64,000 nt of DNA from Trueperella pyogenes (GTDB lineage Bacteria > Actinomycetota > Actinomycetes > Actinomycetales > Actinomycetaceae). Position numbers and translations under genes: made by a program. The stretch is from assembly GCF_900460345.1 (NCBI RefSeq), contig NZ_UHHW01000002.1, positions 2,046,001-2,110,000 of the forward strand. The letters are read 5' to 3'. Shown piece after piece: positions 1 to 64,000 of the stretch. Position 1 is the first letter of the stretch. Each line of letters opens with the position of its first letter. The notes beneath the pieces are model-generated. The model was not told the DNA's origin and made no database searches. It was given only the letters and a program-made list of their open reading frames with translations.

Positions 1-122
1 ACCACAACAGCTGCGACTGGGACGTCGTCGGCCACGCCGGCGGCGAGGGAAAGCACGAGGTCAATCCATGAGGAATCAGTCATGCCAATATCGTAGTCCC
101 CGTCCATGCGGGCGGCGAACAC
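1..122 (-). CDS. Partial CDS, possibly tRNA adenosine deaminase-associated protein or TadA
   Basis: An open frame on the minus strand runs off the left edge. It can start at GTG 122 or at ATG 107 or 83. The peptide contains DVPVAAVVV, which recalls the VPVGAVVV segment near the TadA N-terminus, while the first residues (VFAARMDGDYDIG) look more like the small TadA-associated protein. Both families often sit next to upp in actinobacteria, and this gene is divergent from upp. Only about 40 residues are visible, so the family is inference. Confidence 0.4.
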   Translation of the reverse strand, partial: MFAARMDGDYDIGMTDSSWIDLVLSLAAGVADDVPVAAVV

Positions 123-124
123 GA

Positions 125-130
125 TAGATT
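125..130 (+). promoter_or_regulatory. -10 box for leaderless upp
   Basis: TAGATT ends exactly six bases before the upp ATG, so transcription would begin at or next to the start codon. No clear ribosome-binding site is present. The same spacing recurs before several genes in this window. Confidence 0.5.
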
Positions 131-136
131 AGAAGT

Positions 137-775
137 ATGAAACTTCAGGTTATTGATCACCCCCTCGTGTCCCACAAGCTCACCGTCCTGCGCGACAAAA
201 AGACGCCGTCTACAGTTTTCCGCCAGCTCGTCGAAGAGCTGATCATGCTGCTGTCCTACGAGTCCACGCGTGACGTGTCCGTGGTGGACAAGCAGATCGT
301 CACGCCGGTCGCCCCGATGACGGGCAAGGCGATTTCCACCCCGCCGCCGATCGTGGTGCCGATTTTGCGCGCCGGCCTGGGCATGTTGGAGGGTATGATG
401 AAGCTGATGCCGACGGCGGAGGTCGGCTTCCTCGGCCTGAAGCGCAACGAAGAAACGCTGGAGGCGGTGACGTACGCGAATCGCCTGCCTGACGATCTCA
501 CGGGCCGCCAGTGCTTCGTCCTTGACCCGATGCTCGCCACAGGCCACACGCTCATCGCCTCCATCGACTACCTCTTAGAGCGTGGCGCCCGCGACGTCAC
601 CGCGATCTGCATCCTGGCCGCCCCCGAGGGCCTGGCCACACTCGAGGAGCACCTGGGCGAGCGGGCGAATGTGCGCGTGGTGGTGGCTGCGGTCGACGAG
701 CGCCTGAACGAGAAGGGCTACATCGTGCCCGGTCTCGGCGACGCCGGGGATCGGCTTTACGGTGTCATCGACTGA
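137..775 (+). CDS. upp: Uracil phosphoribosyltransferase
   Basis: A 212-residue pyrimidine salvage enzyme that makes UMP from uracil and PRPP in the cytoplasm. The N-terminus [20 protein letters not shown] is typical of the family. The PRPP-binding loop DPMLATGHT (usually DPMLATGGS) lies near residue 135, and [10 protein letters not shown] precedes it. Length matches the usual 205-215 residues. The ATG at 137 is the only start that gives the complete conserved N-terminus, and an upstream -10 box suggests a leaderless transcript. Its stop codon overlaps the start of the following hydrolase gene (TGATG), so the two are probably co-translated. Confidence 0.97.
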
Positions 776-1788
776 TGAATGATCAACTGGGCGGGCCCGC
801 ACCGAGCTGGCTTGGTGCGCCAACCCCGGACTACCTCGGCCCATCCTGGCGCACCTCACGTATCTATCTGCGCAACGACGACGGCGGAGCACCCCACGTC
901 ACCGAGTTCGCCGCCCTGATCCATGAGGTTGATGCTCCGGACGTCGTCGCAAAAACGGGCATGGCCGCCCTGTGGGTGCCCGGCTTCGTCGACTCGTTCT
1001 TCCACACCGAGCAGGCGGCTGCGTGGCGGAAGGCAGGCGTGGCGCTCGTCGGCTTGGATATGCGCAGGGCTGGGCGGGCGCTGATTGGGCGGCGTCGTGA
1101 CGATGTGCGTGACATGCGCGTGCGCAACGAGGAGATAGGCCGCGCTGTGGAGGTGCTGCGGGCGTGGGGCGCGCGCAGTGTGGTGCTGATTGGGCATTCC
1201 ACCGGCGGCCTGCAGGTGCCGCTGTTTGTGGCTGCGCATCCGGTGGTGGACGCGGTTATTTTGAATTCGCCCTGGTTTGATCACAATGGCTCGGAGCTGG
1301 AGAAAAAGCAGCTGACCACACTCGTGGATCGCGTGGGTAGGCGTTTGCCGCTTTTGCCGATCAGCAAGCTCAACCCGGCTTACGCCCGCAGCCTGCACGC
1401 CGACTTTGGCGGAGAGTTTCGTTTCAATACCGAGCACAAGCCTCTTGACCCGGTGCCCGTCTACGCCGGGTTCTTCCGGGCGGTGCGCAGGGCACAAGCC
1501 GAGCTGGCCAAAGGTCTTAATATTGAGGTTCCTGTGCTTGTGGCGCATTCGAGCGCGTCAGGCAGCTTTCGCAAGCCGAGCAAGGCGGAGCTGGCAAGCA
1601 CGGATGTCGTGCTCAATGTGGCCGACATGGTTCGCTTGGCACCGTGCCTGGGGCACCGCGTGGAACTACTGACGGTGCCGGGCGGGCGGCATGATTTGGC
1701 GCTCTCGCGTAAACCGGCGCGCGATTTCTACACCGAGCGCACAATTTCGTGGGCGCTCGATATGACGGGCACGCATACGCGGTACTGA
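775..1788 (+). CDS. Alpha/beta hydrolase (serine hydrolase)
   Basis: A 337-residue protein of the alpha/beta-hydrolase fold, Hydrolase_4/lysophospholipase-like. The nucleophile elbow GHSTG sits in VVLIGHSTGGLQVPLF near residue 140. A likely acid region follows, and the catalytic histidine is probably in VPGGRHDLALS near residue 310. There is no signal peptide, so it is probably cytoplasmic. It starts on the overlapping TGATG with upp. The substrate cannot be read from the sequence. A long inverted repeat lies 13 bases after its stop. Confidence 0.85.
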   Translation: MNDQLGGPAPSWLGAPTPDYLGPSWRTSRIYLRNDDGGAPHVTEFAALIHEVDAPDVVAKTGMAALWVPGFVDSFFHTEQAAAWRKAGVALVGLDMRRAGRALIGRRRDDVRDMRVRNEEIGRAVEVLRAWGARSVVLIGHSTGGLQVPLFVAAHPVVDAVILNSPWFDHNGSELEKKQLTTLVDRVGRRLPLLPISKLNPAYARSLHADFGGEFRFNTEHKPLDPVPVYAGFFRAVRRAQAELAKGLNIEVPVLVAHSSASGSFRKPSKAELASTDVVLNVADMVRLAPCLGHRVELLTVPGGRHDLALSRKPARDFYTERTISWALDMTGTHTRY

Positions 1789-1800
1789 CGCAAGCGTGAT

Positions 1801-1864
1801 TCTGTGGGACGATTTTGGGCTGATCTTCGTATATACCAACATCAGTCCAAAATCGTCCCACAGA
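1801..1864. repeat. Long intergenic inverted repeat
   Basis: Arms at 1801-1824 and 1841-1864 are complementary at all but one position and are separated by 16 bases. The outer arm begins TCTGTGGGACGATTTTGG. No U-run follows, so it is not a textbook terminator. It may act as an RNA stem after the hydrolase gene or be a small non-autonomous element. Confidence 0.8.
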
Positions 1865-1948
1865 TTTCCGGGGAGCCCGTCAAACACCGCGCCCGCGCAT
1901 TTGCTACTCTGCTGGTAGCAACCCAGCCAAACCAGAACAGGATTTCAT

Positions 1949-2794
1949 ATGGGCAAGTCAAGCCGTCGCGCCAGGCCGAAGGCACGTATCCAGTTTGTTA
2001 ATCGTCCATTCGAGGGGCTGCCTTTCGAGGCCGAACTCGTCGCGATGCGCGAGATCATCCCGGCGGCCACGCTCACCGTCACCACCAGTGCGGAGCACGG
2101 TTCGCGCGAGGTCACCCTCGTGACCATCCTGCCGGGCATGGGCGCGGCGATGCGCCGCAAGAGCGGTGAGTTGCTCGTGGCGGTTCAGACCGTGACGGCA
2201 TCGGGAGACGTGTCCTTGGACATCGCGGATCGGCTGCTGAAGGCACTCGAGTTGGAGCCCGGCCAGTCGATCAGGAGCGTCGATCTGCCGGAGCCGGGCC
2301 CGCGCCTGCAGGACATCCTGGACGTCGAGCAGGTCGGTGAGCTACAGATCCTCGACTCCTACGAGTACTGGGTGGATGCCGAGGACGCGGAGGATCCCAA
2401 CGTGCAGATGGCACTCCAGCAGACGTCGGAGCAGATGGTCCCCACGGCAAAGGTCGAGGGTGTGGAGGGCGCCTACTGGTGCCGAATGCAGCGTGAGTTC
2501 CTGCGCTGGGTTCGCCCGGAGGAGGAAGCTAAGGTCCTGGACGGCCTGGCTCGCCTGCACCACAAGCGCGAGCTGACGTTCGACGACGCCCGCTTCGTCG
2601 GCGCTTTCCGCGCACTTGGCCTGCTCATCCCCGTATTCGAGCTGGTCGAGGGCGCTGAGGCGGAAGAGCTGACGGAGCCGCTGGCTACCTTCGACAAAGC
2701 TCTCACCGCCGCGATCGCCTCCGACGAGCCGCTCACCCCGGAGGAGCGACGCACGCGCTCAGGAATCATCTCCCGCCAGGTGACGCTCCGCTAG
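1949..2794 (+). CDS. DUF5926 family protein
   Basis: A 281-residue protein recognisable as the actinobacterial DUF5926 family. It has FVNRPFEGLPFEAELVAMRE at the N-terminus, GPRLQDILD mid-protein, AYWCRM near residue 175, and a C-terminal EERRTRSGIISRQVTLR. Family members from Streptomyces often begin with a short zinc-binding SEC-C motif. Here that segment is replaced by a basic stretch (SSRRARPKARI). Function is unknown. The start is ATG 1949, preceded by ACAGGA. No signal peptide or membrane segment is visible. Confidence 0.88.
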   Translation: MGKSSRRARPKARIQFVNRPFEGLPFEAELVAMREIIPAATLTVTTSAEHGSREVTLVTILPGMGAAMRRKSGELLVAVQTVTASGDVSLDIADRLLKALELEPGQSIRSVDLPEPGPRLQDILDVEQVGELQILDSYEYWVDAEDAEDPNVQMALQQTSEQMVPTAKVEGVEGAYWCRMQREFLRWVRPEEEAKVLDGLARLHHKRELTFDDARFVGAFRALGLLIPVFELVEGAEAEELTEPLATFDKALTAAIASDEPLTPEERRTRSGIISRQVTLR

Positions 2795-2878
2795 ATTGAT
2801 CGGCGGGCGCGCCGACAAGTGCGCAGGCAGTCACATAACTGCTGCGGCGCTCTTTGCGCATTCTTTACCTGGAGCGGC

Positions 2879-2884
2879 TAGAAT
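2879..2884 (+). promoter_or_regulatory. -10 box for leaderless glycosyltransferase gene
   Basis: TAGAAT ends six bases before the GTG start at 2891, the same geometry as upp. No Shine-Dalgarno sequence is visible between them. Confidence 0.55.
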
Positions 2885-2890
2885 TTAGGT

Positions 2891-3661
2891 GTGAAGGGCG
2901 AACGTGTAGCTGTCGTTATTCCGGCTAAGGATGAGGCTGATCGGATAGGCGCGACGATTCGCGCCGCACGCGCCATTCCGAAAGTGGATCTTATCGTGGT
3001 GGTCGACGACGGCTCGGAGGACGCCACCCGATCAGTCGCCCGCGCCGCCGGCGCTACAGTCGTACGGCATTCGGTTAACCGGGGTAAGGCTTCTGCCATG
3101 GAGACGGGCGCCTCGGTTGTTGCGATGCGCGACGCCGAAGACGCCATCCCTCGCGCCGTCCTTTTTCTCGACGCCGATTTGGGCGATTCCGCCGTTGAGT
3201 GCGCACCCTTGGTCAATCCGGTTCTGTCTGGCGACGTCGATATGGCGATCGCCTACTTGCCGCCGCAGGTGGGGGCCGGTGGTCACGGTATTGTGACTGG
3301 TTTTGCCAAGCGGTGGATTAAGCGGCTCACCGGGTGGGAGCCACAGCAGCCGCTGTCCGGTCAGCGTTGCCTGACCCGTGAGGCGGTAGAGGCGGCTAAT
3401 CCGCTTGCACCTGGTTGGGGTGTGGAGGTCGGCATGACGATTGACCTGCTCACTCGTGGCTTTACTGTCCAGGAGATTGCTTGCAAGATTTATCATCGCC
3501 CATCGGGCAATGATCTGGCTGGTCAGCTGCACCGGGCTAGTCAGTATCGCGATATCGTTCGTGCGGTGGGAGCTCGGCGTATGCGCGGTGTGCGGATCCG
3601 TCCGCGGCATCGGTCGGGTCAGGTTCCGGAACCCGGCGTGCCGTTCACGGCCGTGAAATAG
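2891..3661 (+). CDS. Family 2 glycosyltransferase
   Basis: A 256-residue GT-A fold glycosyltransferase. VAVVIPAKDEADRIGATI starts the nucleotide-sugar-binding fold, VVVDDGSEDAT follows, and the metal-binding DADLGDS near residue 95 is the DxD motif. There is no membrane segment, unlike the polyprenyl-phosphate transferases. It resembles the family that includes glucosyl-3-phosphoglycerate synthases, but the acceptor cannot be assigned. The GTG start is set by the conserved N-terminus and the -10 box. It is convergent with the large membrane-protein gene, with a repeat element between them. Confidence 0.88.
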   Translation: MKGERVAVVIPAKDEADRIGATIRAARAIPKVDLIVVVDDGSEDATRSVARAAGATVVRHSVNRGKASAMETGASVVAMRDAEDAIPRAVLFLDADLGDSAVECAPLVNPVLSGDVDMAIAYLPPQVGAGGHGIVTGFAKRWIKRLTGWEPQQPLSGQRCLTREAVEAANPLAPGWGVEVGMTIDLLTRGFTVQEIACKIYHRPSGNDLAGQLHRASQYRDIVRAVGARRMRGVRIRPRHRSGQVPEPGVPFTAVK

Positions 3662-3668
3662 CGCTCGC

Positions 3669-3746
3669 TTTCTCAGCACCTAACGACGGTCGGGGTCCCC
3701 TAAAACAGCGTTTACCGTGCCGAACTTCGTCGGAAGGTACTGACAA
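3669..3746. repeat. 78-bp dispersed intergenic repeat, copy 1
   Basis: Read on the minus strand, this segment aligns without gaps to 20178-20255. Identical blocks include TTGTCAGTACCTTCC at one end and CCGTCG, AGGTGC and GAGAAA at the other, with CTGTTTT in the middle. The two ends are imperfect inverted repeats of each other. It lies in the gap between convergent genes. Confidence 0.7.
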
Positions 3747-3760
3747 TTGGATTAAGATCG

Positions 3761-3800
3761 GTTCAGCCCGGTTCAGCCCGGTTCAGCCCGGTTCAGCCCG
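3761..3800. repeat. Four tandem copies of a 10-bp unit
   Basis: GTTCAGCCCG is repeated exactly four times. On the minus strand each unit contains TGA, and the first one reached is the stop codon of the membrane-protein gene. Copy number could vary by slippage without changing the protein. Confidence 0.95.
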
Positions 3801-6066
3801 ACCGCCGACCAGGCAGCTCCGGCCCGATCGTCTCGAAGACGTTGCGCCCGTAGCGCTCGTTCTCGTCGCCGTCCAACCCGGCTATCACCCACAGGCTCGC
3901 CATGAAGACTCCGCCAATGAGGGGAATGACCAGCCCGGAGTCGTTGATGAGCATCCCCACCAGCAGCACGCTGACCACTGCGATTGCGCCGCCGCGCAGC
4001 TCGGGTAAGTCGGGGCGATCGCGCAGCGGATGCAGGCCTGCGCGGTTCACGTAGTACAGACCCACCCACACGATTACGATCGCGAGAATCCAGGCCGGCC
4101 ACGGCACTTGCGTGATGAGCTGCTGGGCCTTGCGGAGGATCACGGAGCCAGCGTCGCCGTTGATGACGGATTGGAAAAAGCGACCCAGGTGCGTGGGCGA
4201 AGGTCGCAACCAGTCCAACCCGGAGATGGCCAGTGCGAGGAACGCCGCCCCGGCAAAGGTTGCCGCCACGCGCACTGGTGTCATACGAACACCGAGGATG
4301 GTGAGCACGAGGATTGTGAAGCCCACGAAGAGTGGCGGTGGCCCGCCGAAATCGGCGCCGATATGAGGTGCGCCGTTGACGTAGATCGCGACGAAGCCGA
4401 GCATGACCACTACGCCGATTCGCAAGGCGCGCCGCTCGGCCAGGACGCGTGCAGCCACGACGGCGAGGAAGATGAGCGCCACCGCCCATACCGCGAAGGG
4501 CGCGTTGGAGATGCCATAGAAGCGACCTCCGGATTGGGGTTGGTCGCCAAGGACGGAGTTGGCGTGGAGCGGGGATCCGAGCATGGCGTCGAGCCCGATG
4601 ACTACGGCCGTCAGGAAGGCGATGAATGCCGGAGCGAGCGCGATCGCTGGCAGGCCGCCCGCTTCGGGCGCGGTGAGCGCGCCGAGCCTAGCTGTGCCGT
4701 CCGCATCTGCCTTCTCCTGTGCGAGGCGCAACCATGTGGCGCGTTGCACTAGCAACATGGCGATGGCCGTAATGAGGACGGCAATGGCGAGGACGCCGAC
4801 GGTAAACGCAACGGCAGAAAATCCGCCGACTCGCCACCAGGGCAGCAGATTGATGAGGAAGGATGACACGGGCATGGCGGCCACTACCAGCACGGAGAAC
4901 GCGTGATGGATGCCGAAGCGTCCGCCGCGGATGGCGGTGACCATCGCGGTGAAAATAACGGCAGCCCCGATCACGAAGAGGATGTAGAAGAGGGCCACGA
5001 CCGCGCGGGTCTTCATGGCGCGGTTGTTGACGTCGGTGAGAGCGGCGGGGCCGGCGTCGGAATCGATCCGAGTCAACGGTGCGCCCGCGGCGCTCTCTGG
5101 GACATCGACGCCGAGTGCCTGCAAGATGGCAGCGTGGACGTCGACGTTTTGAATGAGGCCGGCCTGGCGAGTCGAGGGTGAGCTGACGAGCCCGCTTTGT
5201 GGGCTGCCGATCACGGTTTGCAGGTACATCTGCAGGCGGGCGGTGCGCCGGTCAGAATCCCCCAGTGAGGAGACGATGAGGGTTGTCCCTGGTTTGAGGG
5301 CGGGCAGGAGTTCGGCGAGCTGGGCGTCGAGGGACTCCGCCACCGCGCGGGTGTGTGCCGATATTGGCCCTGGTGGGACGAGGGCGGCTTCGAGGGGGGT
5401 CGACGGCGTCGAGTCCCGATGCGCGCTTCCCAGGTCGATGACGACGAGGTCGGCGTCGGCGACCTGCTTGTACGCCTTGGCGACACGATTGACCCCATCT
5501 TGGGAGGGGCTGCCTATGGTATTCCCGAGGAGGTGGCCGTCGGCGTCGGCGATGGCGACCGCCGCGCCGCCGCCGATGGCGGCGACAGTGCGCCCGGACG
5601 CCGTCACTGCGCCCGCAAGCGCCCCGAACTGCGGGTGGAAGCCGTTCGTTGCGTTGTTCTCGGTCAAGGTCCCCCACAGGGTGAGGCGGCCGTCACGGAT
5701 GGCGTTTTGGCCGGTGAGGATGTCGCTGTATTCGGCACATGGCTCAGAGGAGGTGGCGATGCCGCGCGTGCGCACGCCGGTGTTGAGCGTGGCCCATCCG
5801 GCGATTGAGCAGGTGGTGAGGTCAAAGGTGCGCACGGAAACGTTGGCCACTGCGGCCTGCTCGGCGAGCGCGGCGAGCGTGGGCGTGCGTGATCCCACGG
5901 CTTCCCACGGTATCCCGGTCATTCCTACGAAGACCACCTTGTGGCCGCGACCCAGCTCTTCGTGGCTGGGTCGCAGAAGGGGCACCACAAAGGAGGCCAG
6001 CAGTGCCATCACCGTCACTGCGATAATCACGATGCCCATGCGCCCGAGTCTCATGCTCTTTGCCAT
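3793..6066 (-). CDS. Large membrane protein with alkaline-phosphatase-like outer domain
   Basis: 757 residues from ATG 6066. A transmembrane segment at about residues 11-30 is followed by a roughly 390-residue soluble, probably external, domain. That domain starts with VVFVGMTGIPWEAVGSRTP, and its layout recalls the alkaline phosphatase/sulfatase superfamily. From about residue 405 onward there are eight to ten hydrophobic helices. This topology is found in uncharacterised actinobacterial envelope proteins, and the role is unknown. The start was chosen over an upstream open frame because that frame overlaps pheA on the other strand and no family-like sequence lies there. It is divergent from pheA. 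Confidence 0.8.
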   Translation of the reverse strand: MAKSMRLGRMGIVIIAVTVMALLASFVVPLLRPSHEELGRGHKVVFVGMTGIPWEAVGSRTPTLAALAEQAAVANVSVRTFDLTTCSIAGWATLNTGVRTRGIATSSEPCAEYSDILTGQNAIRDGRLTLWGTLTENNATNGFHPQFGALAGAVTASGRTVAAIGGGAAVAIADADGHLLGNTIGSPSQDGVNRVAKAYKQVADADLVVIDLGSAHRDSTPSTPLEAALVPPGPISAHTRAVAESLDAQLAELLPALKPGTTLIVSSLGDSDRRTARLQMYLQTVIGSPQSGLVSSPSTRQAGLIQNVDVHAAILQALGVDVPESAAGAPLTRIDSDAGPAALTDVNNRAMKTRAVVALFYILFVIGAAVIFTAMVTAIRGGRFGIHHAFSVLVVAAMPVSSFLINLLPWWRVGGFSAVAFTVGVLAIAVLITAIAMLLVQRATWLRLAQEKADADGTARLGALTAPEAGGLPAIALAPAFIAFLTAVVIGLDAMLGSPLHANSVLGDQPQSGGRFYGISNAPFAVWAVALIFLAVVAARVLAERRALRIGVVVMLGFVAIYVNGAPHIGADFGGPPPLFVGFTILVLTILGVRMTPVRVAATFAGAAFLALAISGLDWLRPSPTHLGRFFQSVINGDAGSVILRKAQQLITQVPWPAWILAIVIVWVGLYYVNRAGLHPLRDRPDLPELRGGAIAVVSVLLVGMLINDSGLVIPLIGGVFMASLWVIAGLDGDENERYGRNVFETIGPELPGRRSG

Positions 6067-6103
6067 GAGATTTAGCCTAGCGCGCCACGGGTAGACTGGC
6101 CGC
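6067..6103. promoter_or_regulatory. Divergent compact promoters, pheA and membrane gene
   Basis: Only 37 bases separate the two divergent start codons. TAGACT at 6092-6097 ends six bases before the pheA ATG. On the minus strand TAGGCT at 6079-6074 ends seven bases before the other ATG. Both transcripts would be leaderless or nearly so. Confidence 0.55.
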
Positions 6104-7039
6104 ATGAGCAAGCTTCGTTTTTCCTTCCTCGGCCCACGCGGCACGTTTACCCAGCAGGCGTTGAACGAGATTTCCACGGAGGAAGAGTCCATCCACATCC
6201 CGGCGATTGATTCTCCGCGCGCGATCAAGATGGTGCGCTCCGGCGACGTGGATTTCGCGGTGGTGCCGATCGAGAATTCGGTCGAGGGTGGTATCAACGC
6301 TACCCTTGACACCCTCGCCGCCGGTTCTGACCTGCTCATTTACGGCGAACAACTCATTGATATCGCCTTCACGCTGGCAGTCCGCCCCGGCACCCGGTTG
6401 GAAGACATCACCCATATCGCCACTCACGCCGCCGCCTGGACGCAGTGCCGCAATTGGCTCGGCGAGCATCTGCCCGACGTCGTCCACTTGCCCGCATCCT
6501 CCACCGCCGCCGGCGCCGAGCAGCTCGCCACCGAGGAGGATCCGGGTTTCCAGGCCACGCTCGTCTCGGCGTTGGCTGCCCGCCAGTATGGGCTTGAATC
6601 CCTCGACGACGCCGTAGCGGATAATCCCGATGCGGTCACCCGGTTCGTCCTCATTGGCAAGGCCGGGAAACTGCCCGAGCAGACGGGGGCGGACAAGACC
6701 ACCCTCATGGTGCAACTGCCCACCGACGAGGCCGGGGCTCTGCTCAATATGCTCGAGCAGTTCAAGGCGCGCGGGATTAGCCTGTCGCGCATTGAGTCGC
6801 GGCCGGTGGGTGATTCACTTGGCCGATACGCCTTTTCCATCGACGCCGAAGGCCACCTCATGGACGAGCGCATTCAGGATGCTTTGCGGGGCTTGCATCG
6901 GGTCTGTCCGAAGGTGACGTTCTTGGGTTCCTACCCGTGCGCGAACGGGCGTCCTATTCGCTTGCGCCCCGGCACGGCTGACAGCGACTTCCGCAGTGCC
7001 CAGGCATGGGTGGACTGGCTGGTCGAGCGTTCTCGGTAG
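6104..7039 (+). CDS. pheA: Prephenate dehydratase
   Basis: A 311-residue monofunctional enzyme converting prephenate to phenylpyruvate in phenylalanine synthesis. FSFLGPRGTFTQQAL opens the catalytic domain. VPIENSVEGGINATLD is the substrate-pocket segment, and TRFVLIGK near residue 185 contains the catalytic threonine-arginine-phenylalanine triad. A C-terminal ACT regulatory domain carries the ESRP motif (SRIESRPVGDSLGRYAF), which binds phenylalanine for feedback inhibition. Length is normal for actinobacteria. No chorismate mutase domain is present. Confidence 0.97.
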   Translation: MSKLRFSFLGPRGTFTQQALNEISTEEESIHIPAIDSPRAIKMVRSGDVDFAVVPIENSVEGGINATLDTLAAGSDLLIYGEQLIDIAFTLAVRPGTRLEDITHIATHAAAWTQCRNWLGEHLPDVVHLPASSTAAGAEQLATEEDPGFQATLVSALAARQYGLESLDDAVADNPDAVTRFVLIGKAGKLPEQTGADKTTLMVQLPTDEAGALLNMLEQFKARGISLSRIESRPVGDSLGRYAFSIDAEGHLMDERIQDALRGLHRVCPKVTFLGSYPCANGRPIRLRPGTADSDFRSAQAWVDWLVERSR

Positions 7040-7056
7040 CGCAGTGATAGCGGATA

Positions 7057-8310
7057 CTACGGGACACGGACGCGGAGCGCGCCCTCCTCGATGTACCCCG
7101 AAATGTTCGTGGCGCGGCCGAGCACATCGCCGTCAACCTGGACCAGCTGCGGCGAGTCTGCCACGATGGTGGCCGCGTTAATACGGTGGACGTCGATGTC
7201 ACCCGATGGCTCAAAACCTGGAATGCTGACCGGCTTCAGGCCGAGGCCGTTGTAACCCACCTGGCGGGCGAGGTCGCCCCAGCCTATGATGCCCCGGCGC
7301 GTGTCCAGGACGGCGAGTTCAAGCCAGCCGTCGTCGGGGCGGGCGTGCGGGTCGAGGACCAGCCCTCCAACTAGTTCCCCGCAGTTGAGCAACATGACGG
7401 TACGGGCCTCCACGCTGACCGGCGCCATATCTCTCCTGGTGGAGATCTTGACCCGCATCTTTGCGGCCAGCATGTGCGGAACGGCCGCCTTCACGTAGGC
7501 GAGCCAGCCAAGTTTCTCCTTCAGCTCGGACTTCTCTTCGGCGGCCGCCATAATGTCTGCGTCAAGTCCGAGGCCGGCGTTGACGAGGAAGGCGTACGTG
7601 CCAGCCTTGGCTGGTTTCGCGAAGGGACTACCCGAATCCTCACCGTTGTGTCCGTCACTTTCAGCCGAGGTTTCCTCCGTGGCCGCCGGTTCGGCGTGGG
7701 GAACAATCTTCAGCCACCCCACATCAATTGCGCTTTCCCGGCCAGTCAGCGCAATGAGCGCCATCCGGTGCGGCGACGCGAAGGGCAAGGACAAGTTGCG
7801 CGCGAGGAGGTTGCCGGTCCCCACGGGCAGCAGCCCCAGCGGCGTGCCCGTACCGGCCAGCACCTCGCCGACGTTGCGCACCGTACCGTCGCCACCTGCG
7901 GCGATGACCACGGAGGCGCCCATCTCTAGAGCTTGGCGGGTCTGGCCGGCGCCGGGATCGTCGGCGGTGGTGGGCAGCCAGACCGGCTCCGGCAAGGCGG
8001 CGTCGGCTGCGATCCGGGCAAGCGTCGTCTTGAGGTAATCGAAGTCGGCATTCTTCGTCGGGTTGTACACGACGACGGCCGGGCCCGTTGCGTTCCGCGC
8101 GGGGGTCACGATACCGGCGAGCGCCTCCTCATGCTCATCCAGGTCCTCGCGCTGCTCAGCAACCAGCTCACGCAGCTGCCGGATATTGACCTCATTTTCT
8201 TCGATCTTGCGGCGCAGGCGCTCCGCAGAGGAATTCACTTTCCCAACCGACCACACCGCAAGAAGCGAGACCACGAGGCCGAGCACGCCAAGAACGATTC
8301 CCCAATTCAT
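7057..8310 (-). CDS. Diacylglycerol kinase-like lipid kinase
   Basis: A 417-residue protein. One N-terminal transmembrane helix (residues 4-24) is followed by a charged coiled coil (about 28-65). A DAGK/sphingosine-kinase catalytic domain then starts at VVVYNPTKN and carries the nucleotide motif AAGGDGTVRNV and PVGTGNLLARNL. A long acidic insert around residues 200-235 is unusual. The protein probably phosphorylates a membrane lipid at the inner face. TAGGAT at 8322-8317 ends six bases before the ATG. It is divergent from serS. Confidence 0.88.
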   Translation of the reverse strand: MNWGIVLGVLGLVVSLLAVWSVGKVNSSAERLRRKIEENEVNIRQLRELVAEQREDLDEHEEALAGIVTPARNATGPAVVVYNPTKNADFDYLKTTLARIAADAALPEPVWLPTTADDPGAGQTRQALEMGASVVIAAGGDGTVRNVGEVLAGTGTPLGLLPVGTGNLLARNLSLPFASPHRMALIALTGRESAIDVGWLKIVPHAEPAATEETSAESDGHNGEDSGSPFAKPAKAGTYAFLVNAGLGLDADIMAAAEEKSELKEKLGWLAYVKAAVPHMLAAKMRVKISTRRDMAPVSVEARTVMLLNCGELVGGLVLDPHARPDDGWLELAVLDTRRGIIGWGDLARQVGYNGLGLKPVSIPGFEPSGDIDVHRINAATIVADSPQLVQVDGDVLGRATNISGYIEEGALRVRVP

Positions 8311-8397
8311 GTCCCCATCCTATCCGACTCCCGTGGCTGTCTGCTTCCATCGGCCAAGGCTGGAAATTCCGGGTTTTCCACGGCACAAGTCGCGCAA

Positions 8398-8427
8398 TTG
8401 CTTGGCTCGCGAAGCAAGGCATATCCT
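8398..8427 (+). promoter_or_regulatory. serS promoter, leaderless type
   Basis: TTGCTT (8398-8403), an 18-base spacer and TATCCT (8422-8427), ending six bases before the serS ATG at 8434. No ribosome-binding site is visible. Confidence 0.5.
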
Positions 8428-8433
8428 TGAACC

Positions 8434-9714
8434 ATGATTGATATCCGCACCATCCGCGAAAACCCCGAGCTAGTGAAGGCCTCTCAGCGTGCACGTGGCG
8501 CTGCCGAATCCGACGTCGACGCCGTGTTGGCCGCCGACGAGGCTCGCCGATCGTCCCTGCAGCAGTTCGAGGACACGCGTGCGGAACAAAAGGCGCTCTC
8601 GCGCACAGTTGGCAAGGCTTCCCCCGCAGAGCGCCCCGCGATCCTCGCGCGCGCGAAGGAGATGTCCGAGGAGGTCAAGGTCCTTGAGGCCAAGGCGGAC
8701 GCGGCCGCAGCCGCGTTCCAGGAGGCGATGCTAAAACTGCAAAACGTCGTCGTGGACGGTGTTCCCGCAGGTGGCGAGGCTGATTACGTAGTGCTTCGCG
8801 AGGTCGGCCAGATCCGCGACTTCGCCGGGCAGGGCGTGCAGGTCAAGGACCATCTCGACGTCGCCGAGAGGCTGGACGCGATCGACATGGAACGCGGCGC
8901 GAAGGTCTCCGGCGCCCGCTTCTACTACCTCAAGGGCATCGGCGCGCGCTTGGAGCTCGCGCTGCTGACGATGGCAGCGGATCAGGCCGAGGCGAACGGT
9001 TTCCAGCTGATGACGACGCCGACGCTGGTCAAGCCCGAGATTATGGGCGGAACTGGCTTCCTCGGCGCGCACTCCGACGAAATCTACTACCTGCCCGCCG
9101 ATGACCTCTACCTGACCGGCACCTCTGAGGTTGCCTTGGCGGGTTACCACGAGAACGAAATTATCGACCTGGCTGACGGCCCGAAGCGCTACGCCGGCTG
9201 GTCAACCTGCTACCGCCGCGAGGCCGGCTCGCACGGCAAGGACACCCGCGGCATCATCCGCGTCCACCAGTTTAACAAGGTGGAGATGTTCTCCTTCTGC
9301 GCGGCCGAAGACGCCGAGGCAGAGCACGCCCGTTTCCTGGCATGGGAAGAGGAGATGCTGGCCAAGGTCGAGTTGCCGTACCGCGTCATCGACACCGCCG
9401 CGGGTGACCTGGGTGCGTCGGCCGCCCGCAAGTTCGACTGCGAAGCCTGGTTGCCCACGCAGAACCGCTTCATGGAGGTCACTTCCACCTCGAACTGCAC
9501 CACGTTCCAGGCGCGCCGGCTGAAGATTCGCCAGCGCACCGAGGGCGGGATGGAGGCCGTGGCTACCATCAACGGCACGCTCGCCACCACCCGCTGGCTG
9601 GTTGCCATGTTCGAAAATCACCAGCAGGCGGATGGATCACTTTATGTCCCGCAGGCTCTTCGCCCCTACCTGGGCGGTCGCGAGGTTATCGAGCCCGTGA
9701 AGGCTGCCCGTTAG
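8434..9714 (+). CDS. serS: Seryl-tRNA synthetase
   Basis: A 426-residue class II synthetase that charges tRNA-Ser. The N-terminal helical arm (residues about 1-105, rich in Ala/Glu/Lys) binds the long variable arm of tRNA-Ser. The catalytic core has motif 2 in [20 protein letters not shown] and motif 3 in [18 protein letters not shown]. Length is typical. The next gene starts five bases after its stop. Two tRNA-Ser genes lie within the following 4 kb, probably by chance. Confidence 0.98.
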
Positions 9715-9718
9715 ACAG

Positions 9719-10582
9719 ATGCGTGAACTGAGCGAGGCCCTCGACGGCATCACCGCCGGGCCCGATCTTTTGATTGGGCTCGACATCGACGGCACCATTC
9801 TCCACCACGACACCTCGCTCTCTGGCCGCGTCCGTGACGCCATTTTGGCGCACGTCGCCGCCGGTTCGCACGTCATCATCGCCACTGGTCGCAGCCTTGC
9901 CGGCACGCAGACGGCATTGGATGCCATCGGTTTGAGCGGGTGCTACGCCGTGTGCTCCAACGGTGCGATTATCGCCGCTTTCGGGGACGATCCGGGGCTC
10001 GTGCCCACGACGCCGGTCAGCAGCGAGATCATTGACGCGCCCGTCCGCATTGTCTGCGCCCACACTTTCGACCCGAGTGCGGAGATCGCCAAGATCCTCG
10101 CAGCGCTTCCCGACGTCGCCATCGCGGTTGAGTCCATGAGCTCGGCGACCCGCCTCTCAGCCCGCTTCCCCACCGGGGAGCTGTGCGGCAACACTGTACT
10201 CGTTCCCGTGGACGAGCTGGTCACGCCGGACACTACCCGCGTCACCATTCGTGCCCCGCACATGACAGCGCTGGAATTGCTCACGGCGATCACCGAGCTC
10301 GGCTTGCATGGGGTTGAATACGCCGTCGGGTGGTCGGCGTGGATGGACTTGGCGCCGCAAGGAATTTCGAAGGCCGCCGGATTGGCGCATGTCCAGGAGA
10401 TTGTGGGCGCACAACGCACGATCGCCGTCGGCGATTCGGGTAACGACTGCGAGATGCTGGCGTGGGCGGACGTCGGCGTCGTGATGGGTAACTCGCACGA
10501 TTACGTCCGCAAGTTTGCCGACGCGATGGCACCGCATGTGGATGACGACGGGCTGGCGGTGGTGCTGGAGGCGATACTTTAG
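9719..10582 (+). CDS. Cof-type HAD-superfamily phosphatase
   Basis: A 287-residue HAD hydrolase. Motif I DIDGTILHHD holds the nucleophile aspartate near residue 21. Motif II is in IIATGRSLAGTQ, and motif III/IV is in AVGDSGNDCEMLAWADVGVVMGN (positions about 237-259). The cap domain between motifs II and III places it in the Cof/IIB group, which removes phosphate from sugar phosphates or nucleotides. The ATG begins four bases after the serS stop, so it is probably translated with serS. Confidence 0.93.
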   Translation: MRELSEALDGITAGPDLLIGLDIDGTILHHDTSLSGRVRDAILAHVAAGSHVIIATGRSLAGTQTALDAIGLSGCYAVCSNGAIIAAFGDDPGLVPTTPVSSEIIDAPVRIVCAHTFDPSAEIAKILAALPDVAIAVESMSSATRLSARFPTGELCGNTVLVPVDELVTPDTTRVTIRAPHMTALELLTAITELGLHGVEYAVGWSAWMDLAPQGISKAAGLAHVQEIVGAQRTIAVGDSGNDCEMLAWADVGVVMGNSHDYVRKFADAMAPHVDDDGLAVVLEAIL

Positions 10583-10591
10583 CCACCTGTT

Positions 10592-10621
10592 TTGGCATGG
10601 GGCGGGCGCGCGTGCCACAAT
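10592..10621 (+). promoter_or_regulatory. Candidate promoter for tRNA-Ser(TGA)
   Basis: TTGGCA (10592-10597), an 18-base spacer and CACAAT (10616-10621), about 22 bases before the tRNA 5' end. Confidence 0.4.
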
Positions 10622-10643
10622 GGCTAGTGGCCTGCGGGCTTCA

Positions 10644-10734
10644 GGAGGGTTGTCAGAGCGGCCGAATGAGGCGGTCTTGAAAACCGTTATACGGTGATCC
10701 CGTATCGGGGGTTCGAATCCCCCACCCTCCGCCA
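10644..10734 (+). tRNA. tRNA-Ser (anticodon TGA)
   Basis: The acceptor arms GGAGGGT and ACCCTCC pair. The anticodon loop is TCTTGAAAA with TGA. The long variable arm typical of serine tRNA is present, and the T-arm GGGGGTTCGAATCCCCC is intact. CCA is encoded at 10732-10734. Confidence 0.97.
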
Positions 10735-10831
10735 TTTTTGGCCTAGGCGTGCCCACAAAAGAGTTGAGCGCGCCCACAAAAAATTCGCAAACCGCTGTGA
10801 GCATGCCCGCGCACAATTAATTCAATTTTTC

Positions 10832-10860
10832 TTGCGCAATTTTTCTTGCACTATTATTCT
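10832..10860 (+). promoter_or_regulatory. Candidate promoter for MFS gene
   Basis: TTGCGC (10832-10837), a 17-base spacer and TATTCT (10855-10860). The ATG at 10868 lies seven bases downstream, so the transcript may be leaderless. Confidence 0.45.
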
Positions 10861-10867
10861 CGTGTCC

Positions 10868-12127
10868 ATGACAACTTCGACTTCAATCCTCTGGAGCAAC
10901 CCCGACTACCGCGCCTGGTTCGCCGGTGACACCTCCGCAAAATTCGTCGGCTCCCTGCGCGCCTTTGCTCTGCCGCTCGCCGTCGTCGCCCTCACCGGCT
11001 CCGCCACGCAGGCCGGGCTTATCGCCACCGCCTCCCAAGCAATCGGGATCCTCTGCATGATTCCTGGCGGAGTGGTAGTCGACCGAATCGACCGGCGCAA
11101 ACTCCTCTACACCTTTGCTGCCCTCGGCACCATCATCTGGACGACCATCGCCATCCTCTTCGCCCTGGAGGCCCTCACCTTCCCCGTGCTCATCACACTG
11201 ACCTCACTCGGTGCCGTCAACGGCGGCTTATTTGGACAAACCACCGACGTCGTCTTGCGCACCCTCGTACACGGCGAAAACCTCGTCAAAGCCAGCGCCG
11301 CCAATCACGGCCGCGACGCCACCATCGAGGTCGCCGCCCCGCCGGCCGGTGCTGCGCTCTTCGCGCTCGGCTCGTGGGTTCCCTTCGCCGCCTCAGTAGT
11401 CGGCTATCTCCTCCTCGGACTCTGCGCCCGGCTCATCCACCACGACCTGCGACCCCGCGCAGACGACGCGAGCGAGACGGGCGGCGTCAGAATGCTGTGG
11501 GTCAACTTCGCCAACGACGTCGTAGACGCCTACCGCTATGTGCGCGTCCACCCGACAATCCTGCAACTTCTCACCCCCGCAGCGATTTCCAACATCGGCT
11601 TCATGGGAATCCAGTATGCGATCACCTTCGCGCTAGTGCTGGACGGGCAGAGCCCGGGCGCGATCGCGGCCTACAACATGGCAACGGCAGGATGCGCGTT
11701 TGCTGGCTCACTGCTGGCCGGTCGCTATTCGGCCAGATTCCGCACGGGCTGGGTCTACTCCGTGGCGATCCCAGCCACCGCACTCGCCATGGTGCCGACC
11801 ATTTTCTCCCTCCGCTATGCAGTTATCGTTCCGTGCATGGGGCTCTACCTCGGCCTGTCCATCATGACCGCCGGACACCATTCCATTATCTTCTCCACCG
11901 CGCCCACCGCGATGCAGGGCAGGCTGTGGGCGGTATTCGGCCTGATCACGTCCCTACCGTTAGCCGCTGCACCCACCATTGCCGGGCTGATACTCGACCA
12001 CGGAAACTACCACGTCGCCATGGCACTATTCTTCATCCTGCTTTTCATGCCCTCTTTGGCCTGGGCCGCGATGCCGCGTGTGCGCACACTGCCTCGGCCT
12101 GCCGACTGGGGTAATATCGACTTATGA
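10868..12127 (+). CDS. Major facilitator superfamily transporter
   Basis: 419 residues with about twelve hydrophobic helices and no signal peptide. The loop between helices 2 and 3 has GGVVVDRIDRRKLL, the MFS cytoplasmic loop signature. It looks like the drug/macrolide-efflux branch, but the substrate cannot be told. The open frame extends back across the tRNA gene, so I chose ATG 10868, where the hydrophilic start NPDYRAWFAGDTSAKF fits MFS efflux proteins and a promoter lies just upstream. Its stop overlaps the ATG of the ArsR-type regulator (ATGA). Confidence 0.85.
   Translation: MTTSTSILWSNPDYRAWFAGDTSAKFVGSLRAFALPLAVVALTGSATQAGLIATASQAIGILCMIPGGVVVDRIDRRKLLYTFAALGTIIWTTIAILFALEALTFPVLITLTSLGAVNGGLFGQTTDVVLRTLVHGENLVKASAANHGRDATIEVAAPPAGAALFALGSWVPFAASVVGYLLLGLCARLIHHDLRPRADDASETGGVRMLWVNFANDVVDAYRYVRVHPTILQLLTPAAISNIGFMGIQYAITFALVLDGQSPGAIAAYNMATAGCAFAGSLLAGRYSARFRTGWVYSVAIPATALAMVPTIFSLRYAVIVPCMGLYLGLSIMTAGHHSIIFSTAPTAMQGRLWAVFGLITSLPLAAAPTIAGLILDHGNYHVAMALFFILLFMPSLAWAAMPRVRTLPRPADWGNIDL
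12112..12117 (+). promoter_or_regulatory. Internal -10 box for the ArsR-type gene
   Basis: TAATAT inside the end of the MFS gene finishes six bases before the regulator's ATG. This would allow separate leaderless expression as well as readthrough from the MFS gene. Confidence 0.45.
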
Positions 12128-12729
12128 CGAACAAGGCGACGACGGAAGTGGTCTCCGCGCTGGCAAACCCCGTGCGCTTGACCATCCTGTACGAAATCGC
12201 CGCAGTTGGCACGGCACGCACCTCGGATATCGCGCATGCACTCGACATGGCGGCGAACAAAGTCTCCTACCACCTCAAACGGCTCGAATCGGCCGGCGTC
12301 ATCCGCAAGGAACCGGGCACCGACGCTCGGGAGACCTGGTGGTCCGCAGTGCCGGGCGGCTGGGAAGTCAATGAGCCAGAACTCACCCCCGGCTTTACCG
12401 CCGCACTTTCCGCTCTTCACCAGCATGTACGCGAACGCGCCGTGGCCTTTGCTGACGAACGACGCCGGCGCGGTATCACCTTACCGTTTGCGCACGCCGA
12501 CTCCGTCCTCACCCTACAACTAGGCGACGCCCACAATTTCGCCGACGAACTCGGCGCACTGTTCGACAAATACACCCAGCTCTCCGACGCACACAAAGCT
12601 GAAGCCAGAACGGGCGCGGGTGGCCGAGCCAAGAAAGCCGCGAACGATGGCGCGACGGGCGACGGCGTCGTGCAAGACCTGTATCGGTACGATTTCCAAT
12701 TCTCACTACAGCCGATCGGGGATGCCTGA
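12124..12729 (+). CDS. ArsR-like winged-helix transcriptional regulator
   Basis: A 201-residue DNA-binding protein. Residues about 7-75 form a winged helix-turn-helix (ALANPVRLTILYEIA, then NKVSYHLKRLESAGVIRKE), as in ArsR/HTH_20 repressors. The remaining helical part has no metal-binding cysteine pair, so it is not a metal sensor of the classic type. Its start overlaps the stop of the MFS gene, which suggests that it controls that transporter. Confidence 0.88.
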   Translation: MTNKATTEVVSALANPVRLTILYEIAAVGTARTSDIAHALDMAANKVSYHLKRLESAGVIRKEPGTDARETWWSAVPGGWEVNEPELTPGFTAALSALHQHVRERAVAFADERRRRGITLPFAHADSVLTLQLGDAHNFADELGALFDKYTQLSDAHKAEARTGAGGRAKKAANDGATGDGVVQDLYRYDFQFSLQPIGDA

Positions 12730-12829
12730 AGCGCACCCGGAGAGCAGGTGGCCGTGTTCGGCAGGTTCTTGAACGTGACGAGTACTGATTGGCGTTAGGC
12801 AGGTCAAATCCGCTATTCTGAGGGAGCTT

Positions 12830-12918
12830 GGAGACGTGGCTGAGTGGTCGAAAGCGCTCCCCTGCTAAGGGAGTAGCCGTGGAAACGTGGCTCGCGGGTT
12901 CAAATCCCGCCGTCTCCG
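12830..12918 (+). tRNA. tRNA-Ser (anticodon GCT)
   Basis: The acceptor arms GGAGACG and CGTCTCC pair. The anticodon loop CCTGCTAAG carries GCT. The long variable arm and the T-arm GCGGGTTCAAATCCCGC are intact. CCA is not encoded. Confidence 0.96.
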
Positions 12919-12925
12919 CAGATAG

Positions 12926-12956
12926 CCCCGCCGGATCGTTGATCTGGCGGGGTTTT
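12926..12956 (+). terminator. Rho-independent terminator after tRNA-Ser(GCT)
   Basis: CCCCGCCGGATC pairs with GATCTGGCGGGG around a GTT loop and is followed by TTTT. Confidence 0.85.
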
Positions 12957-13141
12957 CCGTGGCCGATAAGCCTAGCCCCGGAGCTCCGCCTGCGCCCTAT
13001 ATGCTTGCTGCTCTGTGTGCCAGCCTTGTTGTGAGTCGGTATGAGGTCACTGTTGTGGGGCGCCAATTCGGGGTTATCTAGCTGCGGGGGCGTGGCCTCA
13101 GGGGCAAGTGTTTAAACTGCAGGCCACTCGTATCCCGCATT

Positions 13142-13195
13142 CCGACAGTTCTTTTGAATATTTGGTCTACCTGCCCGACAGTTCTTTTGAAAATA
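13142..13195. repeat. 17-bp direct repeat in a gene-free gap
   Basis: CCGACAGTTCTTTTGAA occurs at 13142-13158 and 13175-13191, inside a gap of about 310 bases (12957-13265) without a recognisable gene. Short repeated blocks like this can be ends of lost insertion sequences, but no transposase remnant was seen. Confidence 0.7.
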
Positions 13196-13265
13196 CCGGC
13201 CACCGATTCATATAAGGGCCTGGTAGAGCCCAGATTCATGTTTTATGTCGGGCACCCGGCCGGCA

Positions 13266-14621
13266 CTAGGCGAACACCCGCGCAATATCCGGGTTCTCCC
13301 GCATGTAGGCCGCGAGCACCTCGCGGGCCACATCCACGGAGTCCACGAGCGGATGACTGGCCAGCGCCTGCCAGGCCTTCTCCACATCCCCCTCGATCGC
13401 GGCGTCGATCACCAGTTCCTCGCAGGCCTTGACCGCTGTGATGAGGCCGAGCTCCAGCCCGGTCACGAGCGCCGGACGCTGTGGATGAATTCCATTCGCG
13501 TCCGCCGTGCACGGCACCTCCACGATCGCATCGGCGCGCAACTGCGGGATGAGCAGTCCGGCCTCGCCGACGTCGTCCGCGTCCGCATTCCCGACGCCCA
13601 GGATCATCAACCGGCTATCTGTGCCGTTGCTGAGGGCGTTCATCAAATCACGTGCTACACGTGGATACCCGCCGATATCGATCCCCTCATCGGCGCGCTC
13701 CTGACCCGCATCGCGGGCCTCGGCCATGTAGGTGGCGTCGCGTTCGGTGTCGGCGGCCAGCCACAACCGGCCGGCCTGGTCGGGGGCGGCATCGGCAGCC
13801 GCGTAGAAGCGGCCCTGCTGCTTGGCTAAAAACTCCCCGCGGGTTTCGTCCTGGCGCAGCCGATGCACAATCTCGCGGTTCTTGTAGTAATAGTAGAGGT
13901 ATTCGTTGGGTAGGTAGCCGAGCGCGCGGATCCAGTCCGCCCCGATCACCTGGGCTTCCTCCATGCGCATAAGTAGGCCGTCGTCGGCGAGCAGGCGGGG
14001 CAGGTGGTCGACGCCGTCGCAGACCATCGTCCGTAGCCAGCCGAGGTGGTTGAGCCCGACGTAATCGTAGGTCGTCTCGCTCTCATTCAGCCCGAGCACA
14101 TGGATGGCACGGCGGACCATGCCGATAGGGGTGTCGCAGATACTGACGACGCGGGGGTAAACCGTGCGCATGGCCTGGGTGATGATGCCGGCCGGGTTGG
14201 TGAAGTTCAGCACCCACGCCTGTGGCGCGAGCGCCGCCACCGCGCGGGCCAGGCGCAGAGCCTCGGGGATCTGCCGGAGGGCGTAAGCGTAGCCCGCAAT
14301 CCCCACGGTTTCCTGGCCAAGCAGCCCGCGCGATAGGGCTTCGCGTTCGTCGATCACACGCCCGCATACACCCGAGACACGCATCGCAGCAAACACATAG
14401 TCCGCGCTGCTCACCGCCTCTTCCAACGACGTCGTAACGGTCACGGCTCCGATCGCCGCGCTCATGCCCAGCTGGTCGAGGACGTTGCGCATGACGGCGA
14501 GACGGCCGGAATCGACGTCGTACAGGCACAGCTCGTCCAGCTGCACCGGCGAGCCTTCCTGGAACACGGATGCCACGTGGGGAACGCGGAAGCCGCCTCC
14601 GCCAATCACGGTCAATTTCAT
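13266..14621 (-). CDS. GH4 family 6-phospho-beta-glucosidase-like enzyme
   Basis: 451 residues of glycoside hydrolase family 4, NAD- and divalent-metal-dependent. The Rossmann start KLTVIGGGGFRVPHVASVF binds NAD. VLNFTNPAGIITQAM and SICDTPIGM contain the asparagine and cysteine that bind metal and substrate. LNHLGWLR near residue 205 is also characteristic. Members usually cleave 6-phospho-beta-glucosides. Here the neighbours are a kinase and an ABC transporter rather than a PTS. GAGGAGGG precedes the ATG. It is divergent from the PfkB gene. Confidence 0.93.
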   Translation of the reverse strand: MKLTVIGGGGFRVPHVASVFQEGSPVQLDELCLYDVDSGRLAVMRNVLDQLGMSAAIGAVTVTTSLEEAVSSADYVFAAMRVSGVCGRVIDEREALSRGLLGQETVGIAGYAYALRQIPEALRLARAVAALAPQAWVLNFTNPAGIITQAMRTVYPRVVSICDTPIGMVRRAIHVLGLNESETTYDYVGLNHLGWLRTMVCDGVDHLPRLLADDGLLMRMEEAQVIGADWIRALGYLPNEYLYYYYKNREIVHRLRQDETRGEFLAKQQGRFYAAADAAPDQAGRLWLAADTERDATYMAEARDAGQERADEGIDIGGYPRVARDLMNALSNGTDSRLMILGVGNADADDVGEAGLLIPQLRADAIVEVPCTADANGIHPQRPALVTGLELGLITAVKACEELVIDAAIEGDVEKAWQALASHPLVDSVDVAREVLAAYMRENPDIARVFA

Positions 14622-14678
14622 GCTGCCCTCCTCTGCGTCTTTAGCCTAGCCGCCCGGCCAGCCAGGGTGGTGAGCCAC

Positions 14679-14684
14679 TAGGCT
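14679..14684 (+). promoter_or_regulatory. -10 box for leaderless PfkB gene
   Basis: TAGGCT ends six bases before the GTG start at 14691. A second TAGGCT on the minus strand (14648-14643) can serve the divergent GH4 gene, which has a normal ribosome-binding site. Confidence 0.55.
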
Positions 14685-14690
14685 AGCGGT

Positions 14691-15665
14691 GTGGTACATG
14701 TGCTTGCGGCCGGTCCGCTTTTTCTTGACGTCATCCAGTACGGCCTCGCCCACGCCCCGCGTCCGGGCGAGGAGCAGTGGGTAGCCGACGGCCAGATCAT
14801 GGCTGGTGGCGTGGCTAATCAAGCGGTGGCGTGTGCTCGCCTCGGTTTAGATGTCAAGGTGCTGACGAACGTCGGGGCCGATCGCGCAGGGCGCTGGGTG
14901 GCCGAGCTGCTCGCAGACGAAGACGTGCGTATAGGCGGCACGCGTGGGGGAAGCCAGTCAGTGACCGTCGCCCAGGTTTTAGAGGGGGATCGTGCGTTTA
15001 CCACCTATGGCGACGCCGCCTACCCGACGCCACCAGCAAACATGCCGGCTCCTGACTTCCTCATCGCCTCCGTCGACTACCTGCCGCGCGCCAGCGAAGC
15101 GGTGCGGCGCTGGCGGGCTGCGGGCTGCGTCGTCGTGGCGGACACGGCGTGGGACCCCACCGGACGGTGGAACAGAGCAGATCTCGCCGCGCTTGCCGAG
15201 GCGGACATCGCCGTGCCCAACGATGTTGAAGCACTCGCCTACGCGCGCACCCACTGCGTGCACGACGCCGCCACGCAGTTTCTCCAGCACGTCCCGGTTG
15301 TTGCTATCACGCGCGGTGCACACGGCGTCCTGCTGGCTGAGCGCGGCCCGACGGGCGGGCGCCCTCGTCTCACCGAGCTGCCTGCGGTGGATGTGCGCGC
15401 CAAGGACACGACAGGCGCAGGAGACTCCTTCACAGCCGGGTTCGTGCGCGGATTGGCTCACGGGGCTTCGCTTGCCGAAGCGGCAGCCCTCGGGCAGGTG
15501 ACGGCGGCGTGGACGGTTCAACACCTAGGTGGCTCGGCCGCTGCGCCCACCAGCGCCGAACTCGTCGCGTGGGCAAAATCCGGAAGGCTGGCGTGGGCGG
15601 GCAGCGGCTCATTCGCCGCTCCGAATCTCGCCGACGTCGTGACGCGGCTACTGCCAGCGGGCTGA
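14691..15665 (+). CDS. PfkB family carbohydrate kinase
   Basis: A 324-residue ribokinase-like sugar kinase. GGVANQAVACARLG near residue 40 is the first PfkB signature. DTTGAGDSFTAGFVRGL near residue 245 is the second, with the catalytic aspartate and the anion hole. It probably phosphorylates a sugar brought in by the ribose-type transporter encoded next door. The sugar cannot be named. It is convergent with the transporter operon, 20 bases apart. Confidence 0.93.
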   Translation: MVHVLAAGPLFLDVIQYGLAHAPRPGEEQWVADGQIMAGGVANQAVACARLGLDVKVLTNVGADRAGRWVAELLADEDVRIGGTRGGSQSVTVAQVLEGDRAFTTYGDAAYPTPPANMPAPDFLIASVDYLPRASEAVRRWRAAGCVVVADTAWDPTGRWNRADLAALAEADIAVPNDVEALAYARTHCVHDAATQFLQHVPVVAITRGAHGVLLAERGPTGGRPRLTELPAVDVRAKDTTGAGDSFTAGFVRGLAHGASLAEAAALGQVTAAWTVQHLGGSAAAPTSAELVAWAKSGRLAWAGSGSFAAPNLADVVTRLLPAG

Positions 15666-15684
15666 CGGCTGCGCATCATCGCCG

Positions 15685-16668
15685 CTAGTCGTAGATAGCC
15701 TTCTGGATGTTGGGGTCGTCGAGGTTCGTGGCGTCGTACCAATAAAAGCCGGAGTCGATCGTCGGCTCAATCGGCTCCCCACCCGCGGCGGCCACCGCCT
15801 TCGCCACCGCGATATACCCCATCTGATACGGGTTCTGCGTCACGGAACCGGCCATGACGCCGTCGCGGATGAGGCCGATCTGCACGGCTCCAGAGTCGAA
15901 ACCGATCACCGTCATGTCCGCACCCGCGCGGCGCACGGTCTGGGCGGCGGCCACGGCGCCGTCGTCGTCGGTGGCGAAAATGCCCGCCAGATCCGGGTGA
16001 GCCTGAATGATCGCCGAGGCCTGCTGTTCGGCTTTGGCCTGGTCGGAGTCGTTGTATTGGACGTCGACCACCTCCACGCCGGGCGCGTTCGCGGCGAGCC
16101 AGTCGATGAAGCCGTCGCGGCGGTCGGTGCCGGTGACGGAGGTCGAGGATTGGGCGAGGATCGCCACCTTGCCCTGCCCGCCGAGGAGCTCGGCCATGTG
16201 CTTGGCCGCCTCTGCTGCCGCGCCGCGGTTGTCCGTCGCAACCGTGGTGACCGGAATGTCCGAGCCGGGCACGCCCGAGTCGAAAGCTACCACCGGAATG
16301 CCCGACTCGACGAACTGCCTGAGTGCGACGACCGAGGCAGACGAGTCCAAAGCGGCGAACACGAACGCGTCAGGGTGCTGGACGTGGGCGAGGTTAATCT
16401 GATCCACCTGGCGAACCACGTCGGATTCCGTATCCGGCCCGGAGAAGGTCACGTCCACGCCCAGGTCCGCCCCGGCCGCGAGCGCCCCAGCTTTCACCGT
16501 AGCCCAAAACGGGCTGGCATACCCCTTCGCGACGACGGCCACGTCCAGGCGCCCATCCTCGGCCGCGATGCGTTCGCCCAGGCCAGCGCAGGCAGTCAGC
16601 GTCAGGGCGAGGGCGGCCAAGATGATCAGCAGCTTCGACTTATTGGCTACATGCTCGCGCGCGTTCAT
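15685..16668 (-). CDS. Ribose-type ABC transporter substrate-binding lipoprotein
   Basis: A 327-residue periplasmic-binding protein of the RbsB class (Peripla_BP_4). The signal peptide ends in LTLTACAGL, a lipobox with cysteine near residue 27. Conserved blocks are AFDSGVPGSDIPVTTVATDN and GFDSGAVQIGLI. The start ATG 16668 overlaps the stop of the permease gene (ATGA). The longer upstream open frame would remove the signal peptide from the N-terminus and was rejected. The ligand is probably a pentose, hexose or glycoside monomer. Confidence 0.93.
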   Translation of the reverse strand: MNAREHVANKSKLLIILAALALTLTACAGLGERIAAEDGRLDVAVVAKGYASPFWATVKAGALAAGADLGVDVTFSGPDTESDVVRQVDQINLAHVQHPDAFVFAALDSSASVVALRQFVESGIPVVAFDSGVPGSDIPVTTVATDNRGAAAEAAKHMAELLGGQGKVAILAQSSTSVTGTDRRDGFIDWLAANAPGVEVVDVQYNDSDQAKAEQQASAIIQAHPDLAGIFATDDDGAVAAAQTVRRAGADMTVIGFDSGAVQIGLIRDGVMAGSVTQNPYQMGYIAVAKAVAAAGGEPIEPTIDSGFYWYDATNLDDPNIQKAIYD

Positions 16669-17687
16669 GCGTTCGCCTTCGGACGGCGTCGGACATCGAC
16701 GTAGACGGCGATGAGCACGATGATGCCGAGCAGTATCTTCTGATTTTGGTCGGAGATTCCGAGGTGAACGGCACCGTTGCGGATTGTGGCGATGAGGATC
16801 GCGCCGACGACGGAGCCGAACACGGAGGCGTTGCCGCCGCGCAGCGAGGCGCCGCCCAGCACGGCCGCCGCGATCGCGTACATCTCGTAGGACTGGCCGA
16901 CGTCGGGCTTGCCGGAAGCGAGCCGGGAGGCCATGAGCACCCCGGCGAGCCCGGTGAACGTGCCCGCGAGCGCATAGATCCGCCACTTCCAGCGCTTCAC
17001 GTCCACGCCGGAAAGTTCGGTCGCCTCCTCATTCGAGCCCATAGCCAGCGCGTAACGCCCGATCAAAGTGTGCTTGAGCAGGAAGTGGGCAACAATCGCG
17101 GCGAGGATGCACAGGTAGATGGCGTTCGTCAACCCGAAGGTCTTACCGTTGCCCAGCTCGAGGAAGGGGCCGACGTCGTTGAGTGGGATCGAGGAAGTGC
17201 CGGTGATGGACAGAGCCGCGCCCCACGCGACGAGCATCATCGCCAGGGTCGCCACCATCGGCTGCATGTTCAGCTTGGCAACCAGAAAACCGTTGGCGAT
17301 ACCGAGTGCCAGACCGGCGGCGATACCCGCCAGGACACCCGCGAGGATTGCCAGCCACATCGGCCCGGCGATATTGCTCATGACGAGCGCGGCCATGACC
17401 CCGGTGAAGGCCATGCCGAAGCCGGGGGTCAGATCGATGCCGCCGGTGGCGATGACGAAGGTCAGGCCGAGGGCGAGCAGGATGTAGACCGAGGCGTCGA
17501 GCAGGAGGGCCGAGATGTTGCCCAGGTCAAGGAAGTAAGGGCTGGCTATCGAGAAGATCGCCAACAACACTAGCTCCGAGACGACGATGAGGACCTGCGC
17601 CGGATGCTTGCCATACAGAGCCCCCGCCCAGCCGGCCTTGCCGGCGCCCTTGTCGCGCGGGACGACATCAATTGTTACTGCGTTCAT
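16665..17687 (-). CDS. Ribose-type ABC transporter permease
   Basis: A 340-residue RbsC-like permease with about eight to ten transmembrane helices. GGIDLTPGFGMAFTGV and NGFLVAKLNMQPMVATL are hallmarks of the BPD_transp_2 family. Start ATG 17687 has AGGAGAGGT just upstream and lies seven bases after the ATPase gene. The 3' end overlaps the binding-protein gene by four bases. It forms a membrane channel with the ATPase. Confidence 0.94.
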   Translation of the reverse strand: MNAVTIDVVPRDKGAGKAGWAGALYGKHPAQVLIVVSELVLLAIFSIASPYFLDLGNISALLLDASVYILLALGLTFVIATGGIDLTPGFGMAFTGVMAALVMSNIAGPMWLAILAGVLAGIAAGLALGIANGFLVAKLNMQPMVATLAMMLVAWGAALSITGTSSIPLNDVGPFLELGNGKTFGLTNAIYLCILAAIVAHFLLKHTLIGRYALAMGSNEEATELSGVDVKRWKWRIYALAGTFTGLAGVLMASRLASGKPDVGQSYEMYAIAAAVLGGASLRGGNASVFGSVVGAILIATIRNGAVHLGISDQNQKILLGIIVLIAVYVDVRRRPKANA

Positions 17688-17694
17688 ACCTCTC

Positions 17695-19185
17695 CTATGC
17701 TTGCGCGCCAAAACGCGTTGCCAAATCCATAATGTTCTCCTGCGTGGCCGCGGCGTTGTCGAGGATCCCCGTCAGCCGGCCTTGGCACATGACGCCGATG
17801 CGGTGCGCCACGCGCTGCAGCTCTGCTATCTCCGAGGAGATGACGACGATGGCTTTCCCCTGCGCCGCCAACTTCTCCATCAACCGGTAGATATCTTCCT
17901 TCGCGCCGACGTCCACTCCGCGCGTCGGCTCGTCAAAAATGAGCACGTCGCAATCGCGCGCCACCCACTTCGCGATCACCACCTTTTGCTGGTTTCCGCC
18001 CGAAAGATTCTTGACTTTCTGCTCCACCGACGCCATCGCTATCGCCAGATCTTTCCCGGCCCGCTTCGCTACCTCCTCGGCGCGGGCGTCATCCACGACG
18101 CCGCGGCGCGCCCACCTCGCCAGCGAAGGCAACGCCACGTTCTGCTTGACCGATTGCTCGAGCAGTAGCCCGTAGTGCTTGCGATCCTCGGACAGGTAGC
18201 CGATCCCGCCGCGCACGGCTTGCTCCACCGTCGTCGCACGTAGCACGCGTCCATTCACGACGACGTCGCCCCCGCTTTTCCGATCCGCCGCCACGATCGC
18301 TCGCGCCGCTTGCGTGCGACCCGATCCCACGAGGCCGGCCAGCCCAAAAATCTCGCCGGCGTGGACGGAAAAGGACAGGTCCTCGACAACGCCGGCGCTC
18401 AGGTTACGCACCTCGAGCTGCGGTTCGCCTGCGGCCGGACGCAGACCCGGGCGATGCGTCGTGTCGATCTTCCGGCCAACCATGAGCGCGATCATCTCTT
18501 CGCGCGTGAGTGCCGCGGCGGGGTGGGAGGCCACTAGGGCGCCGTCGCGCAGCACGGTGACCTGTGTGCACAGCTCTTGGATCTCCTCTAGCCGGTGGGA
18601 GATGTAGATGACGGCGCGCTCGCCGTCGGCCACGAATTCGCGCACGATCTGGTAAAGCTGATCGACTTCCTTCTGCGAAAGCGCGGCTGTGGGCTCATCC
18701 ATGATGAGGATGCGGGCATCCAGCGACAGCGCCTTGGCGATCTCGACCATCTGTTGGCCTGCCACAGACAGGCTGCCGAGCCGGATAGTCGGGTCGATGT
18801 CCAGCCCCACCCTGGCCAGGAGTTCGCGGGCGCCGGCTGTCATGGCGGCGTCGTCAATAAAAGGACCGCGGCGCGGCTCTCGGCCGAAGTAAATGTTTTG
18901 CGCCACGCTGAGGTCGGCCACCAGGTTGAGCTCTTGGTGGATGAAGGCGATCCCGGCGCGCTGCGCGGCGAGTGGCCCGGAGAGCGCGACCGGCTGGTCG
19001 TCGAGCAGGATTTGACCCGCATCCGCGGCCACGATGCCCCCGAGGATCTTCATGAGCGTGGATTTGCCTGCGCCGTTCTCACCGACGAGCGCATGGATCT
19101 GGCCGGCCGCGAGGGAGAAATCGACTGAGTCCAGCGCTTGCACTCCGGGGTAGCGTTTGCTGATTGATCGGGCCTCTAGAAGCAT
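17695..19185 (-). CDS. Ribose-type ABC transporter ATP-binding protein
   Basis: A 496-residue protein with two fused ATPase domains, as in RbsA. The first has Walker A GENGAGKSTLMK and LSVAGQQMVEIAKAL. The second has the degenerate Walker A GLVGSGRTQAA typical of the family, then LSGGNQQKVVIAKW and FDEPTRGVDVG. Start ATG 19185 has GAGGGG upstream and gives the usual MLLEARSISKRYPGVQALD N-terminus. It is the first gene of the importer operon and is divergent from the GntR gene. Confidence 0.95.
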   Translation of the reverse strand: MLLEARSISKRYPGVQALDSVDFSLAAGQIHALVGENGAGKSTLMKILGGIVAADAGQILLDDQPVALSGPLAAQRAGIAFIHQELNLVADLSVAQNIYFGREPRRGPFIDDAAMTAGARELLARVGLDIDPTIRLGSLSVAGQQMVEIAKALSLDARILIMDEPTAALSQKEVDQLYQIVREFVADGERAVIYISHRLEEIQELCTQVTVLRDGALVASHPAAALTREEMIALMVGRKIDTTHRPGLRPAAGEPQLEVRNLSAGVVEDLSFSVHAGEIFGLAGLVGSGRTQAARAIVAADRKSGGDVVVNGRVLRATTVEQAVRGGIGYLSEDRKHYGLLLEQSVKQNVALPSLARWARRGVVDDARAEEVAKRAGKDLAIAMASVEQKVKNLSGGNQQKVVIAKWVARDCDVLIFDEPTRGVDVGAKEDIYRLMEKLAAQGKAIVVISSEIAELQRVAHRIGVMCQGRLTGILDNAAATQENIMDLATRFGAQA

Positions 19186-19307
19186 GTCTGTTTTATCCCC
19201 TCTTCTGCGAGCCGTAAGAGTTCCACATCGAATCACGACATTTCTTTGCCGTTGCTAGGTTTTGCGAGCATTGTTTCGCGGCTAAGCACGACACGCTCTC
19301 TACTATA

Positions 19308-19317
19308 TGTCATGACA
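19308..19317. promoter_or_regulatory. Candidate GntR operator
   Basis: TGTCATGACA is a perfect 10-base palindrome in the 197-base divergent region between the transporter and the GntR gene. HutC-type GntR proteins often bind sites of this sort. Assignment is inference. Confidence 0.45.
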
Positions 19318-19382
19318 AATGAAATAAACAAGGGCGCGGCGACAACCGCCGATACAATGGGAAGCACACAGAAGGAGGAGAC

Positions 19383-20153
19383 ATGGCGAGCCAGGCAGAG
19401 GCGAAGAAATACGAACCCGAGGTCAAGCTGGACCGATCCTCAGGCCAACCGCTGCACGCGCAAATCTCCGCGCCCATCAAACGCGCCATCCTCGAAGGCC
19501 GCCTCTTACCCGGCACCCGGATCGAGAACGAGGTCTCGATGGCGCGCCGCCTGCACGTCTCCCGCCCTACCACCCGCCAGGCCCTGCAGTCGCTCGTCGA
19601 AGGCGGATTGCTGCTACGCAGGCGCGGCGTCGGCACCGTCGTCGCCCCACACCCCAAACGCCACCTCATGCGACTGCCCTCCCTCCACGAAGAGCTCATG
19701 TCCGGGGGCTTTGCCTCGACGACGCAAATCATTCAGTACAACCATCGCCGGGCCACCGAGGCCATCGCCGAGCAGCTCGGGATCGCCGTCGACGATCCTG
19801 TCATTGAACTCGAACGGCTGCGCCTGCGCGACGCCGTGCCGGTGGCCATTCTCTACAATTGGCTCCCCGCCCACGTCGCCCCGCCGCGTTCCCGCCTGGA
19901 AAACCACGGCCTGTACGAACTCCTCCGCGAAGCCGGGATGGAGCCGGCGTCCACCACCCAGTCCGTGGGCGCCGAACGCCCCGACCGCCGCGAAGCTAAG
20001 CTCCTCGCTATTTCGCAACGCGATCCCGTCCTCACCATCGAGCGGACCGCGTTCAATGCCCGCGGAGAGATCCTCGAATGGGGATTCCATATCTACCGTG
20101 CGGATTTGTACCGCTACGAATCGACTGTCTTTGCCCAGGAAACCAGCCACTGA
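19383..20153 (+). CDS. GntR/HutC family transcriptional regulator
   Basis: 256 residues. The N-terminal winged helix (about residues 20-85) reads QISAPIKRAILEGRLLPGTR then SMARRLHVSRPTTRQAL. A UTRA ligand-binding domain fills residues 95-245 (VIELERLRLRDAVPVAILYN, then LTIERTAFNARGEILEWG). GGAGGAGAC precedes ATG 19383. Its position divergent from the transporter operon points to it as the local sugar-responsive repressor. Confidence 0.92.
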   Translation: MASQAEAKKYEPEVKLDRSSGQPLHAQISAPIKRAILEGRLLPGTRIENEVSMARRLHVSRPTTRQALQSLVEGGLLLRRRGVGTVVAPHPKRHLMRLPSLHEELMSGGFASTTQIIQYNHRRATEAIAEQLGIAVDDPVIELERLRLRDAVPVAILYNWLPAHVAPPRSRLENHGLYELLREAGMEPASTTQSVGAERPDRREAKLLAISQRDPVLTIERTAFNARGEILEWGFHIYRADLYRYESTVFAQETSH

Positions 20154-20177
20154 CCGCCGTCCCCTTTCCGCTTCCGG

Positions 20178-20255
20178 TTGTCAGTACCTTCCCCGGTTTC
20201 TCGTCCCGTAAAACACTGTTTTGGGTACGCATATCCGTCGAAAGGTGCCGAGAAA
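20178..20255. repeat. 78-bp dispersed intergenic repeat, copy 2
   Basis: This aligns gap-free with the minus strand of 3669-3746. The block TTGTCAGTACCTTCC is identical, and GTAAAACACTGTTTT and CCGTCGAAAGGTGCCGAGAAA (2 interruptions relative to copy 1) are strongly similar. It lies 25 bases after the GntR stop codon. Confidence 0.7.
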
Positions 20256-20329
20256 CTAACAATGAGCATGAGAACGGCGAGCGCTCCGAACTGGAAACTA
20301 GGAGGATTCCACTCCGGCGATAAGACTTG

Positions 20330-20335
20330 TAGGCT
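20330..20335 (+). promoter_or_regulatory. -10 box for leaderless APP1-like gene
   Basis: TAGGCT ends six bases before the ATG at 20342, with no ribosome-binding site. Confidence 0.55.
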
Positions 20336-20341
20336 GGAGTC

Positions 20342-21442
20342 ATGGCACTTGCAGACATCGCCCGCAACTTAGAAGACGGCGCCAACCGCAGAAATACCGT
20401 GCGCCTCAGAGAGCGCGGTTGGCAGCCGCGGCTCACCGGCTACGCCGGCTGGGGCTCGATACATGCAGCAAAGGTACTCGCCCGCGCGGTCATGGCCAAC
20501 TCCAAGGACGCACAGCCTTTCAAGCTGCCGTTCCCGCCAAGCTCCATGCATTCCCTGCCATCGCGCCCAATACGCGATATCGCCCATCGCGCGGGCAAGA
20601 GTGCCGTCAAAGCCCAGCGCGGATGGCGGCAGTTTTTCACGACGCAGATCGGCTTTCTCCCGGTGAGCGTCCGCCTCGGCAAGCAGACGGTCTCCACCCG
20701 CACAGACCGTAACGGCTACGTTGACCTCCTCATCGAGGATCACGGCCTAGAACCGGGCTGGCACGAGGCCGTCATCACCCCGGCCGCGGGCGAGGCTATC
20801 ACCGCTCCGGTCATGATCGTCTCGGACAGCGCCACCACTGGCCTCGTCTCTGACATTGACGACACGATCGTGGTCACCTCGCTGCCGCGCGCCTTCCTTG
20901 CCGCCTACAATTCTTTCGTCCTACATACGAATATGCGCCAACCAGTACTAGGGATGGCCGATTTCTACCGCACCCTCCTTGACTCGTCGCCGGAGGCACC
21001 CGTCTTCTACCTGTCCACCGGCGCCTGGAACGTCTATTCGACGATGTTGAGCTTCATCCAGCACAACGACCTGCCCATCGGCCCGTTGCTCCTGACCGAC
21101 TGGGGCCCCACACCCACCGGCCTGTTCCGCTCCGGCCAAGAGCACAAGAAGACGCAGCTACGCAATCTCCTGATCATGTTCCCCAACATCGAGTGGTACC
21201 TCATCGGCGACGACGGCCAGCACGACCCCATCATTTACGACGAGCTCGCCCGCGAATTCCCGCAACGCGTGCGCGGGATCGCGCTGCGCACACTCAACTC
21301 GGTTGAACAGGTCCTCTCCCACGGCACGCGGGAAGCCACCTCCGGGTACCGCAAAGACGCCGACATCGAAAACCACGGCGTACCGATCATTCGCGGCGAG
21401 GACGGCGTCGAACTCCTAAAGAAGGTGGGAAAGCTCGCGTAA
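20342..21442 (+). CDS. APP1-like phosphatase (DUF2183)
   Basis: A 366-residue HAD-related protein of the App1 catalytic family. The nucleophile motif SDIDDTIVVTSLPRAF lies near residue 175. FYLSTGAWNVY and GDDGQHDPIIY follow, as in yeast phosphatidate phosphatase App1. The N-terminal half resembles the bacterial YfaS-like extension of this family (LPVSVRLGKQTVSTRTDRNG). It probably dephosphorylates a lipid or other organic phosphate. Substrate in bacteria is unknown. No signal peptide was seen. Confidence 0.88.
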   Translation: MALADIARNLEDGANRRNTVRLRERGWQPRLTGYAGWGSIHAAKVLARAVMANSKDAQPFKLPFPPSSMHSLPSRPIRDIAHRAGKSAVKAQRGWRQFFTTQIGFLPVSVRLGKQTVSTRTDRNGYVDLLIEDHGLEPGWHEAVITPAAGEAITAPVMIVSDSATTGLVSDIDDTIVVTSLPRAFLAAYNSFVLHTNMRQPVLGMADFYRTLLDSSPEAPVFYLSTGAWNVYSTMLSFIQHNDLPIGPLLLTDWGPTPTGLFRSGQEHKKTQLRNLLIMFPNIEWYLIGDDGQHDPIIYDELAREFPQRVRGIALRTLNSVEQVLSHGTREATSGYRKDADIENHGVPIIRGEDGVELLKKVGKLA

Positions 21443-21464
21443 AGTCGCGGATATCGCGCGGACG

Positions 21465-21746
21465 CTATTTCTTGATGTCGATCGGTTCGACGCTGATCTC
21501 GTCGTCGTTGCGGATCTTATCCTTGACCGCATCGGTGGCCTCGTGGAGCTTTTCCGCGGCAAGATTCTGCGCCTGCTGGAACGTATCCGCAGCCTGGTCG
21601 CGCACTTTCGACCGCCCATCGCGCACGACGTTCGAGTCCCAGATGCGCCGAGCACCGGAGACAATCGCCTCGTAGCGCTCACGCCCTGCGCGCGCACCGA
21701 GCACGTATCCTACGGCGCCAACAGCCAATGTTTTGAGTAGTCCCAT
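21465..21746 (-). CDS. YtxH-like small protein
   Basis: 93 residues. A hydrophobic N-terminus (LLKTLAVGAVGYVLGARAG) is followed by an amphipathic helical tail rich in Ala, Glu and Lys, as in YtxH/general stress proteins of actinobacteria. AAGGAGAAATA precedes the ATG. It probably associates with the membrane. Function is unknown. Confidence 0.75.
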   Translation of the reverse strand: MGLLKTLAVGAVGYVLGARAGRERYEAIVSGARRIWDSNVVRDGRSKVRDQAADTFQQAQNLAAEKLHEATDAVKDKIRNDDEISVEPIDIKK

Positions 21747-21829
21747 TATTTCTCCTTCGTCCTGGTTCTACTAGTGTAGTGGCACACGCCAGAGCTTGCG
21801 GGCCACTCTGCCACGCGCTGAACTCACTC

Positions 21830-22855
21830 CTATCGCGGCGCCAAGCGCACCACGATGCCGCGATGGTCGCTGTCACCGCTGGGAATCTCGGTGGCTTCTA
21901 CGCCGCGGTAGGTGTTGCCGTCGTGAAGCACGCGGTCGATCGGAGTACCAAGGAGGGCAGGCAAGCGCGTCGGCCATGTGCCCAGTCCCCCGGTTCCCGC
22001 CTCCACGCGCCCATCCGCGCACGGCGCGGAGAGTGCCAATTGATGATCGACAGTCGAGTTGAAGTCACCTGCCATGATGAAGGGCTGGTCTTGTGAACAG
22101 GCAGAATAGATGGCAGATATGTCCGCCTTCCATTGCTGCATAGCCCCAAACACCGGCGCAATGGGATGGACGCCGATAATCTTAGGGCCCTGGCCATTGG
22201 CGGGCGCGACCACAACGGTCGATCTGGGCAACCCTTCCGCCGGCACCTGGATGTACTCGCCGAGCGCCGCGGAGACGAGCACGACAGTCGATTTGAACTC
22301 CGCCTCGAAAGGATTCGTGCCGGTGTCGAACTGGTGAAAAGTCAGGTCTCGCCTAGCTAATAGATCGGTCAGCTCCCGCCCACTCGCCGTGGATGTCTCG
22401 GCCAGAACCAGCACATCCACACCGTTGCGAACCACGGCGTTAGCTACCTCTTCCATGTCAACTGAGGCGCCGAGCGTGTTGAAAGACAGCACTGTGATCT
22501 CTCCGTGACCAGCGCCAACCTCGCTGACCCCATGGTCCGGCTTGAGCTGCGCAGGTGACTCGACGCCGCGCATGTAGATCACCGCAGCGTGAAAGATCGC
22601 CATGATCAGGTAGGCGAGCGCCGTGACCAGTGCGATCCTGCCCGTATCGACCAATTTACGGCGGATGCCGGCCAAGACGAACAGGAAGAGCGCGACGCCG
22701 AGGAAGCCGAGCACGAGCCATGGCCGCAACGCCATGATCTGCGCCATCGGAGCGCGCAGCACCCACTGCTCGGCACCCGGCAGAAGATCAGGTCTGAGCG
22801 TCACCGCGCCGGCCGCGACGAACAGGATCGCCAAAAATCCCCACACGTACTTCAT
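21830..22855 (-). CDS. Membrane-bound endonuclease/exonuclease/phosphatase family protein
   Basis: 341 residues from ATG 22855, with GGGAGGAG upstream. Three transmembrane helices lie within residues 1-95 (VWGFLAILFVAAGAVTL, WLVLGFLGVALFLFVLA, ALAYLIMAIFHAAVIYM). An external EEP domain follows with VLSFNTLG, VLVLAETS, MAGDFNST and the C-terminal SDHRG catalytic motif. It could be a nuclease or phosphodiesterase acting outside the cell. The substrate is not evident. An upstream in-frame extension overlapping no known domain was rejected. Confidence 0.87.
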   Translation of the reverse strand: MKYVWGFLAILFVAAGAVTLRPDLLPGAEQWVLRAPMAQIMALRPWLVLGFLGVALFLFVLAGIRRKLVDTGRIALVTALAYLIMAIFHAAVIYMRGVESPAQLKPDHGVSEVGAGHGEITVLSFNTLGASVDMEEVANAVVRNGVDVLVLAETSTASGRELTDLLARRDLTFHQFDTGTNPFEAEFKSTVVLVSAALGEYIQVPAEGLPRSTVVVAPANGQGPKIIGVHPIAPVFGAMQQWKADISAIYSACSQDQPFIMAGDFNSTVDHQLALSAPCADGRVEAGTGGLGTWPTRLPALLGTPIDRVLHDGNTYRGVEATEIPSGDSDHRGIVVRLAPR

Positions 22856-22965
22856 CTGGCTCCTCCCCCTCGGAGCCTCGATTCTAGCCACCCACTTTGG
22901 CACTTGGCATGAACGACCCACAGGCGACGCGCGGATCACCCGCGTCGGCGCAATCTCACCCGGCT

Positions 22966-24111
22966 CTATTTCACCTGGTCAGCGCGGCCAGCCGGGCTGG
23001 CCGCGAGGAAGGCTGGTTCGGCAAAACCGCGCTCAGCGTACGCTGCCAAGACGGCGTCGGCAACGCTCTCGCGCGCCTCGGCCGGGATGAGCGCAATCGC
23101 CGACCCGCCGAAGCCGCCGCCCGTCATCCGCGCGCCAAGCGCTCCGGCACGCTCAGCCGCCGCGCAGGCTACGTCGAGTTCGGGCACGCTGACCTCGTAG
23201 TCGTCCCGGAGGGAGGCGTGCGAGGCCGACAGCAACGGGCCGATATCCTGCGGACGCCCCACCTTGAGGAGCTCGACCGTTTCAAGCACCCGCCGATTCT
23301 CCGTCACGACGTGGCGTGCGCGGCGAAGGAGCTCGCCCGAGAGGGCGGCTAGATCGTCGTCGTGAGCGTAGCGCAGCGAGGAGAGGCCGAGCTCGTGGGC
23401 GGCCTCCTCGCAGGCGGCTCGGCGTTTGGCGTACTGCCCGTCGCCGAGGCTGTGTGAAGCGCGGGTGTCGATGACGAGGATCTCCAGGCCGTGCGCGGCG
23501 AGATCCAGCGGAACCTGCTCGAGGGTCCAGTCACGCGTGTCAATGAGCAGCGCATGCCCCTCCGTGCCGAACATGGAGATGGTTTGATCCATGCCGCCGG
23601 TGGGCGCGCCCGCTACTTCATTTTCAGTTGCGATAGTGGCCTGGACGATCTCATGCCGCTGGCCATCCGTGACCGGGGGCCGAAGCGCGCACGCGATAGC
23701 GCACTCAATCGCCGCCGACGACGACAGCCCAGCCCCCACCGGCACGCACGATTCGAAGGCCGCCTCGAATCCGTGCTCGACCGCGAGCGCCCACGCCGGC
23801 CCGGCGCCGTAATTCGCCCAGGAACGCGCCATGTTCGGCTTAATGTCGGCCAGTCGCCCCGTCCACACGCTCTGTGCACCGGAGGCGATGTCCACGACGT
23901 CGTCGGGGCGCTCGCCGTAGGCGACAAAGGTGCGATGTGGGAGGGCGATCGGCAGGCAGAACCCTTCGTTGTAGTCAGTGTGCTCGCCGATGATGTTCAC
24001 GCGCCCAGGCGCCGCCCACACGGCCTGCGGTTCGCGACCGAATCGGCTTGTGAAGAGGGCGGCGGCGCGGCGGGCGCCGTCTTCATTCGTCCATGATTGA
24101 AAAAGCTCCAT
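22966..24111 (-). CDS. galK: Galactokinase
   Basis: A 381-residue GHMP kinase that forms galactose 1-phosphate. GRVNIIGEHTDYNEGFCLP near residue 35 is the galactokinase signature. PVGAGLSSSAAIECA near residue 130 is the GHMP ATP loop, and RMTGGGFGGSAIAL near residue 345 is the third motif. Start ATG 24111 has AAAGG upstream and gives the usual MELFQ opening. The rest of the Leloir pathway is not in this window. It would serve galactose released by the alpha-galactosidase encoded 28 kb away. Confidence 0.96.
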   Translation of the reverse strand: MELFQSWTNEDGARRAAALFTSRFGREPQAVWAAPGRVNIIGEHTDYNEGFCLPIALPHRTFVAYGERPDDVVDIASGAQSVWTGRLADIKPNMARSWANYGAGPAWALAVEHGFEAAFESCVPVGAGLSSSAAIECAIACALRPPVTDGQRHEIVQATIATENEVAGAPTGGMDQTISMFGTEGHALLIDTRDWTLEQVPLDLAAHGLEILVIDTRASHSLGDGQYAKRRAACEEAAHELGLSSLRYAHDDDLAALSGELLRRARHVVTENRRVLETVELLKVGRPQDIGPLLSASHASLRDDYEVSVPELDVACAAAERAGALGARMTGGGFGGSAIALIPAEARESVADAVLAAYAERGFAEPAFLAASPAGRADQVK

Positions 24112-24186
24112 GACTACCTTTCTTGCGTTCTGCCACGCACAGTGGATATACACTCACTATTTTGCCCCCACGCGAGCGGGTTATGT

Positions 24187-24222
24187 CTAGTTATATTCCC
24201 CTGGAAAATTAACCATAACTAG
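24187..24222. promoter_or_regulatory. Inverted repeat upstream of galK
   Basis: CTAGTTAT and ATAACTAG are separated by 20 bases in the AT-rich gap between divergent galK and hsdM. It could be an operator for either gene. Confidence 0.4.
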
Positions 24223-24307
24223 CTTTACAAACCTAGAATCTGGCAGCCACTTTCGCGGCCCGAGTGGGCATGCCCGCATTGGTGCGGACTTTGCGAGAAT
24301 ATCCTTC

Positions 24308-25005
24308 ATGGCAACCTCGATTTCAACGGCGCAGCGCGCGGAGCTTCACAAGACAATTTGGCGGATCGCCAACGATTTGCGCGGTAGCGTGGACGGCTGG
24401 GATTTCAAGGCTTACGTGCTGGGGATGCTTTTCTACCGCTTTATCTGTTCGGCGCTGACCGACGCGCTGAACGAAAACGAGCACGCTACCGGCGCTACGA
24501 GGTTCGACTACGCCACGCTTCCTGACGCCGACGCGGAGCTTGCCCGCGAAGACACGATTGCCGATTTTGGTTACTTTATTCTGCCTTCGCATTTGTTTGA
24601 GAACGTGCGCCGGGAGGCTGCCCGGAATGAGAACCTCAACGAGACGCTCGATGCGGTCTTTAAGGCGATTGAGGGCTCGGCCGTGGGGCACTCCTCAGAA
24701 AATGACCTGAGGGGCCTGTTCGCCGACATCGGCGTTAATTCACCCAAGCTCGGGCCCACGGTGATTGAGCGTAACAAGAAGCTGGTCAATCTCTTGGACG
24801 CGATTGGCGATCTGCCCTTGGGGTCTGCTGACGCGCTTCAGATCGACGCCTTCGGAGATGCCTACGAGTACCTCATGACGATGTATGCCTCTTCGGCGGG
24901 AAAGTCAGGTGGTGAATTCTTCACCCCGCCGGAGGTTTCCGAGTTACTGGCACGGTTGACGATAGTGGGCAAGACTGAGGTGAATAAGGTCTACGAGCCA
25001 AAGAC
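24308..25005 (+). pseudogene. hsdM: Resident type I methyltransferase hsdM, 5' part
   Basis: The first about 232 codons of a type I DNA methyltransferase: helical N-domain (DLRGSVDGWDFKAYVLGML), then SAGKSGGEFFTPPEVSELLA and IVGKTEVNKVYEP. Normal proteins continue with DPACGSGSLLL, the AdoMet-binding motif I. Here the reading frame passes into unrelated sequence and ends at 25258. The second half of the gene, beginning at VSNPPYS (motif IV), is at 37371-38063. About 70-75 codons covering motif I are missing, so the gene is not merely interrupted but has lost its cofactor site. Confidence 0.9.
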
Positions 25006-25383
25006 CTCGGATTTGATAAGAGGCGAGATTGCCGCGAATGTGGTGTTGAGCAGGGGTTTTGCTGGTTCGAGTGCCGTTGTGCCCCTTCTTTTGGTGCAGT
25101 CATGCGGGCCGTCCGGAGAGGTTCCAGCCTCCGTTGCTGCGCGCTGCACGGCGGGAGGGGGTCTGGTTCGGTGCTTGCGTTGGCGAGCTCAAGCTGAGGG
25201 GGTCGGCTTCTGTGTAGCGGTGTGCCACTGGCTCACGCATCACTCAAAGTACATGTAAAAGCACATGGGATATCGCATGAAGAACTGATATTGAAGTTGC
25301 ATGTAAAAGAGGCCGTGTTCTAGCCCCGGGGCGGCTGGTTTGTGGAAAACTTGGAGGCGTTACGTTCGAGGTAGAGGGAGGCC
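25006..25383. other. Left end of island, no gene recognised
   Basis: The hsdM frame runs on into this stretch for 84 meaningless codons. CATGTAAAAG occurs twice (about 25253 and 25302) before the Phd-like gene and could be an operator pair. No transposon end was recognised. Confidence 0.5.
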
Positions 25384-25590
25384 GTGGTGGCCAAGCGACG
25401 CAAGGTTCCGATGCGCCATATCAACATCGGTGACCTCTCGCGCGGTCAAGCATCGCGCCTGATCAAAGAGGTGGCTGAGAAGGATGAGCCTGCCTATGTT
25501 CTGCGCTACGGCAAACCGATCGCCGTGGTGATCTCCAATGGACGCTACGAACGACTGATGAGTGAAGGAATCGACCCCAGTGAGCACTAA
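25384..25590 (+). CDS. Phd/YefM-like antitoxin without a toxin
   Basis: About 68 residues from GTG 25384 (or 25387), with GAGGGAGG just upstream. The segment IGDLSRGQASRLIKEVAE then PAYVLRYGKPIAVVISNGRY has the Phd/YefM fold pattern. Normally a Doc or RelE-type toxin gene follows. Here the next gene is hsdM2, whose likely GTG start overlaps its 3' end. It may act as a repressor of the RM operon. This role is inference. Confidence 0.75.
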   Translation: MVAKRRKVPMRHINIGDLSRGQASRLIKEVAEKDEPAYVLRYGKPIAVVISNGRYERLMSEGIDPSEH

Positions 25591-27631
25591 CAAACTCTCC
25601 AGCCACGTTTCATTGATCTGGAACATTGCAGAGATCCTGCGCGGCGATTACAAGGAGCATGAATACGGCGACGTCGTGTTGCCTTTCACTGTGCTCACGC
25701 GACTCGATTCGGTTCTGGTGGATACCAAGAAGGCAGTCCTTGATATCAAGGCCACCTCGGTGCCGAACAGGATCAAGGAGCTGCAGTACGCGAAAGCCAC
25801 GGGTTACCCGTTTTGGAATACGTCGAACTTCACGCTCAAGACCTTGTTGGATGACCCGGACAATCTTGAGCAGAACTTGAGTTACTACGTGCAAGCGTTT
25901 GCTCCTGCCGCGCGTGAAGTGATGGAGGCGTACAGCTTCTACAACGTCATCGAACGCCTCGACAAAGCGGGCCTGCTGTATCACGTGCTGTCCGAGTTCA
26001 CGTCCTCTAAAGTCAATCTTCACCCGGACGTAGTTAGTAACGACCAGATGGGCTACATTTTCGAGGAACTGATTCGCCGGTTTTCTGAGTTGTCGAACGA
26101 GACTGCTGGTGAACACTTCACCCCACGCGAAGTTATCAAGCTCATGGTCAACATCCTGTTTAGCCCAGAGGAGGACATTGGGCGGATTTGCACTGATGGC
26201 GCGATGGCCTCGCTTTACGACCCAGGGGTGGGTACGGGTGGCATGTTGTCGATTGCGGCTGGACACGTCGCCGAGTTAAATGAAACCGCGCGCCTAGAGG
26301 TGTTCGGTCAGGAGCTGAACCCGCAGACGTATGCGGTGGCGAAGTCGGACATCATGATCAAAGGCGAACGCCAAGAGCGCATCTACTTTGGTAACTCACT
26401 AACCAATGACAAGACCGCAGGCAAGCATTTCGACTACATGCTGTGCAATCCACCGTTTGGGGTGAACTGGAAGAAATACGCCGCCCCGATCCTCGAGGAA
26501 GCCGAGAGTAAGGGGTATCAGGGCCGGTTTGGTGCGGGCACACCCCGAGTCTCGGACGGCTCATTCTTGTTCTTGGAGCACATGATCTCGAAGATGAAGC
26601 CCTACGACCCACAGGACCTCGTGAATGCCCCTGGCACACGGATTGGCATCGTATTCAATGGATCGTCCCTCTTCACAGGCGGAGCCGGGCAGGGCGAATC
26701 TGAGATTCGCCGCTGGATCCTAGAAAATGACTGGTTGGAAGCGATCATCGCGCTACCCGACCAGATGTTCTACAACACCGGCATCCTCACCTACATTTGG
26801 GTTCTTTCAAATAAGAAGGAACGTCGCCGCAAGAACAAGGTGCAACTGATCGACGCGACCAGTTACTTTCAGCGGATGCGCAAACCCCTGGGTGAAAAGC
26901 GCAAGGAACTCACGCCCGAGCACATCGCCGAGATCACTCGCATCTATGGAGACTTCCGGGAAACTGAGGTGTCGAAGATCTTTGACACCGAAGACTTTGC
27001 CTACCGCGAAATCGTTGTGGAGCGTCCACTACGGTTGAGCTTCCAAGCCACCCCGGAGACGCTCGAAGCACTCAAAGGGGCCAAGCCCTTTACTGACCTA
27101 GCCACATCAAGGAAACGAACCGAACCAGCACGCACCGAAGAAATCGAGGCAGGCAAGCGAGTACAGGCAGCGATCATCGCCACCCTCGAGGCGCTCGATG
27201 CTGAGCACATGTACCTCAACCGGGACGAGTTCACCGACCTCCTCCGTAAAGGCATCAAGGAACACGGTGAGAAGATCGGCATCGCACCTCTACGCAAGAT
27301 TGTTGCCGAGCTTGGCACAAAGAACCCCTCCGCGGATATCTGCGTCGATGCGAAAGGTAACCCTGAGCCAGACGCGGACCTGCGCGATACCGAGCAAATT
27401 CCGCTCCGCGAGGATATCGAGGCATACTTCCAACGCGAAGTGATCCCCTATGCCCCCGACGCATGGATAGACCACGACAAAACCAAGATCGGATACGAGA
27501 TTCCCTTTACCCGTTACTTCTACAAGTACGAAGAACTCGGTGACCCCGTCGAAACCCTCGCCGAGATCCAAGCCCTCTCCGCCAGCATCCAAGCGGACAT
27601 CGCAAAACTGTTCAGCGAGCAGGTGAAGTAA
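25580..27631 (+). CDS. hsdM: Type I DNA methyltransferase subunit of the island (HsdM2)
   Basis: 683 residues. The helical N-domain has GDYKEHEYGDVVLPFTVLTRLD. The catalytic part has FTPREVIKLMVNIL, motif I DPGVGTGGML (more often DPACGTGGML), and motif IV NPPFGVNWKKY. The C-terminal part is charged and helical and contacts HsdS. Start GTG 25580 was chosen because GAAGGA lies ten bases upstream. GTG 25562 is the alternative. The stop overlaps the hsdS2 ATG (TAATG). Intact. Confidence 0.94.
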   Translation: MSTNKLSSHVSLIWNIAEILRGDYKEHEYGDVVLPFTVLTRLDSVLVDTKKAVLDIKATSVPNRIKELQYAKATGYPFWNTSNFTLKTLLDDPDNLEQNLSYYVQAFAPAAREVMEAYSFYNVIERLDKAGLLYHVLSEFTSSKVNLHPDVVSNDQMGYIFEELIRRFSELSNETAGEHFTPREVIKLMVNILFSPEEDIGRICTDGAMASLYDPGVGTGGMLSIAAGHVAELNETARLEVFGQELNPQTYAVAKSDIMIKGERQERIYFGNSLTNDKTAGKHFDYMLCNPPFGVNWKKYAAPILEEAESKGYQGRFGAGTPRVSDGSFLFLEHMISKMKPYDPQDLVNAPGTRIGIVFNGSSLFTGGAGQGESEIRRWILENDWLEAIIALPDQMFYNTGILTYIWVLSNKKERRRKNKVQLIDATSYFQRMRKPLGEKRKELTPEHIAEITRIYGDFRETEVSKIFDTEDFAYREIVVERPLRLSFQATPETLEALKGAKPFTDLATSRKRTEPARTEEIEAGKRVQAAIIATLEALDAEHMYLNRDEFTDLLRKGIKEHGEKIGIAPLRKIVAELGTKNPSADICVDAKGNPEPDADLRDTEQIPLREDIEAYFQREVIPYAPDAWIDHDKTKIGYEIPFTRYFYKYEELGDPVETLAEIQALSASIQADIAKLFSEQVK

Positions 27632-28932
27632 TGAGCGGAAAGGACTGGGTGGATAGAGTTCCAGACAATTGGAATCTTGTAAGATTCTCGAAAGCTTATA
27701 GGTTTTCTCGTGGTCTTGACATAAAGAAGCAGGACCTCAGTGATCACGGACTACCCGTGATTAATTACGGACAGATACACGCCAAAGATAATCCCGGCGT
27801 TCGCATTTCCGACCAGCATATTCGTTATATTCCAAAAGAATTGGTCAAGGAGGCACAACTAGGGCGCGCTCTCCTAGAAAAAGGAGACATCGTCTTTGCC
27901 GACACGAGCGAGGACACCGAAGGCGCGGGGAACATGGTTCGCGCTGCAGGCGGCAACACCCTCTATGCCGGATATCACGCGCTTATCGCACGACCGAATT
28001 CAGGATTCCGCCACAAGTACATGGCCTATCAGATGATCTCGCCCAGCTGGCGTCAACAGATCCAGCGGTCAGTTCAGGGTGTAAAGGTCTACAGCATCAC
28101 ACAGCGTATTTTCAATGAAGTCACAATTCTTCAGCCTCCACTCCATGAGCAGCAACTAATCGTGCATTATTTGGACCAGAAGACTGCCGAGATTGACGCC
28201 CTCATCGAAAAGCTGTCGCGCCAGGTGGTGCTGTTGGAGAGGTATCGGCGGGAGTTGATTGCTCGTACGGTGACTCGCGGCCTCAACCCTGATGTACCGA
28301 TGCGTGACAGCGGCATCGAATGGATCGGCGAGGTTCCCTCAGCTTGGTCGGAAGGCTCCCTCAAATCCATACTTCGCAGAGTCAGCATCAAAAACCAACT
28401 GGATCGCAGAGTTCTGTCCGTGGAACGCGTGAATGGGGTCGTAAATCGAGAAACGGAAGGGTCCCCAGATAATCACAACCGGCTACCTGATGACCTAAGT
28501 AGATATTTGGCTGTGGACAGCGGCCAATTTGTCATGAACAAGATGAAAGCCTGGCAGGGTTCCTATGGCGTTTCAAGACTGGATGGAATCGTCAGCCCCG
28601 CTTATTACGTTTTCGATCTGCGGTATCCGAATCCAGAATTTTTTAATTGGGCTATTAGATCCGATGCGTACGTGCCCTTTTTTGGTCGCGATTCATATGG
28701 GATCAGAACAGATCAATGGGATTTCAAGATTTCGGCACTCCGGTCAATTCCGTTCTTCATCCCGCCAGCAGCTGAGCAAGCTGCAATCGCTGACTATCTA
28801 AAACGTGAAGCGAGAGTGCTAGATTCGTCGATTGCCAATATCAATAAGCAGATTGTGCTTTTGGGCGAGTATCGTAAGCAGGTTATTAATGATGCCGTGA
28901 CTGGTAAGGTTCGTGTGGGAGAGGTGGCGTGA
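27631..28932 (+). CDS. hsdS: Type I specificity subunit of the island (HsdS2)
   Basis: 433 residues with two target-recognition domains (about residues 5-170 and 225-400). Each is followed by a conserved helical spacer: PPLHEQQLIVHYLDQKTAEI at about 171 and PPAAEQAAIADYLKREARVL at about 371. The base composition of the recognition domains is more AT-rich than the flanks, which is normal for hsdS and fits exchange of these domains. It overlaps both neighbours (TAATG and TGATG), so the three genes form one operon. The recognition sequence cannot be predicted. Confidence 0.94.
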   Translation: MSGKDWVDRVPDNWNLVRFSKAYRFSRGLDIKKQDLSDHGLPVINYGQIHAKDNPGVRISDQHIRYIPKELVKEAQLGRALLEKGDIVFADTSEDTEGAGNMVRAAGGNTLYAGYHALIARPNSGFRHKYMAYQMISPSWRQQIQRSVQGVKVYSITQRIFNEVTILQPPLHEQQLIVHYLDQKTAEIDALIEKLSRQVVLLERYRRELIARTVTRGLNPDVPMRDSGIEWIGEVPSAWSEGSLKSILRRVSIKNQLDRRVLSVERVNGVVNRETEGSPDNHNRLPDDLSRYLAVDSGQFVMNKMKAWQGSYGVSRLDGIVSPAYYVFDLRYPNPEFFNWAIRSDAYVPFFGRDSYGIRTDQWDFKISALRSIPFFIPPAAEQAAIADYLKREARVLDSSIANINKQIVLLGEYRKQVINDAVTGKVRVGEVA

Positions 28933-31919
28933 TGGATACGTCGGAGCGCAGGTTTGAAGATGAGATCGAGTATTGGTTGACTCATGTTGGCCCTTCCGAG
29001 TTCGACCTCTACGAATCGCGGCCATCGGCCGGTTTTGATAAGCAGCTTGGGTTGTATCGTGAGGATCTGCTGGATTTTGTGCGGGAGACTCAGCCTCAGC
29101 AGTGGGAGCGCTTGGAGCGTATTCATGGGGCGAAGGCTGGTGAGAAGTTCTGCAAGCGTGTTGCTCGCGAGCTCGACAAGCGCGGCGTCGTGGAGGTGTT
29201 GCGTCGCGGAGTGGAAGATCTTGGTGCCCGCTTCAAGCTGGTGTTCTTCGCCCCCGGTTCTGACCTCAACGAGCTGCTGGCAGAGAAGTACTGGGCGAAC
29301 CGAATGACTGTGGTCCGTCAGCTGTACTACTCGACGAAGAACTCCAACTCCGTTGACACCGTGTTGTTTGTCAACGGTATCCCGGTGGTGACGATGGAGT
29401 TGAAGAATCAGCTCACCGGCCAGACCTATAGGGATGCTGTTGAACAGTACAAGCGTTCTCGGCCCGCCTCTGAGGTATTGTTCGGGTTGAACCGCCGCGC
29501 GGTGGTGCATTTCGCTGCTGATACTGACCAGGTGTGGATGACTACCAAGCTGGCAGGGATGGATACGGTGTTTTTGCCGTTTAACCGTGGCTTTGAAAAT
29601 GGTGCTGGGAATCCGCCAGTACCAGGTAAGTACAAGACTTCCTATCTGTGGGAGGAGGTCTTGGCGAAGGATTCCCTGCTGGATATTCTCCATCGGTTCG
29701 TCCAGTTCATTCCGCACGAGAGCGACCGACGCAAAGACAAGTTGATCTTCCCGCGCTACCACCAGCTTGATGCCGTGCGTGCGCTCGTGGCCGATGCTAA
29801 GAGCCACGGTGCAGGGAAGAACTATCTGGTGCAGCACTCAGCCGGGTCGGGCAAGTCGAACACTATTGCGTGGCTTGCCCACCACTTGTCGAACCTGCAC
29901 GATGACCAGCAGCGCGCAGTCTTTGATTCGATCATTGTGATCACCGACCGGCGCGTGCTGGATAAACAGCTGCAGGACACGATCTACGCGATGGACCACA
30001 CCGCTGGCGTGGTGGTGAGGGTCGATAAGAACGCACGCCAACTGACAGAGGCGCTCGCCGATGGTGCGAAGATCATCATCTCCACGTTGCAGAAGTTCCC
30101 CTTTGTCGACGTGAGCAATGTGGCGACGACTGGTAAGCGCTTCGCCGTCATCGTTGATGAGGCGCACTCGTCACAGACAGGCGAGGCGTCGGAGAAGCTC
30201 AAGCAAGTGCTCGCAGACACCGCCACTGCTGGCAAGGAGTCCGAGGAGGACCTGCTTGAACGCTACGCGGCTGCCGAAGCCCAGGTTGAAGCGGAACAGC
30301 TCGAGGTTGATGAACAGATCGCCGAGGAGCTGCGCACGCAGGGACGTCAGCAGAACTTGTCGTTCTTCGCGTTCACTGCGACGCCGAAACAGAAGACGCT
30401 AGAGATCTTCGGCACTCCGGTACCGGATGCTACTCCACGCCCTTACCACGTTTACTCAATGCGTCAGGCCATCGAAGAGGGCTTCATTCTCGACGTGTTG
30501 AAGAACTACACCACGTACCAGACGTATTACCGGGTCGGGAAGACCACGGCTGATGACCCCGAGTACTCCACCAAACAGGCGAACAAGGCCCTGGGCAAGT
30601 ATCTGAGTCTGCACCCGTATAACCTGCGGCAAAAAGCGGAGATCATCATTGAGCACTTCCGCACCAACGTTGCCCACAAGATCGGCGGGAATGCCAAGGC
30701 GATGCTCGTCACTGGCTCTCGTCTTCACGCGGTGCGCTATTACTTCGCCTTCCGCGACTATATTGCGCAGAAGGGCTACGCCGACCTTGGAGTGCTCGTG
30801 GCATTCTCTGGAACTGTCGAAGACGAGGGTGCCGAGTACACCGAAGAACAGCTCAACCAGATTCCAGAAGCTGAGCTGCCCGAGAGGTTTGCCACTGGCG
30901 AGTACCAGCTGCTGTTGGTTGCCGAGAAATACCAGACAGGCTTTGATCAGCCCTTGTTGCACACCATGTACGTGGATAAGAAACTCCACGGAGTCAAAGC
31001 AGTGCAGACGCTGTCGCGGATCAACCGTATGCACCCGGGAAAGACTGACACCTTCGTGCTCGACTTCGTCAATTCCGCAGAGGACATTCAAAGGTCCTTC
31101 CAGGACTACTACATCTCGACTGGTATCACGGAAGAAACCGACCCCAATATCGTTTACGACCTGTACCACTTCCTTGCCTCATACCATTTGTGGACGGACA
31201 AGGAAATCGAGGGTTTTGCCAAGGTGTTCTTCACCGAGCAGAAGAAGCAAACGAATCTCGACTTCAGCAAGCTCAACGCCTACCTTGATCCGGCGGTAGG
31301 CCGGTTCAACGAGCTTGACGAAGAAGACAAACTGGAAGTGCGGGCAAGGATGAACAAGTTCACCCGCAACTATGACTTCCTGACGCATATCATCCGCTAC
31401 GACGACGAGCGCCTCCACCGCTTTGCCGCATACGCCAGGCTCCTGGTGCGAAAGCTCCACATCGACGGTGACCCTGCGCCGAGCCTTGAGGGCGAGGTCG
31501 CCTTGCAGTACTACCGTCTCCAGCAGGTGTACGAAGGTTCGATCGACCTCGCTGATGAGGAAGGCGAACTGTCGAACAATCCCGATGCGGGTGGGGCCAG
31601 CGAGGACGAGAAGGACACTTTGTCAAACATCCTCTCCAAGCTCAACGACCGTTGGGGCACCGAGTTCACCCACATGGACAAAGTCATTGAGCAGCTGACC
31701 GAGGACATGGTTGACGACCCTGAGGTTCAGTCACGTGCCCGCAACTCGCTGGACATGTTTGCCATCGTTTACGACGAGCGCATCAAGGACATCGTGCTCG
31801 AACGCATGAATCAGAACCAGGATTTTGCGATCAAGTATCTCTCCGACCCACAGTTCAAAGCAGATATTGACCGCGTGCTCTTGCCCTTGATTCACGATCG
31901 TCTCAACCGCAAGGATTAG
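28932..31919 (+). CDS. hsdR: Type I restriction endonuclease subunit of the island (HsdR2)
   Basis: 995 residues. The N-terminal nuclease domain has VDTVLFVNGIPVVTMELKNQ near residue 140 (PD-(D/E)xK type). The motor has Walker A HSAGSGKSNTIAWLAHH near residue 303, DEAH in FAVIVDEAHSSQTG, FFAFTATPKQKTLE, and motif VI in VQTLSRINRMHPGK. Length and order are those of an intact HsdR. The protein translocates DNA and cuts it when the HsdS2 site is unmethylated. Confidence 0.94.
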   Translation: MDTSERRFEDEIEYWLTHVGPSEFDLYESRPSAGFDKQLGLYREDLLDFVRETQPQQWERLERIHGAKAGEKFCKRVARELDKRGVVEVLRRGVEDLGARFKLVFFAPGSDLNELLAEKYWANRMTVVRQLYYSTKNSNSVDTVLFVNGIPVVTMELKNQLTGQTYRDAVEQYKRSRPASEVLFGLNRRAVVHFAADTDQVWMTTKLAGMDTVFLPFNRGFENGAGNPPVPGKYKTSYLWEEVLAKDSLLDILHRFVQFIPHESDRRKDKLIFPRYHQLDAVRALVADAKSHGAGKNYLVQHSAGSGKSNTIAWLAHHLSNLHDDQQRAVFDSIIVITDRRVLDKQLQDTIYAMDHTAGVVVRVDKNARQLTEALADGAKIIISTLQKFPFVDVSNVATTGKRFAVIVDEAHSSQTGEASEKLKQVLADTATAGKESEEDLLERYAAAEAQVEAEQLEVDEQIAEELRTQGRQQNLSFFAFTATPKQKTLEIFGTPVPDATPRPYHVYSMRQAIEEGFILDVLKNYTTYQTYYRVGKTTADDPEYSTKQANKALGKYLSLHPYNLRQKAEIIIEHFRTNVAHKIGGNAKAMLVTGSRLHAVRYYFAFRDYIAQKGYADLGVLVAFSGTVEDEGAEYTEEQLNQIPEAELPERFATGEYQLLLVAEKYQTGFDQPLLHTMYVDKKLHGVKAVQTLSRINRMHPGKTDTFVLDFVNSAEDIQRSFQDYYISTGITEETDPNIVYDLYHFLASYHLWTDKEIEGFAKVFFTEQKKQTNLDFSKLNAYLDPAVGRFNELDEEDKLEVRARMNKFTRNYDFLTHIIRYDDERLHRFAAYARLLVRKLHIDGDPAPSLEGEVALQYYRLQQVYEGSIDLADEEGELSNNPDAGGASEDEKDTLSNILSKLNDRWGTEFTHMDKVIEQLTEDMVDDPEVQSRARNSLDMFAIVYDERIKDIVLERMNQNQDFAIKYLSDPQFKADIDRVLLPLIHDRLNRKD

Positions 31920-31968
31920 ATACCCGGACAGTCTGAAGGACCGCACGACGCGGCCCAAGAAGACCTCT

Positions 31969-31997
31969 TGCAGCCCGGTGGATTCGCATGTTAGCAT
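31969..31997 (+). promoter_or_regulatory. Candidate promoter for XRE/ImmA pair
   Basis: TTGCAG (31969-31974), a 17-base spacer and TAGCAT (31992-31997), about 25 bases before the ATG at 32023. Confidence 0.45.
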
Positions 31998-32022
31998 GGT
32001 GGCGAACACGCTAGGAGGATAC

Positions 32023-32397
32023 ATGAGCGACCAATTTGAGTTCGGGAGATTCGTCGCCGAACGTCGCAAACAGCATGAGTACACCATGAGACGTTTCGCC
32101 GACATGATCGGCGTGACTGCACCTTATCTCAGTGATATTGAGAAAGGCCGTCGCGCCGCACCTGATGGCAAGCTGGAGGAGATTGCAACTGCTCTGAAGC
32201 TGAGCAGGGCTGAGCGCGAGCAAATGTTTGACCTCGCCGCATTGACTCGCGAAAACCAAGTTTCTGCAGATCTGTCCGGCTACATCATGGAAACCGATCT
32301 TGCTCGCGTTGCCCTTCGCCGCGCCAAAGAGCAGGATCTCAGCGACAGGCAGTGGGAGAACATCATCAACATTATTGAAGGCGGGGATTCAAACTAG
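32023..32397 (+). CDS. XRE family repressor
   Basis: 124 residues. A helix-turn-helix occupies residues about 12-65 (MRRFADMIGVTAPYLSDIE then KLEEIATALKLS). CTAGGAGGATAC precedes the ATG. Its stop overlaps the start of the ImmA/IrrE metalloprotease gene. Such pairs (ImmR/ImmA) control excision or phage genes, the protease destroying the repressor after DNA damage. That role is inferred from context. Confidence 0.9.
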   Translation: MSDQFEFGRFVAERRKQHEYTMRRFADMIGVTAPYLSDIEKGRRAAPDGKLEEIATALKLSRAEREQMFDLAALTRENQVSADLSGYIMETDLARVALRRAKEQDLSDRQWENIINIIEGGDSN

Positions 32398-33068
32398 TGA
32401 CCCTCCAGCCACCCTACCTCAGCAAGAATAAGCTTGAAACGAAGGCGGAAAGACTGCTTGCCAAGTACCACGATGGCGCTCACCTGCGCGAAGCAATACC
32501 GCTCGATATTGAGCATTTTGCCGAGTTTCAGCTCGACGCCAACATTGACTACCAAGAACTCACCTTGGATGGAAGTATCCTCGGAATGTCGGTGTTCCAG
32601 GACCTCAAGAAATCGATCGTTCGCGAAGGTGGGGCCAAAGTTGACATCGTATTCCCAGCGCAGACAATCGTCATCGACCATGAGGCACTACGGGATTCTC
32701 CGGAGAGTCGCGCCCGATTCACTATCGCCCACGAATGCGCACACCTAATCTTGCATCAAAACATCTACTATCGAGATCCGCTGATGAAATGCTCATCTCA
32801 GAGCAGCTATCGACCCTTTACCGCAACCTCCGAGAACGTGCACACCGACACGGTTGACCGCGCAGAGTTTCAGGCAAACTATCTCGGAGCGGCGCTCCTC
32901 ATGCCGCGAACCCCTTTCTCGGATGCTTACCAGCGACTGATTCCTGGCAACTGGTGTGACCTTGCCGAGTGGCAGAAGAAGGCTGTCATTAGCGAACTCG
33001 CCGATACCTTTGAGACCTCGCTGTTTGCAACCAGCGTTCGGATCAAAAACCTCGGGCTCGCCGCATAG
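32397..33068 (+). CDS. ImmA/IrrE family metalloprotease
   Basis: A 223-residue cytoplasmic zinc protease. The active-site motif HECAH sits in FTIAHECAHLILHQ near residue 117. A second conserved part is EFQANYLGAALLMPRTPF near residue 163. GTG start in TAGTG overlaps the XRE stop, so the pair is translationally coupled. The likely substrate is the neighbouring XRE repressor. A terminator follows. Confidence 0.92.
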   Translation: MTLQPPYLSKNKLETKAERLLAKYHDGAHLREAIPLDIEHFAEFQLDANIDYQELTLDGSILGMSVFQDLKKSIVREGGAKVDIVFPAQTIVIDHEALRDSPESRARFTIAHECAHLILHQNIYYRDPLMKCSSQSSYRPFTATSENVHTDTVDRAEFQANYLGAALLMPRTPFSDAYQRLIPGNWCDLAEWQKKAVISELADTFETSLFATSVRIKNLGLAA

Positions 33069-33079
33069 GAACCATAACG

Positions 33080-33100
33080 AAGAGCTCGAGGCTCTTTTTT
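33080..33100 (+). terminator. Rho-independent terminator after the XRE/ImmA pair
   Basis: AAGAGC, loop TCGAG, GCTCTT, then a run of Ts. Confidence 0.75.
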
Positions 33101-33148
33101 GCCCACCATGTACGCAGATTAGCGAACAAGTAAACGAAAGGAGGAATA

Positions 33149-33325
33149 TTGGAAACAGTCAAAAACGCGACAGGCAAAACGATTTGCCGAGTCGACCACA
33201 TTCGCAAACACATCGAGATCGTCCACAAGGGCTGCTGGTCGCGGTTGTGGTTTGACGAGGTCGGTCATTTCCACGAATGCCATGAACACGGGCCATCACC
33301 GGAGCGTAAGCACGCCAACACATAA
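33149..33325 (+). CDS. Small hypothetical protein with TTG start
   Basis: A 58-residue frame opened by TTG 33149. AAAGGAGG lies six bases upstream, one of the best ribosome-binding sites in the region. The protein is rich in His and Cys (CRVDHIRKHIEIVHKGCW, then HFHECHEHG), which suggests zinc binding. It lies at the start of the phage-like replication cassette. I do not recognise a family. Confidence 0.6.
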   Translation: METVKNATGKTICRVDHIRKHIEIVHKGCWSRLWFDEVGHFHECHEHGPSPERKHANT

Positions 33326-33364
33326 CTGAACACCAATCACACAAGTTCGATCCGCAGAACCGCT

Positions 33365-33419
33365 AGACGGGCATGGATCACGCAACACCTCAGCTTGAGG
33401 CGCGTGAACCTGCCCGTCT
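33365..33419 (+). ncRNA. Candidate structured RNA
   Basis: Three nested helices can form: AGACGGGCA with TGCCCGTCT (33365-33373/33411-33419), TCACGC with GCGTGA (33378-33383/33402-33407), and CCTCA with TGAGG (33388-33392/33396-33400). It sits between the 58-residue gene and the sigma-like gene, about 58 bases before the latter. It could be a leader, a processing signal or a stable small RNA. Confidence 0.5.
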
Positions 33420-33476
33420 TGTCGTTTCTTCGGCTCGGCGGACTCCTGCGGATCTCAATCCGACAGGAGAACGCCA

Positions 33477-34211
33477 ATGCGAAATCGCAAGGCAGGGCAG
33501 CGCCCACACAGTCAGCGTCCCTCACTGACTATCCATTTCAAGCACGAAGCCAACTGTGGCGGCAACAAAGCGGAGACCGAAACCTACTTCTTAAACCCTG
33601 AGGATGTAGCCGTCATGATCGAGACCGATCGCCACGAACGAGCCCGGCAGGCGCAGAAGCCAGTTGAGGACATCGAACCCCGTGATGCGCAGCAGATCCT
33701 CGATGAGCTGTGGCGTGCTGAAGAAGCGGTGAATCATCGGTTCCATCGCGGTGATCGAGGCAAGGGCAGGAAGGAGTGCACGTGCGGTGCTGGCTGTGGA
33801 GAGCGTCGCGGGTGCCGACTGCCGTCGACCCACCCTTGGTCGTTGGATCAGATGCTCGAGATCGACCGTGACCCCGCCACCTCGGAGCTCACACCGGAAG
33901 ATGCGCTCATTTCCGCAGAGGAGGCCCACAGTCATGCGGCTGATCTGTTGGCCATGCGTACCGCAATCGCCCAGCTAAGTGACCGGCATCGGCTTGTCAC
34001 CGACCTCATGATCCAGCAGGGCATGAGCCAAGCCGACGTCGCTCGGCACCTGGGCGTAACGCGAGCACGGGTCTCGCAGCTGTTCCGTGAGGTGAAGACG
34101 GCAGTGATCGAAGCGGTCGAGGAATCGCGGCTTAACAGTCGAACCCGGCTCGGCAGTGAGGTGAAAGGACCAGCCGAAGGGGCCGGTCCCCAACCCAAGG
34201 AAAGCAGGTGA
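33477..34211 (+). CDS. Sigma-70 region 4-like phage/element protein
   Basis: 244 residues. The C-terminal part (about 155-225) is a helix-turn-helix of the sigma region 4 type: LSDRHRLVTDLMIQQGMSQ then VARHLGVTRARVSQLF. A short CTCGAGCGERRGCR cluster in the middle may bind metal. Proteins of this kind open the replication cassette of many actinobacterial and firmicute phages and integrative elements. AGGAGA precedes the ATG. It overlaps the next gene by four bases. Confidence 0.85.
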   Translation: MRNRKAGQRPHSQRPSLTIHFKHEANCGGNKAETETYFLNPEDVAVMIETDRHERARQAQKPVEDIEPRDAQQILDELWRAEEAVNHRFHRGDRGKGRKECTCGAGCGERRGCRLPSTHPWSLDQMLEIDRDPATSELTPEDALISAEEAHSHAADLLAMRTAIAQLSDRHRLVTDLMIQQGMSQADVARHLGVTRARVSQLFREVKTAVIEAVEESRLNSRTRLGSEVKGPAEGAGPQPKESR

Positions 34212-34462
34212 CGGAGATGATCCAGCACAGGCTCAAGCTCCATATCGCCAAGGACATCCCGGAAGACCCGGGTGTCGTGGCGACCAAAATCGTGTCCATC
34301 CGAGAACGGCTCTGGCGGTTCTTGCTGGGCAAGCGCCGCCAGGTCACCCTCGTGGTCCCCGGCGACAGCGTCCGACAGATCGACATCACCGAAACCGAGG
34401 ACGACCTCATGGCACTGGCTCGCGCCGTCGGGGTCACCCGGAGCGGTGGTGATGCCGCGTGA
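34208..34462 (+). CDS. Hypothetical protein of the phage-like cassette
   Basis: 84 residues from GTG 34208, overlapping the upstream stop (GTGA) and, at its end, the next gene's GTG. It is basic in the middle (RERLWRFLLGKRRQVTLVV). No known domain was recognised. The tight overlaps support a real gene. Confidence 0.6.
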   Translation: MTEMIQHRLKLHIAKDIPEDPGVVATKIVSIRERLWRFLLGKRRQVTLVVPGDSVRQIDITETEDDLMALARAVGVTRSGGDAA

Positions 34463-34874
34463 ACGTCACCAAAGCTAACCGCTACCTCCCGGCGCTGAAC
34501 AAGATCGCGGAGGGGGTCACGATGCTGGCCTCTGCGATTGAAGAGGCCGCGTGGGAATCGTTCGAGGACCACCCGGGTATGCGGGGGCTCGCCCAATCGC
34601 CGCAGCCCAGCTCGCCCAGCCAGCATTGGAAGCTGCAGCCGAAGAGTACGAAGCGGCTCACCAGCCGCCAGCCCCGGCACCGGCTCCTAATCCGGCAGTA
34701 GCACCGGTGTCGTTGGAGCAGGTCCGCACTGTGTTGGCACGCCTGTCGCAGGCGGGCCAGACCGCGCAGGTTCGTGAGCTGATTCAGGCGGCTGGCGCGA
34801 GCAAGCTGTCCGAGGTTGACCCGTCCAAGTACGGGCAGCTGCTAGAGCAGGCGGAGGCGATTGCTGATGCGTGA
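34459..34874 (+). pseudogene. Rrp5-like phage cassette protein, frameshifted
   Basis: The first frame from GTG 34459 gives NVTKANRYLPALNKIAEGV and then loses sense after about residue 40. From about 34575 the family-like sequence continues one frame over: LEQVRTVLARLSQAGQTAQV then GASKLSEVDPSKYGQLLEQ. This C-terminus matches the small protein often labelled rRNA biogenesis protein Rrp5 upstream of DUF2800 genes. A one-base change near the G5 run at about 34577-34582 explains the break. It could be a mutation or a sequencing error. Confidence 0.7.
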
Positions 34875-36000
34875 CCAGCACACACTGCTCAACGCCTCGG
34901 GAGCACACAGGTGGCTGGCCTGCCCGCCGTCGGCAACGCTGGAGGCTGGGCTGCCGGAGTCTTCCTCACAGGCGGCTGAGCAAGGAACCGCCGCGCATGA
35001 GCTCGCGGAGTGGAAGCTGCGCCGAGCACTCCATGACGCGCCGACCACGAAGCCTGTCTCGAGCTGGCATGACGAGCAGATGGATGTCCTGACGGATGAC
35101 TACGTGGCCTTCGTTCAGGAGCGGCTGCGTGATGTGCGGCAGGAGTGTGCTGATCCGCAGGTGCTGATCGAGCAGCGCCTGGACTTCTCCCACGTGGTGC
35201 CGGGTGGCTTCGGCACCGGTGACTGCGTCATCATCGTGGAACCGGTCCTGCACATCATCGACCTGAAATATGGCCAGGGGGTCATGGTCGAAGCCAAGCA
35301 CAACCCGCAGCTCATGTTGTATACGCTCGGAGCGCTGAACGCGTTCGGGTCGCTGTACGACATCACTGAAGTGTCGGTGACGATCTTTCAGCCGAGGCGT
35401 TCGAGCGTCTCAACCTGGACGATCCCGGTGGCCGAGCTGGAGGCGTGGGCAGAACAGGTCGTGAAACCTCGTGCCACGTTGGCAGCCAGTGGGGATGGCG
35501 AGTTCGCGCCTGGTGAGTGGTACCGATTCTGCAAGCTCGCACCTACTTGCCGGACGCGCACTGAGGCGAACCTCGCGCTTGCCCAGTATGAGTTCGCCCC
35601 ACCTGCCGAGCTCACCCATGCCGAGATCGCACAGGTACTGGCCCAGCTTCAGGACCTGAAGTCCTGGGTTGTCGATGTGGAAGCGCACGCGCTGTCCCTG
35701 GCGGTGAACCAGGGCAAGATCTGGCCGGAGTTCAAGCTCGTCGAAGGCCGCTCGATCCGCACATACGCCGACGAACAGGCCGTCGCCACGGTGGCTGAAG
35801 CAGCCGGTGTCGATGTGTGGGATCGCAAGCTCAAGACGATCACAGCGCTGGAGAAGCAGCTGGGCAAGAAGCACTTCACCACTCTCCTCGGGGACCTCGT
35901 GGTCAAACCCGCCGGTAAGCCCACGCTCGTGCCCGAATCCGACAAGAGGCCCGCACTGGAGGTCCAGTTAGCGGCCAACGAATTCACTGCAATTAGGTAA
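34867..36000 (+). CDS. DUF2800 protein (phage RecB-like nuclease family)
   Basis: 377 residues from ATG 34867, which overlaps the previous stop. The opening LLNASGAHRWLACPPSATLE then EQGTAAHELAEWKLR is diagnostic for DUF2800. DLKYGQGVMVEAKHNPQLMLY near residue 140 contains the D...(E/Q)xK-like residues of PD-(D/E)xK nucleases. The family belongs to phage and integrative-element replication/recombination cassettes, next to DUF2815. Confidence 0.92.
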   Translation: MRDQHTLLNASGAHRWLACPPSATLEAGLPESSSQAAEQGTAAHELAEWKLRRALHDAPTTKPVSSWHDEQMDVLTDDYVAFVQERLRDVRQECADPQVLIEQRLDFSHVVPGGFGTGDCVIIVEPVLHIIDLKYGQGVMVEAKHNPQLMLYTLGALNAFGSLYDITEVSVTIFQPRRSSVSTWTIPVAELEAWAEQVVKPRATLAASGDGEFAPGEWYRFCKLAPTCRTRTEANLALAQYEFAPPAELTHAEIAQVLAQLQDLKSWVVDVEAHALSLAVNQGKIWPEFKLVEGRSIRTYADEQAVATVAEAAGVDVWDRKLKTITALEKQLGKKHFTTLLGDLVVKPAGKPTLVPESDKRPALEVQLAANEFTAIR

Positions 36001-36026
36001 CGAACAAGAAAGTAGGTAAGACAAGA

Positions 36027-36581
36027 ATGTCTACAAACAATCCGACCCCTGTGGTCACCGGCGAAGTCCGCCTGTCGTATGCCAACATTTTCGAGGCGAA
36101 GTCGATCCAGGGCGGCAAGCCCAAGTACTCCGTCTCGTTGATCATCCCCAAGGATGACACCGAGACCCTGTCAAAGATCGAGCGCGCGATTGATGCGGCG
36201 ATCGATGCTGGGATTGGGAAGTTTGGTGGCAAGCGCCCGAACAAGGCCGCCCTCAAACTCCCACTGCGCGACGGCGACATCGAACGCGACGACGAGGCTT
36301 ACGCAAACGCGATGTTCGTCAACGCCAACAGCACGATCCCGCCCCAGGTCGTTGACACCGATTTGCAGCCGATCCTCGACCCGAACGAGGTGTACTCCGG
36401 GTGCTATGCGCGCGTGAGCATCAGCTTCTATGCGTTCAACACGAACGGCAACAGGGGTATCGCGTGCGGGCTGGGCAACATCCAAAAGCTCCGCGATGGC
36501 GAACCGCTTGGCGGGAACCGCATCAGTGCTGAGGACGACTTCGGGTCATTCACGGCAGCCACCGACGATTTCCTCAACTAA
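36027..36581 (+). CDS. DUF2815 protein (putative single-strand DNA-binding)
   Basis: 184 residues, with VVTGEVRLSYANIFEAKSI at the start and VNANSTIPPQVVD and SGCYARVSISFYAFN further on. DUF2815 proteins are predicted phage single-strand DNA-binding proteins and regularly follow DUF2800. The C-terminus DDFGSFTAATDDFLN is acidic, as in many SSBs. Intact. Confidence 0.92.
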   Translation: MSTNNPTPVVTGEVRLSYANIFEAKSIQGGKPKYSVSLIIPKDDTETLSKIERAIDAAIDAGIGKFGGKRPNKAALKLPLRDGDIERDDEAYANAMFVNANSTIPPQVVDTDLQPILDPNEVYSGCYARVSISFYAFNTNGNRGIACGLGNIQKLRDGEPLGGNRISAEDDFGSFTAATDDFLN

Positions 36582-36593
36582 GGAGACCTGAGT

Positions 36594-36797
36594 ATGTCTG
36601 AGTGCTACAGCGCAGCCCTGGCTGCAAACACCACCACCATTATTGCCCTGCTCGTCGGCGCGCTCGTGGGCTGGCTGCTCGGCAAGTTGCTGGTCATGGC
36701 GTTTGAGCGGTGGGAGATCCGCCGTGACCGTAAACGCTTGGCCGAGTTGCTCGAGGCTGAGAAGACCGAGCTCGACCGCCTGCGGGCCAGCGAATAA
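36594..36797 (+). CDS. Small membrane protein with coiled-coil tail
   Basis: 67 residues: one transmembrane helix (TIIALLVGALVGWLLGKLLVM) followed by a charged helix (RRDRKRLAELLEAEKTELDRL). It has no family assignment. It starts 12 bases after DUF2815, with GGAGACC upstream. Confidence 0.65.
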   Translation: MSECYSAALAANTTTIIALLVGALVGWLLGKLLVMAFERWEIRRDRKRLAELLEAEKTELDRLRASE

Positions 36798-36811
36798 CCC
36801 AGCCATCCGCG

Positions 36812-36856
36812 ACGGGAGGGAACCATCCCCAATCAACGGGTCTGGTTCCCTCCCGT
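36812..36856 (+). terminator. Strong hairpin before the polymerase gene
   Basis: ACGGGAGGGAACCA (36812-36825) pairs perfectly with TGGTTCCCTCCCGT (36843-36856) over a 17-base loop. A pyrimidine-rich tail follows but no clean T-run. It may be a terminator, attenuator or processing site. Confidence 0.55.
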
Positions 36857-36884
36857 TCTCACGTACCCCAAGAAAGGCTTGCCT

Positions 36885-37116
36885 GTGCGCGAACTCTTCA
36901 TCGACATCGAGACCTATTCGCCCGTGAACCTGACCAAGGCCGGGGTCTACCCCTATGCCGAACACCCAGAATTCGACATTCTTCTGTTCGGCTACGCCAT
37001 CGACGGCGGCCCCGTGGAGGTCATCGACCTCATCTGCGGTCAGCGGCTGCCAGATGATGTGCTGGCCACGTTGGTCGACCCTGCTGTGATCAAGTGGGCG
37101 TTCAACGCCCAGTTTG
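36885..37116 (+). pseudogene. Phage family A DNA polymerase, N-terminal fragment
   Basis: About 78 residues from GTG 36885, with AAAGG upstream. FIDIETYSPVNLTKAGVYPYA is the exonuclease motif I region (DIE) of phage-type family A polymerases, and ILLFGYAIDGGPVEVIDL follows. The full protein would have roughly 600 or more residues. After KWAFNAQFE the frame passes directly into an IS256-type transposase tail, so the gene was cut by a deletion. Confidence 0.82.
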
Positions 37117-37370
37117 AAATCGAGTCGTTGAACGCCAGATTCCCCCGCTCAGTGCGAGCCCGCGGCCATTTCCCGACCGAACAAGCAGCACTGACATGCT
37201 CGTACCTGACGCTACGATCACTAAACCCCACCGACAAAGGTCAGCTGCGATAGACCACAAGATGGAAACCAGCACCCAACACATTCGCGATCACATTCAA
37301 AAACCGCTAACCCGAAGCCAAAGACTACTAACAAACAAAACACCAGTTACACATTTAAAGAGATAGCCCC
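37117..37370 (+). mobile_element. IS256-family transposase C-terminus and right end
   Basis: Reading on from the polymerase frame gives RARGHFPTEQAALTCSYLTL then RSLNPTDKGQLR. After one TAG (37251-37253, probably from TGG) it gives TTRWKPAPNTFAITFKNR and a TAA at 37308. This is the standard C-terminus of mutator/IS256 transposases. The 60 bases after it end in AGAGATAGCCCC, immediately before hsdM resumes, so 37370 should be the IS right end. The left part is missing. Confidence 0.78.
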
Positions 37371-38063
37371 ATCGTTTCTAATCCGCCGTATTCGACGAAG
37401 TGGGAGGGTGACGCGAACCCGATTCTGATTAACGACGAGCGGTTTGCTCCCGCTGGTGTCCTCGCCCCGAAGTCCAAGGCTGACCTCGCGTTCACGATGC
37501 ATATCTTGCGCTGGCTGGCGGTGGACGGGACGGCTGCAATCGTTCAATTCCCGGGCGTGATGTATCGCGGTGGGGCCGAGAAGAAGATCCGCCGGTATTT
37601 GGTGGAAAACAATTACGTGGATTCGATTATTCAGCTGCCGTCGGATTTGTTCTTTGGCACCACGATTGCCACGTGCATCATGACGTTGAAGAAGTCGAAG
37701 ACGGATAACGGTGTGCTTTTCATTGACGCTTCTCAGCTCTTCCAACGTTCAGAGAACAAGAATGTGCTTCGCGAGGAGGATCGGGAAAAGATCTTGGCAG
37801 CTTATGTTGCCCGCGAGCCGGTCGACTATCACGCCGCGCTGATAGATAATCGCCAGATCGCCGAGAATGACTACAACCTCTCAGTGTCTTCCTACGTTGA
37901 GCCGGAGGACACGACCGAGCAGGTAGATATCGTCGCCCTCAATTCCCAGATCGCTCAGATTGTTGCTCGTCAAAGTGCATTGCGTAGCCAGATCGATGCG
38001 ATTGTGGCAGAACTCGAAGCCGATAGCAGCGCGGAGAATTTTGGCCCAGGGAAGACCGTCTAA
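37371..38063 (+). pseudogene. hsdM: Resident type I methyltransferase hsdM, 3' part
   Basis: It resumes at IVSNPPYSTKWEGDANPILI, where NPPY is catalytic motif IV. It continues with LAPKSKADLAFTMHILRWL, GVMYRGGAEKKIRRYLVENN and a helical C-terminus to 38063. The sequence is otherwise intact for about 230 codons, so the break is recent. ATG 37497 could restart translation, but the product would lack both AdoMet and catalytic motifs. Confidence 0.92.
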
Positions 38064-38157
38064 ACTAGCTAACTAAATCTCCGCAGTGTAAAGCATGCAG
38101 ACCTACCGCAGGTTTCAGGGCTCCCCTGTAAAGCAGCGGGCTATACTTCACCCATCT

Positions 38158-38181
38158 TCCTGTATATACTGATCCTGTATA
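38158..38181 (+). promoter_or_regulatory. Candidate VapBC operator/promoter
   Basis: TCCTGTATA occurs at 38158-38166 and 38173-38181, 15 bases apart, with TATACT in between and the vapB ATG 27 bases downstream. VapB-type antitoxins bind such paired sites. The assignment is inferred. Confidence 0.45.
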
Positions 38182-38207
38182 CGGTAGCTCCATCGAGAGG
38201 CACTCCC

Positions 38208-38438
38208 ATGGTGATCACGTCCGTTTTCCAGAGCGGAAATTCGCAGGCTGTGCGGATCCCGAAGAGCATGCGTCTGCGCTCGAAGCGCGCGAGTATTCGC
38301 CTCGAGGGAGATAGCCTCATTATTACTGAGGTGGCCGAAACGTTAGAGGATTTCATGCATAATGTCGCCAACTCAGCCCCCTGGGATGGTATGCCCGAAC
38401 CTGCCGACAATGCGCCTGAAGCGGTCGAATCGTGGTGA
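38208..38438 (+). CDS. vapB: VapB-like antitoxin (AbrB/MazE fold)
   Basis: 76 residues. The N-terminal swapped-hairpin DNA-binding domain reads SVFQSGNSQAVRIPKSM then ASIRLEGDSLIITEV. The acidic C-terminal tail (MPEPADNAPEAVESW) would wrap the toxin. It overlaps vapC by seven bases. The pair lies between the resident hsdM and hsdS. Confidence 0.9.
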   Translation: MVITSVFQSGNSQAVRIPKSMRLRSKRASIRLEGDSLIITEVAETLEDFMHNVANSAPWDGMPEPADNAPEAVESW

Positions 38439-38836
38439 CCTACCTCCTCGATACCAATATGTGGATCGAGATTCTCCGCGGCAATGGGAGAGTAGTTGAC
38501 CGCTTCGGTGCACTTCCGACAGAACAGATTGTTCTATCTCCGATCGTCCTTGGTGAGCTACACGTGGGCGCGTTGAAATCGCGGCGCAGCAAGGAGGCAT
38601 TGGCGCAGGTGACAGCGATCGCGAATACTTTCACCCACACCATGATCGACGCCGACACCGCCGTTCGTTACGCTAAAATCCGTAGCACACTAGAGGCAGC
38701 AGGCACTCCAATCGGCGCGAACGACCTCTGGATCGCCGCAGATGCCCTCACACACCGCTACACCCTCGTCACGCACAATACTCGCGAATTCGAAAGAATC
38801 CCGGCTCTCAAACTGAAGGACTGGCTCGCATATTAG
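38432..38836 (+). CDS. vapC: VapC-like PIN-domain ribonuclease toxin
   Basis: 134 residues from GTG 38432 or 38435. The PIN active-site acids are in TYLLDTNMWIEIL (Asp), LGELHVGAL (Glu) and IGANDLWIAADAL (Asp), with HNTREFERI at the end. VapC toxins cut tRNA or rRNA. It appears intact, so vapB must be expressed. Confidence 0.92.
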   Translation: MVTYLLDTNMWIEILRGNGRVVDRFGALPTEQIVLSPIVLGELHVGALKSRRSKEALAQVTAIANTFTHTMIDADTAVRYAKIRSTLEAAGTPIGANDLWIAADALTHRYTLVTHNTREFERIPALKLKDWLAY

Positions 38837-39098
38837 CGTCAAGATAGATTGCAACAAGTATGTGGGTTTTTGTCTCACGCGAGTGTTGTGCGAAGCGCAA
38901 GATACATTTGTCGGCCTTACGTCTCCCTTTATTCAACGCGGTAGCTGTGATAGCTTTTGAGCTGGAGAATGCGGTTTAGATAAATTGAGCTACAGTAGCA
39001 GTAGACAAAATGAGCTACAGAACGCCAATCGGAAAGCCCGCGTTCGCGGGCTTTCGCGCTACTCGGCGGGATTACTCGGAAAGAGGACAAGCAGCTAA
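38837..39098. other. Gap before hsdS with direct repeat and hairpin
   Basis: TGAGCTACAG occurs twice (about 38986 and 39011). A GC-rich stem, AAAGCCCGC with GCGGGCTTT, lies at 39033-39054 and may be a terminator. No gene was seen. Confidence 0.55.
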
Positions 39099-40237
39099 GT
39101 GAGCGACATTCGTCGCTTAATCAACGAGCTCTGCCCCGACGGGGTCGAATACGCTAGTTTGGAGGTCGCTACTAGGTACCAAAAAGATCGTATCGACAAT
39201 CGCGATTTAACACCTGAAACTTATGTCGGCGTTGACAATCTGATCGCAGGTTGTGGCGGGCGAACGAATTCTGAATATGTACCTAATTCAGGAAAATCTA
39301 TAGCATTTTCAAGGGTGACGTTCTACTCGGAAATATTCGCCCGTATTTGAAAAAATCTGGCTTGCTGACCGCTCCGGCGGATGTAGCGGAGATGTACTTG
39401 CGTTACGAATTGCTCCTCATTTTTCAAGCAGGCTCATTCCCGGTTTTCTCTATTATTCACTCTCTTCAGACAACTTTTTCAAGTTTATTGTTCAACATTC
39501 GCGTGGCGGAAAAATGCCGCGCGGAAACAAAGCGAAGATTCTCGAATACCGCATTCCAGTCCCACCTCTCGAAGTTCAGCGCGAGATTGTGCGGATTCTG
39601 GATGGATTCACTAAGCTGGAAGCAGAGCTGGAAGCAGTATGCCTCCTATCACGACCGGTTGCTGACATTCACCCCTGAGGGAGAGCGAACTAAATGGCTC
39701 CCGCTTGGCGAGCTCTTCTTTATGCAAGCGGGACGCGCTAAGCCGTCAAACGCCATTACGGGCCAAAGAACTCAGACCGATTCCATCCCGGTTTACGGCG
39801 GAAATGGAATTCGCGGTTATACGGATCAGCCATCGGACAATGAAGATGCTCTTATTATTGGCCGCCAGGGAGCGTTGTGCGGAAATGTCGTACGAGCATT
39901 GGCGCCCTTTTACGCGACCGAGCATGCATTCGTCACACGTGCGAAGGACACCATGCAAGTTGATCAACGGTGAGCATTTCACCTGCTGACGCAGGCGGAC
40001 CTGAATCAGTACGCAACGAAGTCTGCCCAGCCAGGGCTATCCGTCGCAACGCTGAGTAGGGTATCCGTCCCCGTTCCGCCGCTCGAGGAGCAGCGGCGCA
40101 TCGTCGCCATTCTCGATAAGTTTGACGCCCTCGTGAACGATATTTCGTCCGGTCTACCGGCGGAGATCGAGGCGCGTCGCAAGCAATACGAGCACTACCG
40201 CGACCGCCTCCTCACTTTCCCCGAGCTCAACGGATAA
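39099..40237 (+). pseudogene. hsdS: Resident type I specificity subunit hsdS, multiply broken
   Basis: Pieces of one HsdS can be read in shifting frames. MSDIRRLINELCPDGVEYAS comes first. GDVLLGNIRPYLKK and RIPVPPLEVQREIVRILDGF follow, and then KQYASYHDRLLTFTPEGER. The last part is VSVPVPPLEEQRRIVAILDK, ending at FPELNG. Frame changes fall near A-runs at about 39312 and 39350 and near a repeated GCTGGAAGCA at about 39620-39645. An in-frame TGA at 39971-39973 interrupts the second recognition domain. Two recognition domains and both spacers are still recognisable. Confidence 0.9.
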
Positions 40238-40252
40238 GTACGGCCCCTGCAC

Positions 40253-40525
40253 CTAGGGGCCGTAGACCGCGCGTCGATGGCCAATAGCGAATATCTCGAT
40301 CAGGAGCACGTCATCATAGATCTGAGCGAGAATTCGGTAGCTGCCAACTCGGTAGCGCCATTCGCCAGTTCTGTTCGCAGTCAGACCTTTCCCATGGCGG
40401 CGCGGATTATCCGTCCCTGAAAGATTCTTCTCGATCCAGCTCAAGATCAAGTGTGCATCGAAACGATCCATCTTCTTCAGCTGTTTCAAAGCATCTTTCG
40501 TGTACTCCACGCGGAAGGAAGTCAC
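40253..40525 (-). CDS. relE: RelE/ParE-family toxin
   Basis: 90 residues with the RelE fold: FRVEYTKDALKQLKKMD, NLSGTDNPRRHGKGL, and WRYRVGSYRILAQI near residue 58, where the basic residues that cut ribosome-bound mRNA lie. ATGA overlap with the antitoxin gene. It lies antisense to the RM genes, between hsdS and hsdR. Confidence 0.92.
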   Translation of the reverse strand: MTSFRVEYTKDALKQLKKMDRFDAHLILSWIEKNLSGTDNPRRHGKGLTANRTGEWRYRVGSYRILAQIYDDVLLIEIFAIGHRRAVYGP

Positions 40526-40740
40526 AATCCAAGCTCCTTCAGAACTTCCTCATGCGTATAGCGTGTACCGTCGTCATTGCGCATGGCCTCACGAAGAGTC
40601 GCCAGATCCTCTGCGTCTTCAAGCTTTTCGAAGATTGCATCGCGCATAAAATCAGAAAGGGACTTCCCCTCAAAAGCAGCGTAACGGCGTACGAGCTCAG
40701 CGTCCTCATCGCTGACTCGAAGTGTCATGGTGGCCATCAT
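40522..40740 (-). CDS. relB: RelB-like antitoxin
   Basis: 72 residues from ATG 40740, preceded by GAGAAAGGTGAA. It has a ribbon-helix-helix N-terminus (ATMTLRVSDEDAELVRRYA) and an acidic, helical tail (YTHEEVLKELGL). A palindromic TACAATGTA lies upstream at about 40760-40775 and may be the operator. The upstream in-frame ATG at 40767 lacks a ribosome-binding site. Confidence 0.9.
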   Translation of the reverse strand: MMATMTLRVSDEDAELVRRYAAFEGKSLSDFMRDAIFEKLEDAEDLATLREAMRNDDGTRYTHEEVLKELGL

Positions 40741-40874
40741 TTCACCTTTCTCCCAATGTGAATACATTGTAGTTCCCCATTGCTTCGTTGGGAATAGCTA
40801 CCCCACCGCAGTACCCCATCGCTAGGCTGCGCTAAACTCAATACGAGTTTCCCGCGCGCAAGGAGTCAAAGAAG

Positions 40875-43800
40875 ATGACCGAACCATCCTCGACATACCG
40901 CTACGCACCCGTGGCAGCGAGTAAGGAGTCGACCGTCGTCGCGTGCTACGAACCCGAGGAACGCACGGAAACTTCCTACCAAACCAAGGCGCAGCTGGAA
41001 GCCGCGCTCGTTGCCCAGTTGCAGCGCTAAGCCTACGAGCGCGTCACAATCGGCTCGGAGGCCGAACTCGAAGCTAATGTGCGCATCCAGCTAGAGATCG
41101 TCAACGACTACCTCTTCACCGATTCGGAGTGGGAACGCTTCTACCGCCAAGTCATTGCCAACGCCGCCGAAGGAATCGGTGAAAAGACCGCGAAACTTCA
41201 AGGCGGAGGACACATACAAGCGCTTCTTCGCGACGACGGGACGACGAAGAACATCACCCTGCTTGATCGCAAGAACATTCACGTCAACCGCCTACAGGTG
41301 ATGAACCAATACGTGGCAACAAGTGGAACGCACGAAAACCGCTACGACGTCACGATCCTCGTCAACGGCCTGCCCATGGTTCACGTCGAGCTCAAGCGCC
41401 GGGGCGTCCCACTCGAGCAGGCATTCAACCAGATTGAGCGCTACCAGCGCGAATCCTTCTGGAGCGGCACGGGACTGTTCGAATATGTGCAGATCTTCAT
41501 CATCTCCAACGGCACATTCACCCGCTACTACGCCAACACCACACGAGAAGGTGTCATCAGCGAAAATCGTGGCAAGGAGGTCGCACGCAAGACCTCCAAC
41601 TCCTACAAATTCACCATCCAGTGGGCGGACGCCACAAACGCACCCATCGTGGATCTCGTCGACTTCACCAAAACGTTCCTCGCCAAGCACTCCCTCCTCG
41701 CCGTGCTGACACGCTATTGCGTCTTCAACGCATCCAAGCAGCTCATGGTGATGCGCCCCTATCAAATCGTGGCAGCGGAGCGGATTCTCCAAAAGATCGA
41801 CGCCTCAAGCACGGTCAAGCAGTGGGGAAAGATCACCGGCGGCGGATACATCTGGCACACCACCGGCTCCGGGAAGACCCTCACGTCCTTCAAGACGGCC
41901 CAGCTAGCCACCGAACGAGGAGATATCGCCAAGGTCCTCTTCGTCGTCGACCGCAAGGATCTGGACTACCAGACCATGAAGGAATACGACCGCTTTCAAA
42001 AAGGCGCAGCCAACGGCAACACGTCCACTGACCAGCTAAAGAAGCAGCTGGAAAACCCCAGTGCCAAGATCATCGTCACCACCATTCAAAAGCTGGCAAA
42101 CTTCGTCAAATCCTATCCCGGCCACCCGGTGTTCGCCGAGCACGTGGTCATCATCTTCGACGAGTGCCACCGCTCCCAGTTCGGCGACATGCACGCCGCA
42201 ATCCGCAAGTCCTTCAAGAAGTATCACCTATTCGGTTTCACCGGCACGCCCATCTTCGCCGAAAACGCAGGCACCACCGGCCGCCCGGACATGCGCACCA
42301 CGCCGCAACTCTTCGGCGAACGCCTCCACACCTACACCATCGTTGACGCGATCACCGACGGCAACGTGCTCCCCTTCATGATCGACTCCGTTGACACCAT
42401 GTTCGTCAAGAGCGACGGTACCGACGCCGACGTGACAGCCATCGATACCGAATCAGCACTCCTCCATCCCAAACGCATCGAGGCCGTCGCCCATTACATC
42501 CGCGACAACTTCGACCGTAAAACTCGGCGCTCGTCAACCTACGTCAAAGACGGCAGCCGCCTACGTGGCTTCAACTCCATCCTCGCCACCTCCTCCATCA
42601 CCGCGGCGAAGATGTATTACAACGCTTTCCATGTGCCCCAGGAACAGGACAGCTTCCCCACCGATAAGAAGCTCAAAATCGCGCTCATCTACTCCTATGC
42701 CCCCAACGGCCCAGTGGAGGACGGCGGCGTCGTCGCCGACGAAAGCTTGGACGCAACTGGCCTGACGGCGTCGGATCGCGAATTCCTCGACGACGCAATC
42801 GCTGACTACAACGAAACCTTTGGGACGACGTTCTCAACCGATGGCCAAGGGTTCGAAAACTACTACAAAGACGTGTCGCAGAAGATGAAGGAACGCAAAC
42901 TCGACCTCCTCATCGTGGTCAATATGTTCCTCACCGGCTTCGACGCCACCACGCTTAACATGCTCTGGGTAGATAAGAACCTCAAATCGCACGGCCTCAT
43001 CCAAGCTTTCTCGCGCACCAACCGCATCCTCAACTCCGTCAAGACCTACGGAAATATCATCTGCTTCCGCGACCTTCGCCAAGAAACCAACGAGGCCCTA
43101 CGCCTTTTCGGGAACAAAGACGCCGAATCGATCGTCGTCCTAAAACCCTATAAGGAATACCTCGAGGCATACCTCTCCAAGGTGGAAGAGCTGACCGAGA
43201 AATACCCCGTCGGAGTGCCATTCGAGGACGAGGACGCCCAGCGCGACTTCATCTCCATATTTGGCGCGATCAAGCGCCTCATCAACATCCTCGACTCCTT
43301 CACCGAATTCGGCTTGGAGGAAGCCGCACTGTCCGAACGGGACTTCCAGGATTACCAAGGCACCTACGCCGAGCTCTACCGCGAATTCCGTGAGAAGGCC
43401 CAAGGCGAAAAGGAATCTATCGCCGACGACCTCGTGTTCGAAATGGAACTCGTCCGCCGCGACGAAGTCAACGTCGCCTACATTCTCCAACTCATCCGAG
43501 ATTGGCTCGACGAGCATCCCACCGCCAACGACGCCGAAATCCGCGCCGACGTCTCACGCGCCATCGGCTCCAGCCCCAGCCTCCACAAGAAGCGGGAGCT
43601 CATCGAGTCCTTCCTCTCGAAGGTCAACACCGGCAGCGACGTCGATTCCGCATGGGCCGAATACGTTGCCCGCGAGCGCGAGAAGGAGCTCGCCGATGTC
43701 ATCGCCACCGAGCGCCTTGACGACGCCGGAACCCGTCGCCTCGTCGATGGCGCCTTCCGTGACGGTACGGACATCCCCACCGAGGGCACGCGTATCGCCA

Positions 43801-43916
43801 GCATCCTACCGCCAGTCTCACGCTTCGGAGCAGGGTCCAATCGGGGCGCAATTCGAGCACGGGTGATCGCTAGGCTCCAAGATTTCGTGGAACGTTTCCG
43901 GGGGCTCGGCGAATAG
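40875..43916 (+). pseudogene. hsdR: Resident type I restriction subunit hsdR with damaged 5' end
   Basis: The long frame 41079-43916 (945 residues) holds an intact HsdR body. It has nuclease residues in VTILVNGLPMVHVELKRRG, Walker A HTTGSGKTLTSFK, DECH in VIIFDECHRSQFG, GFTGTPIF, and motif VI QAFSRTNRI. The natural start, ATG 40875 after AAGGAGTCAAAGAAG, gives about 35 good codons. It then needs a frame change near 40980, passes a TAA at 41027-41029, and changes frame again near 41040 before joining the main frame. A shortened protein from GTG 41079 is possible. Confidence 0.85.
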
Positions 43917-43948
43917 CAGAGTTCCACATCAAACAAAGATTCTGCTAA

Positions 43949-44134
43949 TTATTCTTTATCCTTATTGAGAAAGAACAATAATCCACCCATGAGGATAACT
44001 ACAGTAATAGCTGCCGGCAAAGCTGTTCTCACAGGTGACTGAGTTGGAAATATGGAGTCTAGGCTCCAGACAACGAGAAATGTGACAACTCCACCTAGCA
44101 GAGCCGTGAGGATATACCAGAATTTGTTATCCAT
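43949..44134 (-). CDS. Small two-helix membrane protein
   Basis: 61 residues with two transmembrane helices (WYILTALLGGVVTFLVVW and LPAAITVVILMGGLLFFL). No family was recognised, and the ribosome-binding site is weak. It is convergent with hsdR. Confidence 0.55.
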   Translation of the reverse strand: MDNKFWYILTALLGGVVTFLVVWSLDSIFPTQSPVRTALPAAITVVILMGGLLFFLNKDKE

Positions 44135-44296
44135 CAGATAAACAACTTTCGCTTACCAACACCAAAAAGAGAACCTACCCCGGTTCCAATCTCGCCAGTT
44201 ATGGCACCAATTCCTGCCCAAGTCCCGCACACTGCAGGAGCAGGGCATACTAACCATGAGCTCAACCGCACCGTCTGCAATACCACTTACCGCATT

Positions 44297-45538
44297 TTAT
44301 CGCGGTTTGTGCGCAACGTCCCAGATATGCATTCTGCTCGAAACGTCGTGCTTCAGCCCTTTAACTCGGATGTCTTTCACAATTTTTCCAGTAGTCTTGT
44401 CAATATCTACGATTCGCGGCTGACCGAAGGGGTCTGCGGTGTCCTCAACTAGCACAGTCGCGATGTGGTCATCGGAAGAAAAGTGATAAAGCCTTTCCGA
44501 ACCGATTTGATGCTGCTCTATCTTAAGTTCGTCGCTAAGCACCGTTGTTTGCCCTGTCTCGACGTCGGTGCGATAAAGAACGCCGTTACCGCTAAGCCAC
44601 ACGAAGTTGCCCACGTGATCCAGTGAGTGTGCGTCAAATACGGAGTATCCAGCGTCATCCGGAGATAGCCCTAGACTCGCCCCATCTGCCGTCGTGAGCG
44701 GCAACCAATCTAATTCGCCGGTTCTGACATCGACAGCGACAAGCCCAAAAGTATAATCATCACCTCCCAAAGTACGCCGCATGTACGGAGCTAGGCGTTC
44801 ATCTCCTGGGGCTTGTGCGCCGTGGTCAAGATGGAAATGCCCTAAAAAATAAATCTTACCTTCGGCGCAGGGAGAATCGTTGGCGATGTATGAAAACTCT
44901 GAAAACGGCACTTTATGTGTACCCACGTGGACGTGTTCGACTGCACCATCTTTGACGATCTGGTCGAAGATGAAACGTGCTTCGCCATCCTCCGGAGTCC
45001 TCGAGTAGGCACCATAAACGTCGTCGCCACAGGCTGAAATCATGGGGTAGAAGCCCACTGTGGTTAACGTGTGATGCTCGCTTGAGTCAGGTCGGGAAAC
45101 CACAATATCTTCTCGATACCCGTCCTCGTGAAAGCCCCCGTTATAGACCCCGATTCGAGTCGCGCCATCGCTAAGAGTAACGAGGCCGTTCATAAGCCTG
45201 ATTCGATCTTGTTTAACCACCGTGTGACCTCGCGGCGTGATCCAATGGTCACCCTCGGTATCAGCAAAATTGATCCCGTGTTCACTCCACGAGATCTTTC
45301 CCGCATCCATACCAGAATGGTCGATGAGGTCATAGGTGCCGTCGCCGCGAACTAAAGCAACGTGCCCGCTGAAACTGCGCGGGAAAAAACTCCTATTTCT
45401 AGAGTTACTTATAAAAATCGCCCACTCGTAAGCCTCAACGTTGAGCTCCCGATCAGCTTCATTTGCGCATCCACTCAACAGCGTGGTTGCGACGGCCAAG
45501 GCCAGCGCAACCACGCGTGTCTTTATGCAACCCTTCAT
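44297..45538 (-). CDS. Secreted lipoprotein of unknown function
   Basis: 413 residues from ATG 45538. Signal peptide KGCIKTRVVALALAVATTLL, then the lipobox LLSGC with cysteine near residue 23. The mature part has repeated beta-strand blocks with aspartate- and glycine-rich turns (GLVAVDVRTGELDWL, GVLYRTDVETGQTTVL, IVDIDKTTGKIVKDI), as in beta-propeller proteins. No catalytic motif was recognised. Confidence 0.75.
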   Translation of the reverse strand: MKGCIKTRVVALALAVATTLLSGCANEADRELNVEAYEWAIFISNSRNRSFFPRSFSGHVALVRGDGTYDLIDHSGMDAGKISWSEHGINFADTEGDHWITPRGHTVVKQDRIRLMNGLVTLSDGATRIGVYNGGFHEDGYREDIVVSRPDSSEHHTLTTVGFYPMISACGDDVYGAYSRTPEDGEARFIFDQIVKDGAVEHVHVGTHKVPFSEFSYIANDSPCAEGKIYFLGHFHLDHGAQAPGDERLAPYMRRTLGGDDYTFGLVAVDVRTGELDWLPLTTADGASLGLSPDDAGYSVFDAHSLDHVGNFVWLSGNGVLYRTDVETGQTTVLSDELKIEQHQIGSERLYHFSSDDHIATVLVEDTADPFGQPRIVDIDKTTGKIVKDIRVKGLKHDVSSRMHIWDVAHKPR

Positions 45539-45866
45539 CGCGACCTTAGAACCTTTGGTAGGCGGCACTTCCACGCAAAACGCCGTTGTTATTCGTGTAT
45601 GAATTCGAAAATCAAAGAACCGGCGATCTATCTAAAAAGCTAACCGCTACGCAATGTCACGCTGGCACCTTTGTAAAAACAATCGTGACGAAAACTCTAG
45701 AAGACATCTACAGGCTAAAGTCCCGGCCTTTACACGGCCAATCAGCGACACCGGGCGGAGAGAGCATCAGCCAGCATCAGGTTGTGGGAACACAACTCTT
45801 GAGGATCAACAGTAGGCGGTTCAACGTTAGTGTAACCGTGCCTTACTCATGTGAAATTGGGCGACA
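45539..45866. other. Intergenic stretch, no gene recognised
   Basis: It must hold the promoter of the lipoprotein gene. A plus-strand frame from 45586 is antisense to the GH16 anchor region and shows no coding signature. Confidence 0.5.
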
Positions 45867-45894
45867 TGGAGCCCCGACCGACGTCGGGGCTCCA
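45867..45894 (-). terminator. Terminator hairpin after the GH16 gene
   Basis: TGGAGCCCCGAC and GTCGGGGCTCCA pair perfectly around a four-base loop, 24 bases beyond the TAA that ends the full-length GH16 frame. Its distance from that TAA supports 45918 as the ancestral gene end. Confidence 0.7.
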
Positions 45895-45917
45895 CCTCTT
45901 TATCAGGATTGGGTGCG

Positions 45918-46181
45918 TTATCTATCTCGGGCGCGGCGCCTCATCAAAAGACCCACTCCGAGAAGGCCAGCCGACAGCACAGCTAGCGAGACGACGGCCG
46001 CTCCAGTATGGGCCAAATTCCGTCCAGCCGGGGCCGGTGCAGAGGCCACTATCGTACCGGGGTTCTCCGCCGCGGCATTTTCGACCTGCACGACGACCGG
46101 GGCAGACGGTTTCGGTGTGGCTGGTGTTAGCTCGGTCCACGGAACCGAAGACTTGGTCGGCTTTGCCGGAGTCAGCTCAGT
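45918..46181 (-). pseudogene. Severed LAxTG cell-wall anchor of the GH16 protein
   Basis: This is in frame with the GH16 gene and directly follows its TGA (46184-46182). It has a Pro/Thr-rich linker (KPTKSSVPWTELTPATPKP), the sortase motif LAHTG near codon 901, a hydrophobic segment (AAVVSLAVLSAGLLGVGLLM) and the basic tail RRRARDR before TAA. LAxTG is the class E sortase signal of high-GC Gram-positives. WTELTPA occurs after the linker, and TELTPA follows the TGA, so the TGA probably replaced TGG (Trp). Confidence 0.85.
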
Positions 46182-48710
46182 TCAATCAACCGCATGCTTC
46201 TTTTGAAGGAACGTGACCTTGGCCAGCTGGACATCTTCCGAAACCACCGGGACGTCCTTGCCACCGTGCTTGTAGGTAACGCCGGCCACCTTCGGGAACA
46301 CGATCTTCACATACGCGGCATCCGCCGGCAGGCCGCGCACGTACATGGTGTGGCGCGCGTAGGCGGGCGAGGGCTCGACGAAATTGTTGTGAACTTTCAG
46401 CTCGTGCGCGGCCCATTTTTCGCCGTCTGTGGAGGTCATGACCGTGAAGTCGAGCTTGCCCGTTAGCGCAGACCGGATCGACTTTCCTTCCATCTCATTA
46501 TTCTTCATGTTCTTTACCGGCTTGTCAGGAACAGTCTTGTAGTACGTCGTCAGCCGCACTTCGTTGAGCCCATTCGCCTTGTAGACGATTTCGCCGGGCT
46601 TGTCCGCAGAAATGAGGCGCGAATCCTCGTAGCGCGGTTGTCCGCCGTAGAAGAAGTAATTCTTATTGTCGGCAGGCCCTTCGCCGTCCGTTTTGGCAAT
46701 CACGTTGTCTTGGCTGACGGGTGAGAGGCGGTAGATGCCATCTGCGGGACGGTTCTGCTCGAGGTCGTCGAAGCGGACGCGATCCTGGTCAGCCTTCTGG
46801 TACACGCGCACCCAGTCCACCAGGAAGTCCGAGTCCTGCTTGGTCCAGCGCTTCGTCGTGTCGACGGGACCGACCCATCCGTCGCCGACCTGGGTCTCCA
46901 GAATCGGGAACATCGGCAACGAATGAAGGGAATCGCAGCTCTCTGCACAGTCACGTTTGGTCGTGAAACGTTCCTTGCCGTCAATGAACCAGGTAATCTT
47001 CTCCGGGCTCCATTCGACCTCGTAGACGTGGAACTTCTGCGACCAGGCCTCGTAAATGCTGGCATTCCTAGAATCACTGCCCTTATCGTATCCCCACACC
47101 CCGAAGTGATTGGTCATGTATGCAGTCCACGGCTCCTGGCCGAGGTACTCGAGCACGTCGATCTCGTCGTGTCCCGTCTCGTCCTGAGCCAGCATCCAGA
47201 TGGCCGGCCAAATGCCCTGGGAGTCGTTCACCTTCGCACGCACGGCCATGCGCCCGTGCTTAAAGGAGTACTTGTTCTTGGACTCAAGGCGCCCCGAGGA
47301 CCACGTCTGCTTATCGTTCAACGGCTGACCTGGGTAAGGATCCCAGCCCACCGCCTTTTTCAGGGCTTCCTTAGTGCCGTAATTCTTCGAGTTGATGGCG
47401 AGGTAGCCGTTGTCCTTATCGCCTTCCAGGCCTTTCTTAATGCCGACTGCTCCGCGGTTGTAGATCGCGCCGTGGTTGGCCATACCGTCGATGATGTTCC
47501 ACTTAGACTCATCGATCTTCGGACCGTTGAACTCGTCGGCCCACACGAGGGTGTCGTATTTAGACTTCGGGGCGACGTACGCGGCGTCGGTCTCGTCGTA
47601 GGAATCCCCACTCGCCTGAATCTCCACCTCCGAGTACTTCACCGGGCTGTCGTTATTCTTCTTGACGACGAACCGAACCGTCGAGCCCTTCTGATTCCCC
47701 GGGATCTGGATGTCGATCGGTCCTTCGACCTTATGTTTAGAAACCGTATACACGGGCGCCGGAGACTGTTCTGGGAGGCCAGTGTTCTTTGAGATCTTGG
47801 TCGACGGGCCATTGAGCACATATGCCTTGATCGAGTCGTAGGTGCCCGGCTCGAGGCCGAGCTTGATCGACTTCATGTCGTAGGTGTTCTTGAACTCGAA
47901 CTGAAGCCAGTTCTCGCCAGGGGTGTTGTGGACTGCGAAGTTCTCATCCCATTTGCCGTCCGTGATGGCTTCGATGTTGGTGGGAGTCAACCCCCAGACA
48001 TACGGCACCTTACCGAGAGCGATGTTGCGCGGAGCCGCCTGCTTCGCCTCGTCCTCCGTCGCCGTCGCCATCACTTCAATCTCGCGGAAGCGCACCTTGT
48101 TCGACATGCCCTTCCAGGCACTTGAAGTGGACTCGATGTAGTGTCCGCGCTGCCATACGCGCACGTACTGGCCGGTCACGGCTGTCGGCACAGGGATGAC
48201 CTGAGGTTCGCCCTTCTTCTCCTTGGTCTCTTTGAAGTCAGCAACACCCGAATCGAAGACGACCTTTTCGAACTGATCGTCGGTAGCAATCTGTACCCGC
48301 ACGTTCTTGAAAGTGGAAATCGACGTCGCGTACTGGTTGTGGTACAGGCGCACCTCGCGGATCTCCCGCGGCGCGTCCAGGCCATACTGAAGGTAGACGT
48401 CCTGCCATGTATCCCAGCCATTGTCCTTGAGCTTGCTATCCTCTTTCCCGGCGGCAATCTCGGTCACGCCGCTCTCGTCACCCTTATAGGCGGTTGAGCC
48501 GTCCGTGGCCTCGGCTTCCCCCTTTAGCGTATCGGGCACGTTCGTCGTCGGGATCTTACCCTTGAGCACGTTGGTCGTGACGGCGTTGTCCGCAGCCGCC
48601 ACCGGCGCATCTACTGCTGGCGCGGCCACGGCGGTCTGCGCCGCCACGACGCCGTTGCCAAAAACGAGTGCAGCTAACGCGACCGTAGCTGTCACTTTGG
48701 ATATCTTCAT
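46182..48710 (-). CDS. Secreted GH16 endo-glycosidase with carbohydrate-binding domains
   Basis: 842 residues to the TGA. A signal peptide (to about residue 30, ending AVAAP) is followed by two beta-sandwich domains of the F5/8 C or CBM32 type (about 75-215 and 225-370). The GH16 catalytic domain (about 385-650) starts at DTLVWADEFNGPKIDESKW. The catalytic ExDxxE is in DEIDVLEYLG near residue 520, preceded by GIWPAIWML. A C-terminal discoidin-like domain follows. GH16 enzymes cut beta-1,3/1,4-glucans or galactans. The substrate is unsettled. It lies downstream of the alpha-galactosidase/ABC operon, separated by a hairpin. Confidence 0.92.
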   Translation of the reverse strand: MKISKVTATVALAALVFGNGVVAAQTAVAAPAVDAPVAAADNAVTTNVLKGKIPTTNVPDTLKGEAEATDGSTAYKGDESGVTEIAAGKEDSKLKDNGWDTWQDVYLQYGLDAPREIREVRLYHNQYATSISTFKNVRVQIATDDQFEKVVFDSGVADFKETKEKKGEPQVIPVPTAVTGQYVRVWQRGHYIESTSSAWKGMSNKVRFREIEVMATATEDEAKQAAPRNIALGKVPYVWGLTPTNIEAITDGKWDENFAVHNTPGENWLQFEFKNTYDMKSIKLGLEPGTYDSIKAYVLNGPSTKISKNTGLPEQSPAPVYTVSKHKVEGPIDIQIPGNQKGSTVRFVVKKNNDSPVKYSEVEIQASGDSYDETDAAYVAPKSKYDTLVWADEFNGPKIDESKWNIIDGMANHGAIYNRGAVGIKKGLEGDKDNGYLAINSKNYGTKEALKKAVGWDPYPGQPLNDKQTWSSGRLESKNKYSFKHGRMAVRAKVNDSQGIWPAIWMLAQDETGHDEIDVLEYLGQEPWTAYMTNHFGVWGYDKGSDSRNASIYEAWSQKFHVYEVEWSPEKITWFIDGKERFTTKRDCAESCDSLHSLPMFPILETQVGDGWVGPVDTTKRWTKQDSDFLVDWVRVYQKADQDRVRFDDLEQNRPADGIYRLSPVSQDNVIAKTDGEGPADNKNYFFYGGQPRYEDSRLISADKPGEIVYKANGLNEVRLTTYYKTVPDKPVKNMKNNEMEGKSIRSALTGKLDFTVMTSTDGEKWAAHELKVHNNFVEPSPAYARHTMYVRGLPADAAYVKIVFPKVAGVTYKHGGKDVPVVSEDVQLAKVTFLQKKHAVD

Positions 48711-48785
48711 TGATACTCCTTTTCTTCCATACAGGCATCCTGCCTTCGATCGCTGACGCGGGGCCTTGGCAGAGCCTAGATAGCG

Positions 48786-48818
48786 GTGGGGCGGCTAAGT
48801 TTTCCTTAACCGCCCCAC
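48786..48818 (-). terminator. Hairpin between permease and GH16 genes
   Basis: GTGGGGCGG pairs with CCGCCCCAC, with TAAG/CTTA continuing the stem. It lies 13 bases past the permease stop, so it ends or attenuates the importer transcript before the GH16 gene. Confidence 0.65.
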
Positions 48819-48830
48819 ACCAGGTTTCCC

Positions 48831-49685
48831 CTACTTCACCGCACCCGATGTAATACCCGAGATGATCTTCTTTTGGAAGACCACGAAGATCGTCACCAAC
48901 GGAATGCTCATCACCAGCACGTAGGCGAAGATGAGATGCCAATTGTTGAGCGCGATTCCCGAGCTTGCAATGGTGTAGAGGTTCAACGGCAGCGTGTCCA
49001 CACGCCCGCCGATGACGAAGAACGCGTAGAAAATGTCATTCCACACGTAGAGACTGATGAGGATCGTCGCCGTCGAAAGCACCGGCTTGAGCAACGGCAA
49101 GATCAACCTAAAGAAGATCTGCACCGGGCCCGCGCCGTCAATGCGGGCGGCTTCCTCAAGCGAGGGCGGGATCGTGCGCACGAATCCCGTCACGAAAAAG
49201 ATGACAGTGGACATGTACATCCCCACATAGGTGGCGATCATGCCGATCGGTAATCCGGCGAGTCCCAGCTGACGCAAGAGCAGAACCAACGTCACCACAG
49301 CTGGCGGGAGCACAATGCCCGATATTCCAATCGCATAAAGTGCGGCCGACATCTTGCCGCCCCTGCGCGCCAACACCCACGCGGCCATCGAGCCCAAGAC
49401 GAGCACGAGGAAGACCGAGGGCAAGAGCAGCATGAGAGAACCGATAAACGCCCAGCCGACGTCGGCCTGCACCCACACCTCGCGCAGGTTCTCCCACAGC
49501 TGCCAGCTCGTGGGCAGGCCCAGGCTCAGCTCGGCGGCCTCGGCCTGGTTCTTGCCGGCGTTGACCACCAGCGTCCACAACGGCACGCCGATGAGGATTA
49601 CCGCGAGGACGACGGCGATCACCGGCTGAACCACGCGCCACACAGCCACAGAACGCTCCCGTGGCACACGCTCGTGCTTCGTCAT
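48831..49685 (-). CDS. ABC sugar transporter permease, MalG type
   Basis: 284 residues with six transmembrane helices. The EAA loop EEAARIDGAGPVQIFFRLILP near residue 185 (21 residues long, here shown with its first 20 plus P) docks the ATPase. Start ATG 49685 overlaps the stop of the partner permease (ATGA). No ATPase gene lies in this cluster, so a shared MsiK-type ATPase encoded elsewhere is likely, as is common in actinobacteria. Confidence 0.93.
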   Translation of the reverse strand: MTKHERVPRERSVAVWRVVQPVIAVVLAVILIGVPLWTLVVNAGKNQAEAAELSLGLPTSWQLWENLREVWVQADVGWAFIGSLMLLLPSVFLVLVLGSMAAWVLARRGGKMSAALYAIGISGIVLPPAVVTLVLLLRQLGLAGLPIGMIATYVGMYMSTVIFFVTGFVRTIPPSLEEAARIDGAGPVQIFFRLILPLLKPVLSTATILISLYVWNDIFYAFFVIGGRVDTLPLNLYTIASSGIALNNWHLIFAYVLVMSIPLVTIFVVFQKKIISGITSGAVK

Positions 49686-50587
49686 GACATTCTCCTTTCC
49701 CGACGCCGCAAAACCGCGATCAAGGGGAACGCAATGAACAACACGCTCAGGAACAGCACGAGGCTCATCGTGGTCGCCTGCGCGTACAGGCCCTGCCCGA
49801 AGGTGCGGAAGATGAACATGTTCAGCACCTCGGTCGACCCTCCGGGCCCGCCGCCCGTCGTCGCCGCGATGACGTCGAAGGAGTTCATCGAGCCCAGCAA
49901 GGCTGTGGCCACGTTGAACGTCACTGCGGGGGCGATGAGCGGAAGGCGGATCTTGGTAAAGACCTGCCATGGGCTGGCGCCGTCGATCTTGGCGGCCTCC
50001 AGCAGTTGCCCGTCGACCGTCTTCAGACCAGCGAGGTAGACGAGCATCGACAGCCCCATCCACTTCCACGAGTGGATGAGGATGAGCACGTAGAGGGTCC
50101 CTTGCGTGGAGCCCAACCACGAAATGGCCACCTCGTGACCGGCGAAGAAGGACAGTGCCTGGTTCAGGCCACCCGCCGTGTCGAGCAGGGCCTTCCAGAT
50201 GTAGCCTGCGGCGAGCGCGCTCATCACCACGGGGATGAAGAACAGCACGCGTACCGCGCGGTTGAGCAGCGTATCGCGTTCCAAAAGTAGCGCGAGCGCA
50301 AGGCCGAAGAAGTTCTGACAGATCGCAACACCAACCGCGTAAATGAGGGTGATCCGCAACGAGTTCAGCAGCGCGCCGTTGGCCAGCAACGTCTCAAAGT
50401 TGCGCAACCCCACGGGGTTGATCTCCGATTTGAAGCTGGACCAGTCCGTGGCGGCATAGACGAAGTTGTAGATCGTCGGCGTCAAGAAGAACAGCGCCAA
50501 CAACACGTACGCGGGTATGAGGAACCACCACGGGTGGGAGGCCCGGTAGGACCTCCCACGGGCAGCGATGGCGGATAGCGACGTCAT
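49682..50587 (-). CDS. ABC sugar transporter permease, MalF type
   Basis: 301 residues with six transmembrane helices. The EAA loop is LLEAAKIDGASPWQVFTKIR near residue 205. It starts two bases after the binding-protein stop. With the second permease and the lipoprotein it forms a CUT1-type oligosaccharide importer. The neighbouring alpha-galactosidase suggests alpha-galactosides as cargo. Confidence 0.93.
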   Translation of the reverse strand: MTSLSAIAARGRSYRASHPWWFLIPAYVLLALFFLTPTIYNFVYAATDWSSFKSEINPVGLRNFETLLANGALLNSLRITLIYAVGVAICQNFFGLALALLLERDTLLNRAVRVLFFIPVVMSALAAGYIWKALLDTAGGLNQALSFFAGHEVAISWLGSTQGTLYVLILIHSWKWMGLSMLVYLAGLKTVDGQLLEAAKIDGASPWQVFTKIRLPLIAPAVTFNVATALLGSMNSFDVIAATTGGGPGGSTEVLNMFIFRTFGQGLYAQATTMSLVLFLSVLFIAFPLIAVLRRRERRMS

Positions 50588-50589
50588 AT

Positions 50590-51918
50590 TTAGAAGCCCT
50601 TAGCTCCCATAGCGCGTGCCAGCTCCACAAACTGGGCCTGGGTGGCTTCGCCGACCTGTGCAGGGGTCTTGGTTCCTGCGATCATGTCGCCGAGGTTCTT
50701 GGCCAGGTCCGGGTTGGCGATAGCCTGCGCCTGCATGGAGCCGACCGAGCCCTTCAACGCGTCGTTCGCTTCGATGGCGGCCTGCGGAACGGACTTCGGA
50801 GTCTTGCCGTCCTTCATGATGGATACGGTGTTCTGAGAATCGATGAAGCTCTGGTAGCCCTTGGTCAGCCAGAAGGTCAGGAACTGGCGTGCGGCGGCCT
50901 CGCGCTTCTCGTCGCCGGTCTTGAAGGCGACGACGGCGTTGGTCTGCTCCGGATGGTTGGTGGCGCGGTTGCCTTTCTCGGAGATCGGGAAGAAGCCGAT
51001 CTTGTCGTTGAGGGTCTTCGCGTCGGTCAGCGAGGCCATGTTGGACAGCAGCGAGTTGGTGGCGATGGCCATGGCCGCCTTGCCGTCAAGCAGCGCACGA
51101 GCCTGCTGATCGAAGGTGCCGGTCTTGATGTCCTCGTTGTAGAGGCCTTCCTTAATCATCGAGGCGTACTTGTCGATAGCACCTTGGAGCGCCGGACCAG
51201 TGAAGCCATCCTCGTTCTTGTTGACCTTGTCCCACAGGCCATCCTTCGAGGCGTCGCCGACGAGGACCTGGACCGTCCACTGGGAGGCCCACCATTCGCC
51301 GCCCATCTCGTTGAGCGGGGTCTGGCCCTTGGCCTTGAGGTCACGGGCGAGGGTCAAGAGCTCGTCGAAGTTCTTCGGGATCTTGGCCCCGTTCTTCTCA
51401 AAGACCTCCTTGTTGTACCACACGCCCATCGTGGAGGGGGCGGAGACGAAGGCCGCGTAGCGCTTGCCGTCCAAAGTTCCGCCGTAGTCGAGGACGCCGT
51501 CGGCGTACTTCGACTCCCACGGCGCGCCGTCGAGCGGCAGCAGGTTCTCCTTGGCGTTGATCGGCAGCAGCATCGACGCCGTCGGCTGCCACATCGCCAG
51601 ATCCGGCTTGTCGCCGGTGGCGACCTTGGTCAACACGTTTTGCTCGTAGCCGTCAGGGATCGTGACGATTTCGACCTTGGCACCGGTGGCCTTCTCGAAC
51701 TCCTTGGCTACACCGGCCGGGATCTTGTTCGAGGACTGCGCAGCCCAGATCTTCAGGGTTGTGCCATCGAGCTTCGCGGTGGCCTCAGGCCACTTGGCGA
51801 CCTCGCTCGATCCGCTGCTGGGCTTGGCCTCGGGCTTCTTGCCTGCGCCAGGATCACTACAGGCGGCGAGCGTCACAGCGAGGACGCCCGCCAGAGCGAT
51901 GAGTTGTTTAGTTTTCAT
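50590..51918 (-). CDS. ABC sugar-binding lipoprotein
   Basis: 442 residues from ATG 51918, with GGGAGGAAAT upstream. Lipobox LAAC with cysteine near residue 20. The mature protein is a family 1 extracellular solute-binding protein (TTLKIWAAQSSNKIPAGVAK, then DLAMWQPTASMLLPINA). Its start overlaps the stop of the alpha-galactosidase gene (ATGA), so the two are translated together. Confidence 0.94.
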   Translation of the reverse strand: MKTKQLIALAGVLAVTLAACSDPGAGKKPEAKPSSGSSEVAKWPEATAKLDGTTLKIWAAQSSNKIPAGVAKEFEKATGAKVEIVTIPDGYEQNVLTKVATGDKPDLAMWQPTASMLLPINAKENLLPLDGAPWESKYADGVLDYGGTLDGKRYAAFVSAPSTMGVWYNKEVFEKNGAKIPKNFDELLTLARDLKAKGQTPLNEMGGEWWASQWTVQVLVGDASKDGLWDKVNKNEDGFTGPALQGAIDKYASMIKEGLYNEDIKTGTFDQQARALLDGKAAMAIATNSLLSNMASLTDAKTLNDKIGFFPISEKGNRATNHPEQTNAVVAFKTGDEKREAAARQFLTFWLTKGYQSFIDSQNTVSIMKDGKTPKSVPQAAIEANDALKGSVGSMQAQAIANPDLAKNLGDMIAGTKTPAQVGEATQAQFVELARAMGAKGF

Positions 51919-53999
51919 ATTTCCTCCCTTTCGCCCGGCATCTTTGCCGTGCAATTGTGCCGCCGGATTCGATAGACCCGTGCGGAGATTTCTTGGGCGG
52001 GAACCTTCATGAAGATTCCCGAAGCTGTGCTTTCCACGTCCCAGGTGGTGTCCTCGACGTTCTTCGGCGGGAACAGCTGCTCGCCCAGTTCCCAGCGCTT
52101 ATCTGTGATGCTCAGATCGGCGCTGCCCGACCGGTGCCAGACGAACAACAGGCCGTCCGCACCGGGGGCGGCGGGCAGCTGGGCGAGGGTGACCCATTCG
52201 CTATCCCACCCGGGCAAACCCGTGGGCCAAAGCGGATAGCGATCCGGCATCGAGTTCCGCTCGGCCTTGGCCAGCTTGACGGCCGCGGCCACGAGCTCGG
52301 CCTGTTGCAGCGACAATCTATCCAGGTGACCGCTGAGGTAGAGGCTGCCGGCCAGCGACGTCGTCAACGTCGACACCACCTCGCCGAGGGTCATCTCCGG
52401 CTGCGGAACACCCCAGTTGGCGGTTTGTTCCGGCAGTACGACGAGCGGGGCGCCCGCCGCGATGACCGGATACTGGGTCATGTCCTCCAGGTCTGAGGTG
52501 GACTGGAGGTGGGCGCTCGCCAGCAGCGCGTAATCGCTCGTCATCGCCCCAGAGGCACAGTTTTCGATGCGCAGATGCGGGAAACGCTGAGCCATGTCAG
52601 CCAACCAGGCGGCCCATGCGCGGCTGTGCTCGAGCAAGCCGTCTCCGGGGCTGTCCGCCCCCTCGTCAGGCCCGGTGCCGATGGAATAGTTGTCGTCCAC
52701 CTTGAGGTATTCGATACCGTATCCCACCATCCGGTCCAGGACGTCGGTCAGGTATGCCCGCGCTTCGGGCTTGCGCATGTCCAGGCGCATGCGGTCCTGC
52801 TCGACGATCGTCACCCCGGCGCGCTTCATACACAGCGGCTCGAGTTCGCCAGCCACCGGCGAGTTCACGCCCACCGCAAGCGGCTCGATCCACAGGCCGG
52901 GGGCCATGCCGTTATCCCGAATCATGTCCAAGACTGCCTCCAGGCCACCGTCAAAGCGGGTGGTCGAGGGCATCCACTGCCCGACGCTTGGCCACCAATC
53001 CGTGTCGCGTTCATCGGCGAACCAGCCGGCGTCGATACAAAAGACCTCAGCACCCGCACGTGCGGCAGCCGGAATGAGCGTGGAGAGTTTCGCCGAGTCC
53101 GGGTCCGCTTTGAGGGTGTTGAGGTAGTCATTGAAGACGACGGGGGCGATCAGCTTCGTCTCCCCTGTCTGTGCGCGCAGCGCGCGGCGATAGGCGGTCA
53201 TCTGGGCGACGGCGTCGTCCCACCCCGCGCGCGAATAGACGAGCGTGGCCGGCGGCGTCGTGAATTCTTCGCCCGGAGCCAGGACGCGCATCCACGAGTG
53301 CTGTAGGTCGGTCGGGCCGTAGAGCGCCAGGCCGAGGCTTTGGTGGCGGCGCGAGAGCTCGGCGGTCCAACCGCCGTTGTGCTCAATCTGCCAGCCGACG
53401 CACGGGCCAGCCGGATCCTCGACGTAGCCCGTAGGGGCGAACAGGCCCGCGGACCAGCCGCTTTCTGAGGCGAGCCGAAACGCGCCACGGGCGGAGTTGC
53501 CGTGCAGGTCGGAGCTGATATCCACGAGCAGATCGGCCAGCGGGCGGCGCTCCCAGCGGTTCTCGCACATCCACCCTGAACGGGCGTAACGCACGTGCAG
53601 ATCCGCGAATCGAGAAGCGGGCAGCACCGTGGCGGAGGTGATGGAGACGGCCGTAAGGTGAACGGGACTTGCGGAGGTGTTGCGGATCGTCGTCGTGAAC
53701 CGCAGGGCGTTTACGCCTTGCGGCGAAGTGATCTGTACGTCCGCCGCCAACCCGGTAATTTCGTCGCGTTGATGGACTGTCCAGCCCATCCACCCTGGGG
53801 GTAGCTCGGCCGTCTCCACGTTGATCGGGCGAAGGTCGCTGCCCACACGAGATTGCGTGAGGCGGTGGTCGACGAAAGCTCGCCCATGCTCAAGGGTGAA
53901 GCATTCGACGAGGACATTGGCGAAATTCGAGCTCGAACCCAACGCTAGGCCGACAGCACCCGCCTCAAGAGTGAGATGTGCCCATTGAGTCAGATCCAT
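51915..53999 (-). CDS. GH36 alpha-galactosidase
   Basis: 694 residues with no signal peptide, so it is cytoplasmic. The catalytic (beta/alpha)8 domain has FCIDAGWFADERDTDWWPSV, GLWIEPLAVGVNS, the nucleophile aspartate in EYLKVDDNYS near residue 440, and the acid/base region RIENCASGAMTSD near 490. It hydrolyses terminal alpha-galactose from imported oligosaccharides, feeding galactokinase. First gene of the operon, divergent from the LacI gene. The overlap with the binding-protein gene is four bases. Confidence 0.94.
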   Translation of the reverse strand: MDLTQWAHLTLEAGAVGLALGSSSNFANVLVECFTLEHGRAFVDHRLTQSRVGSDLRPINVETAELPPGWMGWTVHQRDEITGLAADVQITSPQGVNALRFTTTIRNTSASPVHLTAVSITSATVLPASRFADLHVRYARSGWMCENRWERRPLADLLVDISSDLHGNSARGAFRLASESGWSAGLFAPTGYVEDPAGPCVGWQIEHNGGWTAELSRRHQSLGLALYGPTDLQHSWMRVLAPGEEFTTPPATLVYSRAGWDDAVAQMTAYRRALRAQTGETKLIAPVVFNDYLNTLKADPDSAKLSTLIPAAARAGAEVFCIDAGWFADERDTDWWPSVGQWMPSTTRFDGGLEAVLDMIRDNGMAPGLWIEPLAVGVNSPVAGELEPLCMKRAGVTIVEQDRMRLDMRKPEARAYLTDVLDRMVGYGIEYLKVDDNYSIGTGPDEGADSPGDGLLEHSRAWAAWLADMAQRFPHLRIENCASGAMTSDYALLASAHLQSTSDLEDMTQYPVIAAGAPLVVLPEQTANWGVPQPEMTLGEVVSTLTTSLAGSLYLSGHLDRLSLQQAELVAAAVKLAKAERNSMPDRYPLWPTGLPGWDSEWVTLAQLPAAPGADGLLFVWHRSGSADLSITDKRWELGEQLFPPKNVEDTTWDVESTASGIFMKVPAQEISARVYRIRRHNCTAKMPGEREEI

Positions 54000-54074
54000 G
54001 TCGCGTCCTCGTTGTCGCTAAATGCTTGCCTTGGCACATAGACTAGGGTCGCCACGGCGCCGCTTCAAGACCCT

Positions 54075-54092
54075 TGGAAACAGGCGTTTCCA
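54075..54092. promoter_or_regulatory. Candidate LacI-family operator
   Basis: TGGAAAC, four bases, GTTTCCA form a perfect palindrome in the divergent region between the alpha-galactosidase and LacI genes. Its position fits repression of both. Confidence 0.6.
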
Positions 54093-54118
54093 TTTCCCAA
54101 AATTCGGGAGAGAAACAC

Positions 54119-54147
54119 TTGAAAGTGGGCTTGGTTCGGCGTATAAA
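54119..54147 (+). promoter_or_regulatory. Promoter for the LacI gene
   Basis: TTGAAA (54119-54124), a 17-base spacer and TATAAA (54142-54147). It is close to the sigma-70 consensus, 25 bases before the ATG. Confidence 0.65.
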
Positions 54148-54172
54148 TAGGCCAACCTGCAATACTGGAACC

Positions 54173-55189
54173 ATGTACAAACGGCCCTGGTACCCACCCA
54201 CTCTGCGAGACGTCGCGCGCGCCTGCGGGACCTCCCTCGCCACGGTATCGCGTTCGTTGTCCCCCACCTCCACGCGCAAACCCCGCGCCGCCGCCGACGT
54301 CGCCCGCATCGCCCACGACATGGGCTATAGCGAACCCAGCGCGAGCGCCCCGCACCTGGTGGTTCTCACCAGTGACGTCACCCGAACCGGCTATCGGGAG
54401 ACCCTCGGCGGAATCATGAACGTCGTCCGCGAGCACTCCCTCAACGTCTCCGTCGCCTTTATCGCCACTGGCGCCGAGCGCCGCAGCGACGCCGTCCACA
54501 GCGCCCTCCACAGACGGGTGGACGGGGTGGTCGTCCTCGAATTCGACACGCCCTCCACGCACGTCATCAACGACCTGCCAAATTCTCTCCCGTTCGCCGT
54601 CGCCGGCGGTTACCCGAAAGACGACGAAGCCTTCCCCCGCGCCTGGATCGACGACTACGCAGGAGCGCGAGCCGCAGCCGAACACATCGTGGCGCTCGGC
54701 CACAAGAGGATCGGATACGTGGGCCTGCCCCAGGCCGGGCATCCGGATCCGCGCGTACGCGGCTGGCATGAGGTCCTCGCCCTGCACGGAATTGCCACGC
54801 CCACACAGTTCGGCACGGGATGGTCCGCACAGACCGGGATGCGCGCCGCCGAGCACGCCATCGCCGCAGGTGTGAGCGCCGTGCTGTGTGGCAACGACGA
54901 CCTCGCCGTCGGCGTCATCGCAGGTTTATCCCACGCGGGCGTGCGCGTGCCCGAGGACATCTCCGTCATTGGTATGGACGATCATCCGCTCGCCGCCGCC
55001 ACGGTTCCCGCGCTGACCACCGTCCGCCTCGACTTTGAACAACTCGGCGCCGCCAGCGCCCGGCTGGCCCTCGGGATCGAGCCGCAGACCGAAGCTGCGC
55101 ATAAGAACATCCACATCCCGCCGGAATTGATCATTCGGGCGAGCACGTGCGCGCCGATATCTGATCTCCCAAGAGTTTTCGGTAGGTGA
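54173..55189 (+). CDS. LacI family transcriptional regulator
   Basis: 338 residues from ATG 54173. The helix-turn-helix is LRDVARACGTSLATVSRSL at residues about 8-27. The periplasmic-binding-protein-like sensor follows (VDGVVVLEFDTPS, AAAEHIVALGHKRIGYVGL, ISVIGMDDHPLAAATVPALT). It lacks the usual hinge-helix consensus but has the normal length. Probably represses the alpha-galactoside operon. Its 3' end overlaps the convergent ABC exporter gene by 59 bases. An upstream in-frame ATG would add 33 unrelated residues across the promoter. Confidence 0.92.
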   Translation: MYKRPWYPPTLRDVARACGTSLATVSRSLSPTSTRKPRAAADVARIAHDMGYSEPSASAPHLVVLTSDVTRTGYRETLGGIMNVVREHSLNVSVAFIATGAERRSDAVHSALHRRVDGVVVLEFDTPSTHVINDLPNSLPFAVAGGYPKDDEAFPRAWIDDYAGARAAAEHIVALGHKRIGYVGLPQAGHPDPRVRGWHEVLALHGIATPTQFGTGWSAQTGMRAAEHAIAAGVSAVLCGNDDLAVGVIAGLSHAGVRVPEDISVIGMDDHPLAAATVPALTTVRLDFEQLGAASARLALGIEPQTEAAHKNIHIPPELIIRASTCAPISDLPRVFGR

Positions 55190-56873
55190 CGTTGTTGAGC
55201 AGTTCAGCGTGAGTGCCTTGCGCGACGATCGTGCCGTTGTCGAGCACGACGACGTGGTCGGCTATGCGGATAGACGCGAGGCGATGAGCGATCACAATGG
55301 TGGCGCGCCCAGAGCGCAGCTGTTTGATGTGGGCTGCGATCTGGGATTCCAGGAACGGATCAATGTTGGCTAAGGGCTCGTCGAGGATGAGCAGCTCCGG
55401 ATCGCGCAAGATCGCTCTGGCGATACCTATTCTTTGACGTTCACCGCCAGATAAGGTTGTTCCCCTGTCACCGACATGCGCATCCAACCCGCCGAGCGAT
55501 TCGACCAGGGATGCGATTTGTGCGGCACGCAGGGCTTGCCAGATCTCCTCATCGCTGGAGTCGGGCCGAGCAAGCGTGAGATTATTGCGGATTGACCCGG
55601 CGAAGATGTGGCAGTCTTGGGGGATCAGGGCTAGTTTTTGCCGGTATTCGTCAGGCGCGTATCCGCGCAAGTCGGTACCGCTAAAGCGCATGGTTCCGGC
55701 ATCGGGGTCGAGGAATCTCATGGCGAGATTAGCAAACGTGGTTTTACCTGCCCCCGAGGCGCCGACGATCGCTATGGAACGGTGAGGACGGACGTCCACC
55801 GATACCTCTTTGAGCACTCTCTGGCCATCGTAAGCGAAAGACACCTGGGCGGCGACGAGCGACTCCTCCTCGCCAAGCAGTTTTTCGACGTCGACAGGCC
55901 GGGACGGGATGGGATCGCGAGCGTCGAGGATCTCGTTAATACGTGTGGCGCATGCACCGAGCTCTCCGAATTTACCGAGCATTCCCACGAGAGTCAGCGC
56001 CGGTGCAGTGCTCATGCCTGCTAGCACAATCGCGACGGGTAAGAAGGCACCCTCTAACTGGCCATTGAGTACCCGCCCAGTGAGGATGACGAGCAAAATC
56101 GTGGAACATACAGAGGTCGATATCGCCGCGTAGGAGCTCTCCCAGGCTTTACGCATAGATTGCCGGCTCATGATGCGTTGCACCCGCTTTGTTAGCCCGT
56201 CGATGATGGCCTGCTGGTTAGCCACCATTCCCAGGGAGCGGAGCTCCCTTTGCCCCTGGATTGAGTCCAGGACGGCGATGCGCAGGTCAACAAGCGCGCC
56301 TCTCAACGCCCTACCTTGTTTTTGCTGCAGGGGAAGTAACACGATCGGCAGTGCGATCATGGTCAGGATAGGAAAGAGCATGATGAGCCCCAGCGGGCCG
56401 ATTAGCCAGCATAAGACCGCAACAAAAATGGACGGACTGACCACAGCACAAATGATGGTTGAAGCAGTGTGTGCATAGAACCACTCGAGCTTTTCGGCGT
56501 CGTCCATAGCGGCGGAAGCCACATCGCCGGTACGTCTGCCCTGCAAGCCAACCGGAGCGATGCGTTTAATGGCTTGGTAAATGTGGATTCGGAACGTATG
56601 CAAGATCCGGTACGCCACCTCATGCGACCACCACACCTCGAGCAGCGTTCCCAGCCCATGGCCAGCAACTAGGGCAAATAGGAGAGCCACGAATCCTGCC
56701 AGCGGGGCGTCAACATCGGTGATGAACTGGGTCGAGATCCACACCGACGTCACAGTAACTCCAACAAGAGTGACCTGTGCGAGCGCAGTGACAACAGTGG
56801 AAGCAACGAACAATGGCATGCATTCGCGCAGGCTGCGCATAAGCCGGAGCATGTTTGAAAGCGTCTGGGTCAT
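55131..56873 (-). CDS. ABC exporter half-transporter, second of pair
   Basis: 580 residues. Six transmembrane helices lie in residues about 15-300, then an ATPase domain with Walker A GASGAGKTTFANLAMR, Q-loop IPQDCHIF, signature LSGGERQRIGIARAIL and Walker B LLILDEPLANID. The CydC/MsbA-like architecture works as a heterodimer with the upstream gene. Start ATG 56873 has AGGGGAG and lies one base after the partner's stop. In this operon it probably exports the modified peptide, which is inference. No peptidase C39 domain is present. Confidence 0.93.
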   Translation of the reverse strand: MTQTLSNMLRLMRSLRECMPLFVASTVVTALAQVTLVGVTVTSVWISTQFITDVDAPLAGFVALLFALVAGHGLGTLLEVWWSHEVAYRILHTFRIHIYQAIKRIAPVGLQGRRTGDVASAAMDDAEKLEWFYAHTASTIICAVVSPSIFVAVLCWLIGPLGLIMLFPILTMIALPIVLLPLQQKQGRALRGALVDLRIAVLDSIQGQRELRSLGMVANQQAIIDGLTKRVQRIMSRQSMRKAWESSYAAISTSVCSTILLVILTGRVLNGQLEGAFLPVAIVLAGMSTAPALTLVGMLGKFGELGACATRINEILDARDPIPSRPVDVEKLLGEEESLVAAQVSFAYDGQRVLKEVSVDVRPHRSIAIVGASGAGKTTFANLAMRFLDPDAGTMRFSGTDLRGYAPDEYRQKLALIPQDCHIFAGSIRNNLTLARPDSSDEEIWQALRAAQIASLVESLGGLDAHVGDRGTTLSGGERQRIGIARAILRDPELLILDEPLANIDPFLESQIAAHIKQLRSGRATIVIAHRLASIRIADHVVVLDNGTIVAQGTHAELLNNVTYRKLLGDQISARTCSPE

Positions 56874-56874
56874 G

Positions 56875-58638
56875 TCAGTTTTCTCCCCTCTGCGCTGCAA
56901 CGAGCTCAGACCACGTAGAGCGCGGATCTTGTTCCAACTCGTGCGGATCGCCCGCACAACTCACACCACGATGAGCGAGCACGACGACGCGGTCGGATTT
57001 TGCCGCGGTATCAATACGGTGCGTGACAAGGACGAGCGTGAGTTCCGGGTAGGCCACGCGCAGCTCACTTATGAGTTGGTGTTCCGTATAGGTATCGAGC
57101 GCAGAGGTGGATTCATCCAACACAAGAATTTGCGTCCCGCGAATCAACGCCCTCGCAATGGCAAGACGCTGCTTTTGCCCACCAGACAAATTCTTAGCGT
57201 GTTCAAAAACCTCAACATCCAAAACGTCTTCAGGGGCCTCCTGCAGCCAGCCGGCGTCGTCGTCGAATTCCATGTGCAGGCGATCCGCGCGGGCTATCGT
57301 CAGCGCCTTCATCATCTCCGCTTCGCTAGCATCAGGGTTCGCGCTCAGCAGGATCTCGCGAATAGTGCCGGGGAAGATGATGGGCTCTTGCGGGACAAGG
57401 GTAACGAGTCGTGTCACGTCGTCGGTCGACGGCGATAGCCCGAAAACACCGATCTTTCCGCTTAGGGGCTGGTCGTAGCCGATGAGCAACCCCAGGGCAG
57501 TTGATTTCCCGGACCCCGATAAGCCGACGATCGACGTCGTTTGCCCAGCCGCGATGTGAAAACTCATGTGCTCAATAGCTGGTTCGTCGCTTCCTAGATA
57601 TGTGTAGGAGACGTCCTCAAAAGAAATACCCAGGCTTGGGTCTATCTCCAGATCGCGTGCAGCGTGACCAGGCTTAGCATCGGGCGGAATGCGCGTGAAA
57701 ATCTCATTCATTGACGGCAGTGCTGAAATACCGAAGAAGGACTCGTGCCAGCAAGACGAGAGCTGGTTAAAAGGGCGGAACATTTCAACCGATAGCAGCG
57801 TGACGAGGAATAGTTGACCCAGTTCCATGCTTCCCGCACGCACCTGGGCAATGGCAATAATCAACGCCAAAGCCGGGCCCAGGACTTTCATCATCCCACT
57901 CAAACCCGTTTCACCTAACGACAGGCGAAGCTGGCCCAAAGTGGACGTCAAGAGCTGACGGGACTGGCGGTGGAGCTTATCCCCATAGGAATCAGCAGCC
58001 CCAAAGGACTTTAAGGTCGACATGCCCATCATCGCGTCGATGAAATCTGCGTTAAGAGTTTCATACGCGACCCAGTGGGATTGCCCGCGTTCAGCCAACG
58101 CCTTGTCCCATAATCGCGGAATCGCAACGACGGCGAGCCCACACACGAGCAATACGAGCGCTATCCACACGCTTACCTGCGCGAGGGCAATAGTCAGCGC
58201 TATTGCAGTGACGGCCGTGACCGCCAATTGCGTGAAATATTTGATGAAGTAGGGCTCAATAGCCTCCACGCCGTCGGTGATAACAGACTGAATATTGCCT
58301 GACCTCCCCAGGCCGACCCGCATCGGACCTTGCCGATCAATTTCCTGAAGTAGCGAACGCCGCAGGTTACTCTTCACCACAAGTCCTGCCCGATTTTGAG
58401 CCAGCTGCCCTAACACATCCATGAAAGGACGCACAACAAGTAAGACAGCGATGACGACGATCAGCGGCACAATGGTGGAATAGCGTCGTTGCCCCAGTAA
58501 TTCCGTGAAGAGACTAGCGTTCAGCGCGGCGGTCGCCACGTACAGGGCAGATACAATCAGCCCAATTAAAATAGGTGGAATCAACAGCCACAACGTCAGC
58601 CCTCCGGCTGCCATTACTCGTCGTTGTTGTGTGAACAT
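56875..58638 (-). CDS. ABC exporter half-transporter, first of pair
   Basis: 587 residues. Six transmembrane helices, then an ATPase domain with Walker A GLSGSGKSTALGLLIG, signature LSGGQKQRLAIARALI and Walker B ILVLDESTSALD. The D-loop and H-loop (LVTHRID) look complete, whereas the partner gene has LANID, so the two sites may differ in activity. It follows ycaO by 27 bases and is closely coupled to the second half-gene. CydD-like in overall form. Confidence 0.93.
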   Translation of the reverse strand: MFTQQRRVMAAGGLTLWLLIPPILIGLIVSALYVATAALNASLFTELLGQRRYSTIVPLIVVIAVLLVVRPFMDVLGQLAQNRAGLVVKSNLRRSLLQEIDRQGPMRVGLGRSGNIQSVITDGVEAIEPYFIKYFTQLAVTAVTAIALTIALAQVSVWIALVLLVCGLAVVAIPRLWDKALAERGQSHWVAYETLNADFIDAMMGMSTLKSFGAADSYGDKLHRQSRQLLTSTLGQLRLSLGETGLSGMMKVLGPALALIIAIAQVRAGSMELGQLFLVTLLSVEMFRPFNQLSSCWHESFFGISALPSMNEIFTRIPPDAKPGHAARDLEIDPSLGISFEDVSYTYLGSDEPAIEHMSFHIAAGQTTSIVGLSGSGKSTALGLLIGYDQPLSGKIGVFGLSPSTDDVTRLVTLVPQEPIIFPGTIREILLSANPDASEAEMMKALTIARADRLHMEFDDDAGWLQEAPEDVLDVEVFEHAKNLSGGQKQRLAIARALIRGTQILVLDESTSALDTYTEHQLISELRVAYPELTLVLVTHRIDTAAKSDRVVVLAHRGVSCAGDPHELEQDPRSTWSELVAAQRGEN

Positions 58639-58665
58639 CCTTCTCCTCCGTGAACGATAACGCGT

Positions 58666-60885
58666 CTAAGCGTGCGGCATCGGGAAATTGTTGACATCTT
58701 CTTCGGCCAGGGGCCTGTCACGCCACCCGAGCTTGACAGCCTCCTGAACAACTACACCATTACCCAAGTAAGGAAATGCGGCTGGCGTGTTGCCTACCGT
58801 TCCAGGCACAAGCGTCCTGATGACGGTCAGCCCGCAGGAGGCCACATCTGGAGACGTGATATCAACGACAATGATGCGGTTTCCATGGCCGTATACCTTC
58901 TCCATATATGTACTTAGGCGGTCATTAGGCAGTTCGTTAACTGTGCTCGGCTCTCGTGTAGGTACACGATCAAGCAATGGGGCGACGTGTTCGACTGCTC
59001 GGGGATCAAGGAATACTTCCTGTTGCACTAAGAGATCGTCTACATCCTTCAAGTCTGGACGGAAGTCATCCAGGTAGCACCTATCCTCACGCCATGCTTT
59101 ATAAGATCGACCGGGCAATAATCCATCGCGTATAGCTGACCAGTGAATGCCATCGGGGTTTTTCAGATCATGTGCCCCTTCCTGGAGGGTTAGTGCCTCG
59201 CTCCAAGCTTTTAACGCGGCTTCTGCTAGCGTCGAACGACACGAGAAGCCAATGTGGACAAGTGTGGATATATCGTTGTGAACAACGCCTGCTGCTACGG
59301 GGATATTGAACGTGTTATCCACGTGAATCAATGCCGGGCGTAGAGCCTCTTGCGCCCCATCGAATAGCGCTAACTGAGATTGCGTGAGCTTGATATGCGG
59401 CAAAGCGTGTTTGTTGAGCCACCACACCATGGTGGCATGCCTTTCTATTATTTCGCTCAATCCAGAAAGAATCGCTTGTTCGGTTGACATCCCGGCGGCT
59501 ACTCCAGCGAAGGCTGGGAAATTAATTCGTGGTTGATGGCGGTTCTGGCGCAGATACCAATTGACATAGACAAGCGATGCTGGAACATAGACTGCACTGT
59601 CGTCGTCTAGATAGCGACCTTCAACCCAGCCAATTCTCAAGTCAGTCGTGAGGGGCTGAAAGGGAAAACCCGCAGTCTCATACTGCCTAGATGAGAACAA
59701 CACAAGTTCTCTAGGATCGAGTGCTGGAAAGCCACGCCTTGTCAGCTCGTTATAACTGGCGTAATGGACAGGTTTTAGATCTATGAGATTTGAACAATAC
59801 CGTTCCGCTGATTCTCCAATGGCAGCATAGAAGTTTTTCTTGCGAATGCGGTCTATGTCATCCTGAGCCGTATTCGAAGGGATAATGCTTGAACCTTGGC
59901 AAAATACAGTGTTGATGTATCCTGACATTTTTGACAAGTCCGTTGTTCGCGCTTGAGTGGTGGCCAGCGTCGGAGGCATCATAGGTGAGTGGGCGACGGT
60001 AGTCAGTTCTCGCACTATCCCGTAAAGACGATCAACTAAGAATGTGGGCGGATGGATAGGTAGATTCTTATCCGATGGATTGATGAAACTTCTGGGAAGT
60101 ACCGAGTGAATTACTAAATCAGAGTTTGGTCTCATTTCCCAAACTGTGTCGAGAACAGAGCTTTGTGCCTGATCAACCTGCATCCCAGAGCAGATACGAC
60201 GCAATAATGTGGCACATTCTTCCACTAGGAGGGGAGTACTAGTAATAACCCGGAGGAAATTGCCACGCAAAGCTGGTTGGAGAGACGCGGTAAATACCTC
60301 GTCGTTTACGGAGTTAGCACGTTCGCGAGCCAAACAGTCACTATACGTCGCTCCGCGCCCTTCAATAACAGCTGGCCCCACGCGCAACGAACAGCCGCAA
60401 TAATCAACAGGAATCCACGATATATTCAGCTCACTGAGTGCCCGTAATTCATCGTCAAATTGCACTCGAGATTCACTGGACCTACACACAATCAAGAAGC
60501 CACCACGGAAGACTTCGTAAGAGCACTCTCGTGGGCTCCGATGCGAATAGGAGCAACTCAGACCTTTCCGCGTTAGCGCATTAACAAGGACTTGCCCGAG
60601 TAACTCGTCTCCACAAACAACCACGGTTGCCGACCTAGACGAATCCGGTACACCCAACTCTCGTTCTTTAGTCGCTGCCGGCAATTCACGCAACGAACCG
60701 TGTTGAGCAAGCACAGAATAGAGAGGGGAACCAAGAACATGCTGAGTGCACTGCGTTCTTGCACTGTCGAACAATTCAGCGATACAGACAGCATCCGCTT
60801 GAAGTATCAACTGCGTACCATCTGCGCATGTCAGCAGAGACTTCGATTGCGCTAAGGGTCTTAGTTCTGCACATATTTCAAGCAA
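58666..60885 (-). CDS. YcaO-type azoline cyclodehydratase (TOMM synthase, C-D fusion)
   Basis: 739 residues from TTG 60885, with GGGGAGGG upstream. The YcaO domain fills about residues 340-739. It has AAIGESAERY near 361, GVAAGMSTEQAILSG then LSEIIERHA near 478 (SxxxExxER, ATP/Mg binding), AWSEALTLQ near 560, and the proline-containing C-terminus FPMPHA typical of azole-forming YcaO proteins. The first 300 residues include a Rossmann-like stretch (SATVVVCGDELLGQVLVNAL) resembling the ocin-ThiF/E1-like partner that binds the precursor leader. It would convert Cys/Ser/Thr of a ribosomal peptide to azolines. Moderately AT-rich compared with flanking genes. Confidence 0.9.
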   Translation of the reverse strand: MLEICAELRPLAQSKSLLTCADGTQLILQADAVCIAELFDSARTQCTQHVLGSPLYSVLAQHGSLRELPAATKERELGVPDSSRSATVVVCGDELLGQVLVNALTRKGLSCSYSHRSPRECSYEVFRGGFLIVCRSSESRVQFDDELRALSELNISWIPVDYCGCSLRVGPAVIEGRGATYSDCLARERANSVNDEVFTASLQPALRGNFLRVITSTPLLVEECATLLRRICSGMQVDQAQSSVLDTVWEMRPNSDLVIHSVLPRSFINPSDKNLPIHPPTFLVDRLYGIVRELTTVAHSPMMPPTLATTQARTTDLSKMSGYINTVFCQGSSIIPSNTAQDDIDRIRKKNFYAAIGESAERYCSNLIDLKPVHYASYNELTRRGFPALDPRELVLFSSRQYETAGFPFQPLTTDLRIGWVEGRYLDDDSAVYVPASLVYVNWYLRQNRHQPRINFPAFAGVAAGMSTEQAILSGLSEIIERHATMVWWLNKHALPHIKLTQSQLALFDGAQEALRPALIHVDNTFNIPVAAGVVHNDISTLVHIGFSCRSTLAEAALKAWSEALTLQEGAHDLKNPDGIHWSAIRDGLLPGRSYKAWREDRCYLDDFRPDLKDVDDLLVQQEVFLDPRAVEHVAPLLDRVPTREPSTVNELPNDRLSTYMEKVYGHGNRIIVVDITSPDVASCGLTVIRTLVPGTVGNTPAAFPYLGNGVVVQEAVKLGWRDRPLAEEDVNNFPMPHA

Positions 60886-60995
60886 TTCACCCTCCCCTAA
60901 GTTACTCGTGTATAGATCTATTTCATAGCGTCAGATAGCAAGGCACGCGAGCTCGTCAAGCTGTCTATCTACGTGAATATCCTGACCACGAGCGA

Positions 60996-61058
60996 CGCAC
61001 CTGCACGCCAATGCGCACTTAAACCGGAATTTCCTGTGCGCATTGGCGTGCAGGTGCG
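60996..61058. repeat. Perfect 23-bp inverted repeat between precursor gene and ycaO
   Basis: Arms 60996-61018 and 61036-61058 are perfectly complementary, with a 17-base loop. The arm begins CGCACCTGCACGCCAATGCG. Lying between the short peptide gene and ycaO, it could end most transcripts after the peptide gene, giving excess precursor over enzyme. It could also stabilise the short mRNA. It lacks a T-run. Confidence 0.85.
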
Positions 61059-61132
61059 ACATTTGTGCCTGGGCCAAACATCAGTTTGAGACAGCATCAA
61101 ACGACGCTCCCTGACAGTTAGATGTCATCCGT

Positions 61133-61243
61133 TTATGCCCATGCGAACGTGCCCGTGGTACGGGCATGATGGCAGTGAGGAACTGTAATCTGAGCGGTGG
61201 ATTCCTCTGAGATTTCGACAATGACGAGATTCTCCATCATCAT
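61133..61243 (-). CDS. Candidate RiPP precursor peptide
   Basis: 34-36 residues. Three consecutive ATGs (61243, 61240, 61237) follow AAAGG, and 61240 or 61237 has the best spacing. After the Mets the N-terminal half is acidic and hydrophobic (ENLVIVEISEESTAQITV, leader-like). The C-terminal half PHCHHARTTGTFAWA holds Cys and three Thr that YcaO could cyclise, plus three His. It reads in the same direction as ycaO and is preceded by an iron box and promoter. No homologue is known to me. The call rests on position, ribosome-binding site and composition. Confidence 0.8.
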   Translation of the reverse strand: MMMENLVIVEISEESTAQITVPHCHHARTTGTFAWA

Positions 61244-61259
61244 CACCTTTCTGGATAGT

Positions 61260-61290
61260 GGGCGAGAAACAAAATCGCCCTCGCTTTTTT
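61260..61290 (-). promoter_or_regulatory. Leader hairpins before the precursor gene
   Basis: On the minus strand, GGGCGA can pair with TCGCCC, or alternatively GCGAG with CTCGC. The two stems share bases and exclude each other. They lie between the iron box and the ribosome-binding site. Confidence 0.35.
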
Positions 61291-61292
61291 GT

Positions 61293-61311
61293 TTAGGGTA
61301 GGCTACCCTTA
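61293..61311. promoter_or_regulatory. DtxR/IdeR-type iron box in divergent promoter region
   Basis: TTAGGGTAGGCTACCCTTA matches the DtxR/IdeR consensus TTAGGTTAGSCTAACCTAA at about 16 of 19 positions and is nearly a palindrome. On the minus strand it overlaps TTGTAT (61324-61319), an 18-base spacer and TACCCT (61300-61295), a plausible promoter for the precursor gene. Iron-loaded repressor here would block both divergent units. Confidence 0.8.
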
Positions 61312-61336
61312 CTTAAGGATACAACACTTTCCTACG

Positions 61337-62599
61337 ATGACTAGCCCCCAGATGAACGAACTTTTATTTCAAGCCACGCCAGCGAAAATCCGACATTCGG
61401 CACACAGAATAGAATCTCTCGACACCTCTGCGCCCGTTCGCGTGAGTGGAAACATACGGTTGCCCGGCGGTTCCGTTCTGTTTCCGATCTGGCGAATTAG
61501 AGATGATAAAAGGGAAATATACGGTGGATGGATTGATGCGGACTTTGCAGTCGCAGTCCTGCACGCAGGAACCGCGCGCGTATTTCGCGCTGGAGATTTC
61601 TTTCCTCCCGGAAGTTTTGTTGAACCAATTGAGAATGAAGCAGCAGGCTGGGAATTGCTCGCGTCGTCGTTCCTATGCTCAGGCATACATTACGGCATCG
61701 AAGCTGACGGCAATCTCGTCGAAGTAACGACGACGACGTATCCTTTCGCTGTAAAGGTCAAACACAAACGCATCGTTGCTATATCCAGCGACGGTACACG
61801 TATTCCGATTGATTGCTATGGCGAACTAGCAATCTCTAGGCCCACATTCGTGCACGTGTACGGCGGCTTTGGCAAATCCAATACAAGTTTCTTTTCTTCT
61901 CAGATTGCAAGCGCATGGCTTGACCAAGGATTCAATATTGCGCTTGTTCATACTCGAGGAGGAGCGGAATACGGCGCCTCCTGGCATGAACAGGCGCAGC
62001 GTCATGGACGCGCACTGGTACGTTGTGATGTCGCAGCAGCTCTTCGCGCCTTACACGACCAACGTATATGTTCGCCACGACAGACTTTCCTACATGGCAT
62101 GTCGCATGGAGCGCTTGTCGTTGCCTCTACTGCGATGCATTCTCCTGGTCTCGCAAATCATTATGTATGTCGCGTTCCTATAGCGACAACGCGGAATATT
62201 CACCTTAACTCCCTCAGCCGTGAATGGATCAGTGAATACGGCGATCCAAGAACCTCTGACTGGGACGCATTTATGAAATATGAAGATCCTATTGCAACTC
62301 CAGTTTATGGTTCACTGAAGGGAACGTCGTGGTTTGTTTCGGCCTATATAGACGACGAAGTGACTCCTGTGGCTCATGCGGATCTACTGGCTGAGAAGCT
62401 CCGCGCAAATCAAGCTGAACTGACATACTACCGTTATTGCGCATCTGCAACGCACCAAGGGGCATCTTCAACCCAAGTTCGACAAGAGCATTCCGCTCAG
62501 TTGTGGGCCTACCTCACCACACACGCACGCCACATGGACACCACTCATGCGACTACTCCCGCATATGGTGATGTGTTCCGAGAAGGCGAGGAACGGTGA
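61337..62599 (+). CDS. Prolyl-oligopeptidase-like serine hydrolase
   Basis: 420 residues from ATG 61337. The C-terminal alpha/beta-hydrolase domain of the S9 family has the oxyanion segment FVHVYGGFGKSN near residue 190 and GGAEYGASWHEQAQ. The nucleophile is in HGMSHGALVVAS (GxSxG), the acid in YIDDEVTP, and the histidine in SATHQGASS. The N-terminal half is much shorter than the usual beta-propeller (about 170 residues). It might trim the peptide or release metal from its complex, which is inference. The stop overlaps the permease GTG. Confidence 0.88.
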   Translation: MTSPQMNELLFQATPAKIRHSAHRIESLDTSAPVRVSGNIRLPGGSVLFPIWRIRDDKREIYGGWIDADFAVAVLHAGTARVFRAGDFFPPGSFVEPIENEAAGWELLASSFLCSGIHYGIEADGNLVEVTTTTYPFAVKVKHKRIVAISSDGTRIPIDCYGELAISRPTFVHVYGGFGKSNTSFFSSQIASAWLDQGFNIALVHTRGGAEYGASWHEQAQRHGRALVRCDVAAALRALHDQRICSPRQTFLHGMSHGALVVASTAMHSPGLANHYVCRVPIATTRNIHLNSLSREWISEYGDPRTSDWDAFMKYEDPIATPVYGSLKGTSWFVSAYIDDEVTPVAHADLLAEKLRANQAELTYYRYCASATHQGASSTQVRQEHSAQLWAYLTTHARHMDTTHATTPAYGDVFREGEER

Positions 62600-63615
62600 T
62601 AAATGACCGTCGCGGGCGTGTTTTGCTCCTTATTGCGCTAGCTGTTCTACTTGGCATCTGCCTATTATTGGGCGTCGCACTGGGCGCCACCGACATCTCT
62701 TTGTCCTCGATACTGCACGTTATTCGAGGTACATTGATTGGCGATGACGGCGGCGTAGAGCAGCAAGTTATTACAGATATTCGTTTGCCGCGCGTGTTGC
62801 TAGGATTTGCGACGGGAGCTGGGCTGGCTATGTGCGGCCTGATCACCCAGTCGTTGTTAAGAAATCCGCTAGGTGATCCGTACATCCTTGGCATCTCTTC
62901 CGGAGCGTCGACCGGAGCAGCGCTTGTCATTGTTATGGGCAGCTCTCACGCGATCCTCGCTTCGCTCGGAGTGACAGTAGGGGCATTCCTTGGAGCGCTC
63001 CTCGCTATGGTCTGCGTGGGGTTCCTCGCCAGTGCAGGAGGCCGCATCACTCCCGCACGAATCATTTTCGCGGGTATGGCCGTTAACTATTTCTTCTCAG
63101 CGCTCACAAGCCTAATCACAGTCATGGCTAAAAACGCTGCCGGTGCGAAATCTATTGTGTTCTGGATACTTGGCTCTCTCACCTCAGCATCATGGAAAGA
63201 CGTGTGGATAGCGACCGCTTGCACCGCCTTTGCTTTCGCGCTGTTCTTTCTTATGGGACGCCGCGTTGACGTACTCAATCTCGGCGACGATTGTGCAAGA
63301 TCTCTGGGCACTAATCCTCGCACTTACCGAGCAGCGCTCATTGCAATAGTAGCTTTCACCGTTGCCGTCCTCGTCTCGTTGACCGGAGCAATTGGGTTTA
63401 TTGGGCTGGTTATTCCCCATCTTGCCAGGCTGCTTGTCGGATCAACCACCCGCAATACGCTACCTGTGGCTATGGTCGCTGGCGGGATTCTGGTTGTCGC
63501 GGCAGATCTGTGCGCCCGTCTAATTATCCGTCCTGCCGAGCTTCCCATCGGAATCCTCACAGCCTTAGTGGGTACTCCCATGCTCATGGTTTTGATCAAG
63601 AAACATGCACACTAG
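62596..63615 (+). CDS. FecCD-type iron/metallophore ABC permease
   Basis: 339 residues with about nine to ten transmembrane helices. DIRLPRVLLGFATGAGLAMC and NPLGDPYILGISSGAS are the FecCD hallmark motifs, and GAIGFIGLVIPHLARLLVG near residue 260 contacts the ATPase. The GTG start overlaps the hydrolase stop, with GAGGA upstream. Together with the following lipoprotein it forms an importer for iron complexes, haem or cobalamin. The iron box upstream favours an iron ligand. Confidence 0.95.
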   Translation: MINDRRGRVLLLIALAVLLGICLLLGVALGATDISLSSILHVIRGTLIGDDGGVEQQVITDIRLPRVLLGFATGAGLAMCGLITQSLLRNPLGDPYILGISSGASTGAALVIVMGSSHAILASLGVTVGAFLGALLAMVCVGFLASAGGRITPARIIFAGMAVNYFFSALTSLITVMAKNAAGAKSIVFWILGSLTSASWKDVWIATACTAFAFALFFLMGRRVDVLNLGDDCARSLGTNPRTYRAALIAIVAFTVAVLVSLTGAIGFIGLVIPHLARLLVGSTTRNTLPVAMVAGGILVVAADLCARLIIRPAELPIGILTALVGTPMLMVLIKKHAH

Positions 63616-63628
63616 AAAAGGAGAGATA

Positions 63629-64000
63629 ATGCACAGCAGCAAAATGACAGCGTTGATCGCATCCTTTGCCATCCTGGCAACGGGTTTATCTGCTTGCTCA
63701 TCAACACCATCGAAACAGTCGGAATCTTCGCCTAGCCAGGCTGACAAGGTCACAGTCAAAAACTGTGGTAAAGAACAAACCTTCACAAATAAGCCATCGA
63801 AGGTTGTTTCCCTCGGCGTTACGGGACTTGCATATCTCGTTGCAGCTGGGGCAGAAGACAAAGTGATTCTGCGTGCAAATGAATGGGGCGAAGACCCCGC
63901 AGCGTGGATGGCTGGTAAAGCAGACAATATTGAAACGGTTCAAGAACCGATTTCCATGGAGGCCCTTGTGGCCAAACAACCAGATTTGGTCTATGGGGGA
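63629..64000 (+). CDS. Iron/metallophore-binding lipoprotein, partial
   Basis: The first 124 residues of a TroA-type periplasmic-binding protein, running off the right edge. AAAGGAG precedes ATG 63629. Lipobox GLSACSS with cysteine near residue 25. The mature start (VTVKNCGKEQTFTNKPSKVV then SLGVTGLAYLVAAGAEDKV) is that of FepB/FecB-like receptors. It lies 13 bases after the permease. An ATPase gene should follow outside the window. Confidence 0.92.
   Translation, partial: MHSSKMTALIASFAILATGLSACSSTPSKQSESSPSQADKVTVKNCGKEQTFTNKPSKVVSLGVTGLAYLVAAGAEDKVILRANEWGEDPAAWMAGKADNIETVQEPISMEALVAKQPDLVYGG

Follow-up and report, generated by a model that had tools for sequence, protein, structure and literature searches.

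The right end of the 64,000-nucleotide stretch of Trueperella pyogenes DNA analysed here (the window) carries a precursor peptide gene, a fused YcaO gene and two ABC half-transporter genes on the minus strand, and genes for an S9 hydrolase, a FecCD permease and a binding lipoprotein on the plus strand. The cluster continues past the window edge:

55131..56957, minus strand: ABC half-transporter 2, exporter fold (PF00664 and PF00005)
56875..58638, minus strand: ABC half-transporter 1, exporter fold (PF00664 and PF00005)
58666..60885, minus strand: fused YcaO cyclodehydratase, LynD/TruD/MusD-like (PF02624, TIGR03604, predicted fold)
60987..61067, minus strand: long hairpin between precursor and YcaO genes, an inverted repeat with 32-nt arms, 88% complementary
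61133..61243, minus strand: precursor gene, starting at one of three in-frame ATGs (61237, 61240 or 61243)
61293..61311: DtxR-type iron box TTAGGGTAGGCTACCCTTA between the divergent operons, 16/19 to consensus
61337..62599, plus strand: S9 (prolyl oligopeptidase-type) hydrolase (PF00326; matched by prolyl endopeptidases in the PDB)
62596..63615, plus strand: FecCD importer permease (PF01032, 293.8 bits)
63605..64000, on to 64615 past the window, plus strand: Peripla_BP_2 iron-type substrate-binding lipoprotein (PF01497)
64624-65385, past the window edge, after the lipoprotein gene: importer ATPase
65397-66912, beyond the window, strand opposite to the importer: two methyltransferases
66926-66944, outside the window, ahead of the methyltransferases: second DtxR-type iron box

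Open reading frames and Pfam matches confirmed the gene set described in an earlier note on this DNA (peptide, YcaO and ABC pair on one side of an iron box; hydrolase, permease and lipoprotein on the other), and the ATPase that the note suggested seeking to the right of the window is present there. A Pfam scan of nine cluster and flank proteins found neither a SagB-like dehydrogenase nor an MNIO enzyme (DUF692-type), and the T. pyogenes genome has no matches to PF04183 (IucA/IucC) or PF00668 (condensation domain). One of the methyltransferases resembles CmoA. A role as a carboxy-SAM maker was rejected, since by our own count in the alignment it has Ser opposite an Arg of E. coli CmoA (presumably Arg199); a plain SAM methyltransferase is therefore likelier.

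The precursor is 34-36 amino acids long, depending on the start ATG, and judged by its sequence most likely comprises the leader MENLVIVEISEESTAQITVP and the core HCHHARTTGTFAWA, with the border expected after Pro. Precursor relatives (n=39) were found in databases. Pro21 and His26 are invariant in the 17 rows of alignment A1, and by reading, each of the 17 sequences has a cyclisable Cys, Ser or Thr in its core. The core is rich in His and Asn and strongly conserved. Comparison of the window precursor with those of L016 (pS 0.13, pN 0.01), L018 (pS 0.56, pN 0.09) and L040 (pS 0.75, pN 0.18) gave pN values well below pS, so the precursor is under purifying selection. Precursors at distant loci were missed by a scan for the HCHH motif and were revealed by listing small open reading frames. 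No convincing precursor was found in L104, L106 or L108-L112.

The YcaO protein exceeds the cut-off of the SagD-type model TIGR03604 (233.7 bits; cut-off 219.25), and its structure model (pLDDT 91.3) aligns with LynD at E 3e-34 and TM 0.59. The fold matches the cyanobactin heterocyclases LynD, TruD and MusD over its whole length, although at 18-20% identity, a TM of 0.5-0.6 and a large rmsd, so the domain packing may differ. To our knowledge, the products of those heterocyclases are not metallophores. Residues 1-350, where a leader-binding C protein/RRE domain would be expected, have no NCBIfam match, and the homologue in L056 scored 27.6 bits against TIGR03882 (cut-off 36.9). As no dehydrogenase was seen among the nine proteins scanned, the product would be expected to carry azolines rather than azoles.

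The ABC half-transporters have CydD (half 1) and CydC (half 2) as their nearest NCBIfam models, both scoring below cut-off, and the true start of half 2 may lie downstream of its GTG. The pair resembles CydDC, and sequence does not reveal the direction of transport; we propose that it exports the peptide product and that the FecCD importer takes the peptide-metal complex back in. The S9 hydrolase has no recognised N-terminal propeller domain. Its open frame begins at TTG 61289, but that codon lies before the iron box, which makes ATG 61337 the likelier start. Ser of GMSHG and His are both present in the window protein; among 11 aligned sequences, His is kept in all, the catalytic Asp is ambiguous, and the nucleophile Ser is replaced by Pro in two sister genomes (L016, L017). 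A tblastn search with the window S9 did not detect the gene in L040 or in ten more distant full loci (L050-L052, L055-L057, L099-L101 and L103). An essential role in maturation was rejected on the basis of these absences and the lost Ser, and the same findings render doubtful the earlier suggestion that the hydrolase matures the peptide or frees the metal.

The iron-box pattern, allowing at most one mismatch, occurs at three sites in the 2.31-Mb genome. Two of these are perfect, one of them the intergenic box at 61293-61311, and both lie within the locus. The reversed pattern gave one match, and a first-order Markov sequence of 2.3 Mb contained no perfect sites. Since both perfect genomic sites fall in the locus and the Markov sequence held none, the occurrence of the box is above chance. 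All 15 PHCHH-type loci have a DtxR-type box, with 15-18 of 19 positions agreeing with the consensus. A stricter pattern gave no sites in three of six relatives (G463, G427 and G498), whose cluster boxes deviate from it, and likewise failed to pick up the boxes at the G140 and G032 clusters. Of 18 more distant loci, 9 carry a Zur-type motif, with 10 sites in all versus 0.0 expected. In G415 this motif has three sites in the genome: one at the cluster, one at a gene for ribosomal protein L36 and one at the L33/S14/L31 ribosomal-protein genes, the latter two both beside CobW_C proteins. Neither type of box was detected in L056, L057, L100 or L101. Collectively, these motifs point to metal-responsive control of the cluster family, predicted to be DtxR-type here and Zur-type in relatives.

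Of the 28 loci whose precursor was recognised by HMM, 25 have the genes for YcaO, the ABC pair, FecCD and the ATPase together, in several gene orders; these counts are not independent because the loci share ancestry. The importer is missing from the other three (L053, L054 and L102), though their precursors and YcaO proteins are related. FecCD identity is only 25-40% in L100, L101, L103 and L104-L112, so orthology is not established there. The peptide-ycaO-FecCD arrangement that the earlier note proposed to seek in other genomes is thus present in those 25 loci, and its central idea of an iron-regulated YcaO RiPP tied to a metallophore-type importer has good support, both from linkage that survives rearrangement and from the metal-responsive boxes.

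The earlier note knew of no described system with this set of genes, a statement that needs correcting. By sequence comparison, the YcaO family matches the mobilisins, a predicted TOMM family that Cox, Doroghazi and Mitchell named in 2015 with no function assigned (PMC4603692). As described there, mobilisins combine a fused cyclodehydratase, present in Mobiluncus and further actinobacteria, with a short peptide nearby that contains few Cys/Ser/Thr residues; the paper lists B, C and D proteins, and no precursor was identified automatically (PMC4603692). The words iron, siderophore and metal are absent from the paper's main text, and no importer or iron control is named in what is accessible of it (PMC4603692). 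P0014, the mobilisin YcaO of Mobiluncus mulieris, shares 99% identity with the L048 member of the set and compares with the window YcaO at 55%. Like the mobilisins, the window cluster has a fused Mobiluncus-group cyclodehydratase and a short nearby peptide. No mobilisin B (dehydrogenase) protein was seen among the window proteins scanned or the inspected open reading frames of L048, parts of which are masked. Searches of an open-access library turned up no metal role for mobilisins, and what we propose as new is a metallophore function for this already named YcaO family.

Our preferred reading, to which we assign a probability of roughly 70%, is that the cluster encodes a ribosomal metallophore that is made, exported and re-imported, under iron control here and zinc control in relatives. 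It is based on the linkage of the gene set and its conservation, the DtxR- and Zur-type boxes, a conserved precursor under selection, a SagD-type YcaO and a genome with neither IucA/C nor condensation domains; from these we infer the ring chemistry, bound metal, transport directions and leader cut. Iron shortage would release a DtxR-type repressor from the box at 61293. The fused YcaO would then bind the leader and, as expected from its family, convert Cys of the core to thiazoline and one or more Thr to methyloxazoline. Methyl groups are probably added by the two methyltransferases, whose genes have an iron box to themselves, and the S9 hydrolase or some other peptidase may remove the leader by cleaving behind the invariant Pro. 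Export of the product would fall to the ABC pair. Outside the cell its His side chains and ring nitrogens could hold iron, and the importer formed by lipoprotein, FecCD and ATPase would return the iron complex to the cell. In relatives, Cys-free cores under Zur-type boxes may act likewise for zinc.

Several azoline RiPPs are antibacterial, and the peptide could instead be a bacteriocin induced by metal starvation that attacks competitors, with the ABC pair providing export and immunity and FecCD importing another metal complex of the same regulon. Related precursors accompanied by an MFS transporter and no importer (L053, L054) fit such a role. We consider it quite improbable, given that FecCD and the ATPase stay with YcaO and precursor through changed gene orders and that the His/Asn-rich core is so strongly conserved. 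Alternatively, FecCD may import a different ligand (F420-0, haem, a corrinoid or another siderophore), or the ABC pair may be an importer like IrtAB or YbtPQ, which have the exporter fold too, with the peptide leaving by another route. For the permease, the binding protein and the ATPase alike, the nearest NCBIfam models are named "putative F420-0 ABC transporter", all below cut-off, and strong FecCD permeases number seven in the genome, spread over five places. However, the ABC pair comes after the precursor and YcaO genes in the same orientation, the intergenic iron box is common to importer and precursor, and the importer tracks the cluster across rearrangements, making this explanation unlikely.

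A metallophore for another metal (Zn, Cu, Mn or Fe(II)), which differs from the preferred reading in the metal alone, is possible but on the unlikely side. A His/Cys core suits softer metals, and related clusters have Zur-type boxes. Against this, both perfect iron boxes of the genome are in the locus, and in relatives DtxR-type boxes also stand ahead of iron-type importers (a PF01497 binding protein in G140, an MptD-type ECF component in G019). Furthermore, of the two DtxR-family proteins in the genome (the second being L067), one is closest to iron-type DtxR (247 bits; cut-off 290).

Most siderophores are assembled by NRPS or NIS enzymes. Siderophores of the yersiniabactin and pyochelin type combine thiazoline metal ligands, starvation control and dedicated uptake but are NRPS-made, whereas the T. 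pyogenes genome has no condensation domain. Methanobactins and bufferins are RiPP metallophores, gene-encoded modified peptides that bind copper and are made with MNIO enzymes; the cluster described here instead has a YcaO and iron- or zinc-type control, with no MNIO in the nine proteins. The RiPP metallophores known to us bind copper. If the metallophore reading is true, the cluster would represent a new kind of ribosome-built metal scavenger, would assign a role to the azoline-peptide family that has been an orphan since it was named in 2015, and would suggest a metallophore route for a small-genome, host-associated actinobacterium without a condensation domain or IucA/C synthetase. A scavenger of iron or zinc encoded directly by a gene would cost little, could evolve through point mutations and would lend itself to mining. 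The evidence leans slightly toward a wider proposal, of a broad actinobacterial family of ribosomal metallophores modified by YcaO enzymes. Its members would share a scaffold with a short leader, Pro, a His/Asn-rich core and Ser/Thr followed by an F-A-W-like end, and evolution would have re-tuned this scaffold for one metal or the other: for iron in Trueperella, Arcanobacterium and Mobiluncus, where cores contain Cys and control is by DtxR, and for zinc in other actinobacteria, where cores lack Cys and control is by Zur. These would be the first siderophores and zincophores made by the ribosome, and the pairing of a DtxR with a Zur branch would offer a natural experiment on change of a peptide's metal choice.

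The hairpin between the precursor and YcaO genes folds with a z of -6.1, and seven of ten loci folded had a z of -2.97 or lower, the exceptions being L041, L049 and L051. The structure probably limits read-through into YcaO.

An iron-starvation cycle of export and re-import is the most likely function of the cluster, judged from its gene content, conservation, linkage and predicted regulatory boxes. Iron starvation would release DtxR and allow the precursor to be made; YcaO would form rings on it, followed by methylation and removal of the leader. The ABC pair would export the peptide (a direction inferred and not readable from sequence), and the exported product would capture iron and be re-imported by the lipoprotein, FecCD permease and ATPase. 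The gene list of the earlier note was borne out by the ORF listing and domain matches of the window proteins, and the ATPase it had sought to the right of the window (bases 2,046,001-2,110,000 of contig C2, 2,269,745 bases, in a genome of 2.31 Mb) was found there:

61133-61237, minus strand: precursor gene, with further in-frame ATGs up to 61243
after the precursor, minus strand, in this order: YcaO, ABC half 1, ABC half 2
61293-61311, between the divergent strands: iron box
plus strand, in this order: S9 hydrolase, FecCD permease, binding lipoprotein
64624-65385, plus strand, beyond the window end: importer ATPase
65397-66912, minus strand, right of the ATPase: two methyltransferases
66926-66944, upstream of the two methyltransferases: second iron box

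The YcaO of a locus from the same genus (G006) is 90% identical. To the left of the cluster, at 48831-55189, the ORF list suggests an ABC transporter for sugars, together with genes for an alpha-galactosidase-like enzyme and a LacI-type regulator.

On sequence grounds the precursor gene is real, because close and remote loci alike conserve it, most starts carry a Shine-Dalgarno-like sequence and its changes are chiefly synonymous. Met1, Pro21 and His26 are invariant among 17 precursor sequences from near and distant loci (alignment A1), and pS/pN between the window and loci L016, L018 and L040 is 0.13/0.01, 0.56/0.09 and 0.75/0.18, respectively. A profile search gave 39 relatives among 42 candidates, query sequences included; those named are annotated as hypothetical or uncharacterised and come from Arcanobacterium, Mobiluncus, Schaalia, Actinomyces, Microbacterium, Agromyces and Salinibacterium. 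There are two main core types, PHCHH...AW and LAPN[AS][NH][NH]H... with an F-A-W or similar end. The gap between precursor and YcaO holds a very stable hairpin in the window (60987-61067), and a hairpin was present in 7/10 loci folded, with little sequence conservation.

Linkage was assessed in 38 loci (the window, L016-L019, L040-L058 and L099-L112). All genomes with matches at E <= 1e-60 were taken from the family-level (20/200) and order-level (8/396) searches, own genome included; 35/394 genomes matched at class level, and 14 of the 34 other than our own were taken. The peptide-ycaO-FecCD arrangement, which the earlier note had suggested seeking in other genomes, recurs: the importer is present in 25/28 loci with an HMM-recognised precursor. 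YcaO, both ABC halves, FecCD, binding protein and ATPase occur in all 15 loci with a PHCHH-type core, the S9 hydrolase in 14 (the exception is L040) and the methyltransferase pair in three (window, L018 and L048). Ten more loci with homologous precursors (L050-L052, L055-L057, L099-L101, L103) carry FecCD and the ATPase alongside YcaO and the ABC pair; in L100, L101 and L103 the binding protein was not detected. FecCD is absent from L053, L054 and L102 despite recognised precursors, and likewise from L058, with a possible precursor; the first three combine a related YcaO with the core LAPNGNHHPS, and in L053 and L054 an MFS transporter adjoins YcaO in place of the importer. L104-L112 match mainly over the YcaO domain; all nine have FecCD and ATPase, three the ABC pair (L107, L111, L112) and two a precursor candidate (L105, L107). 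Identity of FecCD to the query proteins is only ~25-40% in L100, L101, L103 and L104-L112, which makes orthology there putative. Gene order varies from divergent operons to a single strand (L051/L052) or a split arrangement (L048). Seven strong FecCD permeases, spread over five places, are encoded in our own genome; from this frequency, the chance that an importer lies no more than 10 kb from a given position is estimated at ~4%; the loci are related and thus are not independent trials.

The two perfect iron-box sites in the genome, 61293-61311 and 66926-66944, are both at the cluster; allowing up to one mismatch gave three sites, and a reversed-pattern control one. DtxR-type boxes scoring 15-18 of 19 were found in 15/15 PHCHH loci, and L051 and L052 scored 16 and 14, against a chance level of 0.2 sites scoring >=14 per 64 kb (five simulations, window only). 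L018 has a second box (18 of 19) upstream of its methyltransferases. Distant loci lacked a DtxR-type box. Searching six relatives with a stricter pattern revealed five sites beyond the cluster, all in genomes G140, G032 and G019; G463, G427 and G498 had no such site. The five sites precede a PF01497 binding protein in G140 (nearest model ferrichrome/ferrioxamine, below cut-off), a CbiQ-type ECF protein, also in G140, an MptD-family ECF component in G019 (TIGR02185, above cut-off), an FG-GAP protein and a cupin/methyltransferase pair. Our own genome encodes two DtxR-family proteins; of these, the one analysed combines a metal-binding with a FeoA domain, and its best score was to iron-dependent DtxR (247 bits, cut-off 290). 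The third site in our own genome (L061, C2:1137946-1137964) lies upstream of the gene for a protein that looks secreted and weakly matches FG-GAP, and a similar protein in G140 (L116) likewise has an iron box, which suggests an iron-regulated surface protein.

The YcaO scored above the TIGR03604 cut-off, and its structure model (pLDDT 91.3) matched LynD over its full length (E 3e-34); given a TM of 0.59 and an rmsd of 16, the domains may be packed differently. The next matches were TruD and MusD; the PDB title of MusD names ATP-dependent peptidase activity, so YcaO itself might cut the leader. The hydrolase had been proposed to mature the peptide, and its S9 type, the catalytic part of prolyl oligopeptidase by structure-database comparison, suits cleavage after the invariant Pro. 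The hydrolase is not universal, however, and in L016 and L017, which belong to two sister genomes, the nucleophile Ser is replaced by Pro; there the protein is 76% identical, versus >=90% for its neighbours, as if decaying. L111 and L112 encode prolyl oligopeptidase-family proteins near YcaO. For the methyltransferases the similarity is to CmoA and to a daptide methyltransferase, each below cut-off; a diverged pair directly follows YcaO in L100 and L101. ATPase motifs are complete in both ABC halves. The nearest curated models of the importer are putative F420-0 transporters, below cut-off, which counts against the proposed metallophore uptake.

The L048 YcaO is 99% identical to P0014 of Mobiluncus mulieris, and through this link the family matches the mobilisin group of 2015 (PMC4603692), at variance with the earlier view that no such system had been described. 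According to the parts of that paper covered, the precursor was not identified automatically, and its main text does not use the words iron, siderophore or metal. No YcaO RiPP metallophore was recognised in the portions covered of the open-access literature (PMC5719810 and PMC12710340 included; subscription papers were outside this scope). There is a strong case for a new function.

A Zur-like motif, AAYGANAANNNTTNTCRTT, occurred with up to one mismatch at 10 sites in 9/18 distant loci versus 0.0 expected, part of them position-checked; since L050 and L055 supplied the motif, only the seven sites in the other 16 loci count as independent. Neither box type was found at the thresholds used in L056, L057, L100 and L101, and a genome search found no Zur-like motif in G077 or G080. 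Typical Zur targets are zinc-independent ribosomal proteins and CobW-like proteins. In G415, the genome of L055, the motif has three sites, at the cluster promoter, an L36 gene and L33/S14/L31 genes, the last two each beside CobW_C proteins. Next to the zinc-type cluster there, L055:1019-4888 holds a gene for a CobW-family GTPase as well as a second FecCD importer. The actinobacterial loci L104-L109 have two adjacent YcaO genes and a FecCD importer, with a Zur-like site in 4/6, and the precursor candidates L105:7203(+) and L107:6980(+) share the end VHS[SN]NH...SSVAWR.
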